Source: Acetobacter sp.
GTDB taxonomy: Bacteria; Pseudomonadota; Alphaproteobacteria; Acetobacterales; Acetobacteraceae
Assembly (NCBI GenBank): GCA_017474285.1
Contig: JAFVHT010000005.1
Coordinates: 1-64,000, forward strand
Reading direction: 5' to 3'
Length of the DNA stretch: 64,000 bases
Of this stretch, positions 1-64,000 are shown piece after piece. Both the position numbers and the translations under genes were made by a program. The notes below the pieces were generated by a model. That model was given only the letters and a program-made list of their open reading frames with translations, was not told the origin of the DNA and ran no database searches. Position 1 is the first letter of the stretch. Each line of letters begins with the position of its first letter.

Positions 1-249
1 ACGGTGTTTAGAGGTTTCTACTTCCCCCGCCGTTAGCGTGCTTTTTTCTATGCCCAACGCGTGGAGGAATTGATCCCTATCGGCTTTGTCAGTCAAAAGG
101 GTCGCTAAAATTGAAGCCCGTGACGCGACCAACGGACGACGCGCCCACTATATATGCAGCCGATTGTTCGGCGGTATAATCGCACGCTCCCGCACACTCT
201 CCGCACTCAATACACCAACCGGTAGATAATGCTCTATCAAACGCCTCAT
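1..249 (-). pseudogene. DUF1156 adenine-specific methylase-like, 5' part, interrupted
   Basis: The reverse frame starts with ATG at 249 and stays in register to the window edge, broken only by a TAG at 148-150 (codon 34). The N-terminus reads MRRLIEHYLPVGVLSAESVR, and after the stop WARRPLVASRA. This matches the DUF1156 domain at the start of large adenine-specific DNA methylases, where the motif LHLWWARRPLAASRA is expected. The stop therefore replaces the first tryptophan (TGG to TAG). DUF1156 proteins are often annotated as anti-phage-associated and sit in defence islands with DUF499 and helicase genes. The rest of the gene is outside the window. It is probably a decayed defence gene. Suppression of the stop or a base-call error is possible. 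Confidence 0.72.
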
Positions 250-539
250 AAGCCCCTTGTCCTTTTCAAATTTTGTAACAAAAAAATAAAAGAAGGCTTT
301 TCGTCTTTTGTGATGACACAATACACTCTAAAAGTATCGTTGTCTTTCTAGCAACCCTTAAAACAAAACACGTTCTTTTTATTTCTGTTCTATACACCTC
401 TTTTATACACACTCTCCCTCTTAAAACACAAGTGAAACTTATTCAAACTTGTTCAAAAAAAACATAAAAAAAGAAACTTACACGCTGTGATACTCACACA
501 AACCTACACGGGGGATGTTGGGTCTCTTTTGGCGCTTCT
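250..539. other. Intergenic region, no gene seen
   Basis: This AT-rich stretch between the DUF1156 remnant and the CinA-like gene has no reading frame resembling a protein and no clear terminator. Both neighbours are on the minus strand, so it should hold the promoter of the DUF1156 gene and the 3' end of the CinA-like transcript. Confidence 0.5.
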
Positions 540-1307
540 TTAAAACGGTTCCCCTTGAATAGGCTCTCCGCCTGTGGCAGCAATAAGGGTGCGAATATCT
601 GACGCGGCTTTTTGTACAGCAGCGGAGTCTTGCCCTTTGGCAATAAGGGCGACACCATAGATTCCGTTTTCTCTATGGAAAGGATAAGAACCGATGTCGA
701 GTTGGGGATAAAGGTTTTGTATGGCTTCCAGCCCTTCGGCAAGACTGCCCTCATATAATGAAAAGACATGCCATGTGATAGAAAGAACTGGCGTGCCTTT
801 TTTGAGACGAGGGGCAAGATTGTCAAACATAGCCCGCATAATACGCGGTACACCAGCCATAACATGCACATTACCGAGACTAAAACCAGGGGCTAATGAG
901 ATGGGATTTTCAATGGGGGTGGCACCTTGCGGGAGATATGCCATACGTTGCCGTGCGGCATTAAAATTTTCTTTACCAAAATGATTTTCTAAAAGCGTAA
1001 ATGTGGGGGTATGATGTTCTAAAGGAACGCCAAAAGCCTCCGCAACACAGGGGCTTGTAATGTCGTCATGCGTAGGACCGATGCCGCCAGTGGTGAAAAC
1101 TTCATCAAAAGCGGCACGCAGTTCAACAACACAACGAATAATAACCTCGCGTGTGTCGGGAATCATACGCACTTCGCGCAGGGGGATTCCAAGTTCTCCT
1201 AATTTTTTAGCGAGGAATTGGGTATTTTCATCACGGGTTCGCCCAGAAAGAATTTCATTCCCGATAAGGATAAGGGCAGAGTGGCGCGTCATGGTCGTGA
1301 GAGTCAT
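540..1307 (-). CDS. CinA-like molybdopterin-binding domain protein
   Basis: This 255-residue protein is the MoaB/MogA-like fold found at the N-terminus of CinA (competence/damage-inducible protein A). Visible motifs are LIGNEILSGRTRDEN near residue 14 and TTGGIGPTHDD near residue 72, both characteristic of the family. The C-terminal nicotinamide-nucleotide amidase domain of full-length CinA (about 400 residues) is absent, as in the stand-alone version common in alphaproteobacteria. The start at 1307 is preferred over the internal ATG at 1292 because an AAGGAG box lies about seven bases upstream. The substrate is not known from sequence. Related domains bind molybdopterin or act on ADP-ribose-type pyrophosphates. 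Confidence 0.85.
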   Translation of the reverse strand: MTLTTMTRHSALILIGNEILSGRTRDENTQFLAKKLGELGIPLREVRMIPDTREVIIRCVVELRAAFDEVFTTGGIGPTHDDITSPCVAEAFGVPLEHHTPTFTLLENHFGKENFNAARQRMAYLPQGATPIENPISLAPGFSLGNVHVMAGVPRIMRAMFDNLAPRLKKGTPVLSITWHVFSLYEGSLAEGLEAIQNLYPQLDIGSYPFHRENGIYGVALIAKGQDSAAVQKAASDIRTLIAATGGEPIQGEPF

Positions 1308-1488
1308 GAGGGTACTCCTTGAGCAAAAAGCAAAAAATGTGATAAGTCTAAAAATAGGGTAAAAAGAATAAAAGAGTTTTAAGGTGTTAACGTTGTGGTT
1401 TTAAGGGAATCTGATTCGTCAATCAGGTTGACAAATCAGGGAAAACAGCTCAAATTAACGAGCTCTTAACAATTTATAATGTGTTTTT

Positions 1489-3195
1489 ATGAATAAAAGT
1501 CAAATATCTTCCGTTACAGAGATACCGCGTGTGTGGCCCTTTGAAGAGGCGCGCCGGTTAAGAGATCACGTTGTGGCACGGGCTCAAAAAGGCGATGATC
1601 GCCCCGCTTTGCTTGAAACGGGCTATGGTCCTTCAGGTTTGCCGCATATTGGCACGTTTGGAGAAGTGGCACGTACGTCTTGGGTTAAGCAGGCTTATAC
1701 TGCGCTGACAGGTTTGCCGACGCGTTTGCTGGCTTTTTCAGATGATATGGATGCGTTGCGTAAAGTGCCTGAAAATGTCCCTCAACAGGACATGTTAAAA
1801 AAATTTTTAGGGCAACCGCTTTCACGTGTGCCCGATCCCTTTGGACAATACGAGTCTTTTGCGGATCATAATAACGCACGGTTGAAATCCTTTCTTGATG
1901 GGTTTGGGTTTGCGTATGAATTTGCTTCTTCAACCGAATATTATATATCGGGGCGGTTTGATGCCGCATTAAAGCGCGTGTTAGAAGTGCATGACGCTAT
2001 TTTAGAGGTGATTCTCCCGACTTTGGGGAAAGAGCGTCGAGAAACTTATTCGCCGATTTTGCCTCTCCACCCGCGTACAGGGGAAGTTATGCAAGTAAAA
2101 ATAGAGGCGTGTGATATCACAGCGGGTACAGTGCGTTGGCGTGACCCCTCCACGCAAGAAAATTTTGAAACACCCGTAACAGGCGGACATGCCAAAATGC
2201 AGTGGAAAGCCGATTGGGCGATGAGGTGGTATGCGCTTGGCGTTGATTACGAAATGTCGGGAAAAGATCTCATTGATAGTGTGACGTTATCGGGAAAAAT
2301 TTGCCGTATTTTAGGTGGAGTTGCCCCTATAGGGCTGACTTATGAACTTTTTCTTGATGAACAAGGCGGTAAAATTTCCAAATCAAAAGGAAATGGGTTG
2401 TCGATTGAGGAGTGGTTACGTTATGCCCCCCCTGAAAGTCTGGCACAATTTATGTTTCATCAACCCCAACGGGCAAAACGTTTATATTTTGATGTGATTC
2501 CTAAAGCCACTGATGATTATTTAACCCATGTGAAGAACTATGTGGAAAATTTGATTGAAAAATCAGAGCAAAATGGCGAGGGTGATGAGGGGGGACTAAA
2601 CCCGGAACTCTGCACTAATCCCGCGTGGTTTATTCTTCAAACGCAAAAAAAGCAAGGGCATCAAGGACAACAAGGGCAGGGGGCAAAACAAAATATAAAA
2701 CAGGACACAGAAAAAGCAGGTAGCCCTGTTTCTTTTGCGATGTTGTTGAATTTAGCGAGCGTCTCTAATGCCGAAACGTCAGAAGTGTTATGGGGGTTTA
2801 TTCGTCGGTATGATCCGCAGCTTTCCCCTCAAACATACCCGATGTTAGCGCGTTTGGTGGATTATGCCGTTGTTTATTACGCCGATTTTATTCGTCCGGC
2901 AAAAGTGTTTCGTGTGCCGACAGACCAAGAACGCACGGCTTTGGTGGATTTGGTGGATTGTTTCCGCAATTGTGAGGGAACCCCTATAAATGCACAAGAG
3001 CTTCAAAATTTGGTTTTTGAAGTGGGTAAACGTCATGCTTTTGAGCCATTGCGGGCGTGGTTTGGGTGTTTATATGAAGTTCTTCTTGGGCAAAAAGAGG
3101 GACCTCGTTTTGGGGGATTTGTTGCCTTATATGGTGTCAAAGAAACCATAGCTTTAATTGAGGCCGCTCTTTTGCGTGATCGGCATTGTGATTGA
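1489..3195 (+). CDS. lysK: Lysine--tRNA ligase, class I
   Basis: This is a class I lysyl-tRNA synthetase, which charges tRNA-Lys in the cytoplasm. It is the archaeal-type enzyme used by most alphaproteobacteria. The HIGH-type signature is PSGLPHIG at residues 48-55 and the KMSKS-type loop is KISKSKG at residues 295-301. At 568 residues it is somewhat longer than usual. A hydrophilic Gln/Gly/Lys-rich insert at about residues 360-412 (GHQGQQGQGAKQ) accounts for the difference and resembles no known domain. The next gene, 18 bases downstream, is MprF-like, whose family uses lysyl-tRNA as a substrate, so the pairing is functionally suggestive. Confidence 0.95.
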   Translation: MNKSQISSVTEIPRVWPFEEARRLRDHVVARAQKGDDRPALLETGYGPSGLPHIGTFGEVARTSWVKQAYTALTGLPTRLLAFSDDMDALRKVPENVPQQDMLKKFLGQPLSRVPDPFGQYESFADHNNARLKSFLDGFGFAYEFASSTEYYISGRFDAALKRVLEVHDAILEVILPTLGKERRETYSPILPLHPRTGEVMQVKIEACDITAGTVRWRDPSTQENFETPVTGGHAKMQWKADWAMRWYALGVDYEMSGKDLIDSVTLSGKICRILGGVAPIGLTYELFLDEQGGKISKSKGNGLSIEEWLRYAPPESLAQFMFHQPQRAKRLYFDVIPKATDDYLTHVKNYVENLIEKSEQNGEGDEGGLNPELCTNPAWFILQTQKKQGHQGQQGQGAKQNIKQDTEKAGSPVSFAMLLNLASVSNAETSEVLWGFIRRYDPQLSPQTYPMLARLVDYAVVYYADFIRPAKVFRVPTDQERTALVDLVDCFRNCEGTPINAQELQNLVFEVGKRHAFEPLRAWFGCLYEVLLGQKEGPRFGGFVALYGVKETIALIEAALLRDRHCD

Positions 3196-3213
3196 TATAG
3201 GGTTATCTGGATC

Positions 3214-5277
3214 GTGACCTCTGACGGGATTCCCTCAGGTTCTTCGGTTTTTTTGAAGGGTAAGGCGTTAAAAAATTGGCGATGGTGGGCAAAACACCTG
3301 ACGCATTTTTTAGGCTTTGCTCTTATGATTGCGGCATTGTTTGTGGTGCAGCATGAATTACGCCATTTACACGTAAAAGATATTAAGCATGCGATAAAGG
3401 CTATTCCTTTAACACAGGTTTGTGCTGCGGCGTTGTGTACGCTTGTGTCTTATGGTGTGCTGTTTTTTTACGATAAATTAGCTGTGATTCAAGTGGGGTA
3501 CCCACAAATTCCTTTTCGGAAGACAGCTTTTGCTTCTTTTTGCGCCTATGTGCTCTCTCATAATTTGGGGTTTTCGGCGATTTCTGGGGCAGCGGTACGC
3601 TATCGGTTATACCGTAATTGGGGGGTTGATCCGCTTGCTATTACCCAAATTATCGCTTTTTGTTCGCTGACGTATTTATTAGGTGCCCTTTCCCTGATCG
3701 GGGGCGTGTTGGTTTTTAGCCCTCATGTCATTCCGAACCTTAAAATACACCTGTCTGATTGGTTATTGCGCGGAATTGGCTGTGCTTTTTGGTGTGTGGT
3801 GGCGGGGTATATAGGGCTTGCTGCTTGTGTGCGTGAATGGCGTTTTTATAAATGGGTGATAGCGCTTCCCTCAATGAAAATGGCGATCATGCAAGTGATC
3901 GTGGCAACCCTTGAAGTGGCAGCGACAGCAAGCATTGCCTTTGTGCTTCTTCCTGCTCAAGCAGATATAGGATTTGGGTTGTTCCTTGCGATTTATCTTA
4001 TGGCGTATACGGCGGGACTTTTCTCAAGTGTGCCAGGTGGTTTAGGCGTGTTTGATGGTGCTATGTTATTAGGTTTAGGACCCTTTATGCCTATGGCGCA
4101 GATTTTGGGGGTTGTTCTCGTTTTTCGCTTATTTTATTATATTACTCCTTTGTTTATGGCGGGGAGTATGTTTGTTGGTCATGAGCTGTTTTTACGTGGT
4201 GATGCGGTTTGGCTTAAAAAGAAAACAACAAAAGAGGCGCAAGGGGGCGAGGTTGTTGCGCTTCCGCAACGCCCAAGTATGGTCATTCGTAAAAGTGAGG
4301 CTGCTTTTTCGGTAGTGGTGGCCACGGCAGCAGTTTCTTTATGTGGTATGTTGTTAATTAGTCTTGTTTTATTGGATCCAACACCGACGGCAATACCAAC
4401 ATCTGTAATTTTTATCCATTGGCTCCAAATGGGAGGGAATTATCTTTTATCGTTGATGGGCGTTGCGTTAATTGGCTTAGCAATTGGGCTTGCCCAACGA
4501 GTGACATTAGCGTGGCATAGTGCGTTAGGGGTATTATTATTTGCGGCTGTTTTGACGTTTTTGCGGGGAAATACAATTTTTATACCCTTTGTATTAGGCA
4601 TGTCAGCTCTTTTTATGGCGCCTTATAGACAATGTTATTACCGCCGTGCGCATGTGCTAAATGACTCTCTCCCATGGAGCACGTGGCTGTGTTTGCTTCT
4701 CTTTTTAGGGTGCGTAGTCATGCTGGCGGTACGCCATAGCACTTTAGAGAGTTGGTGGCAAATTGTTTTTTCAGACCAAGTCAGTGGTCTTGTTCGGTTG
4801 ACTGTGGGGTTATCGGTCGGGTTCTCGTTTCTTGTTGTTATACGTCTGTTAATGCCCGGGCATGTGGTGGTGTTTCCGTGGACAGAACAAGCACAAACAC
4901 GCTATGACGCTTTAGAACAAGAAAAGCCGCTTATTCCCCTTTTTAGCCCTGAAGGCTTTATTGTAGGTGATGCTGATAAAGCTATGCTCCCTTTACATGT
5001 GAGCCGTGGCTGTCTCGTGGGTTTGGGTGATCCAAGAGGGGAGCACGATGATAGTATTTCAGCAATTTGGCATTTACGCGATTTGGCAGCACAAAAGGGC
5101 TTAAAACTCGTTTTTTGGAATGTCAGTGAGGCATTTTTAAGTATTTATGGGGATATTGGGTTAAGTATTTGGCCCCTTGAAGAAGGGTGCCATCGTTATT
5201 TTTGTTACCCCTCCGCAGATGTTTCTTTAGCGTTTCATTTTGCTAAAACGTATGAACATATTGCCACAACTTCTTAA
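3214..5277 (+). CDS. MprF-like membrane protein with truncated synthase domain
   Basis: This 687-residue protein starts at GTG. Its N-terminal half has many membrane segments (about residues 20-330) typical of the UPF0104/LPG-flippase domain, including an SVPGGLGVFDG stretch. A second block of helices follows to about residue 560. Full MprF proteins are about 850 residues and end in a cytoplasmic DUF2156 domain that moves lysine from lysyl-tRNA to phosphatidylglycerol. Here only the first part of that domain is present (about residues 580-660, with FSPEGFIVGDADKAMLPLHV), and the protein stops before the catalytic core. It probably retains lipid translocation but not aminoacyl transfer. No missing piece is visible downstream. 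It lies directly after lysyl-tRNA synthetase. Confidence 0.8.
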   Translation: MTSDGIPSGSSVFLKGKALKNWRWWAKHLTHFLGFALMIAALFVVQHELRHLHVKDIKHAIKAIPLTQVCAAALCTLVSYGVLFFYDKLAVIQVGYPQIPFRKTAFASFCAYVLSHNLGFSAISGAAVRYRLYRNWGVDPLAITQIIAFCSLTYLLGALSLIGGVLVFSPHVIPNLKIHLSDWLLRGIGCAFWCVVAGYIGLAACVREWRFYKWVIALPSMKMAIMQVIVATLEVAATASIAFVLLPAQADIGFGLFLAIYLMAYTAGLFSSVPGGLGVFDGAMLLGLGPFMPMAQILGVVLVFRLFYYITPLFMAGSMFVGHELFLRGDAVWLKKKTTKEAQGGEVVALPQRPSMVIRKSEAAFSVVVATAAVSLCGMLLISLVLLDPTPTAIPTSVIFIHWLQMGGNYLLSLMGVALIGLAIGLAQRVTLAWHSALGVLLFAAVLTFLRGNTIFIPFVLGMSALFMAPYRQCYYRRAHVLNDSLPWSTWLCLLLFLGCVVMLAVRHSTLESWWQIVFSDQVSGLVRLTVGLSVGFSFLVVIRLLMPGHVVVFPWTEQAQTRYDALEQEKPLIPLFSPEGFIVGDADKAMLPLHVSRGCLVGLGDPRGEHDDSISAIWHLRDLAAQKGLKLVFWNVSEAFLSIYGDIGLSIWPLEEGCHRYFCYPSADVSLAFHFAKTYEHIATTS

Positions 5278-5490
5278 AAGGAGACGCGTTTATTTATTGT
5301 CATGTTAGTTTCAAAAGTTTAATTTCTAATTGTAAAGTTCCTAAAAACTTTTCCCCAAGAAGCTCCCAAGAAAAACCCAAAAAAACCTGAAGTTTTTATC
5401 TTGATTTTTATTTATTTTTATTCTTGAGCTTTACTCTTTAAGAGAGGGTAAAAAGAACGGAGTAAATTTTTATAGCTTTTTAAAGTGGTT

Positions 5491-5527
5491 AAAAAAACTC
5501 CTCCTCTTTTTGAGAGGGGGAGTTTTT
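5491..5527 (-). terminator. Rho-independent terminator of the beta-barrel gene
   Basis: The inverted repeat AAACTCCTCCTCT / AGAGGGGGAGTTT has a four-base loop. On the minus strand it is followed by a T run, six bases beyond the stop of the outer-membrane protein gene. The flanking A and T runs would let it work in both directions. Confidence 0.75.
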
Positions 5528-5532
5528 GTTCG

Positions 5533-7335
5533 TTAGAGAGCTTTTTGGTGATTCCAACGATCGTCGAAACTGGCATGACCACCCTTTGACCCATAGTAGA
5601 AGGGACTATCATAGAAAGAACCAGGCTGTCCGATCATACGATATTCTGTTGTGACTTGTAAGCCCTTGATACCGGTATCATAAGCCATGCCGACAATGCC
5701 TTGATAAGCAAAGCCACCACTAGTGCCGTGAATAACATTTCCACTGCTCATAGAGGTCATGACATTATTATAACTTTGCCAGAGATAACCAGCACCCACC
5801 CCAACAAATGGGGTTAAGGGAGATTTGATTTTAAAATGTTGTTGGAGGTCAACATCGTAGAAGACATTGGCGAGAACACCATAAGTTGCGCCTGTGTTAT
5901 GATAAATGGCTCTATGGGGAGAAGAGGGGGAGGGTCCTGTTCCAGAGGGGATCGGCTCAGGTTCACCGTGTTCTCCTCTATGCTCAATATGACCAATGAC
6001 CACTTTTTCTGGAAGTCCTAGTCCATCTCCAGGTCCTAAATGACCTCTGTCTTTTCCTGGTCCGTCCCATTTTTCTCCACGCGCTATTGGCGGGGGTTTT
6101 AAAATGTGCGAGGTTGGCGTGCCATTACCAATGGGATAATCAGGGTATTTACCATAACCATGATAGTATGAACCACAATTGGGACCATTGCCCATATAGG
6201 CAGGGCAGCCGCCGTAGACGTTACCAGCTGAGGCGTTATCAGCCTTATTATAGGGATTATAGTTGTTATGATAGGTTTCTGTTGAACCCTTATACTGATA
6301 AGGGTTATAAGAATTGGTTGCGTGTGGAATACTATAGATCGGTGCAGAATTGTTAGGACCAAGAGGGGGAGGTCCGTTTAGATAGGGATATGTATTTTCA
6401 GGGCTAGAATAAGGGCTCGGATTGGCAGGACCATACGGTTGTGGTTGATTTCCTGCAGTGCCAAGTTGATCGTGACCTTTATCATCAGCGGTCGGAACCG
6501 TCCAAACAGGACCAGGAGGGGTAACCTGTGTTGCCTGTTGGGCATTAGGATCACCACTATATGTGCCAGGGAGTTTAGTATCGCCGCTTTTCGAACTGCC
6601 TGCCATCCATTTGGGTTCGATATATTGAACAGGTCCTATCCCTTGGTCCATTTCTGGAACGTTGACTTTTTGGTAGTAGGTTTTGCCATCACGAGTATAT
6701 CTATAAGTATATGTTCCCGGAGTAAGTTCAGGCGCTGTAAACCCTGCATGCCCTTCTACTGGAGCAGGACTCCCAAACGACCCACCCCCGCCATAGAAGA
6801 GGCACTTACCTCCTTGTTCTAAGCCGCTGGCACAGTCAACGGGTACGGAATCGCCTGGCGCGTAGGCGTTGTCTTTCCATGTTTCATAGACTTTTTCACT
6901 AGGGAGTGCATCTGGATCTGTAACTGTTGATCCTCCCCATTTTTCTGCTGCTGCATATCCTGCATATGAGGCTGGAATGGCAGCAAGGGTAGCGTTGGCG
7001 ATTCTGTCGTCGTCGTCAGAGGTATTGTTGTTAGCGCCGTAATTGATGTGTGAGGCACTATAGACACCTTCGACCTCTGCACGGAGGAGTCCGTTACCAA
7101 ACCCCCAGCCAAAGGCGCCTAAGCCTGTATAGCCCGTATTGTGTTGGAATTGGAATTTGCGCACAGCAGGACCATCGGCGGGTGTATTGGCGTGGATATG
7201 TTGGTTTTGGACAAGATTATACCCAGCCCCCGTATCCAGATAAGGTCCTGAAATGGTTGAGGCGGAAGCAACAAGAGGGGCAACAGCTGGCGCTGCGGTT
7301 AAAGTCGTTGTAAGAAGAAGCGAGCGTAGCCGCAT
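5533..7335 (-). CDS. Outer-membrane beta-barrel protein with long Pro/Asn/Tyr-rich insert
   Basis: The chosen start at 7335 gives 600 residues, begins with a clear signal peptide (MRLRSLLLTTTLTAAPAVAP, then an Ala-rich cleavage region) and has GGGAG upstream. An ATG 60 bases further up would add an implausible tail. After the signal, ISGPYLDTGAGYNL and a first strand pair resemble small OmpA-like barrels. The C-terminal quarter (PFVGVGAGYLWQSY; GMAYDTGIKGLQVTTEYRM) supplies the remaining strands. Between them lie roughly 350 residues rich in Pro, Asn, Tyr and Gly, probably an extended surface loop. Exact function is unknown; adhesion or surface display is an inference. A run of nine G lies 73 bases upstream of the start. 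Confidence 0.75.
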   Translation of the reverse strand: MRLRSLLLTTTLTAAPAVAPLVASASTISGPYLDTGAGYNLVQNQHIHANTPADGPAVRKFQFQHNTGYTGLGAFGWGFGNGLLRAEVEGVYSASHINYGANNNTSDDDDRIANATLAAIPASYAGYAAAEKWGGSTVTDPDALPSEKVYETWKDNAYAPGDSVPVDCASGLEQGGKCLFYGGGGSFGSPAPVEGHAGFTAPELTPGTYTYRYTRDGKTYYQKVNVPEMDQGIGPVQYIEPKWMAGSSKSGDTKLPGTYSGDPNAQQATQVTPPGPVWTVPTADDKGHDQLGTAGNQPQPYGPANPSPYSSPENTYPYLNGPPPLGPNNSAPIYSIPHATNSYNPYQYKGSTETYHNNYNPYNKADNASAGNVYGGCPAYMGNGPNCGSYYHGYGKYPDYPIGNGTPTSHILKPPPIARGEKWDGPGKDRGHLGPGDGLGLPEKVVIGHIEHRGEHGEPEPIPSGTGPSPSSPHRAIYHNTGATYGVLANVFYDVDLQQHFKIKSPLTPFVGVGAGYLWQSYNNVMTSMSSGNVIHGTSGGFAYQGIVGMAYDTGIKGLQVTTEYRMIGQPGSFYDSPFYYGSKGGHASFDDRWNHQKAL

Positions 7336-7675
7336 GATAGAACTCCCATTACTTATAGGGTTGTTGTTCCTTCCCCTATAAGACCCCCTTATCATAAAGT
7401 TATGTATGGGGGGGGGACTCTTTATAACATTTTTGTGAGATTACACAAAAAAAACGTAAAAAAACAATAAGAATTTTACAAAAAATATTAAAAAATTAAA
7501 AATAAATCTAGTTTTCTTAAATATTAAATGAGATATGTAATGAAATATCTGAATATAAGATTATATCTTAAATAATGGTGGGCGGTAAACACAGCGATAG
7601 GGCATAGTGATAGGGTGAAAGACGTTGTTGGGTTGTAGAGTCTACAAACCATAAGATAAAAATATTAATAGATAG
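7336..7675. other. Intergenic region upstream of the beta-barrel gene
   Basis: This AT-rich stretch lies between two minus-strand genes. It holds the G9/C9 homopolymer at 7408-7416 and, on the minus strand, a TATGAT hexamer downstream of it that could be a -10 element. No small gene is visible. Confidence 0.45.
7408..7416. repeat. G9 homopolymer tract (C9 on the gene strand)
   Basis: Nine consecutive G on the plus strand sit 73 bases upstream of the beta-barrel start codon, close to a candidate -10 box. Tract length could alter promoter spacing. This is inferred from position only. Confidence 0.9.
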
Positions 7676-8773
7676 TTAAAGCGTAAAACGTTGCGCCATT
7701 TCTTCTAAAGGCCAGCGGGGGCGGGGGCGTGTGGCAATATCTGTAAAAGGGGTTTGGTGGTGTTGCGAGGCTTTATGCCACGTTTCTAAGGCAGCCCATG
7801 CCACCATAACAGCGTTATCTGTACAAAGACGAGGTGGCGGAATAAGAGCACGTAATCCGTGTTGGTCAGCCGTTTTTTCAAGCGTTGTACGGATAAGATG
7901 ATTAGCAGCAACACCTCCTGCGGCAACAAGTACTTTCGCTTGAGGCATTTTATTGAGGGCGTGGGTGATACGATCGGCAATAATATCCGCAACCGCTTGT
8001 TGGAATGAAGCCGCTAAATCAGCTGCAAAGGGGCGAGGCAGAGGCTCTTGTCCATAGGGCATGAGTTTTTGCGCAATAGCTGTTTTAAGACCTGAAAAAG
8101 AAAAATCGCATCCCTCACGTTGTAAAAGTGGGCGGGGAAGGGGAATAGAGGCATGCCCCTCTTGGGCGAGTTTTTCAAGCATAGGACCACCGGGCCAGCC
8201 GAGCCCAAGCATTTTGGCAACTTTGTCGAAAGTTTCGCCAACGGCATCATCAAGGGTGCCTCCTAATTTACGATAAACGCCAATATCTTCCACCGCAATA
8301 CATTGACAATGCCCCCCAGAAACAAGAAGCAAGAGGTAAGGAAAAGGGACCTCATACGGTAAAAGATGCGGGATACGTGCGGTTAGCGCATGTGCCTCAA
8401 CATGATTCACGGCAATAAAAGGAATATTGAGGGCGAGGGCTAATCCTTTGGCAAAACTACTGCCCACAATAAGCCCGCCGATAAGCCCCGGCCCTGTGCT
8501 TGCGGCAATAAGCGCGAGGGCAGAGGGAGCAAGGTGTGCTTCGGCTAATGTGGCAGAAACAAGATGAGGAAGTAAAGAGAGATGGGCGCGTGCCGCTATT
8601 TCAGGGACGACTCCGCCAAAATCAGCGTGCCCTTCTTGTGAAACGACGCGTTGGGCAAGGATCGTGCCGTCGGGGGTGAGAATGGCGCAGGCTGTTTCAT
8701 CGCAAGAGGATTCAATGGCGAGTACAGGTCCTGTAAGAGGGGTTTTATTGGGTGTCATAGGGGCTAAAGTCAT
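7676..8773 (-). CDS. tsaD: tRNA N6-adenosine threonylcarbamoyltransferase TsaD
   Basis: TsaD (Kae1/YgjD family, ASKHA fold) catalyses the last step of t6A37 synthesis on ANN-decoding tRNAs, together with TsaB and TsaE. The ATP-binding start AIESSCDETACAIL lies at residues 19-32. The metal-binding histidines are in HVEAH at 124-128, and SGGHCQ and CTDNAVMVAW follow. At 365 residues it has the usual length. An alternative start 15 bases inside (MTPNKT) cannot be excluded, since neither start has a strong ribosome binding site. It is divergent from hemC, a common alphaproteobacterial arrangement. Confidence 0.96.
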   Translation of the reverse strand: MTLAPMTPNKTPLTGPVLAIESSCDETACAILTPDGTILAQRVVSQEGHADFGGVVPEIAARAHLSLLPHLVSATLAEAHLAPSALALIAASTGPGLIGGLIVGSSFAKGLALALNIPFIAVNHVEAHALTARIPHLLPYEVPFPYLLLLVSGGHCQCIAVEDIGVYRKLGGTLDDAVGETFDKVAKMLGLGWPGGPMLEKLAQEGHASIPLPRPLLQREGCDFSFSGLKTAIAQKLMPYGQEPLPRPFAADLAASFQQAVADIIADRITHALNKMPQAKVLVAAGGVAANHLIRTTLEKTADQHGLRALIPPPRLCTDNAVMVAWAALETWHKASQHHQTPFTDIATRPRPRWPLEEMAQRFTL

Positions 8774-8965
8774 AGAGAGAACATAGACAAATCATAGACA
8801 GGGCGCTTAAAATACGCTATAAGCGAAAGCGTAACAGGGAGGTCGAAACGGGGAGGTCAAAACGGATATTTTTCGGAACATATTTTTAGATTAGTCTAAA
8901 GAGACGTGTTTCGTTAAGCTCTTATTTCCTCTCTGCTCTAAAATATATTATTTGAGATATATTCA

Positions 8966-10054
8966 ATGGATTCCTCTTTTACCCTTACGCCCGCTTTGCA
9001 GGAAGTTGCTGCAGAGGCTCTTGCACACCAAAAAAGAACGCAAAAACAAGCAACAAGTGCTTCTGATCATCATTCTGGACGTCACTCTTTACCCTTGCGT
9101 GTCGGAACACGGACTTCTCCTTTGGCATTAAAACAAACGCGCCTTTTTCTTGAGATGTTGACGCGATTTTGTCCTGTTCTTCGTGATGTGGGTGCGTTTC
9201 AAGAGTTTCATATTTCTACAACAGGGGACCAAGTACAAAACCGTCGATTAGCTGAAATAGGGGGAAAAGGGCTTTTTGCTAAAGAAATTCACGAGGCTTT
9301 ATTAGATAGGCGTATTGATTTTGCTGTTCATAGTTTGAAAGATTTAGAAACAACATTACCTCCTGGTTTGGTTTTAGCGTGTACATTACCACGCGAAGAT
9401 GCGCGTGATGTCCTTATTTTAGCCCCTGATAGTGTTGTTACAGAGGAAGAGGATCCTTTTTCTGCTTTGCCTCAAGGGGCTTTGATCGGTTGTTCTTCTG
9501 TACGCAGACAAGCGCAACTCTTACATAGGCGCCCGGATCTCAAATTTGGGCTTTTACGTGGGAATGTACAAACAAGGCTTAAAAAACTTGAGGAACGGCA
9601 ATGTGATGCCACGTTATTAGCGTTTGCAGGCTTAAAGCGTTTATCGCTGACAGAGCGAGCGAGTATTGTGTTAGACCCAACAATTATGGTGCCTGCTGCA
9701 GGGCAGGGTATTATTGGCGTAACGGTTCGGGAAGATGATGCCGAATTACGGGAATTATTAGCGGCAATAGAGGATTACGAAGCGCGTTCTGTGGCAACGG
9801 CTGAACGTGCTTTATTGATGGAACTTGATGGATCTTGTCGGACGCCTATTGGCGGCTATGCCCGTTTTATGCGTTCAGAAAAAGCCATTGATTCGGCAGA
9901 AGTGCATTTAACAGGGCTTGTTGCCCGAGAAGATGGATCTTTTTTGTTGAAGCGTCATGTACAGGGTCCTGCTACGGAGGCGGCAGCGTTAGGGCGTGAA
10001 TTAGGAAAAAGCCTTCGTCGTGATAGTCCGTCAGATATTTTTTTGGATTCTTAA
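8966..10054 (+). CDS. hemC: Porphobilinogen deaminase (hydroxymethylbilane synthase)
   Basis: HemC joins four porphobilinogen molecules into hydroxymethylbilane for haem synthesis in the cytosol. Conserved stretches include LRVGTRTSPLALKQT, VHSLKDLET and ELDGSCRTPIGG. Cys291 in the last of these should carry the dipyrromethane cofactor. The protein is 362 residues against about 310 in the family. The excess is a polar 44-residue N-terminal tail before LPLRVGTRTS, and no alternative ATG occurs in the tail. Three bases separate it from hemD, so the two genes form an operon. Confidence 0.95.
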   Translation: MDSSFTLTPALQEVAAEALAHQKRTQKQATSASDHHSGRHSLPLRVGTRTSPLALKQTRLFLEMLTRFCPVLRDVGAFQEFHISTTGDQVQNRRLAEIGGKGLFAKEIHEALLDRRIDFAVHSLKDLETTLPPGLVLACTLPREDARDVLILAPDSVVTEEEDPFSALPQGALIGCSSVRRQAQLLHRRPDLKFGLLRGNVQTRLKKLEERQCDATLLAFAGLKRLSLTERASIVLDPTIMVPAAGQGIIGVTVREDDAELRELLAAIEDYEARSVATAERALLMELDGSCRTPIGGYARFMRSEKAIDSAEVHLTGLVAREDGSFLLKRHVQGPATEAAALGRELGKSLRRDSPSDIFLDS

Positions 10055-10057
10055 AAA

Positions 10058-10792
10058 ATGCCAAAAAGGGGTGGGTCAAAAGGGGTTATTGTGACGCGCC
10101 CTGAACCCGGATTAACAGAAACATGCGCAGCCGTACAAAAAGCTGGCTGGGTGGCTTATCCCTCTCCTTCATTATGTGTAACAGCGCGTACATTAGCACC
10201 TATTCACTTAAAAACGATTGTGGCTGTGTTACTCACAAGCGGGCAAGCTATATCAGCGCTTTGTGGCAAAATCCCGCTGACAATGCCGTTTTATGTTGTT
10301 GGGGCACGAACGGCCGAACGTGTTCGGCAAAAGGGTTTTATCCACGTTGAAAGTGCTGACGGGAATGCGGAAGACCTTATAAAATTAGTTTGTCAGCGTT
10401 GTAATCCTTTATCGGGGAGTTTGCTTTTAGCAACAGGGCGTGGGCATGGGACAGAACTCGCAAGCACCCTGCGCCAATCAGGTTTTCATGTCATAAGAAA
10501 AATTACCTATGAAACACAGGCAATCTCTACCATAGATCCGTCTATTATAAATATTCTTGAACAACACCAAGTGGAGGCTATTTTATTTTTTTCTGCACAA
10601 AGTGCCTCTCGTTGGTTTAAAGCCTTGCCACGATGCCAACAAAAAAGCGTTCGTAACGTGCGTGCTGTGGTGATTTCTCAAGCTGTTGCACATGTTTTAG
10701 AACACTTACAGTGGCAAGCCCCTATTTCTATAGCATCTCACCCTAACGCGACAGATGTCATAACAGCTCTTGGCTGTTATACTTGTTATTAG
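10058..10792 (+). CDS. hemD: Uroporphyrinogen-III synthase
   Basis: This 244-residue protein begins three bases after the hemC stop. It shows the weakly conserved HemD pattern: VIVTRPEPG at the start, LLTSGQAISAL, PFYVVGARTAERVRQKGF and FFSAQSASRWF. HemD cyclises hydroxymethylbilane with inversion of ring D to give uroporphyrinogen III. The family is poorly conserved, but the position after hemC and these motifs make the call secure. Confidence 0.92.
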   Translation: MPKRGGSKGVIVTRPEPGLTETCAAVQKAGWVAYPSPSLCVTARTLAPIHLKTIVAVLLTSGQAISALCGKIPLTMPFYVVGARTAERVRQKGFIHVESADGNAEDLIKLVCQRCNPLSGSLLLATGRGHGTELASTLRQSGFHVIRKITYETQAISTIDPSIINILEQHQVEAILFFSAQSASRWFKALPRCQQKSVRNVRAVVISQAVAHVLEHLQWQAPISIASHPNATDVITALGCYTCY

Positions 10793-10835
10793 ACTTTATG
10801 AAAGCCCATTAAAAAGGGAATTACTTTGAAAGTAA

Positions 10836-10856
10836 GGGGGCATCTGTAATGCCCCC
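10836..10856. terminator. GC-rich hairpin between convergent hemD and secB
   Basis: GGGGGCAT and ATGCCCCC pair perfectly around a five-base loop in the 76-base gap between the convergent hemD and secB genes. The T tails are short on both sides, so it may serve as a bidirectional terminator of moderate strength. Confidence 0.6.
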
Positions 10857-10868
10857 TCAAAAAGCTTA

Positions 10869-11405
10869 TTAAGCGTGTCCAGCTTCTGACATAGGCGCTT
10901 GGGGATTTCCTCCCATGCGGGATTGCCATAGAGCAACAAAATCAATAGGTTGTAAGACAACAGGCGGAAAACCACCGTTAGAGGTGACTTCACTAATAAT
11001 ATTACGCGCATAGGGGAAAATAAGGCGCGGTACTTCCACAAGAAGAATAGGTTCAAGCATTTCCTCAGGCGGATTCGTTAAAGTAACGATCGCTGCGTAA
11101 ACGAGTTCAGCAAGAAAAACAACACGCCCCGTTGCCTTTTGATCCTCTTTGTCTGTTTCGAGAGGTTCTCTCGCTTCTGTTTTGATCGACAAAACGACCT
11201 CGTAAGCGAGTTGTCCGCTTTCTTCAGCTTGCTTGCTTTGAAGTCGGTTCGTTTGTACGTCAATATTAACACTAATTTGGGGCGGGTTACGTAGAGTCAT
11301 AAAAATTTCCGCCCCAGCGGGAACTTCAAAAGACAAATCACGGACATATTGCCAGTTAACGGCTAAGGGTAATGTGGGTACTGAAGGAGGTGTTGTTTCT
11401 GACAT
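10869..11405 (-). CDS. secB: Protein-export chaperone SecB
   Basis: This 178-residue SecB holds presecretory proteins unfolded and hands them to SecA. Family stretches seen are PLAVNWQYVRDLSFEVP at the N-terminus, INVDVQTN-like ISVNIDVQTN, and the C-terminal NGGFPPVVLQPIDFVALW. AAGGAA lies upstream of the ATG at 11405. It is divergent from the Tim44-domain gene, as in many alphaproteobacteria. Confidence 0.95.
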   Translation of the reverse strand: MSETTPPSVPTLPLAVNWQYVRDLSFEVPAGAEIFMTLRNPPQISVNIDVQTNRLQSKQAEESGQLAYEVVLSIKTEAREPLETDKEDQKATGRVVFLAELVYAAIVTLTNPPEEMLEPILLVEVPRLIFPYARNIISEVTSNGGFPPVVLQPIDFVALWQSRMGGNPQAPMSEAGHA

Positions 11406-11824
11406 TGTTAAAGGTTCCTTATATTTTGAGAACTTATAGGAGTTTATAAGAGTTTTAGCAAAAAACGAAAATAAAACCTTACTTAATATTTTTGTCTTGT
11501 TACTTTTTTATATAATACTAAACGTATTTTGTGGAATAGAAAACATTTTAATTCTTTTGGATTTTTGTGTTAAAAATGTTAAATTTACAAAAAAGATAAA
11601 ATAGGGGTCTATATATTCTGTTGGTATTTTTAACAGAGTGAGTGATTTATATAAAGTGCGTTATAAAACGGGAAATATTGAACAGGAAATTTTAGAGAAT
11701 ACCTTTGAAAATACGCGTAGTGTACCCATATATGTATTATATTTCTTTAGAAGAGCCTGTTTAAGAGAGGCTGTGAACAGCCTTTGTAAAAACAGATTAA
11801 AACACAGAAAGGTGAGTGACCTCT
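11406..11824. other. Divergent promoter region between secB and the Tim44 gene
   Basis: About 420 bases of AT-rich DNA separate the divergent genes. A GTG-started frame of 72 codons runs through its right part but resembles no protein and overlaps the next gene, so it is treated as chance. Promoters for both genes should lie here. Confidence 0.5.
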
Positions 11825-12505
11825 ATGGATTTTTCTCTCGGTGGCGTGCCGGTTGATCTTATTTTCCTTGCTCTTGTAGCCCTATTTTTAGTGTTACGGT
11901 TACGAAGCGTTCTCGGGAAAAAGGAAGGGATACAACCCGTTGTTGTACCCGTTTCCTCATTAGGCGTTACTTTTCCTGAAGCAACGACACCGCCAGAACA
12001 GGTTGAAAAAGTTGAGGTTCAATACGATATTCCTGCGCCTAATACGCGTGTAGGTCAGATTCTTCAAGCTATTGAAAAACAAGGTGTTTCTTTTACGCCG
12101 AAGCAGTTTTTGAACAGTGTGCAACTCGTTTTTGTTCAAATTGTCAAAGCCTATGCCGAAGGGAATAAGGAGGTTTTGCAGAGATCTTTAACGCCTTCTG
12201 TGTATGCTATTTTTGAGGCTGCAATTACGGCACGTCAAGAGGCTTCTCAAACGCAAAAAACAGAGATTAAAGCCGTGCGTTCGCTCGCGATTGAAGATGC
12301 ACGTATAACACTGGTAGAAGCGGGTAGTAAGGTTTCTATTGAAGTGAAAATTGTTTCCGATCAGATAAGCCTTGTTTTAGACAAAGACGGGCAACCTGTA
12401 ACGGGCACAGACGCTATCACAGAATTTTCTGATTTATGGATATTTGAGCGCGTGCTTGGTTCTCAAACAAGTACATGGTTATTGGCTTCGGCATGTAGTG
12501 CGTGA
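11825..12505 (+). CDS. Tim44-domain (Tim44/TimA-like) membrane-anchored protein
   Basis: This 226-residue protein has a single N-terminal membrane anchor (PVDLIFLALVALFLVLRLRS, residues 8-27), a variable linker and a C-terminal Tim44-like domain (about residues 75-225). The C-terminal domain includes TPKQFLNSVQLVFVQIVKAYAEGN and DLWIFERVLGSQTSTWLLAS. Mitochondrial Tim44 recruits Hsp70 to the import motor; the bacterial protein is inner-membrane bound and its role is unsettled. The ATG at 11825 is chosen, although a GTG nine bases earlier is also possible. The stop overlaps the methyltransferase start. Confidence 0.88.
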   Translation: MDFSLGGVPVDLIFLALVALFLVLRLRSVLGKKEGIQPVVVPVSSLGVTFPEATTPPEQVEKVEVQYDIPAPNTRVGQILQAIEKQGVSFTPKQFLNSVQLVFVQIVKAYAEGNKEVLQRSLTPSVYAIFEAAITARQEASQTQKTEIKAVRSLAIEDARITLVEAGSKVSIEVKIVSDQISLVLDKDGQPVTGTDAITEFSDLWIFERVLGSQTSTWLLASACSA

Positions 12506-13380
12506 CGCAGCCTTTAACATCATCTCAAATATTGGCTGGTAAAGGGAAGTTGCCACGTATTAAACGCTATAAAGTGGGTCAGCAGGAAATTGTGCAGGCG
12601 GATTGCTTACGGGTTTTAAAGCGTATGCCGCAACATAGTGTTGATGTGGTTGTGACATCGCCGCCGTATAATATTGGGCTTTCTTATCGGCATTATTCTG
12701 ATTGTAAAACCGAGACAGATTATCTTGAGTGGATGGTTGCGGTTGCGACTCAAATTCGGCGCATATTAAAACCCGATGGGTCATTTTTTTTGAATATTTC
12801 GGGATCTTCAGCACAGCCTTGGTTGCCATTTGAACTTGTGGTGCGGTTGCGTTCCTTATTTGTGCTTCAAAATCATATTGTGTGGGTAAAATCCATTTCT
12901 ATTGGAGAAGAGAGTTTTGGACATTTTAAGCCTTTGAATAGCCAACGTTATCTTCACCATGGGCATGAACATATTTTTCACTTTACACGTGATGGGTCTA
13001 TTCCCCTTAATCGGTTAGGTATCGGAGTGCCGTATAAAGACAAATCTAACATTAAACGGCGTGGGCATCAACACGATAGACGTTGTCGGGGCAATACGTG
13101 GTTTATTCCTTATCCTACAGTACAAAAACGTTCAGGAAAATTTGATCACCCGGGTTTATTTCCTGTGGCTTTACCTGAATATTGTATCCGTTTACATGGG
13201 TGTAAATTAGAGGACCATAAATTACAGGGACATAAGAACACTCATGTGCTTGATCCGTTTATGGGAACAGGTACTACCCTTGTTGCGGCACAAAATTTAG
13301 GATGTACAGGAATTGGAATTGATATTGATGCCGAATATATTGCTATTGCGCGTTCCCGTTTACGAGAGATGATGCAATAA
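12502..13380 (+). CDS. Site-specific DNA methyltransferase, beta class (N4-C or N6-A)
   Basis: This 292-residue protein starts at GTG overlapping the Tim44 stop by four bases. The catalytic motif TSPPYN is at residues 52-57 and the AdoMet-binding DPFMGTGTT at 251-259. This order defines beta-class amino-methyltransferases. A serine before PPY is more frequent in N4-cytosine enzymes, but N6-adenine methylation is possible. It is not an obvious CcrM: it is shorter and lacks the DPPYN form. No restriction endonuclease lies beside it, so it appears to be an orphan or regulatory methylase. It is translationally coupled to a housekeeping gene at a position where mltA would often be found. Confidence 0.87.
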   Translation: MTQPLTSSQILAGKGKLPRIKRYKVGQQEIVQADCLRVLKRMPQHSVDVVVTSPPYNIGLSYRHYSDCKTETDYLEWMVAVATQIRRILKPDGSFFLNISGSSAQPWLPFELVVRLRSLFVLQNHIVWVKSISIGEESFGHFKPLNSQRYLHHGHEHIFHFTRDGSIPLNRLGIGVPYKDKSNIKRRGHQHDRRCRGNTWFIPYPTVQKRSGKFDHPGLFPVALPEYCIRLHGCKLEDHKLQGHKNTHVLDPFMGTGTTLVAAQNLGCTGIGIDIDAEYIAIARSRLREMMQ

Positions 13381-13618
13381 AAAGAAAATAAAATTGTTAT
13401 AAAAGAGGAATTGGGGCTTTTCTGTAAGGAGTTTATCGTGTATCCTCTGACGAAGAATCGAAAAAATAGATAAAAATATTTTGTCATTTTTGTTGTATCT
13501 CATAATAACGTTAACGACAGAGTAATCTATTTTAGCTAAAAATTTGTGAGTTCAAAGCTAGCTTTCTGTAAGTTTTTTTATAACTTTGAGCATTCAGAAG
13601 AAAGGAGACAAATCGTCC

Positions 13619-15148
13619 ATGAAAAAAATAGTCTTAGCGTTATGTTGTACAGGTGTTGTTGCATACGGGGGTGTTGTTGCGTTTTTACAACATTTTGATC
13701 ACGAACACGCACCTGTTTTAAGTGAAAATTCTCCAACACGGCATAATCCAGAGGCTTTGGCAGCGTTTAATATTATCAGTGGTGCTCGTTGTGATTATTG
13801 CCATGCAGAAGGGCGTCAACTTCCTTTTTATTTTAATTTGCCTATTGCGCATACGATTATGCAGCATGATTTAAAGAATGGCTTGAAGAATTTTCGGATA
13901 GAGCCTGTTTTAACAGATTTTGAACAAGGGAAGCCCCCTTCAGAATTAGAACTTTCCCGTATTGAAAGTGCTATTCGTCAAAATATCATGCCTCCTAGTC
14001 AGTATTTGTTTTTACATTGGCACGCTTATTTAACAGAATCTCAACGCAATGCTATTCTTGCATGGATTGATCAAACCCGACGACGTTATTACGCGAACAC
14101 AGGGGCTGCCAAAGAATTTGCTGCGGAACCAGAACGTCCTATTCCTGAAACGGTACCCGTTAATCAGGCTGCTGTAATCTTAGGGAAAAAATTATTTTTT
14201 GATAAAAATCTCTCAGGGAATGGTACGGTCAATTGTGCAAGTTGCCATGGGTTAAATACGGGGGGTGTTGATCATTTGGTCACCGCAACGGGGATCTATG
14301 GACAAAAAGGTCCGATCAATGTGCCGTCTGTCTATGATGCTTATTTCAAAATTGCACAATTTTGGAACGGGCGCGCGCCAGATCTTGCAGCGCAAGCGGC
14401 AGGACCTGTGATGAATCCTAAAGAAATGGGTTCTCATGATTGGGCAGAAGTCGCGCATAAATTGGAATCTGATAAAACCTATGATGGCTTATTCCAAGCC
14501 GCTTTTGGTCCGAACGCTCAGATTGATCAAAAAACCATTACAACGGCAATTGCTGAGTTTGAAAAAACATTGATTACACCAGATAGTCCTTTTGATATGT
14601 ATTTAAAAGGCGATAAAAACGCTATAAGCCCAGAAGCCAAAAGAGGGTATGAGCGTTTTAAAGAAATTGGCTGTGCTGGCTGTCATAACGGCATTGGCGT
14701 TGGTGGCGGTGGCTACGAAGTTATGGGGCTTCATGGTAGCTACTTTAAGGATCGGGGTGGTCCGTTTACAGATGCCGATAAAGGGCGTTATACTGTAACA
14801 GGAAAACCCGAAGATATGTCCCGTTTTGTAGTGCCAAATCTGCGCAATATTGCTCTTACAGCACCGTATTTTCATGATGGCAGTGTTAAAACACTTGACC
14901 AGGCTGTCCGTGAAATGGCACGTTATCAAACAAATACGCCTAACTTATCCAATCAAGATGTGACAGATATTGTCGCTTTCTTGAAAAGCCTCACAGGGCG
15001 TTATCAAGGGCATTTTTTGGTAGATGATAAAGCGAATAAATCACAAGCTGCTGCTCAAGCAAATAAACCTGCTGTAGTAACACAACAAGCCTCGCATGAG
15101 CATGCTCCAGATGAACAACCCTTGCAAAAGCAAGAAGCGTCTCATTAA
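13619..15148 (+). CDS. Triheme cytochrome c peroxidase
   Basis: The chosen ATG at 13619 gives 509 residues with an uncleaved anchor or signal (MKKIVLALCCTGVVAYGG); AAGGAG lies upstream. Three CxxCH haem c sites are visible: CDYCH at 58-62, CASCH at 206-210 and CAGCH at 352-356. The last two belong to the classical diheme CcpA/MauG fold. The first is in an extra N-terminal domain, as in the E. coli YhjA type of membrane-bound quinol peroxidase. The likely role is reduction of periplasmic H2O2 with electrons from the respiratory chain. The C-terminus is rich in Ala, Gln and His and ends with HEHAPDE-like residues. Confidence 0.9.
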   Translation: MKKIVLALCCTGVVAYGGVVAFLQHFDHEHAPVLSENSPTRHNPEALAAFNIISGARCDYCHAEGRQLPFYFNLPIAHTIMQHDLKNGLKNFRIEPVLTDFEQGKPPSELELSRIESAIRQNIMPPSQYLFLHWHAYLTESQRNAILAWIDQTRRRYYANTGAAKEFAAEPERPIPETVPVNQAAVILGKKLFFDKNLSGNGTVNCASCHGLNTGGVDHLVTATGIYGQKGPINVPSVYDAYFKIAQFWNGRAPDLAAQAAGPVMNPKEMGSHDWAEVAHKLESDKTYDGLFQAAFGPNAQIDQKTITTAIAEFEKTLITPDSPFDMYLKGDKNAISPEAKRGYERFKEIGCAGCHNGIGVGGGGYEVMGLHGSYFKDRGGPFTDADKGRYTVTGKPEDMSRFVVPNLRNIALTAPYFHDGSVKTLDQAVREMARYQTNTPNLSNQDVTDIVAFLKSLTGRYQGHFLVDDKANKSQAAAQANKPAVVTQQASHEHAPDEQPLQKQEASH

Positions 15149-15206
15149 AAGAGCGTTTTGCGTCAAAGAGTTAGGGGATTGATGGCAAAAAAGAGAGGGT
15201 GATACC

Positions 15207-15956
15207 GTGAAGAGGAGAGGTCGCCCTCTCAAAGAAGAGGAAAAAACGTTATGGGCTTGTGCCGTACAAGGGGTTTCTCCTTTATGGGGTGGTGTCACGC
15301 TTTCGTTTTCTTCTGTTGAAGAAGGAGGGGTGCTTTCTTCTCTTATGGTTACCCCTCCTCCTCTCTCTGTTGTACCTTCTCAGAAACACGATCATTCTAT
15401 TACGCGTTATAGGCAGGCTCGACAAAAAACATCTGTTCCTAAAACGTTTCCTCAAGCATCTCTTAAAACGTCGCCTGATTCTGTTCATAAAAGAGCAGAA
15501 CGTGTTACGAGGGGTGTTTCTCCTCATCCAAATGTTCAGCTTTTGAGAACTTTGCGTCTAACAGAGGTGAGATCTCAACAAAAAGAATTTGAAAGAGGAT
15601 GTTTTTCGGCGCATTTTTTTCGTCCAAAATGCGAACGTGTAGAAAGTCGGTTAGATTTACATGGATTGAGCGCGCAAGAGGCTTTTGTACAATTTATGGC
15701 ATTTATGGAGACAGTGTGGCAACACGATATGCGTTGTGTTGAAATTATTACAGGGCTTGGTTCAGGTGAGGAGGGAGGAATCCTCCGGCGAGAATTGCCT
15801 CATTGGTTAGAACGTGCAGATATACGCCATCGTGTTGTTAAAGTTGTCTATGCAACTCATGCTTCTAACGGTCCTATAAATAAAGCCACTAAAAACAGAG
15901 GTTTTAACAAAGGAGCGGTAAGGATTTTCCTGCGACAGCAGAAAAGAGGACTATAA
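15207..15956 (+). CDS. Smr domain protein
   Basis: The 249-residue protein starts at GTG with MKRRGRPLKEEEKTLWA, typical of alphaproteobacterial Smr proteins. A variable linker leads to a C-terminal Smr domain (about residues 145-245) with LDLHGLSAQEA, IITGLGSGEEGGILRRELP and a final RIFLRQQ. Smr domains, first seen in MutS2, bind or nick nucleic acid. The usual HGxG motif reads TGLGSG here, so nuclease activity is uncertain. In related genomes smr follows tim44 and mltA; here the methyltransferase and peroxidase lie between. Confidence 0.87.
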   Translation: MKRRGRPLKEEEKTLWACAVQGVSPLWGGVTLSFSSVEEGGVLSSLMVTPPPLSVVPSQKHDHSITRYRQARQKTSVPKTFPQASLKTSPDSVHKRAERVTRGVSPHPNVQLLRTLRLTEVRSQQKEFERGCFSAHFFRPKCERVESRLDLHGLSAQEAFVQFMAFMETVWQHDMRCVEIITGLGSGEEGGILRRELPHWLERADIRHRVVKVVYATHASNGPINKATKNRGFNKGAVRIFLRQQKRGL

Positions 15957-16031
15957 ACAAAAAACAACGGTAAGAGAAAGGTGTTTTTTTTATAAGTAAT
16001 CTCTTATGTCTCCTTCATACCCTGTAAGCAT

Positions 16032-16703
16032 GTGTTAAGAATGAAAGAGCGGGTGCGCTCCATCATGAAAACTCTTCAACCTCGTTCAAGTGTGGGTATT
16101 TGGATGAAAGAGATAGGGAAATATCTTGGTGAAGGGCAAACACGAGATGCCCTGTTTTGTATCAATAAAACTGTTGAAAATACACAAACTGATCCAGAGC
16201 GAGCAGAGGCTCTTAATTTTAAGGTTCTGTTCTTTTTGAATGAGAACGTTATGAAGAAGCGCTTTCTGTTTATGAAGAAGTTCTTAAGGCGTATCAGTAT
16301 AAAGAAGAAGAGCTTTTTTGAAGGAACATGTAGCGAAAGCGTTTTTGGTCAGATTTTTGTTCTTTCAAAACTTGAACGAGAAGAAGAAGCCCTTTTTTTG
16401 TGTGATGAGATTATCCAAAAATTCCAAAACGAACAAAGCCCAACGGTTAAACGAAAAGTTGCAGAGGCTTTGGTTGTAAAAGGTATTGCTCTTTATTAGC
16501 TTGATCGTTTTGACGAAGCCCGTCGAGCCTGTGATCAGGTGATTCGTTGGTTTGGAAATGAAAGCATTTCAGACCAAAAAAAGCATAGAACAAGTGCGGG
16601 AGGAAAAAAAAACAAAAATTATCTTATTCTTTTTACGAAGAGGATGGAGATGACTAAAGCTTTGACAGTAATAAGTGCGTTAAAGGCTTATACGATTCTA
16701 TAA
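16032..16703 (+). pseudogene. Frameshifted TPR-repeat protein remnant
   Basis: The reading frame opens at 16032 and contains TPR-like helices (GQTRDALFCINKTVENT; LEREEEALFLCDEIIQKF). Between about 16243 and 16345 the TPR pattern moves to another frame (ERYEEALSVYEEVLKAYQ), then returns after further shifts. A TAG at 16497-16499 breaks the frame in the middle of another TPR helix pair, and DRFDEARRACDQVIRWFG continues in the same frame to a TAA at 16703. At least two frameshifts and one nonsense codon indicate a decayed gene. Its former partner is unknown. Confidence 0.75.
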
Positions 16704-17034
16704 GTCTTCAAATCTTCTAAAGGGGAAGGCGTTGATGAAAATGAGATGAGGGGCTTTGTATGAAAATAAAAAAGTCTAGAATATACTTCTTTTCTTAACT
16801 CTTTTTAATTATAGAGGCAGGGTAAGACTTGAAGTCTCTAACAAGTCTTTTAGGGGAGTGTCTCTGTAGTCAGGATAAGGGGAAGGAAAAAGAGAATTAA
16901 AACATATAAAAACCTCCGCTTCTTTTTAAAAGAAACGGGGGTTTTAGAACGATGGCACATAGCCTTCAACCTATCAAAACCCTAAAAGACAATTTTAGGG
17001 AAAAAGTAAAGGGATAAAAAGACTCGGTGAACGA
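16704..17034. other. Intergenic region between the TPR remnant and rpmJ
   Basis: No further coding sequence is seen. It contains a terminator-like hairpin at about 16908-16945. Confidence 0.5.
16908..16945 (+). terminator. Terminator hairpin downstream of the TPR remnant
   Basis: AAAACCTCCGCTTCTTTT and AAAAGAAACGGGGGTTTT form a long stem with two mismatches and a T-rich 3' side. It could stop transcription from either side, including rpmJ on the minus strand. Confidence 0.6.
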
Positions 17035-17160
17035 TTACCCCTGACGCACTTTCATACGGGGGTTTTTCTTGTTAATAATATAAACACGCCCATGACGACG
17101 CACAACGTGGCAATCTTTATCACGGATTTTGGCGGATTTTAGACTATTCCTGATTTTCAT
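17035..17160 (-). CDS. rpmJ: 50S ribosomal protein L36
   Basis: A 41-residue protein begins [20 protein letters not shown] and ends [12 protein letters not shown]. This is the alphaproteobacterial form of L36. Only one of the zinc-ligand cysteines of the other L36 type is present, as expected for the C-minus form. It is a small basic component of the large ribosomal subunit, encoded alone on the minus strand. Confidence 0.95.
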
Positions 17161-17495
17161 AGCGTATACGCTCCACTTCTTTATACGAAAATTTCAATTA
17201 TTAAACAGCACCACCTCTACTAAAAACAGAGAAAGAAGTCAAGATATTTCATAATACTTTTAAAGTGTTTTAAGTGTTTTTCTTTTGGTATGAAAAAAAG
17301 GGTGAAAAAGCATGGTAGAGAAATATGTTGAGAAATGTGGACTAAAAAAGTCTAAAAATTTTTATAAGTTAAAAATATTTGTTTAGAAAGTCTAGTTATT
17401 CTACAATATCGCTGTGAAAAGAGTCGGTAAGGAGATTGTAACTCCTGAAAGGCTTATTGTTTTGGTAAAAATTAAAAAATAAGGATGCATAAAGA
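17161..17495. other. Divergent promoter region between rpmJ and ahpC
   Basis: About 335 AT-rich bases contain no coding sequence. Promoters of both genes should lie here. I could not recognise an OxyR site by eye. Confidence 0.5.
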
Positions 17496-18038
17496 ATGCT
17501 TACAGTTGGTGATAAGTTTCCTCAATTCAATTTGACTGCCGTTCCTGGTGGTCCTAATGGTTTGAACGCACAATTTGTTCAAATTTCTGATACAACGGAT
17601 CAGGGAAAGTGGAAGGTTATTTTCTTTTGGCCTAAAGATTTTACATTTATTTGTCCGACAGAAATTGTCGCATTCGGTAAAATGTCGCATGAATTTGCAG
17701 AGCGTGATGCTGTTGTGTATGGTGTTTCTATTGATAGTGAATTTGTGCACCTGAATTGGCGCTTGCACTATCACGATCTTAAAGATCTGCCCATTGCTAT
17801 GCTTTCTGATATTAAGCGCGAATTAACAGAGGGCACGGGTGTTATGGCACGCGATGTGGGTGTTTCCCTTCGTGCAACCTTTATTGTTGATCCTCATGGT
17901 ATCATTCGCCATGTCTCTGTGAATGATTTGTCGGTTGGTCGCAATCCGCAGGAAATTCTTCGCGTTCTTGATGGTTTACAAAGCGATGAGCTTTGTCCCT
18001 GTAATTGGAAAAAAGGCGAAGCTTTCCTTAAGCCCTAA
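17496..18038 (+). CDS. ahpC: Alkyl hydroperoxide reductase C (peroxiredoxin)
   Basis: This 180-residue AhpC-type peroxiredoxin reduces H2O2, organic peroxides and peroxynitrite. The peroxidatic Cys53 is in FICPTEI. The C-terminal SDELCPCNWKKG carries Cys167 and Cys169, the arrangement of mycobacterial-type AhpC enzymes that are reduced by AhpD instead of AhpF. An ahpD gene lies downstream, which supports this. The start at 17496 has an AAGGA sequence upstream. Confidence 0.95.
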   Translation: MLTVGDKFPQFNLTAVPGGPNGLNAQFVQISDTTDQGKWKVIFFWPKDFTFICPTEIVAFGKMSHEFAERDAVVYGVSIDSEFVHLNWRLHYHDLKDLPIAMLSDIKRELTEGTGVMARDVGVSLRATFIVDPHGIIRHVSVNDLSVGRNPQEILRVLDGLQSDELCPCNWKKGEAFLKP

Positions 18039-18374
18039 TCTCTAAAAATGGGAAGAAGGCGGCATTTGCTTAAGGGGTGGTTAGTATGTCTTTTGCCTTT
18101 GCCGTCTCTTCTTGCGGGCTTTTTAGGTGAGTAAGAAGCCAGAGAAGAGGTCTGTTTCTGGAGTGAAAGCTCTAAACGATTAAGACCAGAAAGTATAAAA
18201 GCCACGTGAGTGGTGTGTATTGATGCTTTCTCATCAATAGGGGCGGTTTCTTTGTGTCGCGCCTATTCTAAGGGAGAGAAAAAGAGGTTGTAGAGTAAAA
18301 CCTTGTTTATGTTCTACGTCTAACCTCTTTTTTGTGCTTATGTTTAAGAAATAAAACTTAATAAGGAGAAAAAC
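18039..18374. other. Region between ahpC and ahpD, possible long UTR or small RNA
   Basis: About 335 bases separate two genes expected to be co-transcribed. No protein is visible. A good terminator-like hairpin ends at about 18333, only 42 bases before the ahpD start. Confidence 0.45.
18281..18333 (+). terminator. Hairpin with T run between ahpC and ahpD
   Basis: AAAGAGGTTGTAGA pairs with TCTAC...TAACCTCTTT (one small bulge), followed directly by a T run. It may end the ahpC transcript, attenuate ahpD, or end a small RNA. Confidence 0.6.
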
Positions 18375-18905
18375 ATGCCTATGGAGTCCCTAAAAAGCCG
18401 TATACCTGATTACGCTAAAGATTTACGCCTTAATCTTGGCTCATTACTCAATGATGAGACTTTGACGCCACAACAACGGGCGGGTACATTTGTTGCATCA
18501 GCGGTAGCGTCACGCAATGATACGCTGACGCGGGCGATTGTAGCGCATTTTCGTAAAGATCTTTCTGACGAGGCTTTGGCAGCAGCACAATCTGCCGCGG
18601 CGATTATGGGTATGAATAATATCTATTATCGTTTTGTGCATATGGTCGGGGGTGATTATGCCAAAATGCCAGCGCAGTTACGTATGAGCGTTGTTAAAGA
18701 TCCCGGCGTTGAAAAAATAGATTTTGAGTTATGGTGCATCGCTGTATCTGTTATTAACGGGTGTGATTTATGTGTCAATAGCCATGAAAAGGTTGTGCGG
18801 GAGCATTTGGGGAGTGAAATGATCCAAACAGCTGTGCGTATTGCGGCAACGATACATGGGGTCGCTGTGACATTACAAAGTGCTGAGGCTCTACAAACCG
18901 CGTAA
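18375..18905 (+). CDS. ahpD: Alkylhydroperoxidase AhpD
   Basis: This 176-residue AhpD links AhpC to lipoyl-protein and pyruvate or 2-oxoglutarate dehydrogenase electrons. The catalytic CxxC is Cys130-Cys133 in GCDLCVNSH, with His137 three residues on, exactly as in the mycobacterial enzyme. [21 protein letters not shown] is also typical. AAGGAG precedes the ATG. It should reduce the oxidised AhpC encoded 340 bases upstream. Confidence 0.94.
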
Positions 18906-18931
18906 AATAGACGCAAAATAACAAACAAATG

Positions 18932-18986
18932 AACCGTGTCTTTGACGTTTTTCTAAAACGGATTAGGCACGGTTATTTGTTTTTTT
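18932..18986 (+). terminator. Terminator of ahpD
   Basis: AACCGTG and CACGGTT form the outer stem and CGTTTT / AAAACG an inner stem, followed by a T-rich tail. It begins 27 bases after the ahpD stop. Confidence 0.7.
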
Positions 18987-19043
18987 GGGTGAAAAACTCA
19001 ACAAGGAGAACAAAATCAAAAAAGAAAATGTATTCTTAATCGT

Positions 19044-19505
19044 TTAAGGGGACGTTGAAGAATGGGCAAGGTTTGGATAAAGTTCGTGAGGGTCTTTTTC
19101 AGGCTGGGTAAGAGTAATAAGCCCTTGTGGCGTAAAAGCCCGATAAAAGCAAGAACGGCGTCCTGTGTGGCACGCAACGCCTGCAGGAGCAACGAAAAAG
19201 AGAAGCGCATCTCCGTCACAATCAAGCCGTGCTTCAACAAGATATTGAAATTGTCCAGATGTTTTTCCCTTGCGCCATAATTTTTGCCGACTGCGGGAGT
19301 AGTAACATAAATGCCCTGTTGTGAGGGTTTCATGCAAAGCCTCTTGTGTCATCCATGCCAACATGAGCACTTCATGTGTTTCGTAGTGTTGGGCAATGGC
19401 TGAAACAAGCCCCGCGCCATCATAACGCACTTGGGCAAGCATTTCAGAAAGTTTATCGGGTGATGGCGGCGTATAAGAGTGTAAGGGAGAAATTTGTGTG
19501 TTCAT
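19044..19505 (-). CDS. hisI: Phosphoribosyl-AMP cyclohydrolase
   Basis: HisI opens the adenine ring of phosphoribosyl-AMP in histidine synthesis. With the start at 19505 (MNTQISPLHSY) it is 153 residues, the usual size. Metal-binding sequences are LDCDGDALLFFV and ACHTGRRSCFYRA. YYSRSRQKLWRKGKTSG is the family core. An earlier ATG at 19553 would overlap the end of ygfZ by 37 bases and adds residues unlike the family, so the internal start is preferred. Confidence 0.93.
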   Translation of the reverse strand: MNTQISPLHSYTPPSPDKLSEMLAQVRYDGAGLVSAIAQHYETHEVLMLAWMTQEALHETLTTGHLCYYSRSRQKLWRKGKTSGQFQYLVEARLDCDGDALLFFVAPAGVACHTGRRSCFYRAFTPQGLITLTQPEKDPHELYPNLAHSSTSP

Positions 19506-19516
19506 CAAATGACTTT

Positions 19517-20413
19517 CTAGGTTTGAGGGTGTGGTATTGCTGAAGTCATCCAATCAGGGGGATGGGCTGTGAGAATTTGATCACAACAGTGTAAAGGGTC
19601 AGCAAGGGCATCAAGTTTCAAAAGGGCTAATCCTCTTTGTCCTAATGTTGAGCGTAAACGCCCTACCTCAACGCCATCGCAAAAAATAGGGCTATCAGTA
19701 GGTGGTAAAGGATGTGTTCCAGTTACGGGAATAAGTCGTTGTTTAAGTAAATGGCGGTAATGGAGGCGCGCTGTTACTTCTTGTCCCATATAGCAGCCTT
19801 TGTTCCAAGAAATACCGCCGAGAAGGTCCATATTGGCTTCGGCAGCAAAAGTACGCCCTATTTCGCAATCTTGCACACCATCGGTGAGTCCGAGTATGAG
19901 TCGGTGGTGTTCATACTCAGCAAATGGTACAATGATCTCTAGGGGAATTTCTGAAGACGCGTTAATGAGTCGCCATCCTGCGGTTTTAAGGCGCGGATCA
20001 GGAAAGCACAGCGTGCTTGGAGAACAATGCGCCGCAAGCCCAGAGGGCGGGGTGTCTTGTGTGTTTTTTAAACACGTTATGTCTTGATGTTCCCACACCG
20101 CGTGAATAGGTAAAGATATGTGTTTAATGTCTATATCTGCCCGTAAACGAAAACGACATAAAAACGTGCGGATGGTTTCAATTTGTGTACTAGCACAATC
20201 AAGCAAAAAACATGGTTCGTGAGGGTGGGCTATCACGAAAAAATCATATTGCCAACGCCCTTGTGGGGTAAGGCATGCGGTCCATATAGCTGATCCAGCT
20301 GACAAAGCCGCGACATCAGCTGTGACAAGTCCTTGTAAAAAACGAACCCGATCAGCACCTGAGAGCATCAGAATAGAACGATGCATAAGAGGGGTTAAAA
20401 AAAACCTTGACAT
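19517..20413 (-). CDS. ygfZ: Folate-binding protein YgfZ
   Basis: This 298-residue protein is a GcvT-like, tetrahydrofolate-binding YgfZ (IbaG57/COG0354 family), which helps assemble or repair certain Fe-S enzymes such as MiaB. The diagnostic KGCYMGQEVTARLHYR is present, with the conserved cysteine. The N-terminal SGADRVRFLQGLVTADV is also typical. It lies just upstream of hisI, 11 bases apart, probably in one transcript. Confidence 0.92.
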   Translation of the reverse strand: MSRFFLTPLMHRSILMLSGADRVRFLQGLVTADVAALSAGSAIWTACLTPQGRWQYDFFVIAHPHEPCFLLDCASTQIETIRTFLCRFRLRADIDIKHISLPIHAVWEHQDITCLKNTQDTPPSGLAAHCSPSTLCFPDPRLKTAGWRLINASSEIPLEIIVPFAEYEHHRLILGLTDGVQDCEIGRTFAAEANMDLLGGISWNKGCYMGQEVTARLHYRHLLKQRLIPVTGTHPLPPTDSPIFCDGVEVGRLRSTLGQRGLALLKLDALADPLHCCDQILTAHPPDWMTSAIPHPQT

Positions 20414-20778
20414 AAAGAAACAACATTAAAGAAAACGACAAAAGTCCTGAGAAATTTTAACATAGAGAGATAGGGATCTTTTACAAGAGAATCTTTAACA
20501 TATCTGCCCTAAAAAGTCATATTTTCGTAGTTAATTGAATAGTTATAAAATCTCTCTTACGAGCTTTGTTATCAAACACTGTTTTAAGGGAGGCTTAAAG
20601 AAAAAACACGTTGGCTTTATTATGTCTGGAAGTAGAGAGGCAACGCAATAAAAGGATGCGGTATTGGGGTAATTTGAGTCTCTTTAACCCCCTGTTTATT
20701 TCTACGTCAAAAATAGAATTCTTTATGTAAAAACAGGGAAGAGACGTACCGTAGAAGTGTGCATAGAAAGCAAAAAAA
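20414..20778. other. Intergenic region between ygfZ and tRNA-Asp
   Basis: No coding sequence or strong hairpin is visible in these 365 AT-rich bases. They should hold the ygfZ promoter and the 3' trailer of the tRNA. Confidence 0.45.
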
Positions 20779-20855
20779 TGGCGCGAGTGACGGGGCTCGA
20801 ACCCGCGACCTCTGGCGTGACAGGCCAGCGCTCTAACCAACTGAGCTACACCCGC
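20779..20855 (-). tRNA. tRNA-Asp (GTC)
   Basis: The 77-base gene folds as a full cloverleaf on the minus strand. The acceptor GCGGGTG pairs with its 3' partner, the anticodon stem CTGGC/GCCAG encloses CTGTCAC with anticodon GTC, and the T arm contains GGTTCGAGCCC. The terminal CCA is encoded. The anticodon assigns it to aspartate. The GTC wobble G is a queuosine target, which relates to the queA-tgt-queG operon in this window. Confidence 0.95.
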
Positions 20856-21053
20856 ATTGACGTCTGGAGTAACCTTAACAAACAGGCTTCCTATATAGGA
20901 CCCCAAACACTTTTTGAACCTTACACGAATATTTTTTTATGGGCAATAGGAATAATGAGAAATAATGAGAAAAAATGCATAAAAAAGGAAAATTTTTAAT
21001 AATGCGTGATAAGGAGAAGAGAGTATTGACGTAAAAGAAAACAAGGGGAGAGG

Positions 21054-21086
21054 AAAAAGAGCCATAAAACTTTTTATGACTCTCTT
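21054..21086 (-). terminator. Terminator of ppa
   Basis: AGAGCCATAAAA and TTTTATGACTCT pair (one mismatch) about 20 bases beyond the ppa stop. The T run lies on the minus-strand 3' side. Confidence 0.65.
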
Positions 21087-21104
21087 ACCTTAAAAAATAA
21101 TGGG

Positions 21105-21632
21105 TTATTTGGCTTTTGCTGCTTCAAGGGCTTTGACGATGAAAGCCTCTGCCTCTTCTTTTGTGCCCCATCCTGTAACTTTCACCCATTTTCCTTTTTC
21201 AAGGTCTTTATAACGGGTGAAGAAATGCTCGATAGTCTTAACCGTGATTTCTGGAATGTCAGCAATACAGGTAACTTTACTGTATTCTGGATGTATTTTA
21301 TCGTGGGGCACGCAGATGATTTTTTCATCTTCCCCAGATTCGTCTTCCATTTTTAAGACTCCGATGGGGCGAGCACGAATCACACAGCCCGGTACAACCG
21401 CATCAGGGGTTAAAACTAAAGCATCAGTTGGATCGCCGTCAGCAGCAAGTGTTTGCGGAATAAACCCATAGGCTGTAGGATATGCCATCGAAGTAAACAA
21501 AAAGCGATCGACAACAAGGGCATCGCTTTCTTTATCAATTTCATATTTGACAGAAGACCCTTGGGGAATCTCAATAACAACATTGATATCATGCGGGGCA
21601 TCTTTACCCGCAGAAATTTTAGAAACATCCAT
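21105..21632 (-). CDS. ppa: Inorganic pyrophosphatase
   Basis: A family I soluble pyrophosphatase of 175 residues hydrolyses PPi and drives biosynthetic reactions. Conserved metal and substrate residues lie in VKYEIDKES, YGFIPQTLAADGDPTDALVL and KWVKVTGW. The start at 21632 (MDVSKISAG) is chosen because it fits the family length and has GGAG about ten bases upstream. A longer frame to 21707 adds 25 unlikely residues. Confidence 0.95.
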   Translation of the reverse strand: MDVSKISAGKDAPHDINVVIEIPQGSSVKYEIDKESDALVVDRFLFTSMAYPTAYGFIPQTLAADGDPTDALVLTPDAVVPGCVIRARPIGVLKMEDESGEDEKIICVPHDKIHPEYSKVTCIADIPEITVKTIEHFFTRYKDLEKGKWVKVTGWGTKEEAEAFIVKALEAAKAK

Positions 21633-21800
21633 AATTGACAACTCCATAAATAGAGAGGAAGAAGTTTGTTTTCTGTTGTTTATACTGTGTGTTAGCGCTA
21701 TTGCCAAATAAATCTTAAATAAAGATTTTAATGTATCAATGTGTTAGGTTACCAAAAGGTGTAAATAGTGTAAAATACGTATTCATACGAAAGGTGTAAT

Positions 21801-22283
21801 ATGTTCGAAGATATTGACACATTCTCAAATAAAGAGCGTAGCCTTATTGAGGAAGAAGACGTTGTTTTTGATCTAAAACGGCTCTTTGCGATTGTATGTA
21901 ATTTTATGTCAACATGTTTTGTTTTTGGGATAGAAGAGCAGCAGACACGAGTTATATTAGGTTCCGATAGAAGCATTATTTTAACAACTGATACAGACGT
22001 ACACACAGAAGATCGTATTATTCTGATGGTGAAACCCTCTTTAGTACGTGGTAATAAAGAAATAGAAGATCGCGAACCTTTTGCGATGACGGCTTCACAT
22101 TTGATGCATAATTTATCTTTACTATTATCAATGTCTTCTGAAAAAGAACTTGTAGTTCCTGCTGAATTTATTTTAACGCATTACTTAATTAGTCATTTTT
22201 CTTCAAAAAGTAAAAAACGTAAACGTACTTTTACAAGTACAGAAAGTGGTAACAATAATGAAGGTGATCCTACGCTTCACTAG
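21801..22283 (+). CDS. Hypothetical protein
   Basis: I do not recognise this 160-residue protein. It begins MFEDIDTFSNKERSLIEEED, is acidic at the N-terminus and has no membrane segment or signal peptide. Its polar tail is basic then Ser/Thr/Asn-rich (SKSKKRKRTFTSTESGNNNE). AAAGGTG before the ATG supports translation. It stands alone between ppa (divergent) and ettA. Confidence 0.6.
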   Translation: MFEDIDTFSNKERSLIEEEDVVFDLKRLFAIVCNFMSTCFVFGIEEQQTRVILGSDRSIILTTDTDVHTEDRIILMVKPSLVRGNKEIEDREPFAMTASHLMHNLSLLLSMSSEKELVVPAEFILTHYLISHFSSKSKKRKRTFTSTESGNNNEGDPTLH

Positions 22284-22443
22284 TTAAATTTTGTGTTTTT
22301 GTATACGTGGTTTGTGTATGTAAATTGTGTCTGTAACAAGAAAGACGGGCTGGCTGATGGGTAGCTTCTTTCTTGCAGAAAGTGTTAAGTTCGTGTACCC
22401 TATACACGTTTTATTTGACCTATAACTTTATACGGATAATCAA

Positions 22444-24123
22444 ATGGCCTCTTATCAATATGTTTACGTTATGAAAGATTTGAAAAAATCTTACCCGGGC
22501 GGTCGTGAGGTTTTTAAAGGGATTACGCTTTCTTTTATGCCAGGGGCTAAAATTGGTATTTTGGGCGTTAATGGAGCGGGGAAATCCACTCTTCTTAAAA
22601 TTATGGCGGGCTTAGATAAAGAATTTGGCGGTGAGGCTTGGGCTGCCGAAGGGGTACGCGTTGGATATTTGGAGCAAGAGCCGAAATTAGATCCAAATCT
22701 TACTGTTGGAGAAAATGTGGCTCTTGGTTTTGGAGATCTCAAAAAAGCCATTGATCGTTTTAATGAAATTTCTGCTCGTTTTGCAGAACCTATGGATGAT
22801 GACGAAATGGCTGCCCTTCTTGCTGAACAGGCAGAACTGCAAGAAAAAATTGATGCAGGTGATGGGTGGGAGCTTGATCGTAAATTAGAGATAGCTCTTG
22901 ATGCGTTGCGTTGTCCACCGGCTGAGAGTTCCGTCAATAATCTTTCAGGGGGTGAGGCGCGTCGTGTTGCTTTATGTCGTCTTCTCTTAGAAAAACCTGA
23001 TTTATTGCTTCTTGACGAACCAACCAACCATCTTGATGCCGAAAGTGTTGCGTGGTTAGAAAAAACCTTACGTGATTATCAGGGTACAGTCATGGTCATT
23101 ACCCATGATCGTTATTTCCTTGATAATGTAACAAATTGGATTTTAGAAATTGAGCGCGGACGGGGGATTCCTTTTGAGGGGAATTATTCCTCTTGGTTAG
23201 AGCAAAAACGCAAACGCCTTGCACAAGAAGAAAAAGAGGAAAGTGCCCGTCAAAGAGCCTTGGCAGCAGAGCAAGAATGGATCAATTCTAGCCCTAAAGC
23301 GCGGCAAACAAAAAGTAAGGCTCGTATTGCACATTATGAGGAAATGCTTGCCGCTAGTAATGAGCGTGTGGGGGGAAGTGCTGATATTATTATCCCACCG
23401 GGTCCACGCTTGGGTGGGGCTGTTATTGAGGCACAAAATCTGTGTAAAGGATATGGCGATCGTATGCTCATTGAAAACCTCAGTTTCAAATTGCCTCCGG
23501 GGGGCATTGTTGGGGTTATTGGACCAAATGGTGCGGGGAAATCGACGTTATTTAGAATGATTATTGGGCAAGAAGCCCCAGATTCAGGCTCGTTATCTAT
23601 GGGGGATACGGTTAAGCTTGGTTATGTGGACCAACGCAGGGATAATCTTGACCCGAATAAAACTGTATGGGAAGAAATCTCAGGGGGAACAGATATTATC
23701 CACCTAGGGAAACGCTCTGTGCAATCCCGTGCTTATGTAGGATCCTTTAATTTTAAGGGATCCGACCAGCAAAAAAAGGTGGGTATTCTTTCAGGGGGTG
23801 AGCGTAACCGCGTGCATTTAGCAAAAATGCTCCGTCAAGAAAGTAACGTTATCTTACTTGATGAACCAACGAATGACCTTGATGTTGATACATTACGGGC
23901 TTTGGAAGACGCTTTAGCAGAATTTCCCGGGTGTGCAGTGGTTATTTCGCATGATCGCTGGTTTTTAGATCGGTTAGCAACGCATATTCTCGCCTTTGAA
24001 GGGGATTCCCATGTGGAATGGTTTGAAGGGAATTTTCAAGCCTATGAGGAAGACAAACGCCGCCGCCTTGGTCCAGATGCAACAGAGCCGAGTCGGATTC
24101 GTTATCGTCCTTTAGTGCGGTAA
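22444..24123 (+). CDS. ettA: Energy-dependent translational throttle protein EttA (ABC-F)
   Basis: This ABC-F ATPase has 559 residues and two nucleotide-binding domains and no membrane segment. Walker A sites are GVNGAGKST near residue 40 and GPNGAGKST near 362; the signatures are LSGGEARRV and LSGGERNRV. The linker carries the EttA-type arm. EttA binds the ribosomal E site and gates the first peptide bonds according to ATP/ADP state. Length and the N-terminal YQYVYVMKDLKKSYPGGRE fit EttA closely. Confidence 0.95.
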   Translation: MASYQYVYVMKDLKKSYPGGREVFKGITLSFMPGAKIGILGVNGAGKSTLLKIMAGLDKEFGGEAWAAEGVRVGYLEQEPKLDPNLTVGENVALGFGDLKKAIDRFNEISARFAEPMDDDEMAALLAEQAELQEKIDAGDGWELDRKLEIALDALRCPPAESSVNNLSGGEARRVALCRLLLEKPDLLLLDEPTNHLDAESVAWLEKTLRDYQGTVMVITHDRYFLDNVTNWILEIERGRGIPFEGNYSSWLEQKRKRLAQEEKEESARQRALAAEQEWINSSPKARQTKSKARIAHYEEMLAASNERVGGSADIIIPPGPRLGGAVIEAQNLCKGYGDRMLIENLSFKLPPGGIVGVIGPNGAGKSTLFRMIIGQEAPDSGSLSMGDTVKLGYVDQRRDNLDPNKTVWEEISGGTDIIHLGKRSVQSRAYVGSFNFKGSDQQKKVGILSGGERNRVHLAKMLRQESNVILLDEPTNDLDVDTLRALEDALAEFPGCAVVISHDRWFLDRLATHILAFEGDSHVEWFEGNFQAYEEDKRRRLGPDATEPSRIRYRPLVR

Positions 24124-24178
24124 TTCTTATAATTTTCTCGGTATTTTAACGGGTCGTTTTTGGAGAATAGCTCAATAA

Positions 24179-24673
24179 ATGGCTATAGGCTCTCTTAGAA
24201 CGCCAAGACTTATACTACAGCCTGTTTGTTGGTCTGACATCGCCGATATCGCACGCTTAAAAGCCGATGGGGGGGCTTTTGGGCAAATGTTAGGGGGCGT
24301 GCGTACACGCCAACAAGCCGAAAACGATATGGCGGAGGATATTACTTTTTGGGCGCGTTATCGCGTCGGTATTTTTACGATACGGGAAAATGATCGTTTT
24401 ATAGGTATAACAGGGGTACATATAAGACCTGATGGTCGCGGGGTTGGGTTACGTTTTGCATTATTTCCATGGGCAAGGGGGCGTGGTCTTGCTCATGAAG
24501 CTGCTAATGCGGCTCTTAATGCGGCCCATGAGGCTGGTTTTGAACGGGTTGTAGGCATTGCAGCAGAAAATAACTATCCTTCTTGTGTTATTTTAAGAAG
24601 CATAGGTATGTCTCTGTGTGAAAAATTTATAAGAGACGGGCAGATAATGCAAGTGTACGAAAGTATTCGTTAA
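24179..24673 (+). CDS. GNAT-family N-acetyltransferase
   Basis: This 164-residue protein has the RimJ/RimL-like GNAT layout: an opening TPRLILQPVCWSDIADIARL, the acetyl-CoA site around GRGLAHEAANAALNAAHEAG, and a closing NYPSCVILRSIGM. The substrate (protein N-terminus, amino acid or small amine) cannot be told. It follows ettA by 55 bases and may be co-transcribed. A run of seven G occurs in its early codons. Confidence 0.85.
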   Translation: MAIGSLRTPRLILQPVCWSDIADIARLKADGGAFGQMLGGVRTRQQAENDMAEDITFWARYRVGIFTIRENDRFIGITGVHIRPDGRGVGLRFALFPWARGRGLAHEAANAALNAAHEAGFERVVGIAAENNYPSCVILRSIGMSLCEKFIRDGQIMQVYESIR

Positions 24674-24732
24674 GAAAGCCTTATCAAATATATTTTTCTC
24701 TTTTGAGTAAACAAAAAAACAAGTAATCAAAA

Positions 24733-25377
24733 CTAATCATCACTTGCAGCGCGTGCATGTTGGTCTATTTGCTTTTGTATAGCGCTTAAAAGAGTATCTA
24801 TATTGCCGTCATGATGGGCGATAAAAGCGGAATAATCACTTCGTTGTGTGAGACGTAAACTTGCCCCTTCACCAATAACATCAACGATTTTAGGAGAGCC
24901 AGAAGTATAGCTTACAACCCATTGCATTGTTACAGGGGGGTGTTGTAGGCGGGTAATGGTTGTTTCTACAGTGTCATCATTAGCGTTTTGCGTGATTTTA
25001 CCAATAGTAAAACTTACTCCACGGTAATCGCCTAATTTGTCGGTAATAGCATTCATCAAAAATTGATGAAAAAGCTTGAGATAACGAGTCTTTTGTTTAA
25101 CTGTAGCTACTTTCCAATAACGTCCAAGACAGTAACGCCCGATCGTATTAATATCAACATTTTGTTGTACAAGGGGGATAAGTTTTTGTTTTTTCTCCGA
25201 CACACTAATCGGGCTGTCGACAATAGAAACAAGAACATTACCGAAATTTTGGATAAATTTTTGACTATTGTCTCTATGCTGTGCCCAAGAGGAAGGGGAT
25301 GATAAAAGTAAGACAGATCCAAGCGTAAAAAGACTGATAAATGTAGCTAATAAGCGGGAGCGAATAAGAAAAGTCAT
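24733..25377 (-). CDS. mlaC: MlaC/Ttg2D-type periplasmic phospholipid-binding protein
   Basis: This 214-residue protein has a signal peptide (about residues 1-32, ending SSWAQ) and a Tol_Tol_Ttg2 domain with VDINTIGRYCLGRYWKVAT, LFHQFLMNAITDKLGDYRG and WVVSYTSGSPKIVDVIGEGASL. MlaC shuttles phospholipid between the MlaA complex in the outer membrane and the inner-membrane MlaFEDB transporter. The MlaA gene is immediately upstream, 21 bases away. A hopanoid-associated HpnM role is a weaker alternative. Confidence 0.9.
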   Translation of the reverse strand: MTFLIRSRLLATFISLFTLGSVLLLSSPSSWAQHRDNSQKFIQNFGNVLVSIVDSPISVSEKKQKLIPLVQQNVDINTIGRYCLGRYWKVATVKQKTRYLKLFHQFLMNAITDKLGDYRGVSFTIGKITQNANDDTVETTITRLQHPPVTMQWVVSYTSGSPKIVDVIGEGASLRLTQRSDYSAFIAHHDGNIDTLLSAIQKQIDQHARAASDD

Positions 25378-25398
25378 ATAATAGGGTATTCCGTAAAG

Positions 25399-26187
25399 TT
25401 AATGATGATACCAAGCAGGCACAGTGGCACGATGGTCATTGCGGATAGCGGCTGCCTGAGCTTTGCGTTGTTGTTGGTAAGCACTGCGAATAGTTGCATA
25501 AGGATCAAGAGCATCTTGTTCAAGGGCATCAATTTCGCCTAGATGTTCAGAGCGACCATGAATCATAGCAAAAGAATTATAAGCCCAGTTGAAACTAATA
25601 AGTCCGTATCCACGAGGAACATAGTTCCACGGGGAAAAGGCTTGGTCAATGGCATATCCTGCACCATCACGGAAAGAAGAAGGCCCCATAGGTAAAAAGA
25701 GATAAGGACCAGAGGGAATACCCCAGTTTGCAAGTGTTAAACCCGCATCATTAGCGTGATGGCGAAATCCGAGCATTTTTGCAACATCAATAAGCCCGCC
25801 AAGTCCAATGGTGAGGTTAATACACCATCGTGCAAAAATGTCACCCGCACGTCGTGGCTTGCCAGCAGCAACATCGTTAAAAAAAACAGAAGGCTCGTAC
25901 ATGGTGGTAATCATGTTACCGAGAGAGTTTCGCACAACATGGGGAACAGCCCATCGATACGCTTTAGCCATGGGTTTAAGCGCGTATTTATCGAATTTCA
26001 TGGTGAGGTTAAAAGTTTTACGGTTAAGAGGTTCATAAGGGTCATTTGTGGCTTTGTAATCAGCTAAAGCGTCAGGATCTTTAGGGACGGGCGCTTTAAT
26101 GGCACTACACCCTGCAACGCTGCCTATACTTAAAATAAGGGCTAAAAAATATATTTTTCTAAAAAAAATACGACGTAATAACAACAT
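25399..26187 (-). CDS. mlaA: MlaA (VacJ) lipoprotein
   Basis: The 262-residue lipoprotein has a lipobox ending at Cys27 (SVAGC). Family blocks are NDPYEPLNRKTFNLTMKFD, PHVVRNSLGNMITTMYEPSVFFND and PSGPYLFLPMGPSSFRDG. MlaA sits in the outer membrane with a porin and removes misplaced phospholipid from the outer leaflet. It forms an operon with mlaC. The polar C-terminal extension (after about residue 215) is typical of some alphaproteobacteria. Confidence 0.94.
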   Translation of the reverse strand: MLLLRRIFFRKIYFLALILSIGSVAGCSAIKAPVPKDPDALADYKATNDPYEPLNRKTFNLTMKFDKYALKPMAKAYRWAVPHVVRNSLGNMITTMYEPSVFFNDVAAGKPRRAGDIFARWCINLTIGLGGLIDVAKMLGFRHHANDAGLTLANWGIPSGPYLFLPMGPSSFRDGAGYAIDQAFSPWNYVPRGYGLISFNWAYNSFAMIHGRSEHLGEIDALEQDALDPYATIRSAYQQQRKAQAAAIRNDHRATVPAWYHH

Positions 26188-26371
26188 GGTAAAAATATTC
26201 CATATGCGCTAACAGAGCAGAGAGCTTTTATCGTGAGCATTGTATTGTGTACCAAGTGGTTTTAGTGTTGTAGCAAGCCTACACGCGTATGGCAAGTGAA
26301 CAAAAAGAAATATAAAAAACCTTTTGTAGATTACGATAAAAACTTTAAGAGCATTGTGTCAATTGATGAGA

Positions 26372-27208
26372 TCATAATCCGCGGTCACGTCTTACAATAT
26401 CCCACGCTGCGTTAATGGCTGCAATTTTGAGGGAGGCCGCTTCAATTTCTTCCACAGAGGCGCCGCGTGCGGTCATCATATCAGGGTGGTATTGGCGAAC
26501 AAGACTTTTCCAATGGGTGCGTAACTCTTCATCCGAGAAAGACTCTTTAACCCCTAAAACACTATAAGCTGCACTTGTGCTCATACTTGTGCGAGATTTT
26601 CCCTGTTCTGCCCTCTCCCAAGCGCCACGGCTTAAACCAAAAAGTCTATGAACCTGTTTGAGGAATTTTTCTTCTTCTGGTGTAAGATCATCTCCAGACT
26701 CAAGATCAGCACGGGCGATCATAAAAAGAACCCCTAACAAGTCTTCTAAAGGTTGAGGGTCTTGTCGAAAGGCTTGTCCTAAATTACGGGCGAAAGCCTC
26801 GTAATCATCGGTACGTTGGCGCGCTGTATCAAATAACCGCCCTAATTCTCGCCTATTTTCTAAAGGAATAGGGAAACGTCTTTTGAAAGCGTCAATTTCT
26901 TTACGATTAACAGCCCCGTCACATTTGGCAAGTTTGGCACAGAGAATAATGCAACTTAAACCGTAAAGAGCCTCTTTTTTACCCGTTGCTGCCGCAATTT
27001 TTGCCGCAAGAAAGGTTGCAGCGCCGTAAGGATCGGGAGTCTTGTGGGGTTTGTAAAAATGATGTGGTTCATGCCACCCGCCTGTTGGGGTATTCAGAAG
27101 AGAGCCTTTGTCGGCAGCATGCCCTAAAGCAAGCCCAACCGCTGCTCCCGCAGGTCCACCGACAGCAAAACCTGCCACACCACCAAAAATTTTGCCCCAT
27201 GCACACAT
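26372..27208 (-). CDS. DnaJ/TerB-like (DjlA-type) co-chaperone, copy 1
   Basis: This 278-residue protein starts with a glycine-zipper segment (GGVAGFAVGGPAGAAVGLAL), continues with a TerB-like helical domain (about residues 75-195, KCDGAVNRKEIDAFK) and ends in a J domain. The J domain has the essential HPD at 241-243 and the last residues are RDRGL. DjlA-type proteins stimulate DnaK ATPase at the membrane. The neighbouring upstream gene is a close paralogue, so a tandem duplication is evident. This copy has a longer linker with HEPHHFYKPHKTPDP. Confidence 0.88.
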   Translation of the reverse strand: MCAWGKIFGGVAGFAVGGPAGAAVGLALGHAADKGSLLNTPTGGWHEPHHFYKPHKTPDPYGAATFLAAKIAAATGKKEALYGLSCIILCAKLAKCDGAVNRKEIDAFKRRFPIPLENRRELGRLFDTARQRTDDYEAFARNLGQAFRQDPQPLEDLLGVLFMIARADLESGDDLTPEEEKFLKQVHRLFGLSRGAWERAEQGKSRTSMSTSAAYSVLGVKESFSDEELRTHWKSLVRQYHPDMMTARGASVEEIEAASLKIAAINAAWDIVRRDRGL

Positions 27209-27262
27209 AAAACTACTTTATCACGTCTGATAAACAAGTCAAAAAGAAAGAGTCCAATCTCT

Positions 27263-28015
27263 TTATAAACCCCGATCACTTTTAATAATATCCCATGCGG
27301 CGTTGATAGAAGCCATTTTTGTTGAAGCCTCTTTAATGTCTTTTTCTGAAGCGTTGCGCGCGGTCATGACGTCTGGGTGATATTGGCGCACAAGGCTTTT
27401 CCAATGTTTGCGGAGTTCCTCATCAGAAAGAGAGTGGCTTACTCCTAAAATCGCGTAAGCATCGCTCACAGTTATTGTTGTACGTGTACGAGCTTTATTA
27501 TTTTTGAGACTTTCCCAAATACCACGGTTCAAACCAAAAAGCGTATGAACGTGTCGAAGAAAGGCTTCTTCCTCAGGGGTAAGAGATTCTCCAGTGTTGA
27601 GGTCAGAACGGGCGATAATAAAAAGATTCTCTAAAAGTTCCTCTAACGGGTCAGGGTCATTTTTGAAGGTTTGCCCCAAAAGACGTGCGAAACTTTCATA
27701 ATTATCAGAGTGTTGACGCGCCATATCAAAGAGTTGCCCGACTTCCTGTTTTATATCGTCTGTAACAGGGAAAATCTGTTTAAAACTATCAATTTCTTTA
27801 CGATTAACAGCTCCATCACATTTAGCGAGTTTGGCACTTAGGATAATACAGCTGAGAGAAAAACGTTCTTCTTGAGAGATCTGTTTTTCTTTTTCATCAT
27901 TATTGTTATCGTCCTTATCGACAGCGTGCCCTAATGTAATGCCAACGGCTGCCCCAACTGGCCCGCCTACGGAAAAACCGATGACACCGCCGATAATTTT
28001 ACCCCATACACCCAT
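27263..28015 (-). CDS. DnaJ/TerB-like (DjlA-type) co-chaperone, copy 2
   Basis: This 250-residue paralogue of the following gene shares the glycine-zipper start (GGVIGFSVGGPVGAAVG), the TerB-like core (KCDGAVNRKEIDSFKQIFP) and a C-terminal J domain with HPD at 213-215. It lacks most of the linker of copy 1 and instead has DKDDNNNDEKEK after the zipper. 54 bases separate the two genes. Both keep HPD and TerB motifs, so both look functional. Confidence 0.88.
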   Translation of the reverse strand: MGVWGKIIGGVIGFSVGGPVGAAVGITLGHAVDKDDNNNDEKEKQISQEERFSLSCIILSAKLAKCDGAVNRKEIDSFKQIFPVTDDIKQEVGQLFDMARQHSDNYESFARLLGQTFKNDPDPLEELLENLFIIARSDLNTGESLTPEEEAFLRHVHTLFGLNRGIWESLKNNKARTRTTITVSDAYAILGVSHSLSDEELRKHWKSLVRQYHPDVMTARNASEKDIKEASTKMASINAAWDIIKSDRGL

Positions 28016-28179
28016 AATATTTTCTATATCCTCTATTTATGGCCTCTATCCATTATGAATGAAGATCAGCAATAACAAACTTAGGTTTTTTGTTCAAAAA
28101 GAGCTTGTGTTTCTAATTTATAGAGATTATCGTATGAGAAATTTTATAAAAAGACAAATTTATATTTATAAGGATGAGT

Positions 28180-29289
28180 TTATTCTATTGAAGCACATTT
28201 CAAGCGTTGGTAAGCCCAAGCGGCGGCTTCAGCGATGAGGGGGTGAGGGTCATTAAGGCGCGCGGTGACAGAGGGTAATAAATGCGGGGTGCCTGTATTT
28301 CCTATCGCAATCAGAACATTACGCAAAAAACGAACATGCCCAATGCGTTTAATCGGAGAGCCAGAAAAAAAGGAACGAAAAGTCGAATCGTCAAATTGGC
28401 TCAAAGTGGCAAGGTGAGGAGCTGTTAATTCTTCTCTTGGATGAAAAGGCGTGTGTTGGGAGGCTTTGGCAAATCGGTTCCATGGGCAAACAGCGAGGCA
28501 GTCATCACAGCCATAAATACGTGTTCCTATAAGAGGACGAAGCGTTTCAGGGATAGAGCCTTTGTGTTCAATGGTGAGATAGGCAATACACCGCCGCGCG
28601 TCTAATTGATAAGGGGCGGGAAAAGCCTGTGTGGGGCAAACGTTAAGGCACCGTGTACACCGCCCACAACGGCTTTGAGCAGGCGTAGAGGCGTTTAGTT
28701 CTAAGGTGGTGTAAAGAGCCCCTAAAAAAAGCCAACTTCCATGCTGGCGGGAAACAAGATTTGTATGTTTGCCTTGCCAGCCTAATCCTGCTTGTGCGGC
28801 AAGAGGTTTTTCAGCAACGGGGGCTGTGTCAACAAAGACTTTAACATTGGGGGTTAACCCATATTGGTGCCCGAGATGGACAACACATTGAGCTAGATGT
28901 TTGAGTTTTCCTTTCAGAAAAGCGTGATAATCTCTGTTACGCGCATAAACAGAAATATACCCGTAATCAGGAGGCAAAGAAGCCTCTACAGTTCCTAAAG
29001 ATGATGATGTATGTGGGATAAAAGGCAGGTGTTCAGGTGTATAAGAAAGACCAACAACAACAATGCTCCGCGCCTCAGACCACAGAAGAGTAGGTTGGCT
29101 TCGTTGCTCAACGCGGGTTGAAAGCCAGTCCATGTCGCCGTAATAGCCGTTTTGAAGAAACGTGATGAGATGTTCCTTTACAGCATCCCCAAGAGTGGCA
29201 GGACAAACTCCAACAGCATCAAATCCTAATAAAAGGGCTTTTTCTTTAATTTTGTCGGTTAATTGAGCGGTAACATGGGGAGAGGTCAT
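28180..29289 (-). CDS. queG: Epoxyqueuosine reductase QueG
   Basis: QueG reduces epoxyqueuosine to queuosine in tRNA with cobalamin and two 4Fe-4S clusters. Clusters are visible in CGRCTRCLNVCPTQAF and CDDCLAVCPWNRF. The C-terminal HEAT-like part is present. The start at 29289 (MTSPHVTAQL) gives 369 residues and follows the tgt stop by 20 bases. An earlier ATG at 29358 lies inside tgt. It is the last gene of the queA-tgt-queG operon. Confidence 0.94.
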   Translation of the reverse strand: MTSPHVTAQLTDKIKEKALLLGFDAVGVCPATLGDAVKEHLITFLQNGYYGDMDWLSTRVEQRSQPTLLWSEARSIVVVGLSYTPEHLPFIPHTSSSLGTVEASLPPDYGYISVYARNRDYHAFLKGKLKHLAQCVVHLGHQYGLTPNVKVFVDTAPVAEKPLAAQAGLGWQGKHTNLVSRQHGSWLFLGALYTTLELNASTPAQSRCGRCTRCLNVCPTQAFPAPYQLDARRCIAYLTIEHKGSIPETLRPLIGTRIYGCDDCLAVCPWNRFAKASQHTPFHPREELTAPHLATLSQFDDSTFRSFFSGSPIKRIGHVRFLRNVLIAIGNTGTPHLLPSVTARLNDPHPLIAEAAAWAYQRLKCASIE

Positions 29290-29309
29290 GGAAACGGGAA
29301 GGGTCCCAT

Positions 29310-30470
29310 TTAAGGCAGAGCGGAAAAAATTGGTTGAGGCATTTCGTCTTCTGTCCAATCCTCAGACTGCCATTGTGTATGGAGTTTTTGCGCAAGAGAT
29401 GACAGTTCTTGTGTGAGAATAGCGTTGCGTATTTGGCGCATAAGGCGTTGATAATAGGCGAGATTATGCCATGTTAGAAGCATGGCGCCGAGAATTTCGC
29501 GCGCACGGAACAAATGGTGCAAATATGCGCGGCTATGGCGTGTGCAAGCAAGGCAATCACACTCGGGAGAAATGGGGCGTGCATCGGTAGCGTGCCGTGC
29601 ATTGCGTAAATTAAGCGTGCCGCGCTCTGTATAAGCGCGGGCTGTTCGTCCTGCTCGTGTGGGCATAACACAATCAAACATATCGACACCCCGTAAAACA
29701 CTACCGAGTAAATCCTCCGGTGTGCCAACGCCCATGAGATAGCGTGGTTTGTCGATAGGCATGAGCGGAGTTGTGACTTCAAGCGTTTGAAACATAAGCT
29801 TTTGACCTTCTCCGACGGCAAGCCCGCCGATGGCGTAGCCTTCAAAACCAATATCAGTAAGGGCAGTAATACTTTCAGCACGTAGGCTCGCTTCTGTGCC
29901 TCCTTGAATAATGCCAAATTGGGCGTAACCTTGGCGGGGGATATAGGCTTCGCGGGAACGTGCCGCCCAACGCATAGAAAGCCGCATAGAGGCTGCAATG
30001 GTTTCGATAGGGGCAGGCAGGGCAGGGCACTCATCAAAACACATAGTAATGGTCGCATCAAGATCGTGCTGGATTTGGGTGGAACTTTGTGGCGTTAAAC
30101 GGTGTAAAGAGCCATCAATGTGTGAACGAAAAGTAACCCCGTCTTGATCAATTTTACGCAAAGCCCCAAGAGACATGACCTGAAACCCCCCTGAATCGGT
30201 GAGAATAGGTCCGGTCCAATCCATAAAACGGTGTAACCCTCCTAAAGCGCGAATATGCACAGCTCCAGGGCGAAGCATAAGGTGATAGGTATTGCCGAGA
30301 ATGATTTGCGCCCCTGTTGCACGGACAGAGTCCATCGTCATTGCTTTAACGGTGCCAACAGTGCCAACAGGCATAAAACACGGCGTTTGTACAGTTCCGT
30401 GGGCTGTAAAAAGCGTGCCAGCGCGTGCGCTACCTTCGGTTTGTTCACAAAACCAGTGAAAATGTGTCAT
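29310..30470 (-). CDS. tgt: tRNA-guanine transglycosylase
   Basis: Tgt exchanges the wobble guanine of GUN anticodons for preQ1. The 386-residue protein contains the [11 protein letters not shown] active-site segment, [10 protein letters not shown]-like [13 protein letters not shown] and the zinc ligands [16 protein letters not shown]. Length is normal. It lies 25 bases after queA and is followed by queG, so the operon supplies three consecutive steps of queuosine formation. The tRNA-Asp(GTC) in this window is a substrate. Confidence 0.97.
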
Positions 30471-30495
30471 GTAACGTTCTAAAAATATCTGTGGG

Positions 30496-31557
30496 TTAAG
30501 GATATGAGGAGTGAGTAGCGCGGCTCAGTAAACACGCATCGCCGTAGGAATAAAAGCGATAATGTTGGGCAATAGCATGTGCATAAAGAGCTCGCGCACG
30601 TTCTAGACCAACAAAAGCACAAACAAGCACAAAAAGCGTCGATTTTGGTAAATGAAAATTAGTCAAAAGCATATCAACAACACGAAAATGATAACCCGGA
30701 CGAATAAAAAGCGCGGTGTCATCCTCGAAAGGCTGTATAACACCGTGTTGATCAACAGCACTTTCTAAAAGGCGTAAAGTGGTTGTTCCAACTGCAATAA
30801 TGCGTCCACCTACTTGCCGCGTGGTGTTAATCATGTCGGATGTTTCTTGGGTAAGAATGCCTCGTTCTGAATGAATACGGTGTTGAGAGAGCGTGCTTTC
30901 TCTCACAGGCAGAAAAGTACCGGCGCCTACATGGAGGGTGAGGGTTTGGCGTTGCACACCTTTTGTATCAAGTGCGGTTAAAAGATTCTGTGTAAAATGA
31001 AGCCCCGCCGTTGGAGCAGCCACGGCACCGCGTCTGTGTTCAAAAATGGTGGCATAATCGTGTGTATCACGTGGGGTCGGTCCATCGGGACGGTGAATAT
31101 AAGGCGGTAAGGCGAGGCTTCCTGCTTGGCGTAAAAAATCATCAAACAGGGTACCTTCTACTGAGAATAAAAGAACCCCACTGCCGCCTTCTTCTAAGGC
31201 TTGTACAGAAGCTGTAACAGACGTAGGGGGAAAAGTGAGAGTGTCTCCTATTTTTAAGCGGCGGGCATTGCGGAGCAGCACATGCCAAGCTCCATTGGGG
31301 CGAATTTGGTCTAATGTAATGCCAATATGTGCTTTACCTCTGCGGGCATGAAGTTGAGCCCGAATAACAGCGGTATCATTAGCAATGAGTAAATCTCCCG
31401 CACGGAGTAAATGCGGTAAGTCACCAATAGAGCGATCAAACAGCTTATTGGGTGTTGTGGCATCAAGAAGGCGTGCAGAATCCCGCGGGCGTGCTGGCTC
31501 TTGGGCGATGAGATGTTTGGGCAGGAAAAAATCAAAATCTTGTGTGTAATCACTCAT
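30496..31557 (-). CDS. queA: S-adenosylmethionine:tRNA ribosyltransferase-isomerase
   Basis: QueA converts preQ1 in tRNA to epoxyqueuosine using the ribosyl part of AdoMet. The 353-residue sequence has DYDLPxxLIAQxPxxPR-like [20 protein letters not shown], the central [13 protein letters not shown] and [12 protein letters not shown], and [19 protein letters not shown]. It is first in the queA-tgt-queG operon. Confidence 0.97.
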
Positions 31558-31988
31558 TTTTACGATTAGGGTTTGTTGTGGTGTGGCGTTAGAGTGGCGG
31601 CAGTGAATAAAGGGTTAATCAAGGATAAAGAAAATCGTTAAAGAGTCATCAATAATTTATAAATGTTTATAAAAGAAGGGTCTTTGTCAAAAGGTCAAAT
31701 TTTTGTTTTTTAGGGGCGTTGAAATTATATCGGGCTGTATGTGTTGAGAGAAAAGAGAGAATAAAAATATTTTTTGAAAAAATGCTAATCTTAGCGACTT
31801 TTTAAGAGTTTTTGTGTTTAATAGGTGTAAACAAATTTTAGTTAGGGTAAAGAGTCCTTTTATATATAAAAATAATGTTAGTTTTTTATTGAAGCACATA
31901 AAATTTATTTAATATTTTTTAATAAAGTTTTTTCTGACTTGAATCAATCTCTCGTGGTCTGCGACTCTTTTCTATTGGTAGTGGCACT
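31558..31988. other. Intergenic region upstream of queA
   Basis: This very AT-rich stretch between queA and the decayed gene has no convincing coding frame. It should hold the queA promoter and marks the left edge of the AT-rich accessory island. Confidence 0.45.
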
Positions 31989-32771
31989 GTGACACGTGTG
32001 AGTGATACGTCAGAGCAATCCAGTATTTTTGATAAACAGAAAAAAGACACCCTAGGACTCTTTAACTCCACATACTATCTTTCACAAGAAGAAACTACAG
32101 ATCATGGGAACCCGCAGTTCTTGCTTCAGGAAAAGACCTTTCAAACAAAAGAGGGTGACACAACAAGTTTTGCATTTTTGACCTTTTTAACAGGTAATGG
32201 CTTTGTGATAAATCCTGCCAAAGGTGTGTCAAATGCTAGGAAATTATGATGTCGCCGCTTACAATCATCGACTTTTTCGGTATCAATGGGAGATATTAGC
32301 GATAAAGCTTCAGGCACAAGCTTGAATAGTCAAAACTCTTCAGGCTCTTTGGGGTACCCTTGTTAGAACAAGTTCTGCTAATTTTTTAAATGCGACATTA
32401 ACTTTTGAACAGATGAAGCAAGAAGATCTTGGATAGGTGGCACAGGGTGTCAAAAAACAGGTAATTTTACAATAACTTCTTTTGGCATGACATAAGGACA
32501 AAAAACACACGATGTATTTTTCATAGGTAATATTCAGGCATTAAATGCCCGGTTAGAAGAAGAAGTGAAAGAGCTTTTTAATACTGTCCCTAAAAAGATT
32601 GATGAAATAGATGAAAAACAGAAATAGACCAATAAAGTTGTCATTCAGTCTCAGAATTCTTCCCCGTTGTTTCAATTTTCCGATGCGTCTTCCTATTCAT
32701 CTTCTCTCGTCGGGCAAAGTGTTGCTCTGGGAAGTAAGCCTACAAATACGAGCTTTACAATTGTCACTTAA
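31989..32771 (+). pseudogene. Decayed gene of unknown family
   Basis: Coding-like stretches occur in several plus frames and are interrupted by stops. An 86-codon frame (31989-32249) starts VSDTSEQSSIFDKQK-like. Later pieces read QALNARLEEEVKELFNTVPK and FSDASSYSSSLVGQSVALGS before a final TAA at 32771. Single nonsense codons separate long stretches in the same frame, which fits gene decay. The Ser/Thr/Asn/Gln-rich composition suggests a former surface or secreted protein, but I do not recognise a family. Confidence 0.45.
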
Positions 32772-33027
32772 AATTTTTTAAGCGTATTCATTCGACGATG
32801 CCTTTGGCTTCCCTCTTTAACGCTGGGATGCTGGCACGTTGTCTTATAAAAATAGGTAATTTTTGACTGGCACAGGTTATTATAGTAAATTAGGTATAAG
32901 AAGCCTATAGCGAACTATGGCACATAGCTGTGTTTTTATTTGCTTATCATTTTAGGGGAAAAAAGAGATTTTTTACAATGTAATTACTCGATTTTAATTG
33001 AATTTTAATTGAATCTTTATTGATGTT

Positions 33028-33033
33028 TATAAT
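33028..33033 (+). promoter_or_regulatory. Candidate -10 element of the neu operon
   Basis: TATAAT lies 18 bases before the neuD start, in strongly AT-rich DNA. Two tandem copies of ATTTTAATTGA (about 32991-33012) lie just upstream. No matching -35 at standard spacing is clear. Confidence 0.3.
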
Positions 33034-33050
33034 TTTTAATTATTGTAATT

Positions 33051-33719
33051 ATGATCACTTCTCATAAAAAACTGCTTCTTATTGGGGCTGGAGGCTACGC
33101 CAAATCTGTCATCGATTCATTGCCTCATGGACAGTACGACATTTGTGGATTTATAGATAAGTACAAAAATAAGAAGCTTCCTATGCATCTTGGACATCCT
33201 ATATTAGGCGTATCATTAGATGAGATAGACGATCTTTATCAATATTGCTATTTTATTTGTATTGGGAATAATGAGGATCGTAAATATTATTACGATTTCT
33301 TAAAACGTAATAAATGTAAGTTAATCAATGTCGTTGATCCAACAGCTGTAGTTTCTTCTAATACTAAAATTGGTGAAGGTGTATTTATTGGAAAAATGGT
33401 TATTGTTAATAGCGATGTTATAGTTGAGGATAACGCTATTTTAAATACTAGGTCTTTAGTAGAACATGGTTGTCGTATTCGTAAACATGTTAATCTTTCT
33501 ACAAATGCCGTTATCAATGGTGATGTCTTTGTTGAAGAAGGAGCATTTATTGGAAGTTGTTCCGTTGTGAATGGACAAATACGAGTTGGACAGTGGTCAA
33601 CAATAGGTGCTGGAGCTGTTGTGGTAAAAGATGTCAATGAATATACAACGGTGGTAGGTGTCCCTGCTAAACCTATAGTAAGGAGAATGTTAGATGGAAC
33701 CGATATTTATTGTGGCTGA
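33051..33719 (+). CDS. neuD: NeuD-type sialic acid O-acetyltransferase / PglD-like acyltransferase
   Basis: This 222-residue protein has an N-terminal Rossmann part (KKLLLIGAGGYAKSVIDSL) and a left-handed beta-helix of hexapeptide repeats (about residues 95-205, e.g. IGEGVFIGKMVIVNSDVIV). It ends with VVGVPAKPIVRRM. That is the NeuD/PglD layout. In sialic acid loci NeuD acetylates the nonulosonic acid. In legionaminic or bacillosamine pathways a homologue acetylates a UDP-amino sugar. Context with NeuB, NeuA and NeuC favours the first. It overlaps neuB by 26 bases and its DNA is AT-richer than the chromosome around. Confidence 0.86.
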   Translation: MITSHKKLLLIGAGGYAKSVIDSLPHGQYDICGFIDKYKNKKLPMHLGHPILGVSLDEIDDLYQYCYFICIGNNEDRKYYYDFLKRNKCKLINVVDPTAVVSSNTKIGEGVFIGKMVIVNSDVIVEDNAILNTRSLVEHGCRIRKHVNLSTNAVINGDVFVEEGAFIGSCSVVNGQIRVGQWSTIGAGAVVVKDVNEYTTVVGVPAKPIVRRMLDGTDIYCG

Positions 33720-34716
33720 AATTGGATGCAATCATAATGGGGATCCATCATTAGCAAAAAAAATGGTAGATGAAGCTAAAAAATGTGGTGTAGATGCTGT
33801 AAAATTTCAAACATTTCAAGCGGAGGCTTTGATTTCGAGTATTGCTCCAAAAGCAGAATATCAAATTGCAAATACTGGAAATCGTGAAAGTCAATTAGAA
33901 ATGACTCGAAAACTAGAGTTAAGTCAAAATGATTATCTATACTTAAAAAACTATGCAGAAAAAATTGGATTGAATGTATTTTCTACGCCCTTTGATTTAA
34001 CATCAATAGAATTTCTCGAAAAAACAAAACAGTATATTTGGAAAATTCCATCAGGAGAAATAACAAATTTACCCTATTTAGAAAAAATTCGAGATATAAA
34101 TTGTCTGAATAAAAAAATAGTACTTTCCACTGGTATGGCTGACATACAAGAAATTAGAGAAGCTATTAACATCTTAGATCCTACACGAAATAAGATTATA
34201 TTATTGCATTGTAATACAGAATATCCTACTCCAGATAGCGATGTAAATATTAGTGCAATCCTAGATTTTAGGCAAAACTTTCAAGATCTTGATATAGGAT
34301 ATTCTGATCATAGTGTTGGTTCTGTTGCAGCGATAATGGCCGTTTCATATGGAATAAGTTTTATAGAAAAACATTTTACATTAGACAAAGATTATCCTGG
34401 TCCAGATCATAAAGCGTCTGCGACCCCGCAAGAACTAAAACATCTTGTTCAAAGTGTTCGTCGTGCGGAAAAAATGCTTGGTATTGGAAAAAAAATTGTT
34501 ACGCAATCAGAACAAAAAAATAGTGTCGTAGCAAGAAAATCAATTATTGCAGCAAAGTTAATCAAAAAAGGTGATGTATTTTCATTAGAAAATATTACAT
34601 GCAAACGCCCAGGTAATGGTATATCACCAATGCATTGGTATGAACTTTTAGGAAAAAAAGCTAAAAATGACTATCAATATGATGAGTTAATCGATAAAAA
34701 TGAACTTTCTTTTTAA
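33694..34716 (+). CDS. neuB: N-acetylneuraminate synthase
   Basis: NeuB condenses N-acetylmannosamine with phosphoenolpyruvate to form Neu5Ac. The 340-residue protein has the full TIM-barrel (IVAEIGCNHNGD, DAVKFQTFQAE, IPSGEITNLPYLEKI, LLHCNTEYPTP, IGYSDHSVG, IEKHFTLD) followed by the SAF antifreeze-like domain (about residues 280-335, VARKSIIAAKLIKKGD). The lengths are complete. A related legionaminic or pseudaminic synthase cannot be excluded by eye. It begins inside the end of neuD. Confidence 0.93.
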   Translation: MEPIFIVAEIGCNHNGDPSLAKKMVDEAKKCGVDAVKFQTFQAEALISSIAPKAEYQIANTGNRESQLEMTRKLELSQNDYLYLKNYAEKIGLNVFSTPFDLTSIEFLEKTKQYIWKIPSGEITNLPYLEKIRDINCLNKKIVLSTGMADIQEIREAINILDPTRNKIILLHCNTEYPTPDSDVNISAILDFRQNFQDLDIGYSDHSVGSVAAIMAVSYGISFIEKHFTLDKDYPGPDHKASATPQELKHLVQSVRRAEKMLGIGKKIVTQSEQKNSVVARKSIIAAKLIKKGDVFSLENITCKRPGNGISPMHWYELLGKKAKNDYQYDELIDKNELSF

Positions 34717-34735
34717 TATAAATATATAGAGTGTT

Positions 34736-35434
34736 ATGATTCGTAATAAAAAAATATTAGCAATAATCCCAGCACGTGGAGGTTCCAAAGGAATTCCACG
34801 AAAAAATATTAAAGAATTTTTAGGTAAACCTCTGATTGCTTGGACCATAATGGAAGCTAAAAAATCTCAGTACATAAATAAATGTGTTGTATCAACTGAG
34901 GATGTAGAAATAAAGCAAGTAGCAGAAAAATGGGGGGGGGAAGTGTTAGAACGCCCTATGAATCTTGCGTTAGATAATACACCAGGAGTGGAGTCTGTAA
35001 TTCATGCAATTGAGGCATTTCCTAATTATGATTATGTAGTATTGCTTCAACCTACATCGCCTCTTCGTACAGTAAATGATATTGATGGTTGCATCAAATA
35101 TACAATTGATCACAATGCAATTAACTGTGTTAGTGTTACGATATCTATGATTAGTCCGTATTGGATGTATTCTAAAAAAGAAGATTCTTTTATGCAAGCA
35201 TTATTACCAATTGATAAAAAGCTTTGGTATCAAAGGCAAAAATTACCAACCGTTTATCAGTTAAACGGTGCTATATATATTGTAACACCAGATTTTGTAA
35301 AGCGTGAAAAAACTCTGGTTGGTAATCATTTCTTAGGATATGAAATGCCTAAAGATCGCTCTTATGATATAGATGATCCTGAAGATTTCGTTTTATGTGA
35401 ATATTTAATGTCAAAAAGAATAGATGGAAATTAA
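34736..35434 (+). CDS. neuA: CMP-N-acetylneuraminate cytidylyltransferase with internal G9 tract
   Basis: This 232-residue nucleotidyltransferase activates sialic acid with CTP. Family motifs are IIPARGGSKGIPRKNIK, VVLLQPTSPLR, YQLNGAIYIV and a final DIDDPEDF. The enzyme is a single domain with no O-acetylesterase. Codons 66-69 (Trp-Gly-Gly-Glu) contain nine consecutive G at 34932-34940. Loss of one G would give a stop four codons further on, and gain of one a stop about 13 codons on. The present length keeps the frame open. A CMP-legionaminate synthetase is a less likely alternative. Confidence 0.9.
   Translation: MIRNKKILAIIPARGGSKGIPRKNIKEFLGKPLIAWTIMEAKKSQYINKCVVSTEDVEIKQVAEKWGGEVLERPMNLALDNTPGVESVIHAIEAFPNYDYVVLLQPTSPLRTVNDIDGCIKYTIDHNAINCVSVTISMISPYWMYSKKEDSFMQALLPIDKKLWYQRQKLPTVYQLNGAIYIVTPDFVKREKTLVGNHFLGYEMPKDRSYDIDDPEDFVLCEYLMSKRIDGN
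34932..34940. repeat. G9 homopolymer inside neuA
   Basis: Nine G in the coding strand at codons 66-69 of neuA. It is placed early in the gene, where slippage would remove most of the enzyme. This is the classic position of a contingency tract. Confidence 0.92.
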
Positions 35435-35436
35435 AA

Positions 35437-36597
35437 ATGTACAAAATTGCTTTTGTCACAGGTTCAAGAGCTGATTATGGCATTGTAAGAAGTTATTTGT
35501 CTATGTTGCATGCAGATAAAGACATAGATTTTTCTTTGTTATTAACAGGTGCAGCACTTGATAACAAATACGGCAATCTCAAAGATATAATTTCTAGCGA
35601 TCAATTTAGAATTGATTATACTGCGCCACTTCCTTTAGAAACAAATTCTATTGCAAATACAATTCATGCGATGGCAGTCGCTTTAGAGTTATTCGGCAAA
35701 TATTTTGAAGCAAGTCGATATGATTTGTTGATCATTTTAGGAGATCGTTACGAAATTTTTTCAGTGGCTATAGCGGCAGCAATGCATGGTATTCGTATTT
35801 TACATTTGCATGGTGGAGAGATTACATACGCTAATTATGATGAGTTTATGCGTCATTCTATTACTAAAATGAGCTGGTATCATATCACAAGTACAGAGAT
35901 TTATCGAAAGCGTGTTATACAATTAGGTGAGTTACCGACACATGTTATTTGTGGCGGTGCTTTAGGGGCGGAAAATTGTTTGACGATAGATATAAATCAT
36001 GTGCCACGTGACTTACAATCTCTCGTGGGTCAAGATTATTTTGTTATACTATTCCATCCTGAAACATTGAACACGATTAGTCCACACTCACAAATTAAAG
36101 AATTATTAAATGGCTTAAAATGCCTGCCTGTGTCCATTCGATATGTCTTTATTGGATCGAATGCAGATACTGGGTCAGATGAAATTGAAATGGAAATAAA
36201 AAGATTTTGCGAAGCCCATAAAAATTGTATTCGTTACCAAAATCTTCATCCAGATGCGTATCATTTTTTGGTCAAGAATTCATTAGCTTTAGTTGGAAAT
36301 TCTAGTTCAGGAATTATTGAAGCACCTTCATTAGGGGTAAGAACTGTTAATATTGGCTTACGTCAAGAAGGACGTGTATACGGAAATTCGGTAATTAATG
36401 TTCCTTGTGATAGAACAGCTGTATACAATGCTTTGAAAGAGGCTATTGAAAACAGAAAACATTATGATCCTTCTGATAATCCATATTATAGAAAAAATTC
36501 ATGTCAAATATATTATGAATTTACAAAAAAAATATTGTCTCAGAATACAAGCCATTTTGCGAAAATATTCTATGATATAGAATTTGATGAAAGATGA
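35437..36597 (+). CDS. neuC: UDP-N-acetylglucosamine 2-epimerase, hydrolysing
   Basis: NeuC converts UDP-GlcNAc to ManNAc plus UDP, the first step of Neu5Ac synthesis. The 386-residue protein shows VTGSRADYGIV at residues 7-17, ILGDRYEIF, LHLHGGEIT and the C-terminal VGNSSSGIIEAPSLGVRTVNIG. This fits the hydrolysing epimerases NeuC/LegG. No dehydratase or aminotransferase genes for the bacillosamine route are nearby, so NeuC is favoured. It follows neuA by two bases. Confidence 0.92.
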   Translation: MYKIAFVTGSRADYGIVRSYLSMLHADKDIDFSLLLTGAALDNKYGNLKDIISSDQFRIDYTAPLPLETNSIANTIHAMAVALELFGKYFEASRYDLLIILGDRYEIFSVAIAAAMHGIRILHLHGGEITYANYDEFMRHSITKMSWYHITSTEIYRKRVIQLGELPTHVICGGALGAENCLTIDINHVPRDLQSLVGQDYFVILFHPETLNTISPHSQIKELLNGLKCLPVSIRYVFIGSNADTGSDEIEMEIKRFCEAHKNCIRYQNLHPDAYHFLVKNSLALVGNSSSGIIEAPSLGVRTVNIGLRQEGRVYGNSVINVPCDRTAVYNALKEAIENRKHYDPSDNPYYRKNSCQIYYEFTKKILSQNTSHFAKIFYDIEFDER

Positions 36598-36644
36598 TTT
36601 TTAAGTCTAAGATATGAGTTTATAAACGATAGGCAAATAAATTT

Positions 36645-36926
36645 ATGTACAAGGGAAATAAAATTTTAGCTTTAATTATGGCGAGAGGCGGTTCTAAAGG
36701 TCTACCGACAAAATACACACGAAGGCAAGATTTTCCTAAAACATATATTGGAAATGGTGCTATCTATTTAATCACATCAATACTCTTTTACCTGAAAATA
36801 AAGAAAAAGATTTTGTTCCTGATCATGCAATAGCCTATGTTATTGCCTTATGAACAATCTCTTGATATTGATACAATGTTCGATTTTAAAATAGCCTCTT
36901 GGATTGTTCATGAAAATGTAAAATAG
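36645..36926 (+). pseudogene. Internally deleted second neuA
   Basis: The N-terminus NKILALIMARGGSKGLPTK matches the start of CMP-sialic acid synthetases and is followed at once by RRQDFPKTYIGNGAIYL, which belongs near residue 160 of the family. Then the frame shifts, and QSLDIDTMFDFKIASWIVHE, the family C-terminus, appears in another frame ending at a TAG at 36926. So a large internal deletion and at least one frameshift have destroyed it. It differs in sequence from the intact neuA, so it was a second enzyme and not a recent copy. Confidence 0.8.
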
Positions 36927-36989
36927 TACGACAATACAATATTTTAACTGTATATACTTATTCTTATTTGAAATGGTAAGGGGATATAA

Positions 36990-37883
36990 ATGACTGAAAA
37001 CAAAATTGGTATTTTTATTACGCAATATTCATTATTTTTATATATGTTGTTTGTACCAGATTGGAAAAATACCTGTTTTATATACCAAGTAGAAAATGCA
37101 AGAATCAATTTGTGTATAAAACACAAGATGAAACAATGTGGTGTTAAAAATACGATCAATTCAATTGAAGAGGTCTTTGAGAGAAAAGAAAAATACAATG
37201 ATAAGGAGAAATATATTGTTTATGGTCAAGATCATGCAACCATAGCACCTTTATTTTTTTGGTATCGTTTTATTTGTATAGAGGATGGCACGGCTAATTA
37301 TTTAGCTCAACCAGTAGTTTTTACGAAAGGATTAGAAAATGAACCAGTATTTCCATATGGTATTTCACGTTATATACAAAAGATTTATTTAACAGGGCGT
37401 TTAGAAATAAAAAATGAAGAAGTAAAGAAAAAAGCTGTTTTATTTGATATAAAAGAATGTTGGGACAGGAAAACACAAGATGAAAAATTAGAAATCATGT
37501 GGATTTTTGGATTTGATTATAATAAATTTATGGAAATAGTCAGAAAGGGTCGGAATGTTATTCTTCTTACACAAGATTTTTATCCAAGATATTTGACAGA
37601 ACAAGCACAGATTCACATATATCAAGAATTGTTAAAAGATATTGATTTGAGAAGTGTCGTTATAAAACCTCATCCGGAGGATAAAATTTGTTATGAAAAA
37701 TATTTTCCAGGCTGTATGGTCATTCGTGATAATTTCCCCTTTGAACTATTATATCTTACTGAAGTTCCGTTTCGTAGAGTGATTACTGTAAACTCTACAT
37801 CAGCATATGGATTAGAAAAATGGGATGGGGTAGAAATAGAAACACATGAAGAAGTTTTGCATAATACATATGCTGGTACTTAA
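36990..37883 (+). CDS. Family 52 glycosyltransferase, candidate sialyltransferase
   Basis: This 297-residue protein has the outline of GT52 (Lst/SiaA-like alpha-2,3-sialyltransferases and related lipooligosaccharide transferases). Visible are YGQDHATIAPLFFW with ICIEDGTANY, a central VILLTQDFYPR, VIKPHPEDK, and near the end VITVNSTSAYGLE. The PHP and NSTSA elements are used for CMP or UDP binding in this fold. Directly behind neuC it is the natural candidate to attach the sialic acid to lipopolysaccharide. Linkage and acceptor are unknown. It could be a glucosyltransferase of the same family. Confidence 0.78.
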   Translation: MTENKIGIFITQYSLFLYMLFVPDWKNTCFIYQVENARINLCIKHKMKQCGVKNTINSIEEVFERKEKYNDKEKYIVYGQDHATIAPLFFWYRFICIEDGTANYLAQPVVFTKGLENEPVFPYGISRYIQKIYLTGRLEIKNEEVKKKAVLFDIKECWDRKTQDEKLEIMWIFGFDYNKFMEIVRKGRNVILLTQDFYPRYLTEQAQIHIYQELLKDIDLRSVVIKPHPEDKICYEKYFPGCMVIRDNFPFELLYLTEVPFRRVITVNSTSAYGLEKWDGVEIETHEEVLHNTYAGT

Positions 37884-38286
37884 TATGTTGAAACTTTTTC
37901 TTTATTTTTGTTTTAATATAACAATCTATTCAGCTTGCCAAAGTTAGAGAAAAAAGTAACGGTGTTGATTCTTTTAAAGGATTTGATGTTAAGGGTATTT
38001 TTTAGGAAAGAGATAGATATAAGAGAAGCAGTTTCAAAATTTAATCGGCTTTTAAGGCAAATTTAGAGAGTTGTTTTTTGGTGATAATACTCAAAAAAAA
38101 CGCATATGTCCTTTTTTCTCGTCCCTTAAAATTTTTAAAAGCTCTTTCGTGAGGCGTGCCGTTGTTTTATGATAGATCCAATAAGACATATGAGGAGCAG
38201 ATGTATAAGAAGTGTTCAAATCGCTTTTGAGTTTTGCTTTGAGCGTGTCGGAAACGTTGTTTTGATGAAGTTATAAGGGAGGAAAC
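37884..38286. other. Intergenic region at the right edge of the neu island
   Basis: No intact gene is seen in these 400 bases. A short minus-strand frame (MSYWIYHKTTARLTKELLK, near 38070-38190) is too short to name and may be a remnant. Base composition changes back toward that of the chromosome here. Confidence 0.45.
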
Positions 38287-38781
38287 ATGCCTTTTGTATT
38301 AACAAGCCCTAATTTTGAAACAGGGCAGGTTTTACCTCAAGCACAAGTGTATAACGGTATGGGGCAAACAGGCAGTAACCTTTCGCCTGAATTGCATTGG
38401 CACGGCGCACCAACAGGAACGAAAAGCTATGTGGTTACGTTGTATGATCCAGATGCGCCAACAGGTTCTGGGTGGTGGCATTGGGTTGTTGTCAATATTC
38501 CTAAAGATGTAACCTCGTTACCAGAGGGGGCTGGTTCGGAAGATGGCGGTCTTCCTGCGGGGGCATTACAAGTGCGTAATGATTTTGGTACACCTAATTA
38601 TGGTGGGGCAGCGCCTCCGCCTGGGCGGGTGCATCGTTATGTTTTTACAGTTTATGCTATTGACGTACCAAAACTAGACGTAACAGAGAATACAAGCCCC
38701 GCTTTGGTTGGGTTTATGGTACACCACCATCAACTTGCATCAGCAAGCCTTACAGCTTTATATGGGGGAAATGTGCGTTAG
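38287..38781 (+). CDS. YbhB/YbcL-family phosphatidylethanolamine-binding-like protein
   Basis: The 164-residue protein belongs to the PEBP/Raf-kinase-inhibitor-like family. It has SNLSPELHWHGAPTGTKSYVV, LYDPDAPTGSGWWHWVVVNIP, the GTPNYGGAAPPPGRVHRYVFTVYA core and a final ASLTALYG. GGGAGG precedes the ATG. The bacterial members have no agreed function. No signal peptide is seen. Confidence 0.92.
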   Translation: MPFVLTSPNFETGQVLPQAQVYNGMGQTGSNLSPELHWHGAPTGTKSYVVTLYDPDAPTGSGWWHWVVVNIPKDVTSLPEGAGSEDGGLPAGALQVRNDFGTPNYGGAAPPPGRVHRYVFTVYAIDVPKLDVTENTSPALVGFMVHHHQLASASLTALYGGNVR

Positions 38782-38822
38782 CTCGTTAGGTTTAGTAAGA
38801 GTTTTTCAATAGTCTAAACAAT

Positions 38823-38880
38823 CTCTCTCTTTTTGTCAAATATTTTTACGATTACAGAAAGAGGGAGGTTTTTTGTTTTT
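38823..38880 (+). terminator. Terminator of the PEBP-like gene
   Basis: CTCTCTCTTTTTGT and ACAGAAAGAGGGAG form the stem around a 16-base AT loop, followed by a long T-rich tail. Confidence 0.65.
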
Positions 38881-39006
38881 AAGTTTTTATAACCTCTACA
38901 CTTTTTTCTTCCCTTACGACTTATTGATAGGCCTTTATATTAAAGGCGTTTAGATCTAAGCGTGAACTTAATAAATCCCCTTAGGTAATCCCTATGAAGT
39001 AAACAA

Positions 39007-39768
39007 CTACGAAACGCTATCAAGGAGGGGAGGTAAATAGTGTTCGAGCTTTACGCGAACAGGCATCAAATAAGCACAACCAGCTTCTTGTGCAAGTTCT
39101 TGTAAAATCGTTCGGGCAAAAGCAATATTACTTTCGAGTGTATAAGAAAAATCTGACGGGAAAACGATATGATTTGTGGTTTCCCAATAAGCGCGTGAGC
39201 GTGGACCAATAACAGGGCTAATTCCCCAAAAAACACATTCATTGCGTAACCAATCGCGGCATAGATCAAAAAGTCTAAAATCAAAAATTGGTTGGGTAAA
39301 AAAGCCACAAGCGCCAGCTTCTTTTTTACGGGCAATATCCTCCAACTCCTGCCATGGTGCACGACGATAAGGGTCAAAAGCAGCATAGATGCGTAGATGA
39401 GGGGCTTCTCGTTTATAACGGCGGATAATTGTTTCTGTACTATTGGGATATGTGATGTGGGATAAATCAGGAAAGGTATCGCCGTGGATAATTAAAATTT
39501 CTTTAAGGTGCGGGTCATCTATACAAGGTAAGGGGGCTTCTGGATCAATATCAACTGCGCGAATATGAGGGATAATGTGTTGATAGAGAGGGCGTATAAG
39601 CTGTGCAGCATTCCAGCTACGTAAGGGAAAACGTAAGAGATCAGGAATATTGATAGTATCCGCAACGGGAAACAATGTGTGAACAGTGTTCGCTTCTTCT
39701 ACGATAGCTTGCGTTGAGCGAGGCACTAATTCAACGGCAAGGCGGGTTAAGCGCCGAGTTAAGTGCAT
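39007..39768 (-). CDS. Methylenetetrahydrofolate reductase-like protein
   Basis: The 253-residue protein shows traces of the MetF TIM barrel: AVELVPRS at the start, [28 protein letters not shown] and [14 protein letters not shown]. It is shorter and more divergent than classical MetF. It overlaps folD, the preceding gene of the operon, by 10 bases, which supports a role in one-carbon metabolism. It may be a short MTHFR of the FAD-binding type. Activity is not proven by sequence. Confidence 0.75.
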
Positions 39769-40661
39769 ATGGAAGATTCTTTCATTTGTAGACGCGCAGC
39801 GGTCAGTGTGTTTTCAAGTAAGCAGGCAATGGTCATAGGGCCAACACCACCAGGGACAGGGGTAATACGTCCCGCAACATGAACAGCTTCATCAAAGGCA
39901 ACATCACCAACAATGCGACTTGTCCCGTCAGGTGTTTTGAGGCGTGTAATACCGACATCAATAACCGTTGCTCCCGGTTTAATCCATGTACCACGTACAA
40001 GCCCGTGGCATCCCGTTGCAGAAACAAGAATATCAGCTTGTTTCGCTAAAGCCTCTATATTACGAGTATGAATATGCGCAATGGAAACAGTGCACCCTTC
40101 AGCGAGTAAAAGAAGTGATAAGGGCTTACCAACAAGATGAGAACACCCGATAACAACAGCGTGTTGCCCTGTCATATCGCCAAGTTGATCACGCAATAAA
40201 AGCAGGCAACCAAGCGGGGTACAGGGGATAATACTCGGACGATTTGAGGCAAGCCGTCCTACATTAACTTCGCCAAGACCATCAACATCTTTTTCAGGGA
40301 GGATTGTATTGATAATACGATGTGGCTCAATACCCGATGGAAGAGGAAGTTGTACAAGAATACCATGAATCGCTGGATCGGCATTGAGCTGTTTGATAAG
40401 GTCTAATAATTCGGATTCCGAGGTTGTTTCTGGCAACATATGCATAAAAGAACGCATGCCTACATGATGCGTTTGAAGAGCTTTGTTGCGTACGTAAATT
40501 TCACTAGCTGGGTCATTTCCAACAAGTACAACGGCGAGCCCGGGAGTAACGCCGTAAAGCTCATGAAAATCGATAACATCTTGACGAATACGTTGATGTA
40601 ACGCCGCTGCATAAGCCTTGCCGTCTATGAGGGTAGCTTGATGAGAAGAGGAAGTGTGCAT
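39759..40661 (-). CDS. folD: Bifunctional methylenetetrahydrofolate dehydrogenase/cyclohydrolase
   Basis: FolD interconverts methylene-, methenyl- and formyl-tetrahydrofolate with NADP. At 300 residues it has the usual length. Key stretches are [61 protein letters not shown] and [12 protein letters not shown]. It is followed by the MTHFR-like gene. Confidence 0.97.
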
Positions 40662-40703
40662 GACGTTTCCGCCTATTTTTAGGGGGTCATTGATAGAAAA
40701 CCC

Positions 40704-41165
40704 TTAAATAATTTCGAATAAACCTTCAACTTCAATAGGAGCATCTAAGGGAAGGGAAGGAACACCTATTGTAGAGCGGGCATGATAGCCTGCATCGCCA
40801 AAAACAGCGACAGCAAGGTCAGAGGCACCGTTCATAACAGTAGCATGGTCTATAAAATCTGCTGTGCAAGCAATAAATCCACCTAAACGTACAACGCGTT
40901 TAACGCATGATAAACTGCCTACAATAACCTGTACCTGCGCGATCACATTGATCATACTATAACGTGCTGCTTCTACGGCTGTTTCAATAGAGACAGAAGC
41001 ACCGAGTTTGCCTGTGGTAAAAAGTTTGCCATTATGTAGGGGAAGTTGCCCAGAAACGACAAGTAATGATCCAGAGTGTACAACACCAACATAGTTGGCT
41101 ATGGGTTTGGCAGGAAGAGGAAGAGTAATACCAAGCTCTTGAAGGCGAGATTCTGGAGTACTCAT
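40704..41165 (-). CDS. RidA-family protein
   Basis: This 153-residue protein is of the YjgF/YER057c/UK114 (RidA) group in its longer form. It carries GSLLVVSGQLP, KRVVRLGGFIACTADF and the final RSTIGVPSLPLDAPIEVEGLFE. RidA hydrolyses reactive enamines. The canonical catalytic Arg is found in HARSTIGV. Its ATG overlaps the stop of the preceding gene (ATGA), so the two are translationally coupled. Confidence 0.93.
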   Translation of the reverse strand: MSTPESRLQELGITLPLPAKPIANYVGVVHSGSLLVVSGQLPLHNGKLFTTGKLGASVSIETAVEAARYSMINVIAQVQVIVGSLSCVKRVVRLGGFIACTADFIDHATVMNGASDLAVAVFGDAGYHARSTIGVPSLPLDAPIEVEGLFEII

Positions 41166-42772
41166 GATGAAACCTTTCTTATTGTAGAAGGAGAAACAAG
41201 TCGTAAAATACGATTCTCACGTTGAGAACCGGAAAGATCGAAGGGTAAAAATGGATCAGGGGCGTGTGGATTATCTTGCCGAGCACTATCAGGTAAACGG
41301 CGCCCTAAATAAGTATGAGAGAGGGATCGAAAAACGTAATCAAGCATAGAAGTCGCATAAGAGGCGACTGGATCTCCCTCTACTGTGCCAGCCGTACCAA
41401 AACAAGAATAGGCGAAACTATCAACAAAGGCTTCAAGCGGAGCGCCATATTGGAGGCCAATGCTTACGGCCTCGCCAAAACTTTCCATCAACCCACGTAC
41501 CATGGTGCTTTCCCGCGTAGGCGTGAGTGAGAGCTCTCCTAAAGTGCCGTCCTCATAGTCACTTGTACGCATAAAAAGACTATGACCACCAATTGTTGTT
41601 TTTTGTGTTAAACCACTATGTCTCGTTGGTAGAGGCCGTCGTTTGCCACGAGCGAGGTGTAAAGGTGTATAAGGCGGTGTTATGTCAGGGCGGGCGGGCA
41701 TGAAATCCACAAAGCCTGTTAGAGCTTGGTGCATTGCGAGATGGGCTTTTGGGCTGGGTTGGGGGAGAACCATTTCCCCTGCAAGGGCAGCGGCAAGGGC
41801 TGTCTCTAACGTAAAGCCACGAAACTCGAGCCGTTGTCGAGTACTTGTCGCCAGTTCTCCATCAGGGCGAAGAAGTGAAAATGTTGGAGCAAATCCACAG
41901 GTCTCAACACCAAGTAACCCATCAATGGGGTTAGAGCTTGAAAAGCCTGTTTCAATAATAGGGAGAGGGGTTTCTGTGGCGACAGCGGCTTCATTCCAAA
42001 CGTCACGAAGGGCTTCTCCTAACCCAGGTAAAACAGGGTGTACAGGTGGGAGAGGAAGAGTTTCTAAATCACACCCAATATGAGCTGTGAGTGTGGCGAG
42101 AGCGGTAATAGCACAAGCAGCATTTCTGCCATCTTCGCTGTCGTAATCAAGCCCAACTCCTGCTAAACAGGCATCAAGATTCGTTAATAAAATTTTCCCA
42201 ATGTGAGAGCATTCTGTCATAGAAGACAAATCGGAAGAAGCAAAATCTATGTTTTTAGGAGAGGTCTTTGAGGGTGTTTTTTGAGGAAGAGAATCGAAAA
42301 GATCGGGAAGGGGAAGCTCTCCATTGCGTAATTCAGCTGTTGTTTGTGCTGTGTGGCGTAAAACAGTGCAAATCAATCGTAAAGCCGCAACAAACGTGCG
42401 CGCTTCAAAACTCGCATCTGGGGAAACAAAGGCGCTTAAATTGATTACAAATCCCGCTGGACGATCAAATAAACCATGCCAAACAGCTTCTACTGGTGCG
42501 GCTTGGCGTGTGAGAAGGAGCCAAACAAGAGCCTGTGCTGTGTTATCGTCAGGGGCTAACGTGGGGAGCCACTCTGCTGTAAGGGTAGGGAGATCAAGAG
42601 CATTATCACCTGGAGCAAGCCGTGCTAAAGCAGAGGCTGCGTTAATATCCCACTCAACAGGGAGTGTTATGGAACGAAGGGGCGCATCGGGATCTGCTGC
42701 CGCTTCAAGCGTGTTCATAAGCACGCCATCCCAATAATTTTTACTTTTGATGTGGTTTTTGGTTTTGACCAT
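41162..42772 (-). CDS. Ribonucleotide reductase-related (NrdJ C-terminal-like) protein
   Basis: The 536-residue protein has a C-terminal half resembling the end of adenosylcobalamin-dependent ribonucleotide reductase: LFMRTSDYEDGTLGELSL, VSIGLQYGAPLEAFVDSF and SMLDYVFRSLSHTYLGRR. The N-terminal half is only vaguely similar (FVINLSAFVSPDASFEARTF). The catalytic radical cysteine motif and nucleotide sites of the full enzyme are not seen, so it is probably not a reductase. Similar proteins are known in acetic acid bacteria as TSCPD/RNR-like. Its function is unknown. Confidence 0.72.
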   Translation of the reverse strand: MVKTKNHIKSKNYWDGVLMNTLEAAADPDAPLRSITLPVEWDINAASALARLAPGDNALDLPTLTAEWLPTLAPDDNTAQALVWLLLTRQAAPVEAVWHGLFDRPAGFVINLSAFVSPDASFEARTFVAALRLICTVLRHTAQTTAELRNGELPLPDLFDSLPQKTPSKTSPKNIDFASSDLSSMTECSHIGKILLTNLDACLAGVGLDYDSEDGRNAACAITALATLTAHIGCDLETLPLPPVHPVLPGLGEALRDVWNEAAVATETPLPIIETGFSSSNPIDGLLGVETCGFAPTFSLLRPDGELATSTRQRLEFRGFTLETALAAALAGEMVLPQPSPKAHLAMHQALTGFVDFMPARPDITPPYTPLHLARGKRRPLPTRHSGLTQKTTIGGHSLFMRTSDYEDGTLGELSLTPTRESTMVRGLMESFGEAVSIGLQYGAPLEAFVDSFAYSCFGTAGTVEGDPVASYATSMLDYVFRSLSHTYLGRRLPDSARQDNPHAPDPFLPFDLSGSQRENRILRLVSPSTIRKVSS

Positions 42773-42999
42773 AAGACTAATATTACCGTTATTGTGAGGC
42801 GTGAGGGAAGCCGATTCCTAAAATGGGCCTATAAAAAAATATAAAAGAAAAACACTATTATGACTTAAAATAGTGTAGATATAGAGGATTATTTCAAATA
42901 AAGTATCATTTTTAACTATGTGTGTTCGAGAATAAATTATGATAAAATCATAGATCAGAACATAGTCTAGTCGATAAAACAGGATTTTGAGAATAACTT

Positions 43000-43374
43000 A
43001 TGACACATATTGGGACACGATTACACACGCGCCTTCATGGACGGTTTGTTGGTAAGGATGCTGATGGGCGTTGTTACTATGAGTCGAAACAGCCTACCCG
43101 TATAGGGGGCGGTGTTGTTCGGCATGAGCGATGGGTTATTTATTTAAAAGGAGAAGATCCTTCTGCTGTACCAGCGGAGTGGTGGGGATGGTTACATCAC
43201 ACGCTTGATGCCCCTCTTCCGCAAGAAGAACGTAAACCTTGGCAGCTACCCCATCAACCGAATATGACGGGGACTTCTGCTGCATATAGACCGCAAGGAA
43301 GCCTTTACGAATCAGGTGAACATCTATCCGCAACGGGGGGATATGAGTCGTGGTCTCCTAAAGAAAAAGAATAG
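43000..43374 (+). CDS. NADH:ubiquinone oxidoreductase NDUFA12-like subunit
   Basis: This 124-residue protein is the bacterial homologue of accessory complex I subunit NDUFA12 (B17.2). It has GRFVGKDADGRCYYES, RHERWVIYLKGEDPSAVPAEWWGWLHH and RKPWQLPHQPNMTGTSAAYRPQGSL. It is peripheral to the membrane arm and is found only in alphaproteobacteria and mitochondria. Its position before mlaD and the DUF2155 gene is a conserved alphaproteobacterial arrangement. Confidence 0.94.
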   Translation: MTHIGTRLHTRLHGRFVGKDADGRCYYESKQPTRIGGGVVRHERWVIYLKGEDPSAVPAEWWGWLHHTLDAPLPQEERKPWQLPHQPNMTGTSAAYRPQGSLYESGEHLSATGGYESWSPKEKE

Positions 43375-43475
43375 GTCTTATAGGTTGGGTTTTGTTTTAA
43401 ATTCAAAGCGTTGGTAGAAAAGGTTCTAGAGAGGATATGAATGGCTCTCGTGTTAGCTAAAAACGAGCCTATAAA

Positions 43476-44045
43476 TTGACCAAAGACGCCATCGGAAAAA
43501 CACAAGGGAGCATGGTAGAGTTTCTTGTCGGGCTTGCTGTTTTAGTCTTGTTTTCTGTTATGCTTTGTATGGCAGTTTTAGAAAAGAAGAACGTAACGCC
43601 TACGACAGGTTATATGCTTAATGCTGATTTTTCGCATATTGATGGGTTAGATGTTGGATCAGATGTACGCCTAGCAGGTGTTACTGTTGGGACGGTTATT
43701 GCTGAAACCGTGAACCCTCAAAATTATAAAGCACATGTTACATTTATAGTGAGACCAGATATTAAACTTCCACAGGATACAGCGGCAATTATTACAAGTG
43801 ATAGCTTGCTAGGGGGAAAATATATCGATCTTTCTCCTGGCGGAAGTGATAATATTCTTTCTCCTGGTGCAACCATAACACAAACTCAAGGGGCGATAAG
43901 CCTTGAGCAATTATTAAGTCGGTTTGTTTTGTCTGTAACTAATGCCCGGGGCAATGCGCAGGCCAACGAAAAGGAATGTTCTTCTCAACAACAAATGTCG
44001 CAAGATATACCTAACCATCATGGGGATTTTCGTGAAGGTTTATAG
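43476..44045 (+). CDS. mlaD: MlaD-family phospholipid transporter subunit
   Basis: This protein of 189 residues (if the TTG at 43476 is used) has one N-terminal membrane segment (VEFLVGLAVLVLFSVMLCM) and an MCE domain: YMLNADFSHIDGLDVGSDVRLAGVTVGTV, ITSDSLLGGKYIDLSPGG. MlaD forms the hexameric periplasmic ring of the Mla transporter and works with MlaC and MlaA, encoded 18 kb away. An ATG at 43512 (MVEFLVG) is an alternative, but its AGGGAG is only one base away. The polar C-terminus is Gln-rich. Confidence 0.9.
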   Translation: MTKDAIGKTQGSMVEFLVGLAVLVLFSVMLCMAVLEKKNVTPTTGYMLNADFSHIDGLDVGSDVRLAGVTVGTVIAETVNPQNYKAHVTFIVRPDIKLPQDTAAIITSDSLLGGKYIDLSPGGSDNILSPGATITQTQGAISLEQLLSRFVLSVTNARGNAQANEKECSSQQQMSQDIPNHHGDFREGL

Positions 44046-44115
44046 AAAAATGGACATCTCTAAAGAGTGTTTGTGCCTATAACGCGTTTTCGTGCTAAGA
44101 GAGTAGAAATTTAAA

Positions 44116-44361
44116 ATGAATGTTTCCCGTAACTCTTATCATGAATCTCATAAAGATTTGACAGTTTGGTTACAAGACAACGGACAGCCTGTCTCATGTC
44201 AAGAAAAATTGCGTATTTTAGAGGAAAATTGGCAAGAAGTACAACAAATTGTCACAGATGCATTTGATGATGCTGTTCTTATGGGGGTGAGTGCACAAGT
44301 CATGCAAAAGAAATTAGTTGATTTTATCCTCACCCTAAAAACGCCAAAGGTTGAGGGATGA
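44116..44361 (+). CDS. Small conserved protein upstream of DUF2155
   Basis: I do not recognise this 81-residue soluble protein. It is mostly helical, with EKLRILEENWQEVQQIVTDAFDDAVLMG. Its last codon overlaps the DUF2155 gene start (ATGA), which indicates coupled translation. It may work with the neighbouring envelope proteins MlaD and DUF2155. Confidence 0.65.
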   Translation: MNVSRNSYHESHKDLTVWLQDNGQPVSCQEKLRILEENWQEVQQIVTDAFDDAVLMGVSAQVMQKKLVDFILTLKTPKVEG

Positions 44362-45194
44362 CCTGTACCGCTTTACGGTTGTGCATTTTATGGAGTCGCG
44401 TGGTTATGGGGTATGCAATAACAGGTTGTGCCTCTTTAACGGTTTGGTCTCTGACGGCTTGGGCAGAGCCAGTAACAATGTCTCATCAACAGGCAACGCT
44501 TCCTCAGGTAACAGCTATTGCCCCTCCTGTTGCATATCCTTCCAACACGTGGCAAGGAAAAGGGGAGGCTGTGTTACGTGTACTAGATAAGTTAGAGTCC
44601 CAAGTTGAAGTTTTAACGATTCCTATTAATACCATACGCCAGTATAAAAATCTTATAATTACGGTTGGTCGGTGTTTGCAGCGTCCTCCAACGTTGCCAC
44701 CCGATGCAGCTGCTTGGTTGGATATCCAGGATACTCTCCATAATGGAAGAGTATTTCACGGTTGGATGTTGGCAGCAGAACCATCTTTAGGGATTTTGGA
44801 AGACCCTTTGTATGATGTACAAGTTATACGGTGTGATGGAAATGATCTACCGCCAATTTTACCTCCTTTACCAAAACCTGTTGTGCCTCCTTTGCCTGGT
44901 GTGTCATTGTCGCCTCCTGTGATACCTAAAAAAACACCGATACCTGCTGTTGTACAAACAGGGAAAACTTCCTCTTCTATTGTCACACCTGTTAAAGATA
45001 TGAAAGAGGGACATTCTTTTCCCGAACATACACAACCTTTATCGCTGCCTGCGCCAAAAAGACAAGATGCAGAAGAGATGCATTCTGTGCTATCTCCAGG
45101 GTCGTCCTTAGGAGGCACGAAAAATGCACCACTTCCTCCACCTGTTCCGTTTTCTACACCGTTGAGAGGGCCAGAAAAAGGAGGAATTTATTAA
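44358..45194 (+). CDS. DUF2155-domain protein, Pro-rich C-terminus
   Basis: The 278-residue protein has a signal-like N-terminus (about residues 1-35), then a DUF2155 domain at about 55-160: WQGKGEAVLRVLDKLESQVEVL, VGRCLQRPPTLPP, FHGWMLAAEPSLGILEDPLYDV. This domain lies in the periplasm of alphaproteobacteria and its role is unknown. The last 110 residues are rich in Pro (PPILPPLPKPVVPPLPG) and probably disordered. It is coupled to the small gene upstream. Confidence 0.85.
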   Translation: MTCTALRLCILWSRVVMGYAITGCASLTVWSLTAWAEPVTMSHQQATLPQVTAIAPPVAYPSNTWQGKGEAVLRVLDKLESQVEVLTIPINTIRQYKNLIITVGRCLQRPPTLPPDAAAWLDIQDTLHNGRVFHGWMLAAEPSLGILEDPLYDVQVIRCDGNDLPPILPPLPKPVVPPLPGVSLSPPVIPKKTPIPAVVQTGKTSSSIVTPVKDMKEGHSFPEHTQPLSLPAPKRQDAEEMHSVLSPGSSLGGTKNAPLPPPVPFSTPLRGPEKGGIY

Positions 45195-45295
45195 TTGTAT
45201 GAAGAAGATTGAAACATGTTTTTATAACTTGTTGGGTTAAGATTTGTTTTAGAAGTTTTTATAGTAATATGCATGCGTAAAAGAAAGGGGATAGG

Positions 45296-46033
45296 GTGAG
45301 ATTTTCTGATATAGGGCATACGCGTTTTCCAATACCAAGTTTAACGGAGGCGGCTTTTTTAATCGATTTCGATGGTACTTTGGTAGAAACCATGCGTCCT
45401 GTAGATGATGTGGATATGCCGACGGATTTATTAGATATTCTGAAGCATTTACGGGCAGCTTGTCATGATGCTCTAGCGATTATTTCTCGTCGTTCGATGG
45501 AAAGCCTTGATCAGCTTTTAGGAGAAGTTCCCTTTGCTGTAGCGGCTGATCGTGGGGCAGCTATTCGTCATCATCCGGGAGGAAATATTGAATACGCTGC
45601 TTTGCCGACTTTACCGAGGCATTGGTTAGCGCGCGCGCGTGACCTTCTTGGTACATTGCCGGGTACACGTCTTGAACGTACTGTAGGTGGGTTTGTCTTA
45701 CATTATCGTGCGGCACCAGAAGCGATGAATGTTTTGAAAATCGCTGCACAAGGTTGGGTAAGCGAATCGGCAGGGGAGTTTTCGCTTCGTCCCGCTCACA
45801 TGGCGTGGGAAATCCGTCCTGCTGGGATTGATAAAGGGTATGCTGTGTCACAAATTATGCAAAGGCCGCCTTTTTTAAATCGTATACCTGTTTATATAGG
45901 GCATGATCATGCCGATGAGGACGGAGTACAAACAACACGGAGGTTAGGAGGGATAGGCTATCGCGTTCCAGTAGATTTTCCTACACCTGCATTTTTTCGA
46001 CATTGGTTAGCTTCATTGGTTAAAGAAGCCTAA
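45296..46033 (+). CDS. otsB: Trehalose-6-phosphate phosphatase
   Basis: OtsB dephosphorylates trehalose 6-phosphate. The 245-residue HAD protein begins at GTG, with AAAGGGG upstream. It has the nucleophile motif FLIDFDGTLVE, then ISRRSMESLDQLLG, and GHDHADEDG for Mg binding, with cap-domain residues between. The usual partner otsA is not beside it. Confidence 0.92.
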   Translation: MRFSDIGHTRFPIPSLTEAAFLIDFDGTLVETMRPVDDVDMPTDLLDILKHLRAACHDALAIISRRSMESLDQLLGEVPFAVAADRGAAIRHHPGGNIEYAALPTLPRHWLARARDLLGTLPGTRLERTVGGFVLHYRAAPEAMNVLKIAAQGWVSESAGEFSLRPAHMAWEIRPAGIDKGYAVSQIMQRPPFLNRIPVYIGHDHADEDGVQTTRRLGGIGYRVPVDFPTPAFFRHWLASLVKEA

Positions 46034-46151
46034 AATATCTAAAGAGGACCTTAAAACGCACGTAAAAATAGTTTTAGGTATAGAAAGGGAAAAACTATGA
46101 TCAAAATTATGATAGGGGTTGGCTGTCTTTTTGTATAAGTGGCGTTTATTC

Positions 46152-46634
46152 ATGCAAGGGCATATTCGGTTTGTAGCAGGTGTTTTATGCTTTGCAAGTT
46201 TGCTTGTTCTTATCATTGCTTGGTGGGTGGAAAATAAGCTCAGTATTGTACCCTGTGCTTTATGCTTATGGGAACGCTGGCCTTGGCGTGTTTTGTTTGG
46301 GCTGTCTGTTTTGGCATTGTTGTTGCCGTCTCAAGGAGGGCGTTTTTTCCTTGCTCTGTGTTTATTACCGCTTTTAGTTAGTATGGGCCTGTCTATATGT
46401 CATGTTGGGGTGGAGTGGGGCTGGTGGGCGAGTCCATTGCCAGAATGTCACGCCCCCCATATTCAAGGGCATACGATGGCAGAGATTTTAGCGTCTATGC
46501 CTGCATTTCCGTCTAAACCGTGTGATTCTCCAACTTATCTTCTACCAGGTGTACCAATTTCTATGGCTCTTATGGATGGACTTTGTGCAGGGGCGGGCGG
46601 GCTTTTTATACTTGTTTTTTGGCCTAAAAAGTGA
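46152..46634 (+). CDS. dsbB: DsbB-family disulfide bond formation protein
   Basis: This roughly 160-residue membrane protein has four hydrophobic segments and the redox pair CALC in PCALCLWERW at the first periplasmic loop. A second pair in the next loop is Cys in LPECHAPH and SKPCDSPTY. DsbB reoxidises DsbA using quinone. An earlier TTG at 46119 would add 11 residues. The ATG at 46152 is preferred though it lacks a clear ribosome binding site. Confidence 0.88.
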   Translation: MQGHIRFVAGVLCFASLLVLIIAWWVENKLSIVPCALCLWERWPWRVLFGLSVLALLLPSQGGRFFLALCLLPLLVSMGLSICHVGVEWGWWASPLPECHAPHIQGHTMAEILASMPAFPSKPCDSPTYLLPGVPISMALMDGLCAGAGGLFILVFWPKK

Positions 46635-46862
46635 CTTTGAGGAGAAAAAGAAGAGCTTATAAGGAATATATTTGAGAAAGATATAGAGAGCAGATAAAGA
46701 GAAATTTATTTTTTTATTATTTTATTAAAGGTTTTTAAGACTTTTTAAGTAGTCATAAAGAGTGAGTTTTTGTAAAACCTTCTAAAGGTGTGCGATAAGA
46801 GCATAAACGGCATTTGACGTTGAGTAAATCGCTCGGTGTTTGCTTATATGGGAAGGTGTGAA

Positions 46863-48503
46863 GTGAAGAAAGATACTCTTATAACAGCATTGTGTACGGA
46901 TCGTTCTTGGGCACGTAATGTGCTGTTATGGCTTAGTGTGTTGGGTACTCTTGTTGTCTTATGTGCAGGCGTGTGGTGCCCTCTTTTATTGTGGTTCCTC
47001 ATTATTACTGTGCCAGTATTGTGTCTGAGTATTATTGATTTGTTTCAGACAAAGCACAGTCTGCGAAGGAATTTTCCAGCATCAGCACGGTTTCGTTGGT
47101 TTTTTGAATGGTTACGTCCATTTTTGCGTTCTTATATTGTAGAGAGCAATTTAGATGGTAGACCCTATAGTCACGATGAACGCACTCTTGTTTATGAGCG
47201 TGCAAAAGGTGAAGAGGGATTGCATCCGTTTGGCACCGAGTTAGATGTCTATGCAGGTGAATACGAGTGGCTATCTCATTCTATTAAACCAAATACCGAT
47301 ATAGAGGTAGATATGCGTGTGCAGGTAGGGACAGAGCAATGTAGCAAGCCCTATTCAGCCTCGTGTTTGAATATCTCGGCTATGAGTTTTGGAGCTTTAG
47401 GGGCAAATGCGATAGAAGCCCTTAACCTTGGAGCAAAAATAGGTGGTTTTTATCACGATACAGGCGAAGGCGGGCTTTCTCCTTATCATCTTAAACATGG
47501 TGGTGATTTGGTGTGGGAGCTTGGGTCAGGGTATTTTAGCTGTCGTCAAAAAGATGGCACTTTTGATCCAGAACGTTTTCGGGAACGATCCCAACATGAC
47601 CAAGTTAAAATGACTGAAATTAAGTTGTCACAAGGGGCTAAACCTGGTCATGGCGGCGTGCTTCCTGGTGCAAAGGTTTCGCAAGAAATAGCCGAGACAC
47701 GTGGTGTTCCAGAAGGGCAAGATTGTATTTCACCTTCAGCACATACAGCATTTTCTACTCCGTGTGAACTTTTGGAATTTGCTGCACGTATGCGTGAGTT
47801 ATCAGGGGGTAAACCTGTAGGTATTAAATTATGTGTAGGTTTCCCGCATGAGCTTTTTGCTATCGTTAAAGCGATGATAAAAACAGGGATTTTACTTGAT
47901 TTTATCGTTGTTGATGGTGCTGAAGGCGGAACAGGCGCTGCTCCGACAGAACTTTCCGATAGTATGGGTATGCCTTTACGTGAAGGGTTAATTATTGCTC
48001 GTAATGCGTTGGTTGGTACGGGGCTTAAGGGCAAGATTAAACTTGCTGCTTCTGGTAAGGTTTCATCTGGGGCACATATCGCTATTAATGCAGCTATGGG
48101 GGCAGATTGGTGTAATGCTGCACGTGCCTTTATGTTTTCACTAGGGTGTATTCAGTCTATGCGGTGTCATACTGATACGTGTCCAACGGGGATTGCGACC
48201 CAATCACCTGCACGGCAACGTGGTTTAGTGGTTCCAGAAAAAGCGATGAGAGTTGCACGCTTTCATAAGGGTACGATAGATGCTTTGCGGACGTTGACAG
48301 CAGCAGCTGGATTAAGTTCACTGAGTGAGTTTAGTCCTTGTGGCTTGCGGCACAGGGTTAACGTCGCAGAATCACGTCCAATAGATGAGATCTATCCTTT
48401 TGTAAAGGAAGGGGAGCTGATCAACGGGACAGACCATCCAAGATTAAGGCTTTGGTGGGAGCAGGCAGATCCTGATAGTTTCCGTAGGCGTTTAGTAGAC
48501 TAA
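46863..48503 (+). CDS. FMN-binding glutamate synthase-like protein
   Basis: The 546-residue protein begins at GTG 46863, with GGAAGG six bases upstream. It has two N-terminal membrane segments (LLWLSVLGTLVVLCAGVW and the next), then the FMN/Fe-S barrel of GltB's large domain: SCLNISAMSFGALGANAIEAL, AKPGHGGVLPGAKVS, IVVDGAEGGTGAAP, and the 3Fe-4S type MRCHTDTCPTG. The amidotransferase and C-terminal GXGXG domains of GltB are missing. Stand-alone membrane forms are widespread, and their substrate is not known. Confidence 0.88.
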   Translation: MKKDTLITALCTDRSWARNVLLWLSVLGTLVVLCAGVWCPLLLWFLIITVPVLCLSIIDLFQTKHSLRRNFPASARFRWFFEWLRPFLRSYIVESNLDGRPYSHDERTLVYERAKGEEGLHPFGTELDVYAGEYEWLSHSIKPNTDIEVDMRVQVGTEQCSKPYSASCLNISAMSFGALGANAIEALNLGAKIGGFYHDTGEGGLSPYHLKHGGDLVWELGSGYFSCRQKDGTFDPERFRERSQHDQVKMTEIKLSQGAKPGHGGVLPGAKVSQEIAETRGVPEGQDCISPSAHTAFSTPCELLEFAARMRELSGGKPVGIKLCVGFPHELFAIVKAMIKTGILLDFIVVDGAEGGTGAAPTELSDSMGMPLREGLIIARNALVGTGLKGKIKLAASGKVSSGAHIAINAAMGADWCNAARAFMFSLGCIQSMRCHTDTCPTGIATQSPARQRGLVVPEKAMRVARFHKGTIDALRTLTAAAGLSSLSEFSPCGLRHRVNVAESRPIDEIYPFVKEGELINGTDHPRLRLWWEQADPDSFRRRLVD

Positions 48504-48552
48504 TAAATGGAAGTACTTTTTCTGACTGTGTCTTTATCCTTATAATTTCTTT

Positions 48553-48589
48553 GTCCCTGCTATTATTGTTAAAATAAAATAGCAGGGAT
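48553..48589. other. Inverted repeat after the glutamate synthase-like gene
   Basis: TCCCTGCTATT and its complement form an 11-base stem in AT-rich DNA about 50 bases after the stop. No T run follows on the plus strand, so a terminator role is doubtful. Confidence 0.4.
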
Positions 48590-48723
48590 GAAAGTTGGAA
48601 CATAAAGAGGTTTTTATTGTAACGTTTTTGATTAAGAAAAAGAATATGATATAAAAACTACTTAAAGAATATCTTATAAAAGAAAACTCTTAATTGTGGT
48701 ATAAATTCTGTATAGACCTATGG

Positions 48724-50636
48724 ATGACAATAATTTCCCATACAGATTCTGATATAAAAAATAATTCTAATTTTCCTACCTCTTCTACACGAAAAGGGGT
48801 AGACGCTATTCGTTATACTTTGAGAACAATGCCATTCTCTCCGGGTGTCTACCGTATGATTGGGGAAAAGGGAGAGGTTTTTATGTTGGTAAGGCAGCTT
48901 CTCTAAAAAAACGTGTTACTTCTTATACGCATGTGTCACGTTTGCCAGAGAGACTTAAGCGAATGGTTTCTCAAACGGTGACGATGGAAATTGTTACAAC
49001 GCATACCGAAGCCGAAGCTCTTTTATTAGAGGCGAATTATATCAAGCGTATGAAGCCACGCTTCAATATTTTGTTACGTGATGATCGAAGTGAACCATGG
49101 TTAATATTGACCGATCATCATGCTTTTCCACGGGTTGCGCGCTATCGTGGACGGGCACCTGAAGAAGCAACGTTATGGGGTCCCTTTGGGTCTGCTTGGG
49201 CTGCCGAGCAAACCTTAACCCTTATTCAGCGTGTTTTTTTATTACGATCATGCTCAGATTCTATTTTTAACCATCGTACAAGAGCTTGTTTACAATATCA
49301 AATTAAACGCTGTTCGGCGCCTTGTGTGGGGCGGATCGACCAGACAAAGTATACAGAACTTGTTGAGCAAGCACGTCATTTTTTATCAGGGAGAAATACA
49401 ACATTACGAGAAACACTGGGGCAAGAAATGAACACTGCTGCCGAAGCGCTTGATTTTGAAAAAGCCGCTGTGTTGCGTGATCGTATTCGTGCTTTAGCCC
49501 AAATGCAGGATTCTCGTGTTATTAACCCGGAGTGTCTTCCAGAAGCCGATGTTATGGGGGTGTGGCAAGAAAGTGGGCAGACGTGTATTCAAGTTTTCTT
49601 TATTCGCGGTGGGCATAATAATGGAAGTTGTTCCTTTTTTCCTGCGCATACGCAAGAAGAAACGGTAGAAAAAATTTTAAGTGTTTTTATAGCTCAATTT
49701 TACGATAATAGGTCTTGTCCAGATCAAATTTTGATAAGCCATGACCTTGAAGAGAGAGAACTTCTTGTCGAAGCCCTTTCTTTGAATCGGGGAAAAAAGG
49801 TTACGATTGTAACTCCCCAGCGGGGGAAGAAAAAACAGGTCTTAGCACATGCTGTTAGTAATGCGCGTGATGCGTTAAGGCGTCGATTGGCAGAAACTGC
49901 GGGGCAAATTTCTCTTCTTGAAGGGGTTGCTAAAGTATTTGGGTTAGAATCTCCACCGAAAAAAATTGAAGTTTATGATAATAGCCATATTCAAGGAACC
50001 CATGCCTATGGGGCTATGATTGTTGGAGGGGTACAAGGGTTTGATCGTAAAGCGTATCGAAAATTTCGTATTAAAGGGTCTATAACACCTGGGGACGATT
50101 TTGCTATGATGCGTGAAGTACTTAAGCGCCGTTTTTCTCGTGCTCTTAAAGAAGAAAAGGAGGGGGATGCCGTTTGTTGGCCTGATATTGTAATGATTGA
50201 TGGGGGAGAAGGGCAATATTCTGCCGTGCGGGGTATTCTTGATGATCTTGGGGTAAGAGGGGTTAAACTTGTGAGTATTGCGAAAGGGGTTGATCGTAAT
50301 GCTGGGCGTGAATGGTTTTATACAGACCATACAGAGCCGTTTCAGCTTCCTCCACGCGATCCCGTGCTTTATTATCTTCAACGCTTGCGTGATGAAGCCC
50401 ATCGGTTTGCTATTACAACGCATCGGGCGGGGCGTTCTAAAACACTTGTGCGTTCTGCACTTGACGAGGTGCCTGGTATTGGTCCTATGCGCAAAAAAAT
50501 TCTTCTTGGTACTTTTGGTTCTGTTCGGGCAGTGTGTCAAGCAGGGTTGGCAGAACTTGAATCGGTATCAGGGATTAGTCGTGAAATAGCAAGAGCCGTG
50601 TACGGGCATTTTCATCCAGATTGGACTCCTGATTAA
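48724..50636 (+). pseudogene. uvrC: Excinuclease UvrC, single frameshift near the 5' end
   Basis: The gene encodes UvrC, which makes both incisions in nucleotide excision repair. Frame one from 48724 gives [19 protein letters not shown], then stops. After one missing T in the five-T run at 48878-48882, the next frame continues [14 protein letters not shown] and runs uninterrupted from there through the GIY-YIG remainder, UVR helix ([15 protein letters not shown]), RNase H-like nuclease ([10 protein letters not shown]) and HhH end ([14 protein letters not shown]). All later motifs are intact. A single indel in a homopolymer suggests a recent loss, programmed slippage or a sequencing error. Confidence 0.88.
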
Positions 50637-50644
50637 GGGTCTGA

Positions 50645-51232
50645 TTGAAAGATATATCGCTAATGTTAACCAATCTTCCTAATATCTTGACGCTGTCGCG
50701 CATTGTTGTTGTTCCTATTGTGGTGGGCTGTGTCGCATGGGGTACACCATGGGCGAGTGCTTTGGGATGTGTCATATTTATTTTAGCGGGTATTACAGAT
50801 TATCTTGACGGTAAACTTGCACGTGCACGCCAGCAGCTTTCTGATTTTGGCAGAATGTTTGATCCAATCGCCGATAAATTGCTTGTAGGAGCATGTCTTA
50901 TGGTTTTGGTTGGGTATACGCGGGTGCCTTATGAGGGGTTATGGCCCGCTCTTATTATTCTTTGTCGTGAAATTTTAGTCTCTGGTATGCGGGAATATCT
51001 TGCAGAATGTAAAACAAGTTTGCCTGTAACACGCCTGGCTAAGTGGAAAACAGGTTTTCAAATGACGGCGATAGGGTTTTTGCTTGCAGGTAATGGTACT
51101 AGCGTTCTATTGGGGGAACCACGGCTTCCGATAGCTATGATTGGTGCTGTTTTACTTTGGATTGCTGCAGTACTGACTCTTATTACAGGGTGGGATTATT
51201 TAATTATCGGTATTCGACATGTTGAACGATAA
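50645..51232 (+). CDS. pgsA: CDP-diacylglycerol--glycerol-3-phosphate phosphatidyltransferase
   Basis: PgsA makes phosphatidylglycerol phosphate in the inner membrane. The 195-residue protein has several membrane helices and the CDP-alcohol transferase motif DYLDGKLARARQQLSDFGRM followed by FDPIADKLL (D..DG..AR..G..D..D). It starts with TTG at 50645, preceded by AAGGG, or with ATG 18 bases later (MLTNLPNILTLSRI). The gene follows uvrC by nine bases, a common alphaproteobacterial order. Confidence 0.94.
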   Translation: MKDISLMLTNLPNILTLSRIVVVPIVVGCVAWGTPWASALGCVIFILAGITDYLDGKLARARQQLSDFGRMFDPIADKLLVGACLMVLVGYTRVPYEGLWPALIILCREILVSGMREYLAECKTSLPVTRLAKWKTGFQMTAIGFLLAGNGTSVLLGEPRLPIAMIGAVLLWIAAVLTLITGWDYLIIGIRHVER

Positions 51233-51313
51233 TACGGAATATAAAAAGGGTGAGAGTGGGGAATCGTGCATGGGCTAGCTTGGTGTATAAAATAATAGAG
51301 TGGTAGTATAGTT

Positions 51314-51994
51314 ATGGGAAAAGTGCTTGTTTTAGGGACATGTGTGCTGCTAGGCGGATGTGCTAGTCTTGATAAATTTACAGAGAATGTCGCTGCTTCA
51401 TTTGAAAAAAATCCTGATATGTGGCCTACAGGATTGAAACAACCTGTGCCGTTTGGTCCTGGTGGCTTTTTGTTAGATTTGCCCGGTAATGACTCTCATG
51501 CTTCATTGCATGGGAAAGCTATATTACGAGATGGTGAGGAAATAAGCCTTGGTGAAAAAGAAAAAATTCGCTATGGTATGACTATTAGCGATGATTTCAA
51601 TAACGATATAAGTCACACTCTTGATAAGAATCATAATATCAATAATAAGTTATCGGTAGGAAAGGCTTTAGAAAAAGATAATAAGAATAATAAAAGTAAT
51701 CAGAATGTTGTCAATTTGCATTTTCAAACAGTCATACCGTTGGTTATTCCTAATAAAGACGGTACAGAGACAATTATTAATCCGAATGGTAATATAAAAA
51801 CGGTTCATGACAGTCATTTAGCAATACCGGTTGATCAAACTCTATCGTCGGAAGATGCTTTATTAGATGGAACAAACAAGGAAAATACGCTGTCTAAAAA
51901 AGTGAACCTCCAAAAACAGCCTCAACAAAAGAGGAGTCGCATACAGAACAGCATAAAAAACAATCAAGGGTATATGTTACAACAACATTTTTAG
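51314..51994 (+). CDS. Hypothetical lipoprotein
   Basis: This 226-residue protein has a short signal ending in a lipobox (LLGGC, Cys16). The mature part begins ASLDKFTENVAASFEK and contains the block VIPLVIPNKDGTETIINP at about residue 143. The rest is rich in Asn, Lys and Asp and is probably disordered. I do not recognise the family. Its low-complexity Asn/Lys composition fits the AT-rich local DNA. Confidence 0.6.
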   Translation: MGKVLVLGTCVLLGGCASLDKFTENVAASFEKNPDMWPTGLKQPVPFGPGGFLLDLPGNDSHASLHGKAILRDGEEISLGEKEKIRYGMTISDDFNNDISHTLDKNHNINNKLSVGKALEKDNKNNKSNQNVVNLHFQTVIPLVIPNKDGTETIINPNGNIKTVHDSHLAIPVDQTLSSEDALLDGTNKENTLSKKVNLQKQPQQKRSRIQNSIKNNQGYMLQQHF

Positions 51995-52160
51995 ATAGCT
52001 TTTTTAGCGTATAAAAATATTTTGTTTTTATAACTGTGATGATTGTGATGAAGTCTTAGGACAGCACAACGATACTTTGAAATATTGTTTTTTAACTCTT
52101 TTAATAAGAGTCATTTTAATAGCGATACTTCCCTTTAGGGCTTTATATGAGATTATCGCA

Positions 52161-52697
52161 ATGGCTGTTACTTTAGTATATTTTCTTATAAAAGTGGCAC
52201 TGGCTATTTGGTTTGGTGGTGCCGTTTTTTTTTGAGCGTGCTTGGCCTTCTATTTGTCACAATATTGTTTTTATTAAATACTTTTGGGGTGACCGCATTT
52301 TCATGATGTCCATTTTATGACGCTTTTTTTAAGGACTGTTGTTTGGATAGCGTGTTACACTAGACTTTTAGCACTTACATTGACAATTTCTCCGACCATA
52401 GAAAATTACGCTATATATCCATTAACTCGCAGATGTGTTTTAACAGCATCAATGTATCTGATCATGGTAGGTGCTTATGTACCAGCGTCTGTTTATAAAT
52501 ATGCCTTAATCGGTGGATTTAAGAATATTCCTTTATTTCTTAAAGTGAATTGGTTCGTGCAATGGCTGAAACGAATAAAATCTCAAGAAACGCTCCAATC
52601 GTCTTCGCCAAGTAATACGTCTCCTATAAAGATTCTTTTCAGAGTTCTTCTCAGGGGGGCAACTATTTATTATTTCCCTAAGAAAGAAAAATCGTAA
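52161..52697 (+). pseudogene. Probable frameshifted small membrane protein
   Basis: An ATG at 52161 opens MAVTLVYFLIKVALAIWFGG and reaches a TGA just after a run of nine T at 52225-52233. A second frame carries on for about 27 codons (ERAWPSICHNIVFIKYFW). The first frame then resumes at 52317 with MTLFLRTVVWIACYTR and two further membrane segments to 52697. Joined, they make a four-helix membrane protein of unknown family. The 52317-52697 part alone (126 residues) could also be a real short gene. Confidence 0.45.
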
Positions 52698-52747
52698 GGG
52701 TTTTACTTGTAATAGAGGGGAAAAGAGTTTTCGCCGAGAGTTTATTT

Positions 52748-54019
52748 TTAAGCGCTGAGAACTTTATATATGGTGCTGGTCAGTGTCTGAAGCTCTTCTT
52801 CACTGATTGTAAAGGCAGGGGTGAGATAGACAATATTACGAAAAGGACGAATCCAACACCCATGTGCAATAAAGTCTTGCCGTAATTTCTCAAGGTTCGT
52901 AATACGATCAAGCTCTACAACTCCAATTGCGCCGAGAGTGCGAATATCGCGTACGCCGTGCAAAGTGCGGCATGGTTTCAGTGCGTCTGTTAAAAAACTA
53001 TTAAGAGCAGCGACTTGTTCAAGACGAGGCTCTGTGTCAAACAGATCCAGTGAGGCATTAGCGCTTGCACAGGCAAGAGGGTTCGCCATAAAGGTTGGTC
53101 CATGCATAAGGGCGTGTTCTGGAACGTTTGATAAAAATGACTCAAAAACACATGTCGTTGCTATAGTTGCCGCTAAAGCGAGTGTGCCACCGGTCAGCGC
53201 TTTAGAGAGAGTGATAATATCAGGTACAATATTGGCTTGTTCATGGGCAAAAAATGTTCCTGTTCTGCCAAAGCCTGTGAAAATTTCATCTAAAATTAAC
53301 AAAATATCGTAACGATCTGCGGCGTGTCGTATGGTGCGTAAAATTTCTGGTGGATGAAAGCGCATACCGCCTGCCCCTTGGACAAGGGGTTCTACAAGAA
53401 TAGCCGCAATGGTATGGGCGTGACGCTCTAAAAGGGTGTTAAAAATCTTAAAACTAGCGTCATCACAGGGGAGGGGAGAAATGATTTGTTGTGTTAAGAC
53501 ATTGCCATAAAGTGCGTGCATACCTTCTTCTGGATCACAAACAGCCATTGTGCCGAGTGTGTCTCCATGATACCCCCCACGAAATGCGAGAATACGAGTG
53601 CGTTGTGTTTCACCTTTATTGAGTCGGCTTTGAATAGCCATTTTCATCGCAACTTCAACAGAGACAGAACCAGAATCTGTAAAAAAAACGTGTTGGAGAG
53701 GGCTTGGTAGACGATGGCACAAACGTTGAGCGAGGTGTAAAGCAGGTTCGTGTACTATGCCACCAAACATGATATGGGGTATGGTATCAAGTTGGCGCTG
53801 TACAGCCGTACAAATATACGGGTGATTATAGCCGTGGCATGCTGTCCACCACGAGGCAATGCCATCAACTAATTGTCTCCCATCGGCAAGGAAAATTTGA
53901 CTACCATTGGTTGCAACGGCTGCTAAAGGATGAGGGGTTGTTTGCATTTGGCTGTAGGGGAGCCAGATATGCGGGAGCCCTTTTTGGTACCAATGCGGTA
54001 AACGATGAGAATGCGTCAT
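52748..54019 (-). CDS. bioA: Adenosylmethionine--8-amino-7-oxononanoate aminotransferase
   Basis: BioA transaminates KAPA to DAPA with AdoMet as amino donor and PLP as cofactor. The 423-residue protein has IWLPYSQM, DGIASWWTACHGYNHP, FTDSGSVSVEVAMK, the PLP-binding DEIFTGFGRTG and the lysine segment LSKALTGGTLALAAT. It is divergent from bioF, with which it shares an 87-base intergenic region. Confidence 0.96.
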   Translation of the reverse strand: MTHSHRLPHWYQKGLPHIWLPYSQMQTTPHPLAAVATNGSQIFLADGRQLVDGIASWWTACHGYNHPYICTAVQRQLDTIPHIMFGGIVHEPALHLAQRLCHRLPSPLQHVFFTDSGSVSVEVAMKMAIQSRLNKGETQRTRILAFRGGYHGDTLGTMAVCDPEEGMHALYGNVLTQQIISPLPCDDASFKIFNTLLERHAHTIAAILVEPLVQGAGGMRFHPPEILRTIRHAADRYDILLILDEIFTGFGRTGTFFAHEQANIVPDIITLSKALTGGTLALAATIATTCVFESFLSNVPEHALMHGPTFMANPLACASANASLDLFDTEPRLEQVAALNSFLTDALKPCRTLHGVRDIRTLGAIGVVELDRITNLEKLRQDFIAHGCWIRPFRNIVYLTPAFTISEEELQTLTSTIYKVLSA

Positions 54020-54023
54020 AGTG

Positions 54024-54064
54024 TTATAGATTTTTGATGATTATTGATAAAATATCAAATCTAA
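54024..54064. promoter_or_regulatory. Imperfect palindrome between bioA and bioF, possible operator
   Basis: TTATAGATTTTTGAT and ATCAAATCTAA form an imperfect inverted repeat in the shared control region. The left half resembles a BioR half-site (TTATAGAT), BioR being the GntR-type biotin repressor of alphaproteobacteria. The match is partial. Confidence 0.25.
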
Positions 54065-54106
54065 GTTGCCGTTAGAAAATATGGCTGAAAATATGATAGT
54101 GAGACT

Positions 54107-55303
54107 ATGATAGAATTTGATGAATTTTTTCATAAAGGCTTAAAAAATTTAGAAGACCAAGGACGGTTGCGCGTGAACAGACCGTTACAACGGCTTAAGC
54201 CCGGGCTTGTGCGTTGTATGCGGAGTGGTCGTGAACTTATTGATTTTTCCTCAAGTGATTATCTTGGGCTTTCGATGCATCCTTTATTGCTTGAACGTGC
54301 TATGACCTATGCACGGGCTGATGGGTGTGGAAGCGGTGCCTCACGGATTGTCAGCGGGATGACAAGCCATATGTACGCTCTTGAGCAGCGTGTGGCAGAA
54401 CTGACATCTCTGCCAGAAGCGCGCATTTTTCCTTCAGGATGGCAAGCGAATGCTTCTTTGTTGCCAGCTTTAGTTCGTCTTTCTTTACAACAAACAGGGG
54501 AAATGGCAACGATTTTTGCCGATAAACTCATACATGCAAGCCTTTATCATGGGTGTGCTGCAGCGGGATTACAGCCTGTGCGGTTTCGTCATGGTGATAT
54601 AACGCATTTGGCGTCACTTTTGGCACGGCATAAAAGGAACGGTTTGCGTGTGATTCTCACAGAAAGTGTTTTTAGTATGGAAGGGGATTGTTGCGATTGT
54701 ATTGCTCTTCAGGCATTAGCGCGTGAACATCATGCGTTGCTCTGTGTCGATGAGGCGCATGCTATAGGCATTTTAGGAGAAAATGGCAGAGGGTTAGTGT
54801 GTGACAGTGCAGATATAATTATTGGCACTTTTAGTAAAGCGTTAGGGAGTATGGGGGCGTTTATTGCTGCCTCAAAATCGGCGTGTGCTTGGCTTGATAA
54901 TGTCGCATCGGGAGCTGTTTTTTCAACAGCTTTATCACCTTTTATTGTCGGGGCTGTTGATGCGGCTTTAGATCTTTTGCCAAGAATGGAACAAGAGCGT
55001 CGTCATGTCACAGTACTTGCAGAGCGTTTTCGTAGACATATGCGGGAGGCGGAGGTCAATGTGGGAACTTCTACAACCCAAATTATCCCCGTTGTCGTAG
55101 GAAAAGAACAGGAGGCTATGACACTTGCACGCGCGGTGGAAGAGGCAGGATTTCTCGTTGTGCCTATTCGTCCCCCAACTGTGCCGCCGGGAAGTTGTCG
55201 TTTACGTGTTGTTGTATGCGCACATCATCGTGTTGAACAAATTGATGCATTAGCGTATGCCATACTACGTGCCAAAAAGGATATTTCTCGTGCAATCTGT
55301 TGA
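54107..55303 (+). CDS. bioF: 8-amino-7-oxononanoate synthase
   Basis: BioF condenses pimeloyl-ACP with alanine in a PLP-dependent reaction. The 398-residue protein has DFSSSDYLGLSMHP, GSGASRIVSGMTSHM, VDEAHAIGILGENGRG and the PLP lysine in GTFSKALGSMGAF. The next gene starts inside its last codons, so the bio genes form an operon. Confidence 0.96.
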   Translation: MIEFDEFFHKGLKNLEDQGRLRVNRPLQRLKPGLVRCMRSGRELIDFSSSDYLGLSMHPLLLERAMTYARADGCGSGASRIVSGMTSHMYALEQRVAELTSLPEARIFPSGWQANASLLPALVRLSLQQTGEMATIFADKLIHASLYHGCAAAGLQPVRFRHGDITHLASLLARHKRNGLRVILTESVFSMEGDCCDCIALQALAREHHALLCVDEAHAIGILGENGRGLVCDSADIIIGTFSKALGSMGAFIAASKSACAWLDNVASGAVFSTALSPFIVGAVDAALDLLPRMEQERRHVTVLAERFRRHMREAEVNVGTSTTQIIPVVVGKEQEAMTLARAVEEAGFLVVPIRPPTVPPGSCRLRVVVCAHHRVEQIDALAYAILRAKKDISRAIC

Positions 55304-55988
55304 GACGGTTTTTTTGCATGGCTGGGGGTTTGATGCCCATTTTTGGGATCCTCTCTTGCAGTATCTTGGTTGGGACTCTGTGTATGTACCTGATTTTGGC
55401 TTTTTTGATGGACATAATGGGTATAGTGTGTACGGGCAAACACAAACAATAGAAAAAACACTCAAAAAACTACAGCAAAAAGGAAATCCTATTCTTGCTG
55501 TGGGGCATTCTTTAGGTTTTTTGTGGTTAATAGGGCGGACAATATTGCCTGTAGGAAGCCAATATGTGGGGTTTAATGCGTTTGGTCGATTTGCGTCAGG
55601 AGGGGAATTTACGCAGGGGGTACCGATACGTGTTTTAGAGCGTATGAAACGTCATGTCATGTCTGACCCTATTTCTGTTGTGAATCATTTTAGGAAACGG
55701 TGCGGTGCGTCTCCAATCCCATTAAAGAGCACACCCCATGTTGAAACATTATGCTGGGGGCTTGATGTGTTGAGAGAATTTAATGTTTACACAGAATTAG
55801 CCTCTTTAGGGCAGCGTGTAACAATCCTTGGTGGTATGCAAGATGATCTTGTTTCTCCTGAAATGTTAAAAGCATCTATGCCTCCAACCGTTCGTGTGTT
55901 ATGGGAAGAAGGCGGGCATCTTTTACCACAAACGCATATACAGCCATGTGCAACCTTATTGCAAACGATACGCCACGCGATGGCATAG
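55290..55988 (+). CDS. bioH: Pimeloyl-ACP methyl ester esterase-like alpha/beta hydrolase
   Basis: The chosen GTG at 55290 (MQSVETVFLHGWGFDAHFW) gives 232 residues and overlaps bioF by 14 bases. The oxyanion block HGWGFDAHFW and the nucleophile GHSLGFLW are visible. The acid residue is probably in GGMQDDLVSP and the histidine in EEGGHLLPQTH. The position between bioF and bioC-bioD and the motif pattern point to the demethylating step that ends pimeloyl-ACP synthesis (BioH function). A BioG-like relative is possible. Confidence 0.84.
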   Translation: MQSVETVFLHGWGFDAHFWDPLLQYLGWDSVYVPDFGFFDGHNGYSVYGQTQTIEKTLKKLQQKGNPILAVGHSLGFLWLIGRTILPVGSQYVGFNAFGRFASGGEFTQGVPIRVLERMKRHVMSDPISVVNHFRKRCGASPIPLKSTPHVETLCWGLDVLREFNVYTELASLGQRVTILGGMQDDLVSPEMLKASMPPTVRVLWEEGGHLLPQTHIQPCATLLQTIRHAMA

Positions 55989-55997
55989 TTTCGTGTC

Positions 55998-57404
55998 ATG
56001 CCAAAGAAAACGCGTAACGAACAGATTATGGAGCATTTTAATAAGGCAGAGAAGTATCACTCTGCCGCTGTGGTGCAAAGAATTGTTGCCCATCGTTTAA
56101 GTGAACATATAGCGCAATATTTTGCTGGTTATAATCATAAACCACAAACGATTTTAGAGCTCGGGTGTGGCACAGGGTTACTCACGCATAATATATGTCA
56201 TTTATGGCCACAGGCGTCTATTGTAGCAACAGATTATGCCCCGCGTATGTTAGAGCGCGCCCAGAGAATGTTCCAAACAATGGCGCTTAAAAATGTTCAC
56301 TTTCATTGTATGGATATAGAGCATCTCGATAGAGACGGTCCTTTTGACCTTATTTGTGGGAGTCTGGTGCTTCAATGGATAGCCAATCCGCAAAAAGTGT
56401 TAAAGCGATTATCAGAGAGGCTTGCTCCTAATGGTATGCTCGCCTTCTCAACCTTGGTACGCGGTACGTTTGCACAATGGCAAGCTGCCTGCGAGGCCGT
56501 AGGGGGGCAGTCTGGTATTCCGTACTATCCCGATTTTGCCGATATGCAGGCGATGATTCCCTTTCCGTGTGTAGGATTGTGGCAACATGAAAGGGTGACA
56601 CATCCTTTTCAATCGGGTCTGGCGTTTGTGCAACATCTTAAAGAAACAGGTGCCTCTGTTCCACGTCATGAGAGTAGACCTCTGAGTGTGACGCAATTTC
56701 GCGGTGCTTTACGCCAATTTGAGGCAATGGGGAGTGCTGTAACATGGGAAGTGGCTTATGGGTGTTTTCGTAAGCCACCGCGTGCAGGGGTCTTTGTGAC
56801 GGGAACAGATACAGATGTTGGGAAAACAGTTGTTTCAGCCTGTCTTATGCAACGATGGCGTGGGTCTTATTGGAAGCCCTTACAAACTGGGTTGGCAAAA
56901 GAAAATGGCGATACAGCGACCATACAACAGCTCGTGCGTAATCCTGTTTGTTTTCCGCCTGCTTTAGCGTGTCAAGCCCCTCTTTCTCCTGAAGCGGCTG
57001 CAAGAATAGAGGGAATAGATATTGATCCGTTACGTTTAACATTACCAGAATCAGATCCAGAAACGCCTCTCATTATTGAAGGGGCAGGGGGTGTGATGGT
57101 TCCTATTACGGATACTCATTTCATGAGTGACCTTATGTCGTTATGGGGATTGCCTGTTGTGTTAGTAGCACGCAGTGGACTTGGCACGCTCAATCACACG
57201 CTTTTGACGATAGAAGCCTTAAGGAAAAGAGGAATGACTCTTGTGGGTGTTGTGCTGAATGGACCAGAAAACCCCGGTAATAAACAAGCCATTGAAGAAA
57301 AAGGGCACACACGAATCCTTGCAGAATTACCGCCTTCTGGCGTCTTAACACCAGATAAAATTGATCATTTAGCCCAAAAATTTCCCTTATGGTCAGATTT
57401 GTGA
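55998..57404 (+). CDS. bioCD: BioC-BioD fusion: malonyl-ACP methyltransferase plus dethiobiotin synthetase
   Basis: This 468-residue protein joins two biotin enzymes. Residues 1 to about 255 are a class I methyltransferase (ILELGCGTGLLTHNI; GSLVLQWIANP; STLVRGTF), which caps malonyl-ACP. From about 262, GVFVTGTDTDVGKTVVSACL is the P-loop start of dethiobiotin synthetase, followed by WKPLQTG, PLSPEAAARIEG, IIEGAGGVMVPI and GVVLNGPENPGN. The frame is continuous, with the BioD methionine replaced by the join. It ends the bioF-bioH-bioCD operon. bioB is not in the window. Confidence 0.93.
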   Translation: MPKKTRNEQIMEHFNKAEKYHSAAVVQRIVAHRLSEHIAQYFAGYNHKPQTILELGCGTGLLTHNICHLWPQASIVATDYAPRMLERAQRMFQTMALKNVHFHCMDIEHLDRDGPFDLICGSLVLQWIANPQKVLKRLSERLAPNGMLAFSTLVRGTFAQWQAACEAVGGQSGIPYYPDFADMQAMIPFPCVGLWQHERVTHPFQSGLAFVQHLKETGASVPRHESRPLSVTQFRGALRQFEAMGSAVTWEVAYGCFRKPPRAGVFVTGTDTDVGKTVVSACLMQRWRGSYWKPLQTGLAKENGDTATIQQLVRNPVCFPPALACQAPLSPEAAARIEGIDIDPLRLTLPESDPETPLIIEGAGGVMVPITDTHFMSDLMSLWGLPVVLVARSGLGTLNHTLLTIEALRKRGMTLVGVVLNGPENPGNKQAIEEKGHTRILAELPPSGVLTPDKIDHLAQKFPLWSDL

Positions 57405-57553
57405 GCAGATTTTTAGAGTGTGGAAATACTTGACATTATTTTTTATCTGTGACTATTTTTGCAGACAGAGTTTCAGTAAGTGTGAGAGTTGATCCTTTGT
57501 GATACCATTGTGATACCATCATAGGGTCGTGATATTGTCTTGTTGAGGAAATT

Positions 57554-57721
57554 ATGGCTAAGAGCAATGTTATTAAAATTCGTCTCGTTTCAACAGCAGA
57601 AACGGGTTATTTCTACGTGACGAGAAAAAATGCGCGTGCGCATACAGGTAAAATGGAACTTAAAAAATATGATCCTGTTGTGCGTAAACATGTTGTTTTC
57701 CGTGAAGCGAAAATCAAGTAG
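57554..57721 (+). CDS. rpmG: 50S ribosomal protein L33
   Basis: A 55-residue basic protein with [20 protein letters not shown] at the start and [19 protein letters not shown] at the end. This is the zinc-free L33 form used in alphaproteobacteria. GAGGAA precedes the ATG. Confidence 0.96.
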
Positions 57722-58055
57722 AAAAATAAATAGAGGTGAAATTCCCTAGATTGGTCTAATTTATTGATCTAACTTTCTAGGGAATACTTAAATATTTTAA
57801 ATTTGAATGTTAGATACGTAGGCTCTCCTCTCGTTTTTTTTGTTGATTTTAGAGGGAGAGCTAGGTTTTTGTACATATTTACGTTCTACTGATTTATCAA
57901 AAATTAAAGATTAAAATAAAATTTGACATAAAATAGTTTTTAATAGTAACGCTTTAACTTAATATGCGCTTGTTTAATTAAGTCGTCTTGTTAAGTAATG
58001 CGTATCTGTGTTTTTTAGGGATAAGTAATTTAGGTATAATTGTGGGGAGATTAGC
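57722..58055. other. Intergenic region after rpmG
   Basis: The left part holds a perfect inverted repeat, ATTCCCTAGA (57741-57750) and TCTAGGGAAT (57776-57785), which could end rpmG although its T tail is weak. The right part is AT-rich and presumably carries the promoter of the next gene. Confidence 0.5.
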
Positions 58056-58451
58056 GTGTTACATCTTGCTATGGCTGCGTTAGCGGTAATTGTGGTGGGG
58101 ACAGCTTTAGTTTGGGTTTGGTGTGGTCTTGTTTTATCCATCAATCCGCTTTTTGTTTTCTATATTTGGATGAATGAGCTTATCTGGAATAAAACACCAG
58201 AAGAGTGTGAAATTTTAAGATATAGTAAATTACGGTTGAGGTCGGTCACTGTTCGTAAGCTTATCAAAAGGTTTGTTAGGGCAGGGGGTGTTACTCAAGA
58301 GCAGGCGGATACATGGGATAAAGCCATAGATGAGGCTATGTCTCCTTATGGTTCTTACGTAAAGGGACAGTTATCTTTTGCTGATTTTGTTAAAATTAAG
58401 AAGGTCTTTAGTGATATTGAGCTCCAGATAGGAGGCGGAAAGCGTTCTTAA
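58056..58451 (+). CDS. Small membrane-anchored protein, paralogue A
   Basis: This 131-residue protein starts at GTG with GGGGAG six bases upstream. A single N-terminal membrane helix (LAMAALAVIVVGTALVWVWCG) is followed by a charged domain with INPLFVFYIWMNELIWNKTP, ECEILRYSKLRLRSVTVRK and FADFVKIKKVFSDI. The next gene encodes a clear paralogue with the same layout. I do not know the family. The conserved FxIWxNEL and ILRYSK elements define it. Confidence 0.7.
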   Translation: MLHLAMAALAVIVVGTALVWVWCGLVLSINPLFVFYIWMNELIWNKTPEECEILRYSKLRLRSVTVRKLIKRFVRAGGVTQEQADTWDKAIDEAMSPYGSYVKGQLSFADFVKIKKVFSDIELQIGGGKRS

Positions 58452-58523
58452 TTTGTATCTACATTAGTTTAGATAACTGTTAGATAAAAATTGCTTCTCT
58501 TTGTATAAGTGTGGCAAAAAAAT

Positions 58524-58533
58524 GGGGGGGGGG
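58524..58533. repeat. G10 homopolymer upstream of paralogue B
   Basis: Ten consecutive G begin 44 bases before the start codon at 58568, in the short gap between the two paralogues. It lies in the probable leader or promoter. Confidence 0.9.
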
Positions 58534-58567
58534 AGACTTCACCTCAAAGATGAGCATGGAGGTTTAA

Positions 58568-58978
58568 ATGTTTTCTATAGCGCAAAATTTACAGATTTCG
58601 CTTGTTGTGATTGTAACTCTTGTTATTTTAACAGTTTTTATTTGGATATGGTGTGCTTTTATTTCGTCTATTAATCCTGTGTACACGTTCCACATTTGGT
58701 GGAATGAGTTGATGTTGGGTAAGTTTCCGGTAGAGAGTGAGATTTTACGTTATAGTAAAACAAAATTGAGAGAAAAAAGTGTTCGTTTAGAAATAGATCG
58801 CGCGCTTCGACAGAGGATTATTACATTTACACAGGCAGAGGCATGGAAAAAAGAAATGCATGATGCTTGTCCTAACTACACCCATTATAAGAAAGGGCGG
58901 TTTTCTTTTTCTGACTATGCTAAAATACAAGAAGTGTTTGACAGTATTGTATTACGCATATGGGATAAGAGTATGTAG
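58568..58978 (+). CDS. Small membrane-anchored protein, paralogue B
   Basis: This 136-residue protein repeats the layout of the gene before it: an N-terminal helix (ISLVVIVTLVILTVFIWIWC), then INPVYTFHIWWNELMLGKFP, ESEILRYSKTKLREKSVR and FSDYAKIQEVFDSI. GGAGG precedes the ATG. Function unknown. The G10 tract upstream could vary its expression. Confidence 0.72.
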   Translation: MFSIAQNLQISLVVIVTLVILTVFIWIWCAFISSINPVYTFHIWWNELMLGKFPVESEILRYSKTKLREKSVRLEIDRALRQRIITFTQAEAWKKEMHDACPNYTHYKKGRFSFSDYAKIQEVFDSIVLRIWDKSM

Positions 58979-59000
58979 CATAGAATAAATGCAAATATGT

Positions 59001-59042
59001 AACGTGTTAGGTTTCTAAAAGAAATCTAACACGTTTTTTTTT
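59001..59042 (+). terminator. Terminator of the paralogue pair
   Basis: AACGTGTTAGGTTTC and GAAATCTAACACGTT pair with one mismatch around a five-base loop, followed by a run of T. Confidence 0.85.
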
Positions 59043-59128
59043 ATATTTTTATAGGGGGAGCGAAATCTACTATTTATAGGATTTTACACTTTAATCTAAA
59101 AATGTATAATTTTATTCTATATTCTTTT

Positions 59129-59152
59129 AAGGAAAGGAAAGGAAAGGAAAGG
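59129..59152. repeat. GGAAA pentanucleotide tandem repeat
   Basis: Four GGAAA units and a final GG lie between two convergent genes, beyond both coding regions. A short microsatellite of this kind may change length, but here it has no obvious target. Confidence 0.8.
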
Positions 59153-59188
59153 CACAAGAGAGCAAAATATCTATAGAAATAGGCTTTA

Positions 59189-59527
59189 TTAGGCAGGCGG
59201 TTTATACCAATTATAAGGGACAACAATATCGTCTTTATCAGCCATATTAAGCATAGCGCGTGCGCGTTCGTCTAAAACATCAAGATCAAGATTTTGTTCA
59301 CTGAGGGCATTAACGCGTTGACACCAAAAATCTCTTTCTGTTAGAGCGTTTTTATAGGCAAGCTTTGCTTGGTCGAGTAGAACAAGTTGTTTTTCATAAG
59401 CATAGAGACCATGGGCGCCTTGGGTAACGTTCCAGCCAAAATAAAGGGTAATAATGAGAAACACGCCAGGAGCTGCTGCGATACGAATAGCACTACGTAC
59501 CGAGCGGCGAACACGACTTATAGACAC
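59189..59527 (-). CDS. ftsB: FtsB/DivIC-like septum formation protein
   Basis: This 112-residue protein has one membrane segment (PGVFLIITLYFGWNVTQG), then a coiled coil (YEKQLVLLDQAKLAYKNAL) and a C-terminal DLDVLDERARAMLNMADKDD, typical of alphaproteobacterial FtsB. FtsB acts with FtsL and FtsQ in the divisome. It follows eno, the common alphaproteobacterial order. Confidence 0.9.
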   Translation of the reverse strand: MSISRVRRSVRSAIRIAAAPGVFLIITLYFGWNVTQGAHGLYAYEKQLVLLDQAKLAYKNALTERDFWCQRVNALSEQNLDLDVLDERARAMLNMADKDDIVVPYNWYKPPA

Positions 59528-59678
59528 TTAAACTTACCTCGTTGAAAAACTAACAACGCGAAACCCTGCTGCGTGTTGTTTCTTAGCGCTTTTTATAAGA
59601 ACTGCAAAACAAAACACGTATAAAAGAAATACGCTCTAAGTTTTTATTTAAAAAGCATAAGGGAGGGGTAACAACAGG

Positions 59679-61307
<1,629 letters not shown>

Positions 61308-62633
61308 TTGTTGTTTGAGCAGTTAGAACCTCTTTCTCAAGAAGCTCTTAAACATTTGTGGTCTGTTTTACCGCAGGCGCGTTTGGTTGGGGGTGTTGTG
61401 CGTGATTTGCTGGCACAACGCCCTATTACAGATATTGATATAGCAACACCCCAACCGCCTGAAGAAGTAATACGTTTGTTACAAGCGGCAGGGATTCATG
61501 TTGTACCGACAGGTCTTCAACATGGCACAGTGACAGCAGTTATTGAGGGTGTTCCTTACGAAATTACTACTTTACGGCGTGACGAAGAAACAGACGGACG
61601 CCACGCCCGTGTTTGTTGGACAGAAAATTGGAAAGAAGACGCTTTACGACGTGATTTTACTATCAATACGCTTTCTATGGATTGTAATGGCGTAATTTAT
61701 GATTATGTCGGTGGACAAGCTGATCTTCAAGCGGGTGTGGTGCGTTTTGTCGGTGATGCGGAAACGCGTATCCGTGAAGATGCGTTACGTATTTTGCGGT
61801 ATTTTCGTTTTTACGCCCGTTTTAATCAATGTGAACACGATTTATATCACGATTTATATTATGACTCGGCAGTAGACGCTATTTGTCATTTATCCTCTTT
61901 ACTATGTGGGTTGTCTGTTGAACGTATATGGTCGGAGTTTAAGCGTATTCTTTGTGGACCAAAAGTGGGGGAAACTTTGCGCCTTATGCAACAAACAGGC
62001 GTTTTAGCCTATGTGTTACCTGAGGGGTTTTGTCTTAATCGGCTAGAAAATCTTCTTGACCTGCATACTCATATGCCTTCGCAGATTTTTTCTCAGCCTC
62101 CCTATCAGCCCTTATTGCGGTTAGCGGCCATGACAGACCAGCCGAAACACATCGCCCAACGACTAAAACTCTCTCGTGAGGAAAGTCGTTTTGTTTGTGC
62201 TGTTTCAAAAGAATTTTCACAAAAAGAAAAAGAAGCGCTGACGTATTCTGTGTTACACGTAAGGGAAAACGCTTTGCGCGCTTTGTTTTCTCAAGAGTCA
62301 AAAGAAATTCTTGAGGGGCGCTTATGGTTAGCACAATGTGATGATAACTATGCGCTCACTCAACAAGAGAGAGAGGCAAAAAAGAGGGGGGACGAGATAA
62401 AAAATGATTTTTGTCACGCCATAACACAACTTGTAACAATGGAAAAACCTCAATTTCCTCTTGCTGGGCGTGATGTGATAGCGGCAGGAAAAATTTCAGG
62501 TCCTGACGTAGGTCTTCTGTTAGAACGCGTTCGGCAATGGTGGTGCGCTGGGGGGTGTTGGGCAGATCGTACAGCGTGCTTACAAAAACTTAAGGCTTTC
62601 GTGCAACAGGACAGGCACGAAAAACCAATTTAA
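61308..62633 (+). CDS. cca: CCA tRNA nucleotidyltransferase
   Basis: This 441-residue class II nucleotidyltransferase adds or repairs the 3' CCA of tRNAs. The signature LVGGVVRDLL, the DIDIATPQPPEE catalytic acids and RRDFTINTLSMD are present, followed by the helical RNA-binding part. It begins at TTG (an in-frame TGA lies 12 bases upstream), which rules out a longer form. It is followed by the ABC transporter. Confidence 0.94.
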   Translation: MLFEQLEPLSQEALKHLWSVLPQARLVGGVVRDLLAQRPITDIDIATPQPPEEVIRLLQAAGIHVVPTGLQHGTVTAVIEGVPYEITTLRRDEETDGRHARVCWTENWKEDALRRDFTINTLSMDCNGVIYDYVGGQADLQAGVVRFVGDAETRIREDALRILRYFRFYARFNQCEHDLYHDLYYDSAVDAICHLSSLLCGLSVERIWSEFKRILCGPKVGETLRLMQQTGVLAYVLPEGFCLNRLENLLDLHTHMPSQIFSQPPYQPLLRLAAMTDQPKHIAQRLKLSREESRFVCAVSKEFSQKEKEALTYSVLHVRENALRALFSQESKEILEGRLWLAQCDDNYALTQQEREAKKRGDEIKNDFCHAITQLVTMEKPQFPLAGRDVIAAGKISGPDVGLLLERVRQWWCAGGCWADRTACLQKLKAFVQQDRHEKPI

Positions 62634-62703
62634 AATTTTAAAATATAGTGTCTTAAAAAAAGAGTTATAAAAAGTAATCATAGAAAGTAGAAAGAGGTGA
62701 GTT

Positions 62704-64000
62704 GTGTCGTTACGGGGGCTTCGTTTTTTACGTCGTGAATATTTACCAGATGACACGCGTATTCTTTTGGGGCGTTTGTGGCGGAGTTGGATTAAACACC
62801 ATTTTGGGCGTATAAGTCTTGTTATGGGGCTAACAGCGCTAACCGCTATTTTAACGGCATTCTATCCGTTGGTCATACAGCGTGCGCTTGATATGTTTTC
62901 TGCCCGTGATCCGCGTGTGTTATATCAGGTGCCGTTACTTGTTGCGGCTTTAACAAGTGCTAAAGCGTTGTCTCAATATTTGCAAACCATTATGTCACAA
63001 CACATGGTGTTAAGTGTCATTAGAGATTTGCAAGGGGAAATGTTTGATCATCTGCTCTTTACAGATGTGAGTGCGGTAGAACGTGAAGCCCCAGCAAAAT
63101 TAGCCTCTCGTTTTACAACAGATGCTGTTTCTATTCGCGATGCCATGATACGAGCCATTAACGCTTTAGGGGATGGTGTTACCGTTATCGGGCTTATTGT
63201 CTCTATGTTTTACATGGATTGGGAACTAAGTGTGATAGCAGCGTTTCTTTATCCGATTGCGGCATGGCCCGTGCAATATTTTGGGCGGCGTGTTAGGCGT
63301 GCCTCTGAAGCAATGCAAGAACGGATTGGAGAAACAGCCGCTTTTTTAACAGAGAGTTTTGCCCAAGCACGGACTGTGCGGGTCTATCGTATGGAAACAG
63401 AGGAAAGCCAGCGTGCACGCTTGTCTTTTGACCATTTTAATCAAGCCATGTTGCGTATTACCCGCGGGCGGGCATGTATTGACCCATTTTTGGAAGTTTT
63501 AGGCGGTATTATTGTGGCGGCTGTTTTAGGCTTTGCTGGGTGGCGCGCAGCGAGGGGCGGAGCGACGTTAGGAGATTTTTCTGGTTTTGTGGCAGCTTTG
63601 TTATTGGTTGCGCGTCCTTTGCGGGCGTTAGGGGCTTTAAACGCGGCTTTACAAGAAGGGTTAGCGGGGCTTGCGCGGATCTTTCGCATTATTGATGAAC
63701 CTCCTGCCATTACAGAACGTCCGAATGCTGTTGTTTTACCAGAGGGAAAAGGGCGGCTTACTTTTGAAAATGTCGGTTTTGTTTATCCCGATGGGCGTGT
63801 TGGGCTTAATGGGGTAAGTTTTGAAGTACAGCCTGGGCGTACTGTCGCGTTGGTTGGTCCTTCAGGAGCGGGGAAATCAACGGCGTTATCACTTGTGCCA
63901 AGGCTTCACGATGTCACAAAGGGGCGTATTGTGTTGGATGGGGTTGATTTGCGTGATGTGCGCCTTGCAAGTTTGCGTGATGCTATTGCTTTTGTGAGTC
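62704..64000 (+). CDS. msbA: MsbA-like ABC transporter, 5' part
   Basis: A GTG start at 62704 has GAGGTGAG just upstream. The visible 432 residues comprise the six-helix membrane domain (RISLVMGLTALTAILTAFYP; AKLASRFTTDAVSIRDAM) and the beginning of the ATPase with Walker A GPSGAGKST. This architecture belongs to lipid A or multidrug half-transporters (MsbA/LmrA type). The end, with signature and Walker B, lies beyond the window. In alphaproteobacteria this gene often follows cca. Confidence 0.87.
   Translation, partial: MSLRGLRFLRREYLPDDTRILLGRLWRSWIKHHFGRISLVMGLTALTAILTAFYPLVIQRALDMFSARDPRVLYQVPLLVAALTSAKALSQYLQTIMSQHMVLSVIRDLQGEMFDHLLFTDVSAVEREAPAKLASRFTTDAVSIRDAMIRAINALGDGVTVIGLIVSMFYMDWELSVIAAFLYPIAAWPVQYFGRRVRRASEAMQERIGETAAFLTESFAQARTVRVYRMETEESQRARLSFDHFNQAMLRITRGRACIDPFLEVLGGIIVAAVLGFAGWRAARGGATLGDFSGFVAALLLVARPLRALGALNAALQEGLAGLARIFRIIDEPPAITERPNAVVLPEGKGRLTFENVGFVYPDGRVGLNGVSFEVQPGRTVALVGPSGAGKSTALSLVPRLHDVTKGRIVLDGVDLRDVRLASLRDAIAFVS

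What the first reader, a model, noticed from the sequence alone, without database searches (positions are those of the whole stretch)
7408..7416. G9 tract in front of a surface beta-barrel gene
The run lies 73 bases upstream of the start of an outer-membrane protein, next to a possible -10 box. Together with the tracts in neuA and before 58568, three runs of nine or more G occur in 64 kb of AT-rich DNA; far fewer would be expected by chance. Tracts in the -10/-35 spacer control porins such as PorA and Opc in Neisseria.
Basis: partly seen in the sequence, partly recalled or inferred. Interest (0 to 1): 0.6.

Follow-up and report, generated by a model that had tools for sequence, protein, structure and literature searches.

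The report
Slippery poly-C before an OmpA-like gene
A run of nine identical bases, of the kind that miscopies easily, lies just in front of a surface-protein gene in a small-genome Acetobacter whose nearest named relative came from a goat stomach, and a sister species carries runs of differing length in the same place before its own copies, so the run probably tunes how much of the protein each cell makes.

Summary
The G9 run at 7408-7416 is real. On the gene's strand it is C9, -73 to -81 from the ATG (7335) of a signal-peptide protein (5533-7335, minus strand). The genome is a reduced Acetobacter (1.73 Mb). G/C runs of nine or more are about 6-15 times commoner than Markov models predict, but three in 64 kb is this genome's average. 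The gene is an OmpA-type barrel paralogue with a ~370-residue insert; it lacks the last barrel strand and the OmpA domain, so it may be damaged. In the reduced relative G015 (goat-abomasum MAG RGIG1504), eight paralogue copies carry C6 to C10 at the same place; two with identical nearby flanks differ only as C9 versus C10. Ordinary ompA copies in both genomes, and orthologues in other Acetobacter, have no run. Length-variable control of a surface-protein family is therefore likely. A -10/-35 spacer role, as in PorA, is not supported: the conserved promoter-like sequence lies upstream of the run at varying distance, and the run forms the 5' arm of an inverted repeat in the leader. Promoter boxes, within-species variation and expression remain untested.

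The parts
7408..7416 (-). C9 tract (G9 on +), -73 to -81 from the ATG
5533..7335 (-). OmpA-type beta-barrel paralogue, 600 aa from ATG 7335: signal peptide, seven of eight barrel strands, ~370-aa Pro/Gly/Asn-rich insert, no last strand and no OmpA domain
7343..7347 (-). Shine-Dalgarno GGGAG
   Evidence: sequence
7384..7416 (-). Inverted repeat: C9 arm, AT stem-loop (CATAA-CT-TTATG), G5 arm (7384-7388)
7352..7382 (-). Second leader hairpin CTTATAGGG...CCCTATAAG
7421..7429 (-). Extended -10-like TGTTATAAA just 5' of the tract; would put the start inside the tract
   Evidence: background-level score
7391..7396 (-). -10-like TATGAT 3' of the tract; the only box that would fit a spacer or Opc-like model; no -35
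7459..7499 (-). T-rich block with TTGTTT (7462-7467), similar to the block upstream of the tracts in G015; candidate -35 region
5499..5532 (-). Terminator-like hairpin directly after the truncated gene
   Evidence: inspection

Best explanation
A poly-C contingency tract in the 5' regulatory region of a fast-evolving OmpA-type surface-protein family. Replication slippage changes its length, and length changes expression, so cells differ in which long-loop paralogue they display. Shown: the tract, its excess over chance, its shared position in a sister species, length differences between near-identical copies, and its absence before the ordinary ompA copies. Inferred: that length varies within this species and alters expression. 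Level of action: most likely at or just downstream of the transcription start, in the leader, rather than in a -10/-35 spacer; this step is weak. In this assembly the gene is 3'-truncated, so its product may not assemble whatever the tract does.
For: Bimodal G/C run spectrum. Runs >=9 lie within 200 bp upstream of an ORF in 11 of 46 cases, against 25 of 501 for runs of 5-6 (P = 6e-5). G015 paralogue promoters carry C6, C8, C8, C9 x4 and C10; L214 and L216 are identical for 45 bp upstream and about 90 bp downstream except C9 versus C10. Core ompA copies in G000 (C41) and G015 (C33), and 28 orthologue loci from 28 other Acetobacter genomes, have no run of six or more G/C there. A random 30-bp slot holds a G/C run >=8 with probability about 0.0014. 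MutS is present in both genomes, so loss of it is not the cause of the long runs. Other classic phase-variable gene types carry long tracts: lipoprotein signal peptides in ON and OFF states, a type I specificity gene with C13 in G000 and C12 in G015, and DNA methylases.
Against: No second genome of this species, so no length variation at this locus was seen. No expression data. No promoter above background in the window. The gene lacks its last barrel strand and OmpA domain. Long tracts also lie in or beside housekeeping genes (mqo, ilvC, priA, dxs, mreB), so a tract alone does not prove a switch.
Confidence: 0.55

Rival explanations
1. PorA/Opc-like: the tract sits in or replaces part of the core promoter (-10 TATGAT at 7391-7396), and length sets RNA polymerase spacing.
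For: TATGAT lies 11 bases 3' of the tract; in G015 TATCAT or TTTGAT follows it. Opc expression differs between 11 and 12 C (PMC3447861).
Against: No -35 at a usable distance; background scores. The upstream TTG block shared with G015 lies at different distances from the tract (roughly 33-52 bases). Paralogue C52 has TTGACT-17-TATAAT upstream, placing the start at the tract.
Confidence: 0.25
2. Leader-RNA element: the tract is transcribed and is the 5' arm of a hairpin (C-run, AT stem-loop, G-run) affecting mRNA stability, early elongation or sRNA binding, somewhat like the G-repeat in the tlpB leader of Helicobacter. This is a sub-model of the best explanation.
For: All five distinct leaders pair the C-run or its 3' part with downstream Gs; z against shuffled downstream sequence -3.4 (window), -4.6 (C52), -2.1, -2.9 and -1.5 (G015), against a median of -0.4 for 47 other tracts. 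The inner stems differ in sequence between copies yet stay paired. Upstream promoter-like block.
Against: Computed Shine-Dalgarno accessibility does not change between C6 and C13, so simple sequestration is not supported; the G015 z-scores are modest; no start is mapped.
Confidence: 0.3
3. Not a switch: a non-adaptive tract in a decaying gene of a shrinking genome with a G/C slippage bias.
For: The gene is 3'-truncated; tracts also occur at housekeeping genes; the genome is reduced.
Against: Tract conserved in position in G015 and absent before core ompA; run lengths 6-7 are not in excess and A/T runs show no excess; MutS is present.
Confidence: 0.2
4. Sequencing or assembly artefact (poly-G calls, collapsed strains).
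For: Some tracts lie at contig ends, e.g. C48:1-15.
Against: This one is inside a 64.7-kb contig; most tracts are internal and several recur at homologous sites in an independent assembly.
Confidence: 0.04

Closest known systems
opc promoter of Neisseria meningitidis (poly-C; Sarkari 1994, cited in PMC6389960; PMC3447861)
   Same: Poly-C run before an outer-membrane-protein gene; 11 versus 12 C changes expression there
   Different: Here promoter overlap is unproven, no expression data exist, and the gene belongs to a multi-copy OmpA-type family
porA promoter of Neisseria (poly-G in the -10/-35 spacer; own knowledge)
   Same: G/C homopolymer upstream of a beta-barrel gene
   Different: No recognisable -10/-35 pair flanks the tract here
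tlpB leader G-repeat of Helicobacter pylori read by the sRNA RepG (PMC8295292)
   Same: Length-variable homopolymer, probably in the mRNA leader here too
   Different: C rather than G run, self-pairing hairpin, no sRNA identified
Hyper-mutable tandem repeats in Acetobacter pasteurianus (Azuma 2009, cited in PMC4686929)
   Same: Repeat-length variation in the same genus
   Different: Five genes with tandem repeats there; here poly-G/C tracts, 54 genome-wide

Membership tests
Opc/PorA-type promoter phase variation | Long G/C homopolymer directly upstream of an outer-membrane-protein gene | tested here: met
   (though this copy of the gene is truncated)
Opc/PorA-type promoter phase variation | Tract lies within the core promoter | tested here: inconclusive
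   Background-level promoter scores; conserved block upstream at varying distance
Opc/PorA-type promoter phase variation | Tract length varies reversibly at the locus between cells or isolates | tested here: inconclusive
   Varies between paralogue copies in G015; same-locus variation not observable
Opc/PorA-type promoter phase variation | Expression depends on tract length | not testable with these tools
   needs a reporter or RNA
Leader homopolymer regulation (tlpB/RepG type) | Tract is transcribed in the leader | tested here: inconclusive
   C52 promoter and upstream block suggest it; start not mapped
Leader homopolymer regulation (tlpB/RepG type) | A trans-acting sRNA pairs with the tract | not tested
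   no sRNA searched for beyond Rfam
OmpA family | N-terminal eight-strand barrel | tested here: not met
   Window protein ends before the last strand; the intact paralogue L069 has an OmpA-like fold
OmpA family | C-terminal PF00691 domain | tested here: not met
   Absent from the window protein; present in L069, L058, L073. Best called a truncated paralogue by homology

The most novel reading that the evidence does not exclude
A family of OmpA-type genes in small-genome Acetobacter (one species from a goat abomasum, one of unknown source) is tuned by a slipping poly-C arm of a conserved leader hairpin (C-run, AT stem-loop, G-run), so length acts on the RNA or on early transcription rather than on promoter spacing.
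Probability: 0.22. Interest if true: 0.65.

Novelty: new variant of a known kind. Interest (0 to 1): 0.5.

Why it matters
My searches of the open-access library turned up no paper on homopolymer phase variation in acetic acid bacteria. Two reduced-genome Acetobacter species, one of them from a goat abomasum, appear to carry a contingency repertoire (OmpA paralogues, lipoproteins, methylases) of the kind known from mucosal bacteria, which would point to host-driven surface variation evolving in a vinegar-bacterium genus.

Tried and rejected
Loss of MutS as the cause of the tracts: MutS is present in both genomes (MutL not tested). Shine-Dalgarno sequestration by tract length: no change from C6 to C13. 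Sigma-70 scoring in the window: background only. Genome-contig search with the protein: nothing. Rfam: only a tRNA. AlphaFold of the window protein: low confidence (pLDDT 47), not used for a fold search. The syntenic tsaD-ompA junction in G015 could not be compared because its contig ends in repeats after tsaD.

Full report
What is there. The + strand has G9 at 7408-7416. The gene to its left runs on the minus strand, so for the gene the run is C9. The ORF caller starts at 7395, but a Shine-Dalgarno GGGAG, a signal peptide and all homologues put the ATG at 7335; the tract spans -73 to -81.

Genome. A tsaD search places the window in Acetobacter; the closest hit, contig JAFPVE010000022 of MAG RGIG1504 from goat abomasum, is the same contig (same length and gene position) as one in genome G015. 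G000 has 1.73 Mb and G015 about 1.5 Mb, against 2.3-4.7 Mb in the rest of the genus. The source of the window genome itself is not known to me. G000 has 54 G/C runs of nine or more (31 per Mb), G015 34 (23 per Mb); the eleven other genus members for which I worked out densities, chosen from the list, range from 0.8 to 20 per Mb.

Chance. In 464 kb of G000, G/C runs of length 5, 6, 7, 8 and >=9 number 426, 75, 9, 5 and 17; Markov models of order 1, 3 and 5 expect about 1-3 of length >=9. A/T runs of >=9 are fewer than expected. Long runs are over-represented within 200 bp upstream of ORFs (11 of 46 against 25 of 501, P = 6e-5), with the caveat that a frame-broken gene counts as intergenic in this test. 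Three in 64 kb is in line with this genome's mean (expected 2.0).

The gene. Relatives are OmpA-type proteins: barrel, Pro-rich linker, PF00691 domain. The intact G000 paralogue (C41, L069) models with an eight-strand barrel plus OmpA-like domain at moderate confidence (pLDDT 65) and matches OmpA and NspA structures. The window protein carries a ~370-residue insert between strands, then stops at HQKAL, before the last strand, and is followed at once by a terminator-like hairpin. It is therefore a truncated paralogue; whether it folds in the membrane is doubtful.

The same tract elsewhere. In G015, copies on contigs C30, C29, C36, C31 (two), C21, C18 and C17 have C9, C9, C10, C8 and C6, C9, C8 and C9 at about -70 to -85; a ninth copy, on C13, is cut off by the contig end before the tract. 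C29 and C36 have identical sequence for 45 bp upstream and about 90 bp downstream (diverging further out) but differ by one C. Core ompA copies with short loops (G000 C41, G015 C33) have no tract, and neither do the 28 orthologue loci read out from 28 other Acetobacter genomes. G000 paralogue C52 has an interrupted C6TC4. A tree puts the tract-bearing and core copies of the two reduced genomes in one clade, with the window copy on a long, unplaced branch.

Where the promoter is. In the window every candidate scores at background. A T-rich block ending in TTG, upstream of the tract, is similar between the window and several G015 copies (dinucleotide-shuffle p 0.006-0.012 for three copies, 0.05 to 0.47 for three others) and strongly shared between the two diverged G015 types; its distance to the tract varies (roughly 33-52 bases). 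Paralogue C52 has TTGACT-17-TATAAT directly before its C-run (score 14.8 against a 95% background of 8.9). These favour a start at or upstream of the tract, not a spacer position.

Leader hairpin. Read as RNA, the C-run is the 5' arm of an inverted repeat closed by a G-run around an A/T stem in all five distinct leaders (z -1.5 to -4.6; median -0.4 for 47 other tracts). Between two G015 leader types one inner pair changes from C-G to U-A, a compensatory change (by inspection). Predicted Shine-Dalgarno accessibility does not depend on tract length, so how length would act through the RNA is open.

Other tracts. neuA G9 is in frame. G10 at 58524 lies 35 bases before ORF 58568. Elsewhere, long tracts lie in lipoprotein signal peptides with both ON and OFF copies, a type I specificity gene (C13 in G000, C12 in G015), methylases and glycosyltransferases, but also in or next to housekeeping genes.

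Judgement.

Noticed in passing
L029, L033 (G000); L102, L110, L111, L210 (G015): Lipoprotein family with a poly-C run inside the signal peptide; some copies in frame (ON), some out of frame (OFF).
   Followed up: partly
L089:2704-2716 (G000), L103:1498-1509 (G015): Type I restriction specificity/methylase gene with an orthologous tract, C13 versus C12; possible phase-variable methylation.
   Followed up: partly
L079:1531-1543 (G000), L127:1499-1509 (G015): N6/N4 DNA methylases with G13 and C11 tracts.
   Followed up: no
G000 C26:10099-10127 (L213): A 93%-identical fragment of the G015 poly-C promoter motif (C8) about 200 bp upstream of apt; relic or second user.
   Followed up: no
L098:1501-1613 (G015), L097:1580-1589 (G000): C9 and G9 about 95 bp apart in opposite orientation in intergenic DNA that is 94% identical between the two species; no Rfam match.
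   Followed up: partly
window 34932-34940: G9 inside neuA, in frame (codons for W-G-G-E).
   Followed up: partly
L034 (mqo, G000), L126 (ilvC, G015), L104 (priA, G015): Long G/C tracts inside housekeeping or metabolic reading frames; not all tracts are plausible switches.
   Followed up: no
G000 C48:1-15 and other contig ends: Some tracts lie at contig ends and could be assembly artefacts or repeat breakpoints.
   Followed up: no
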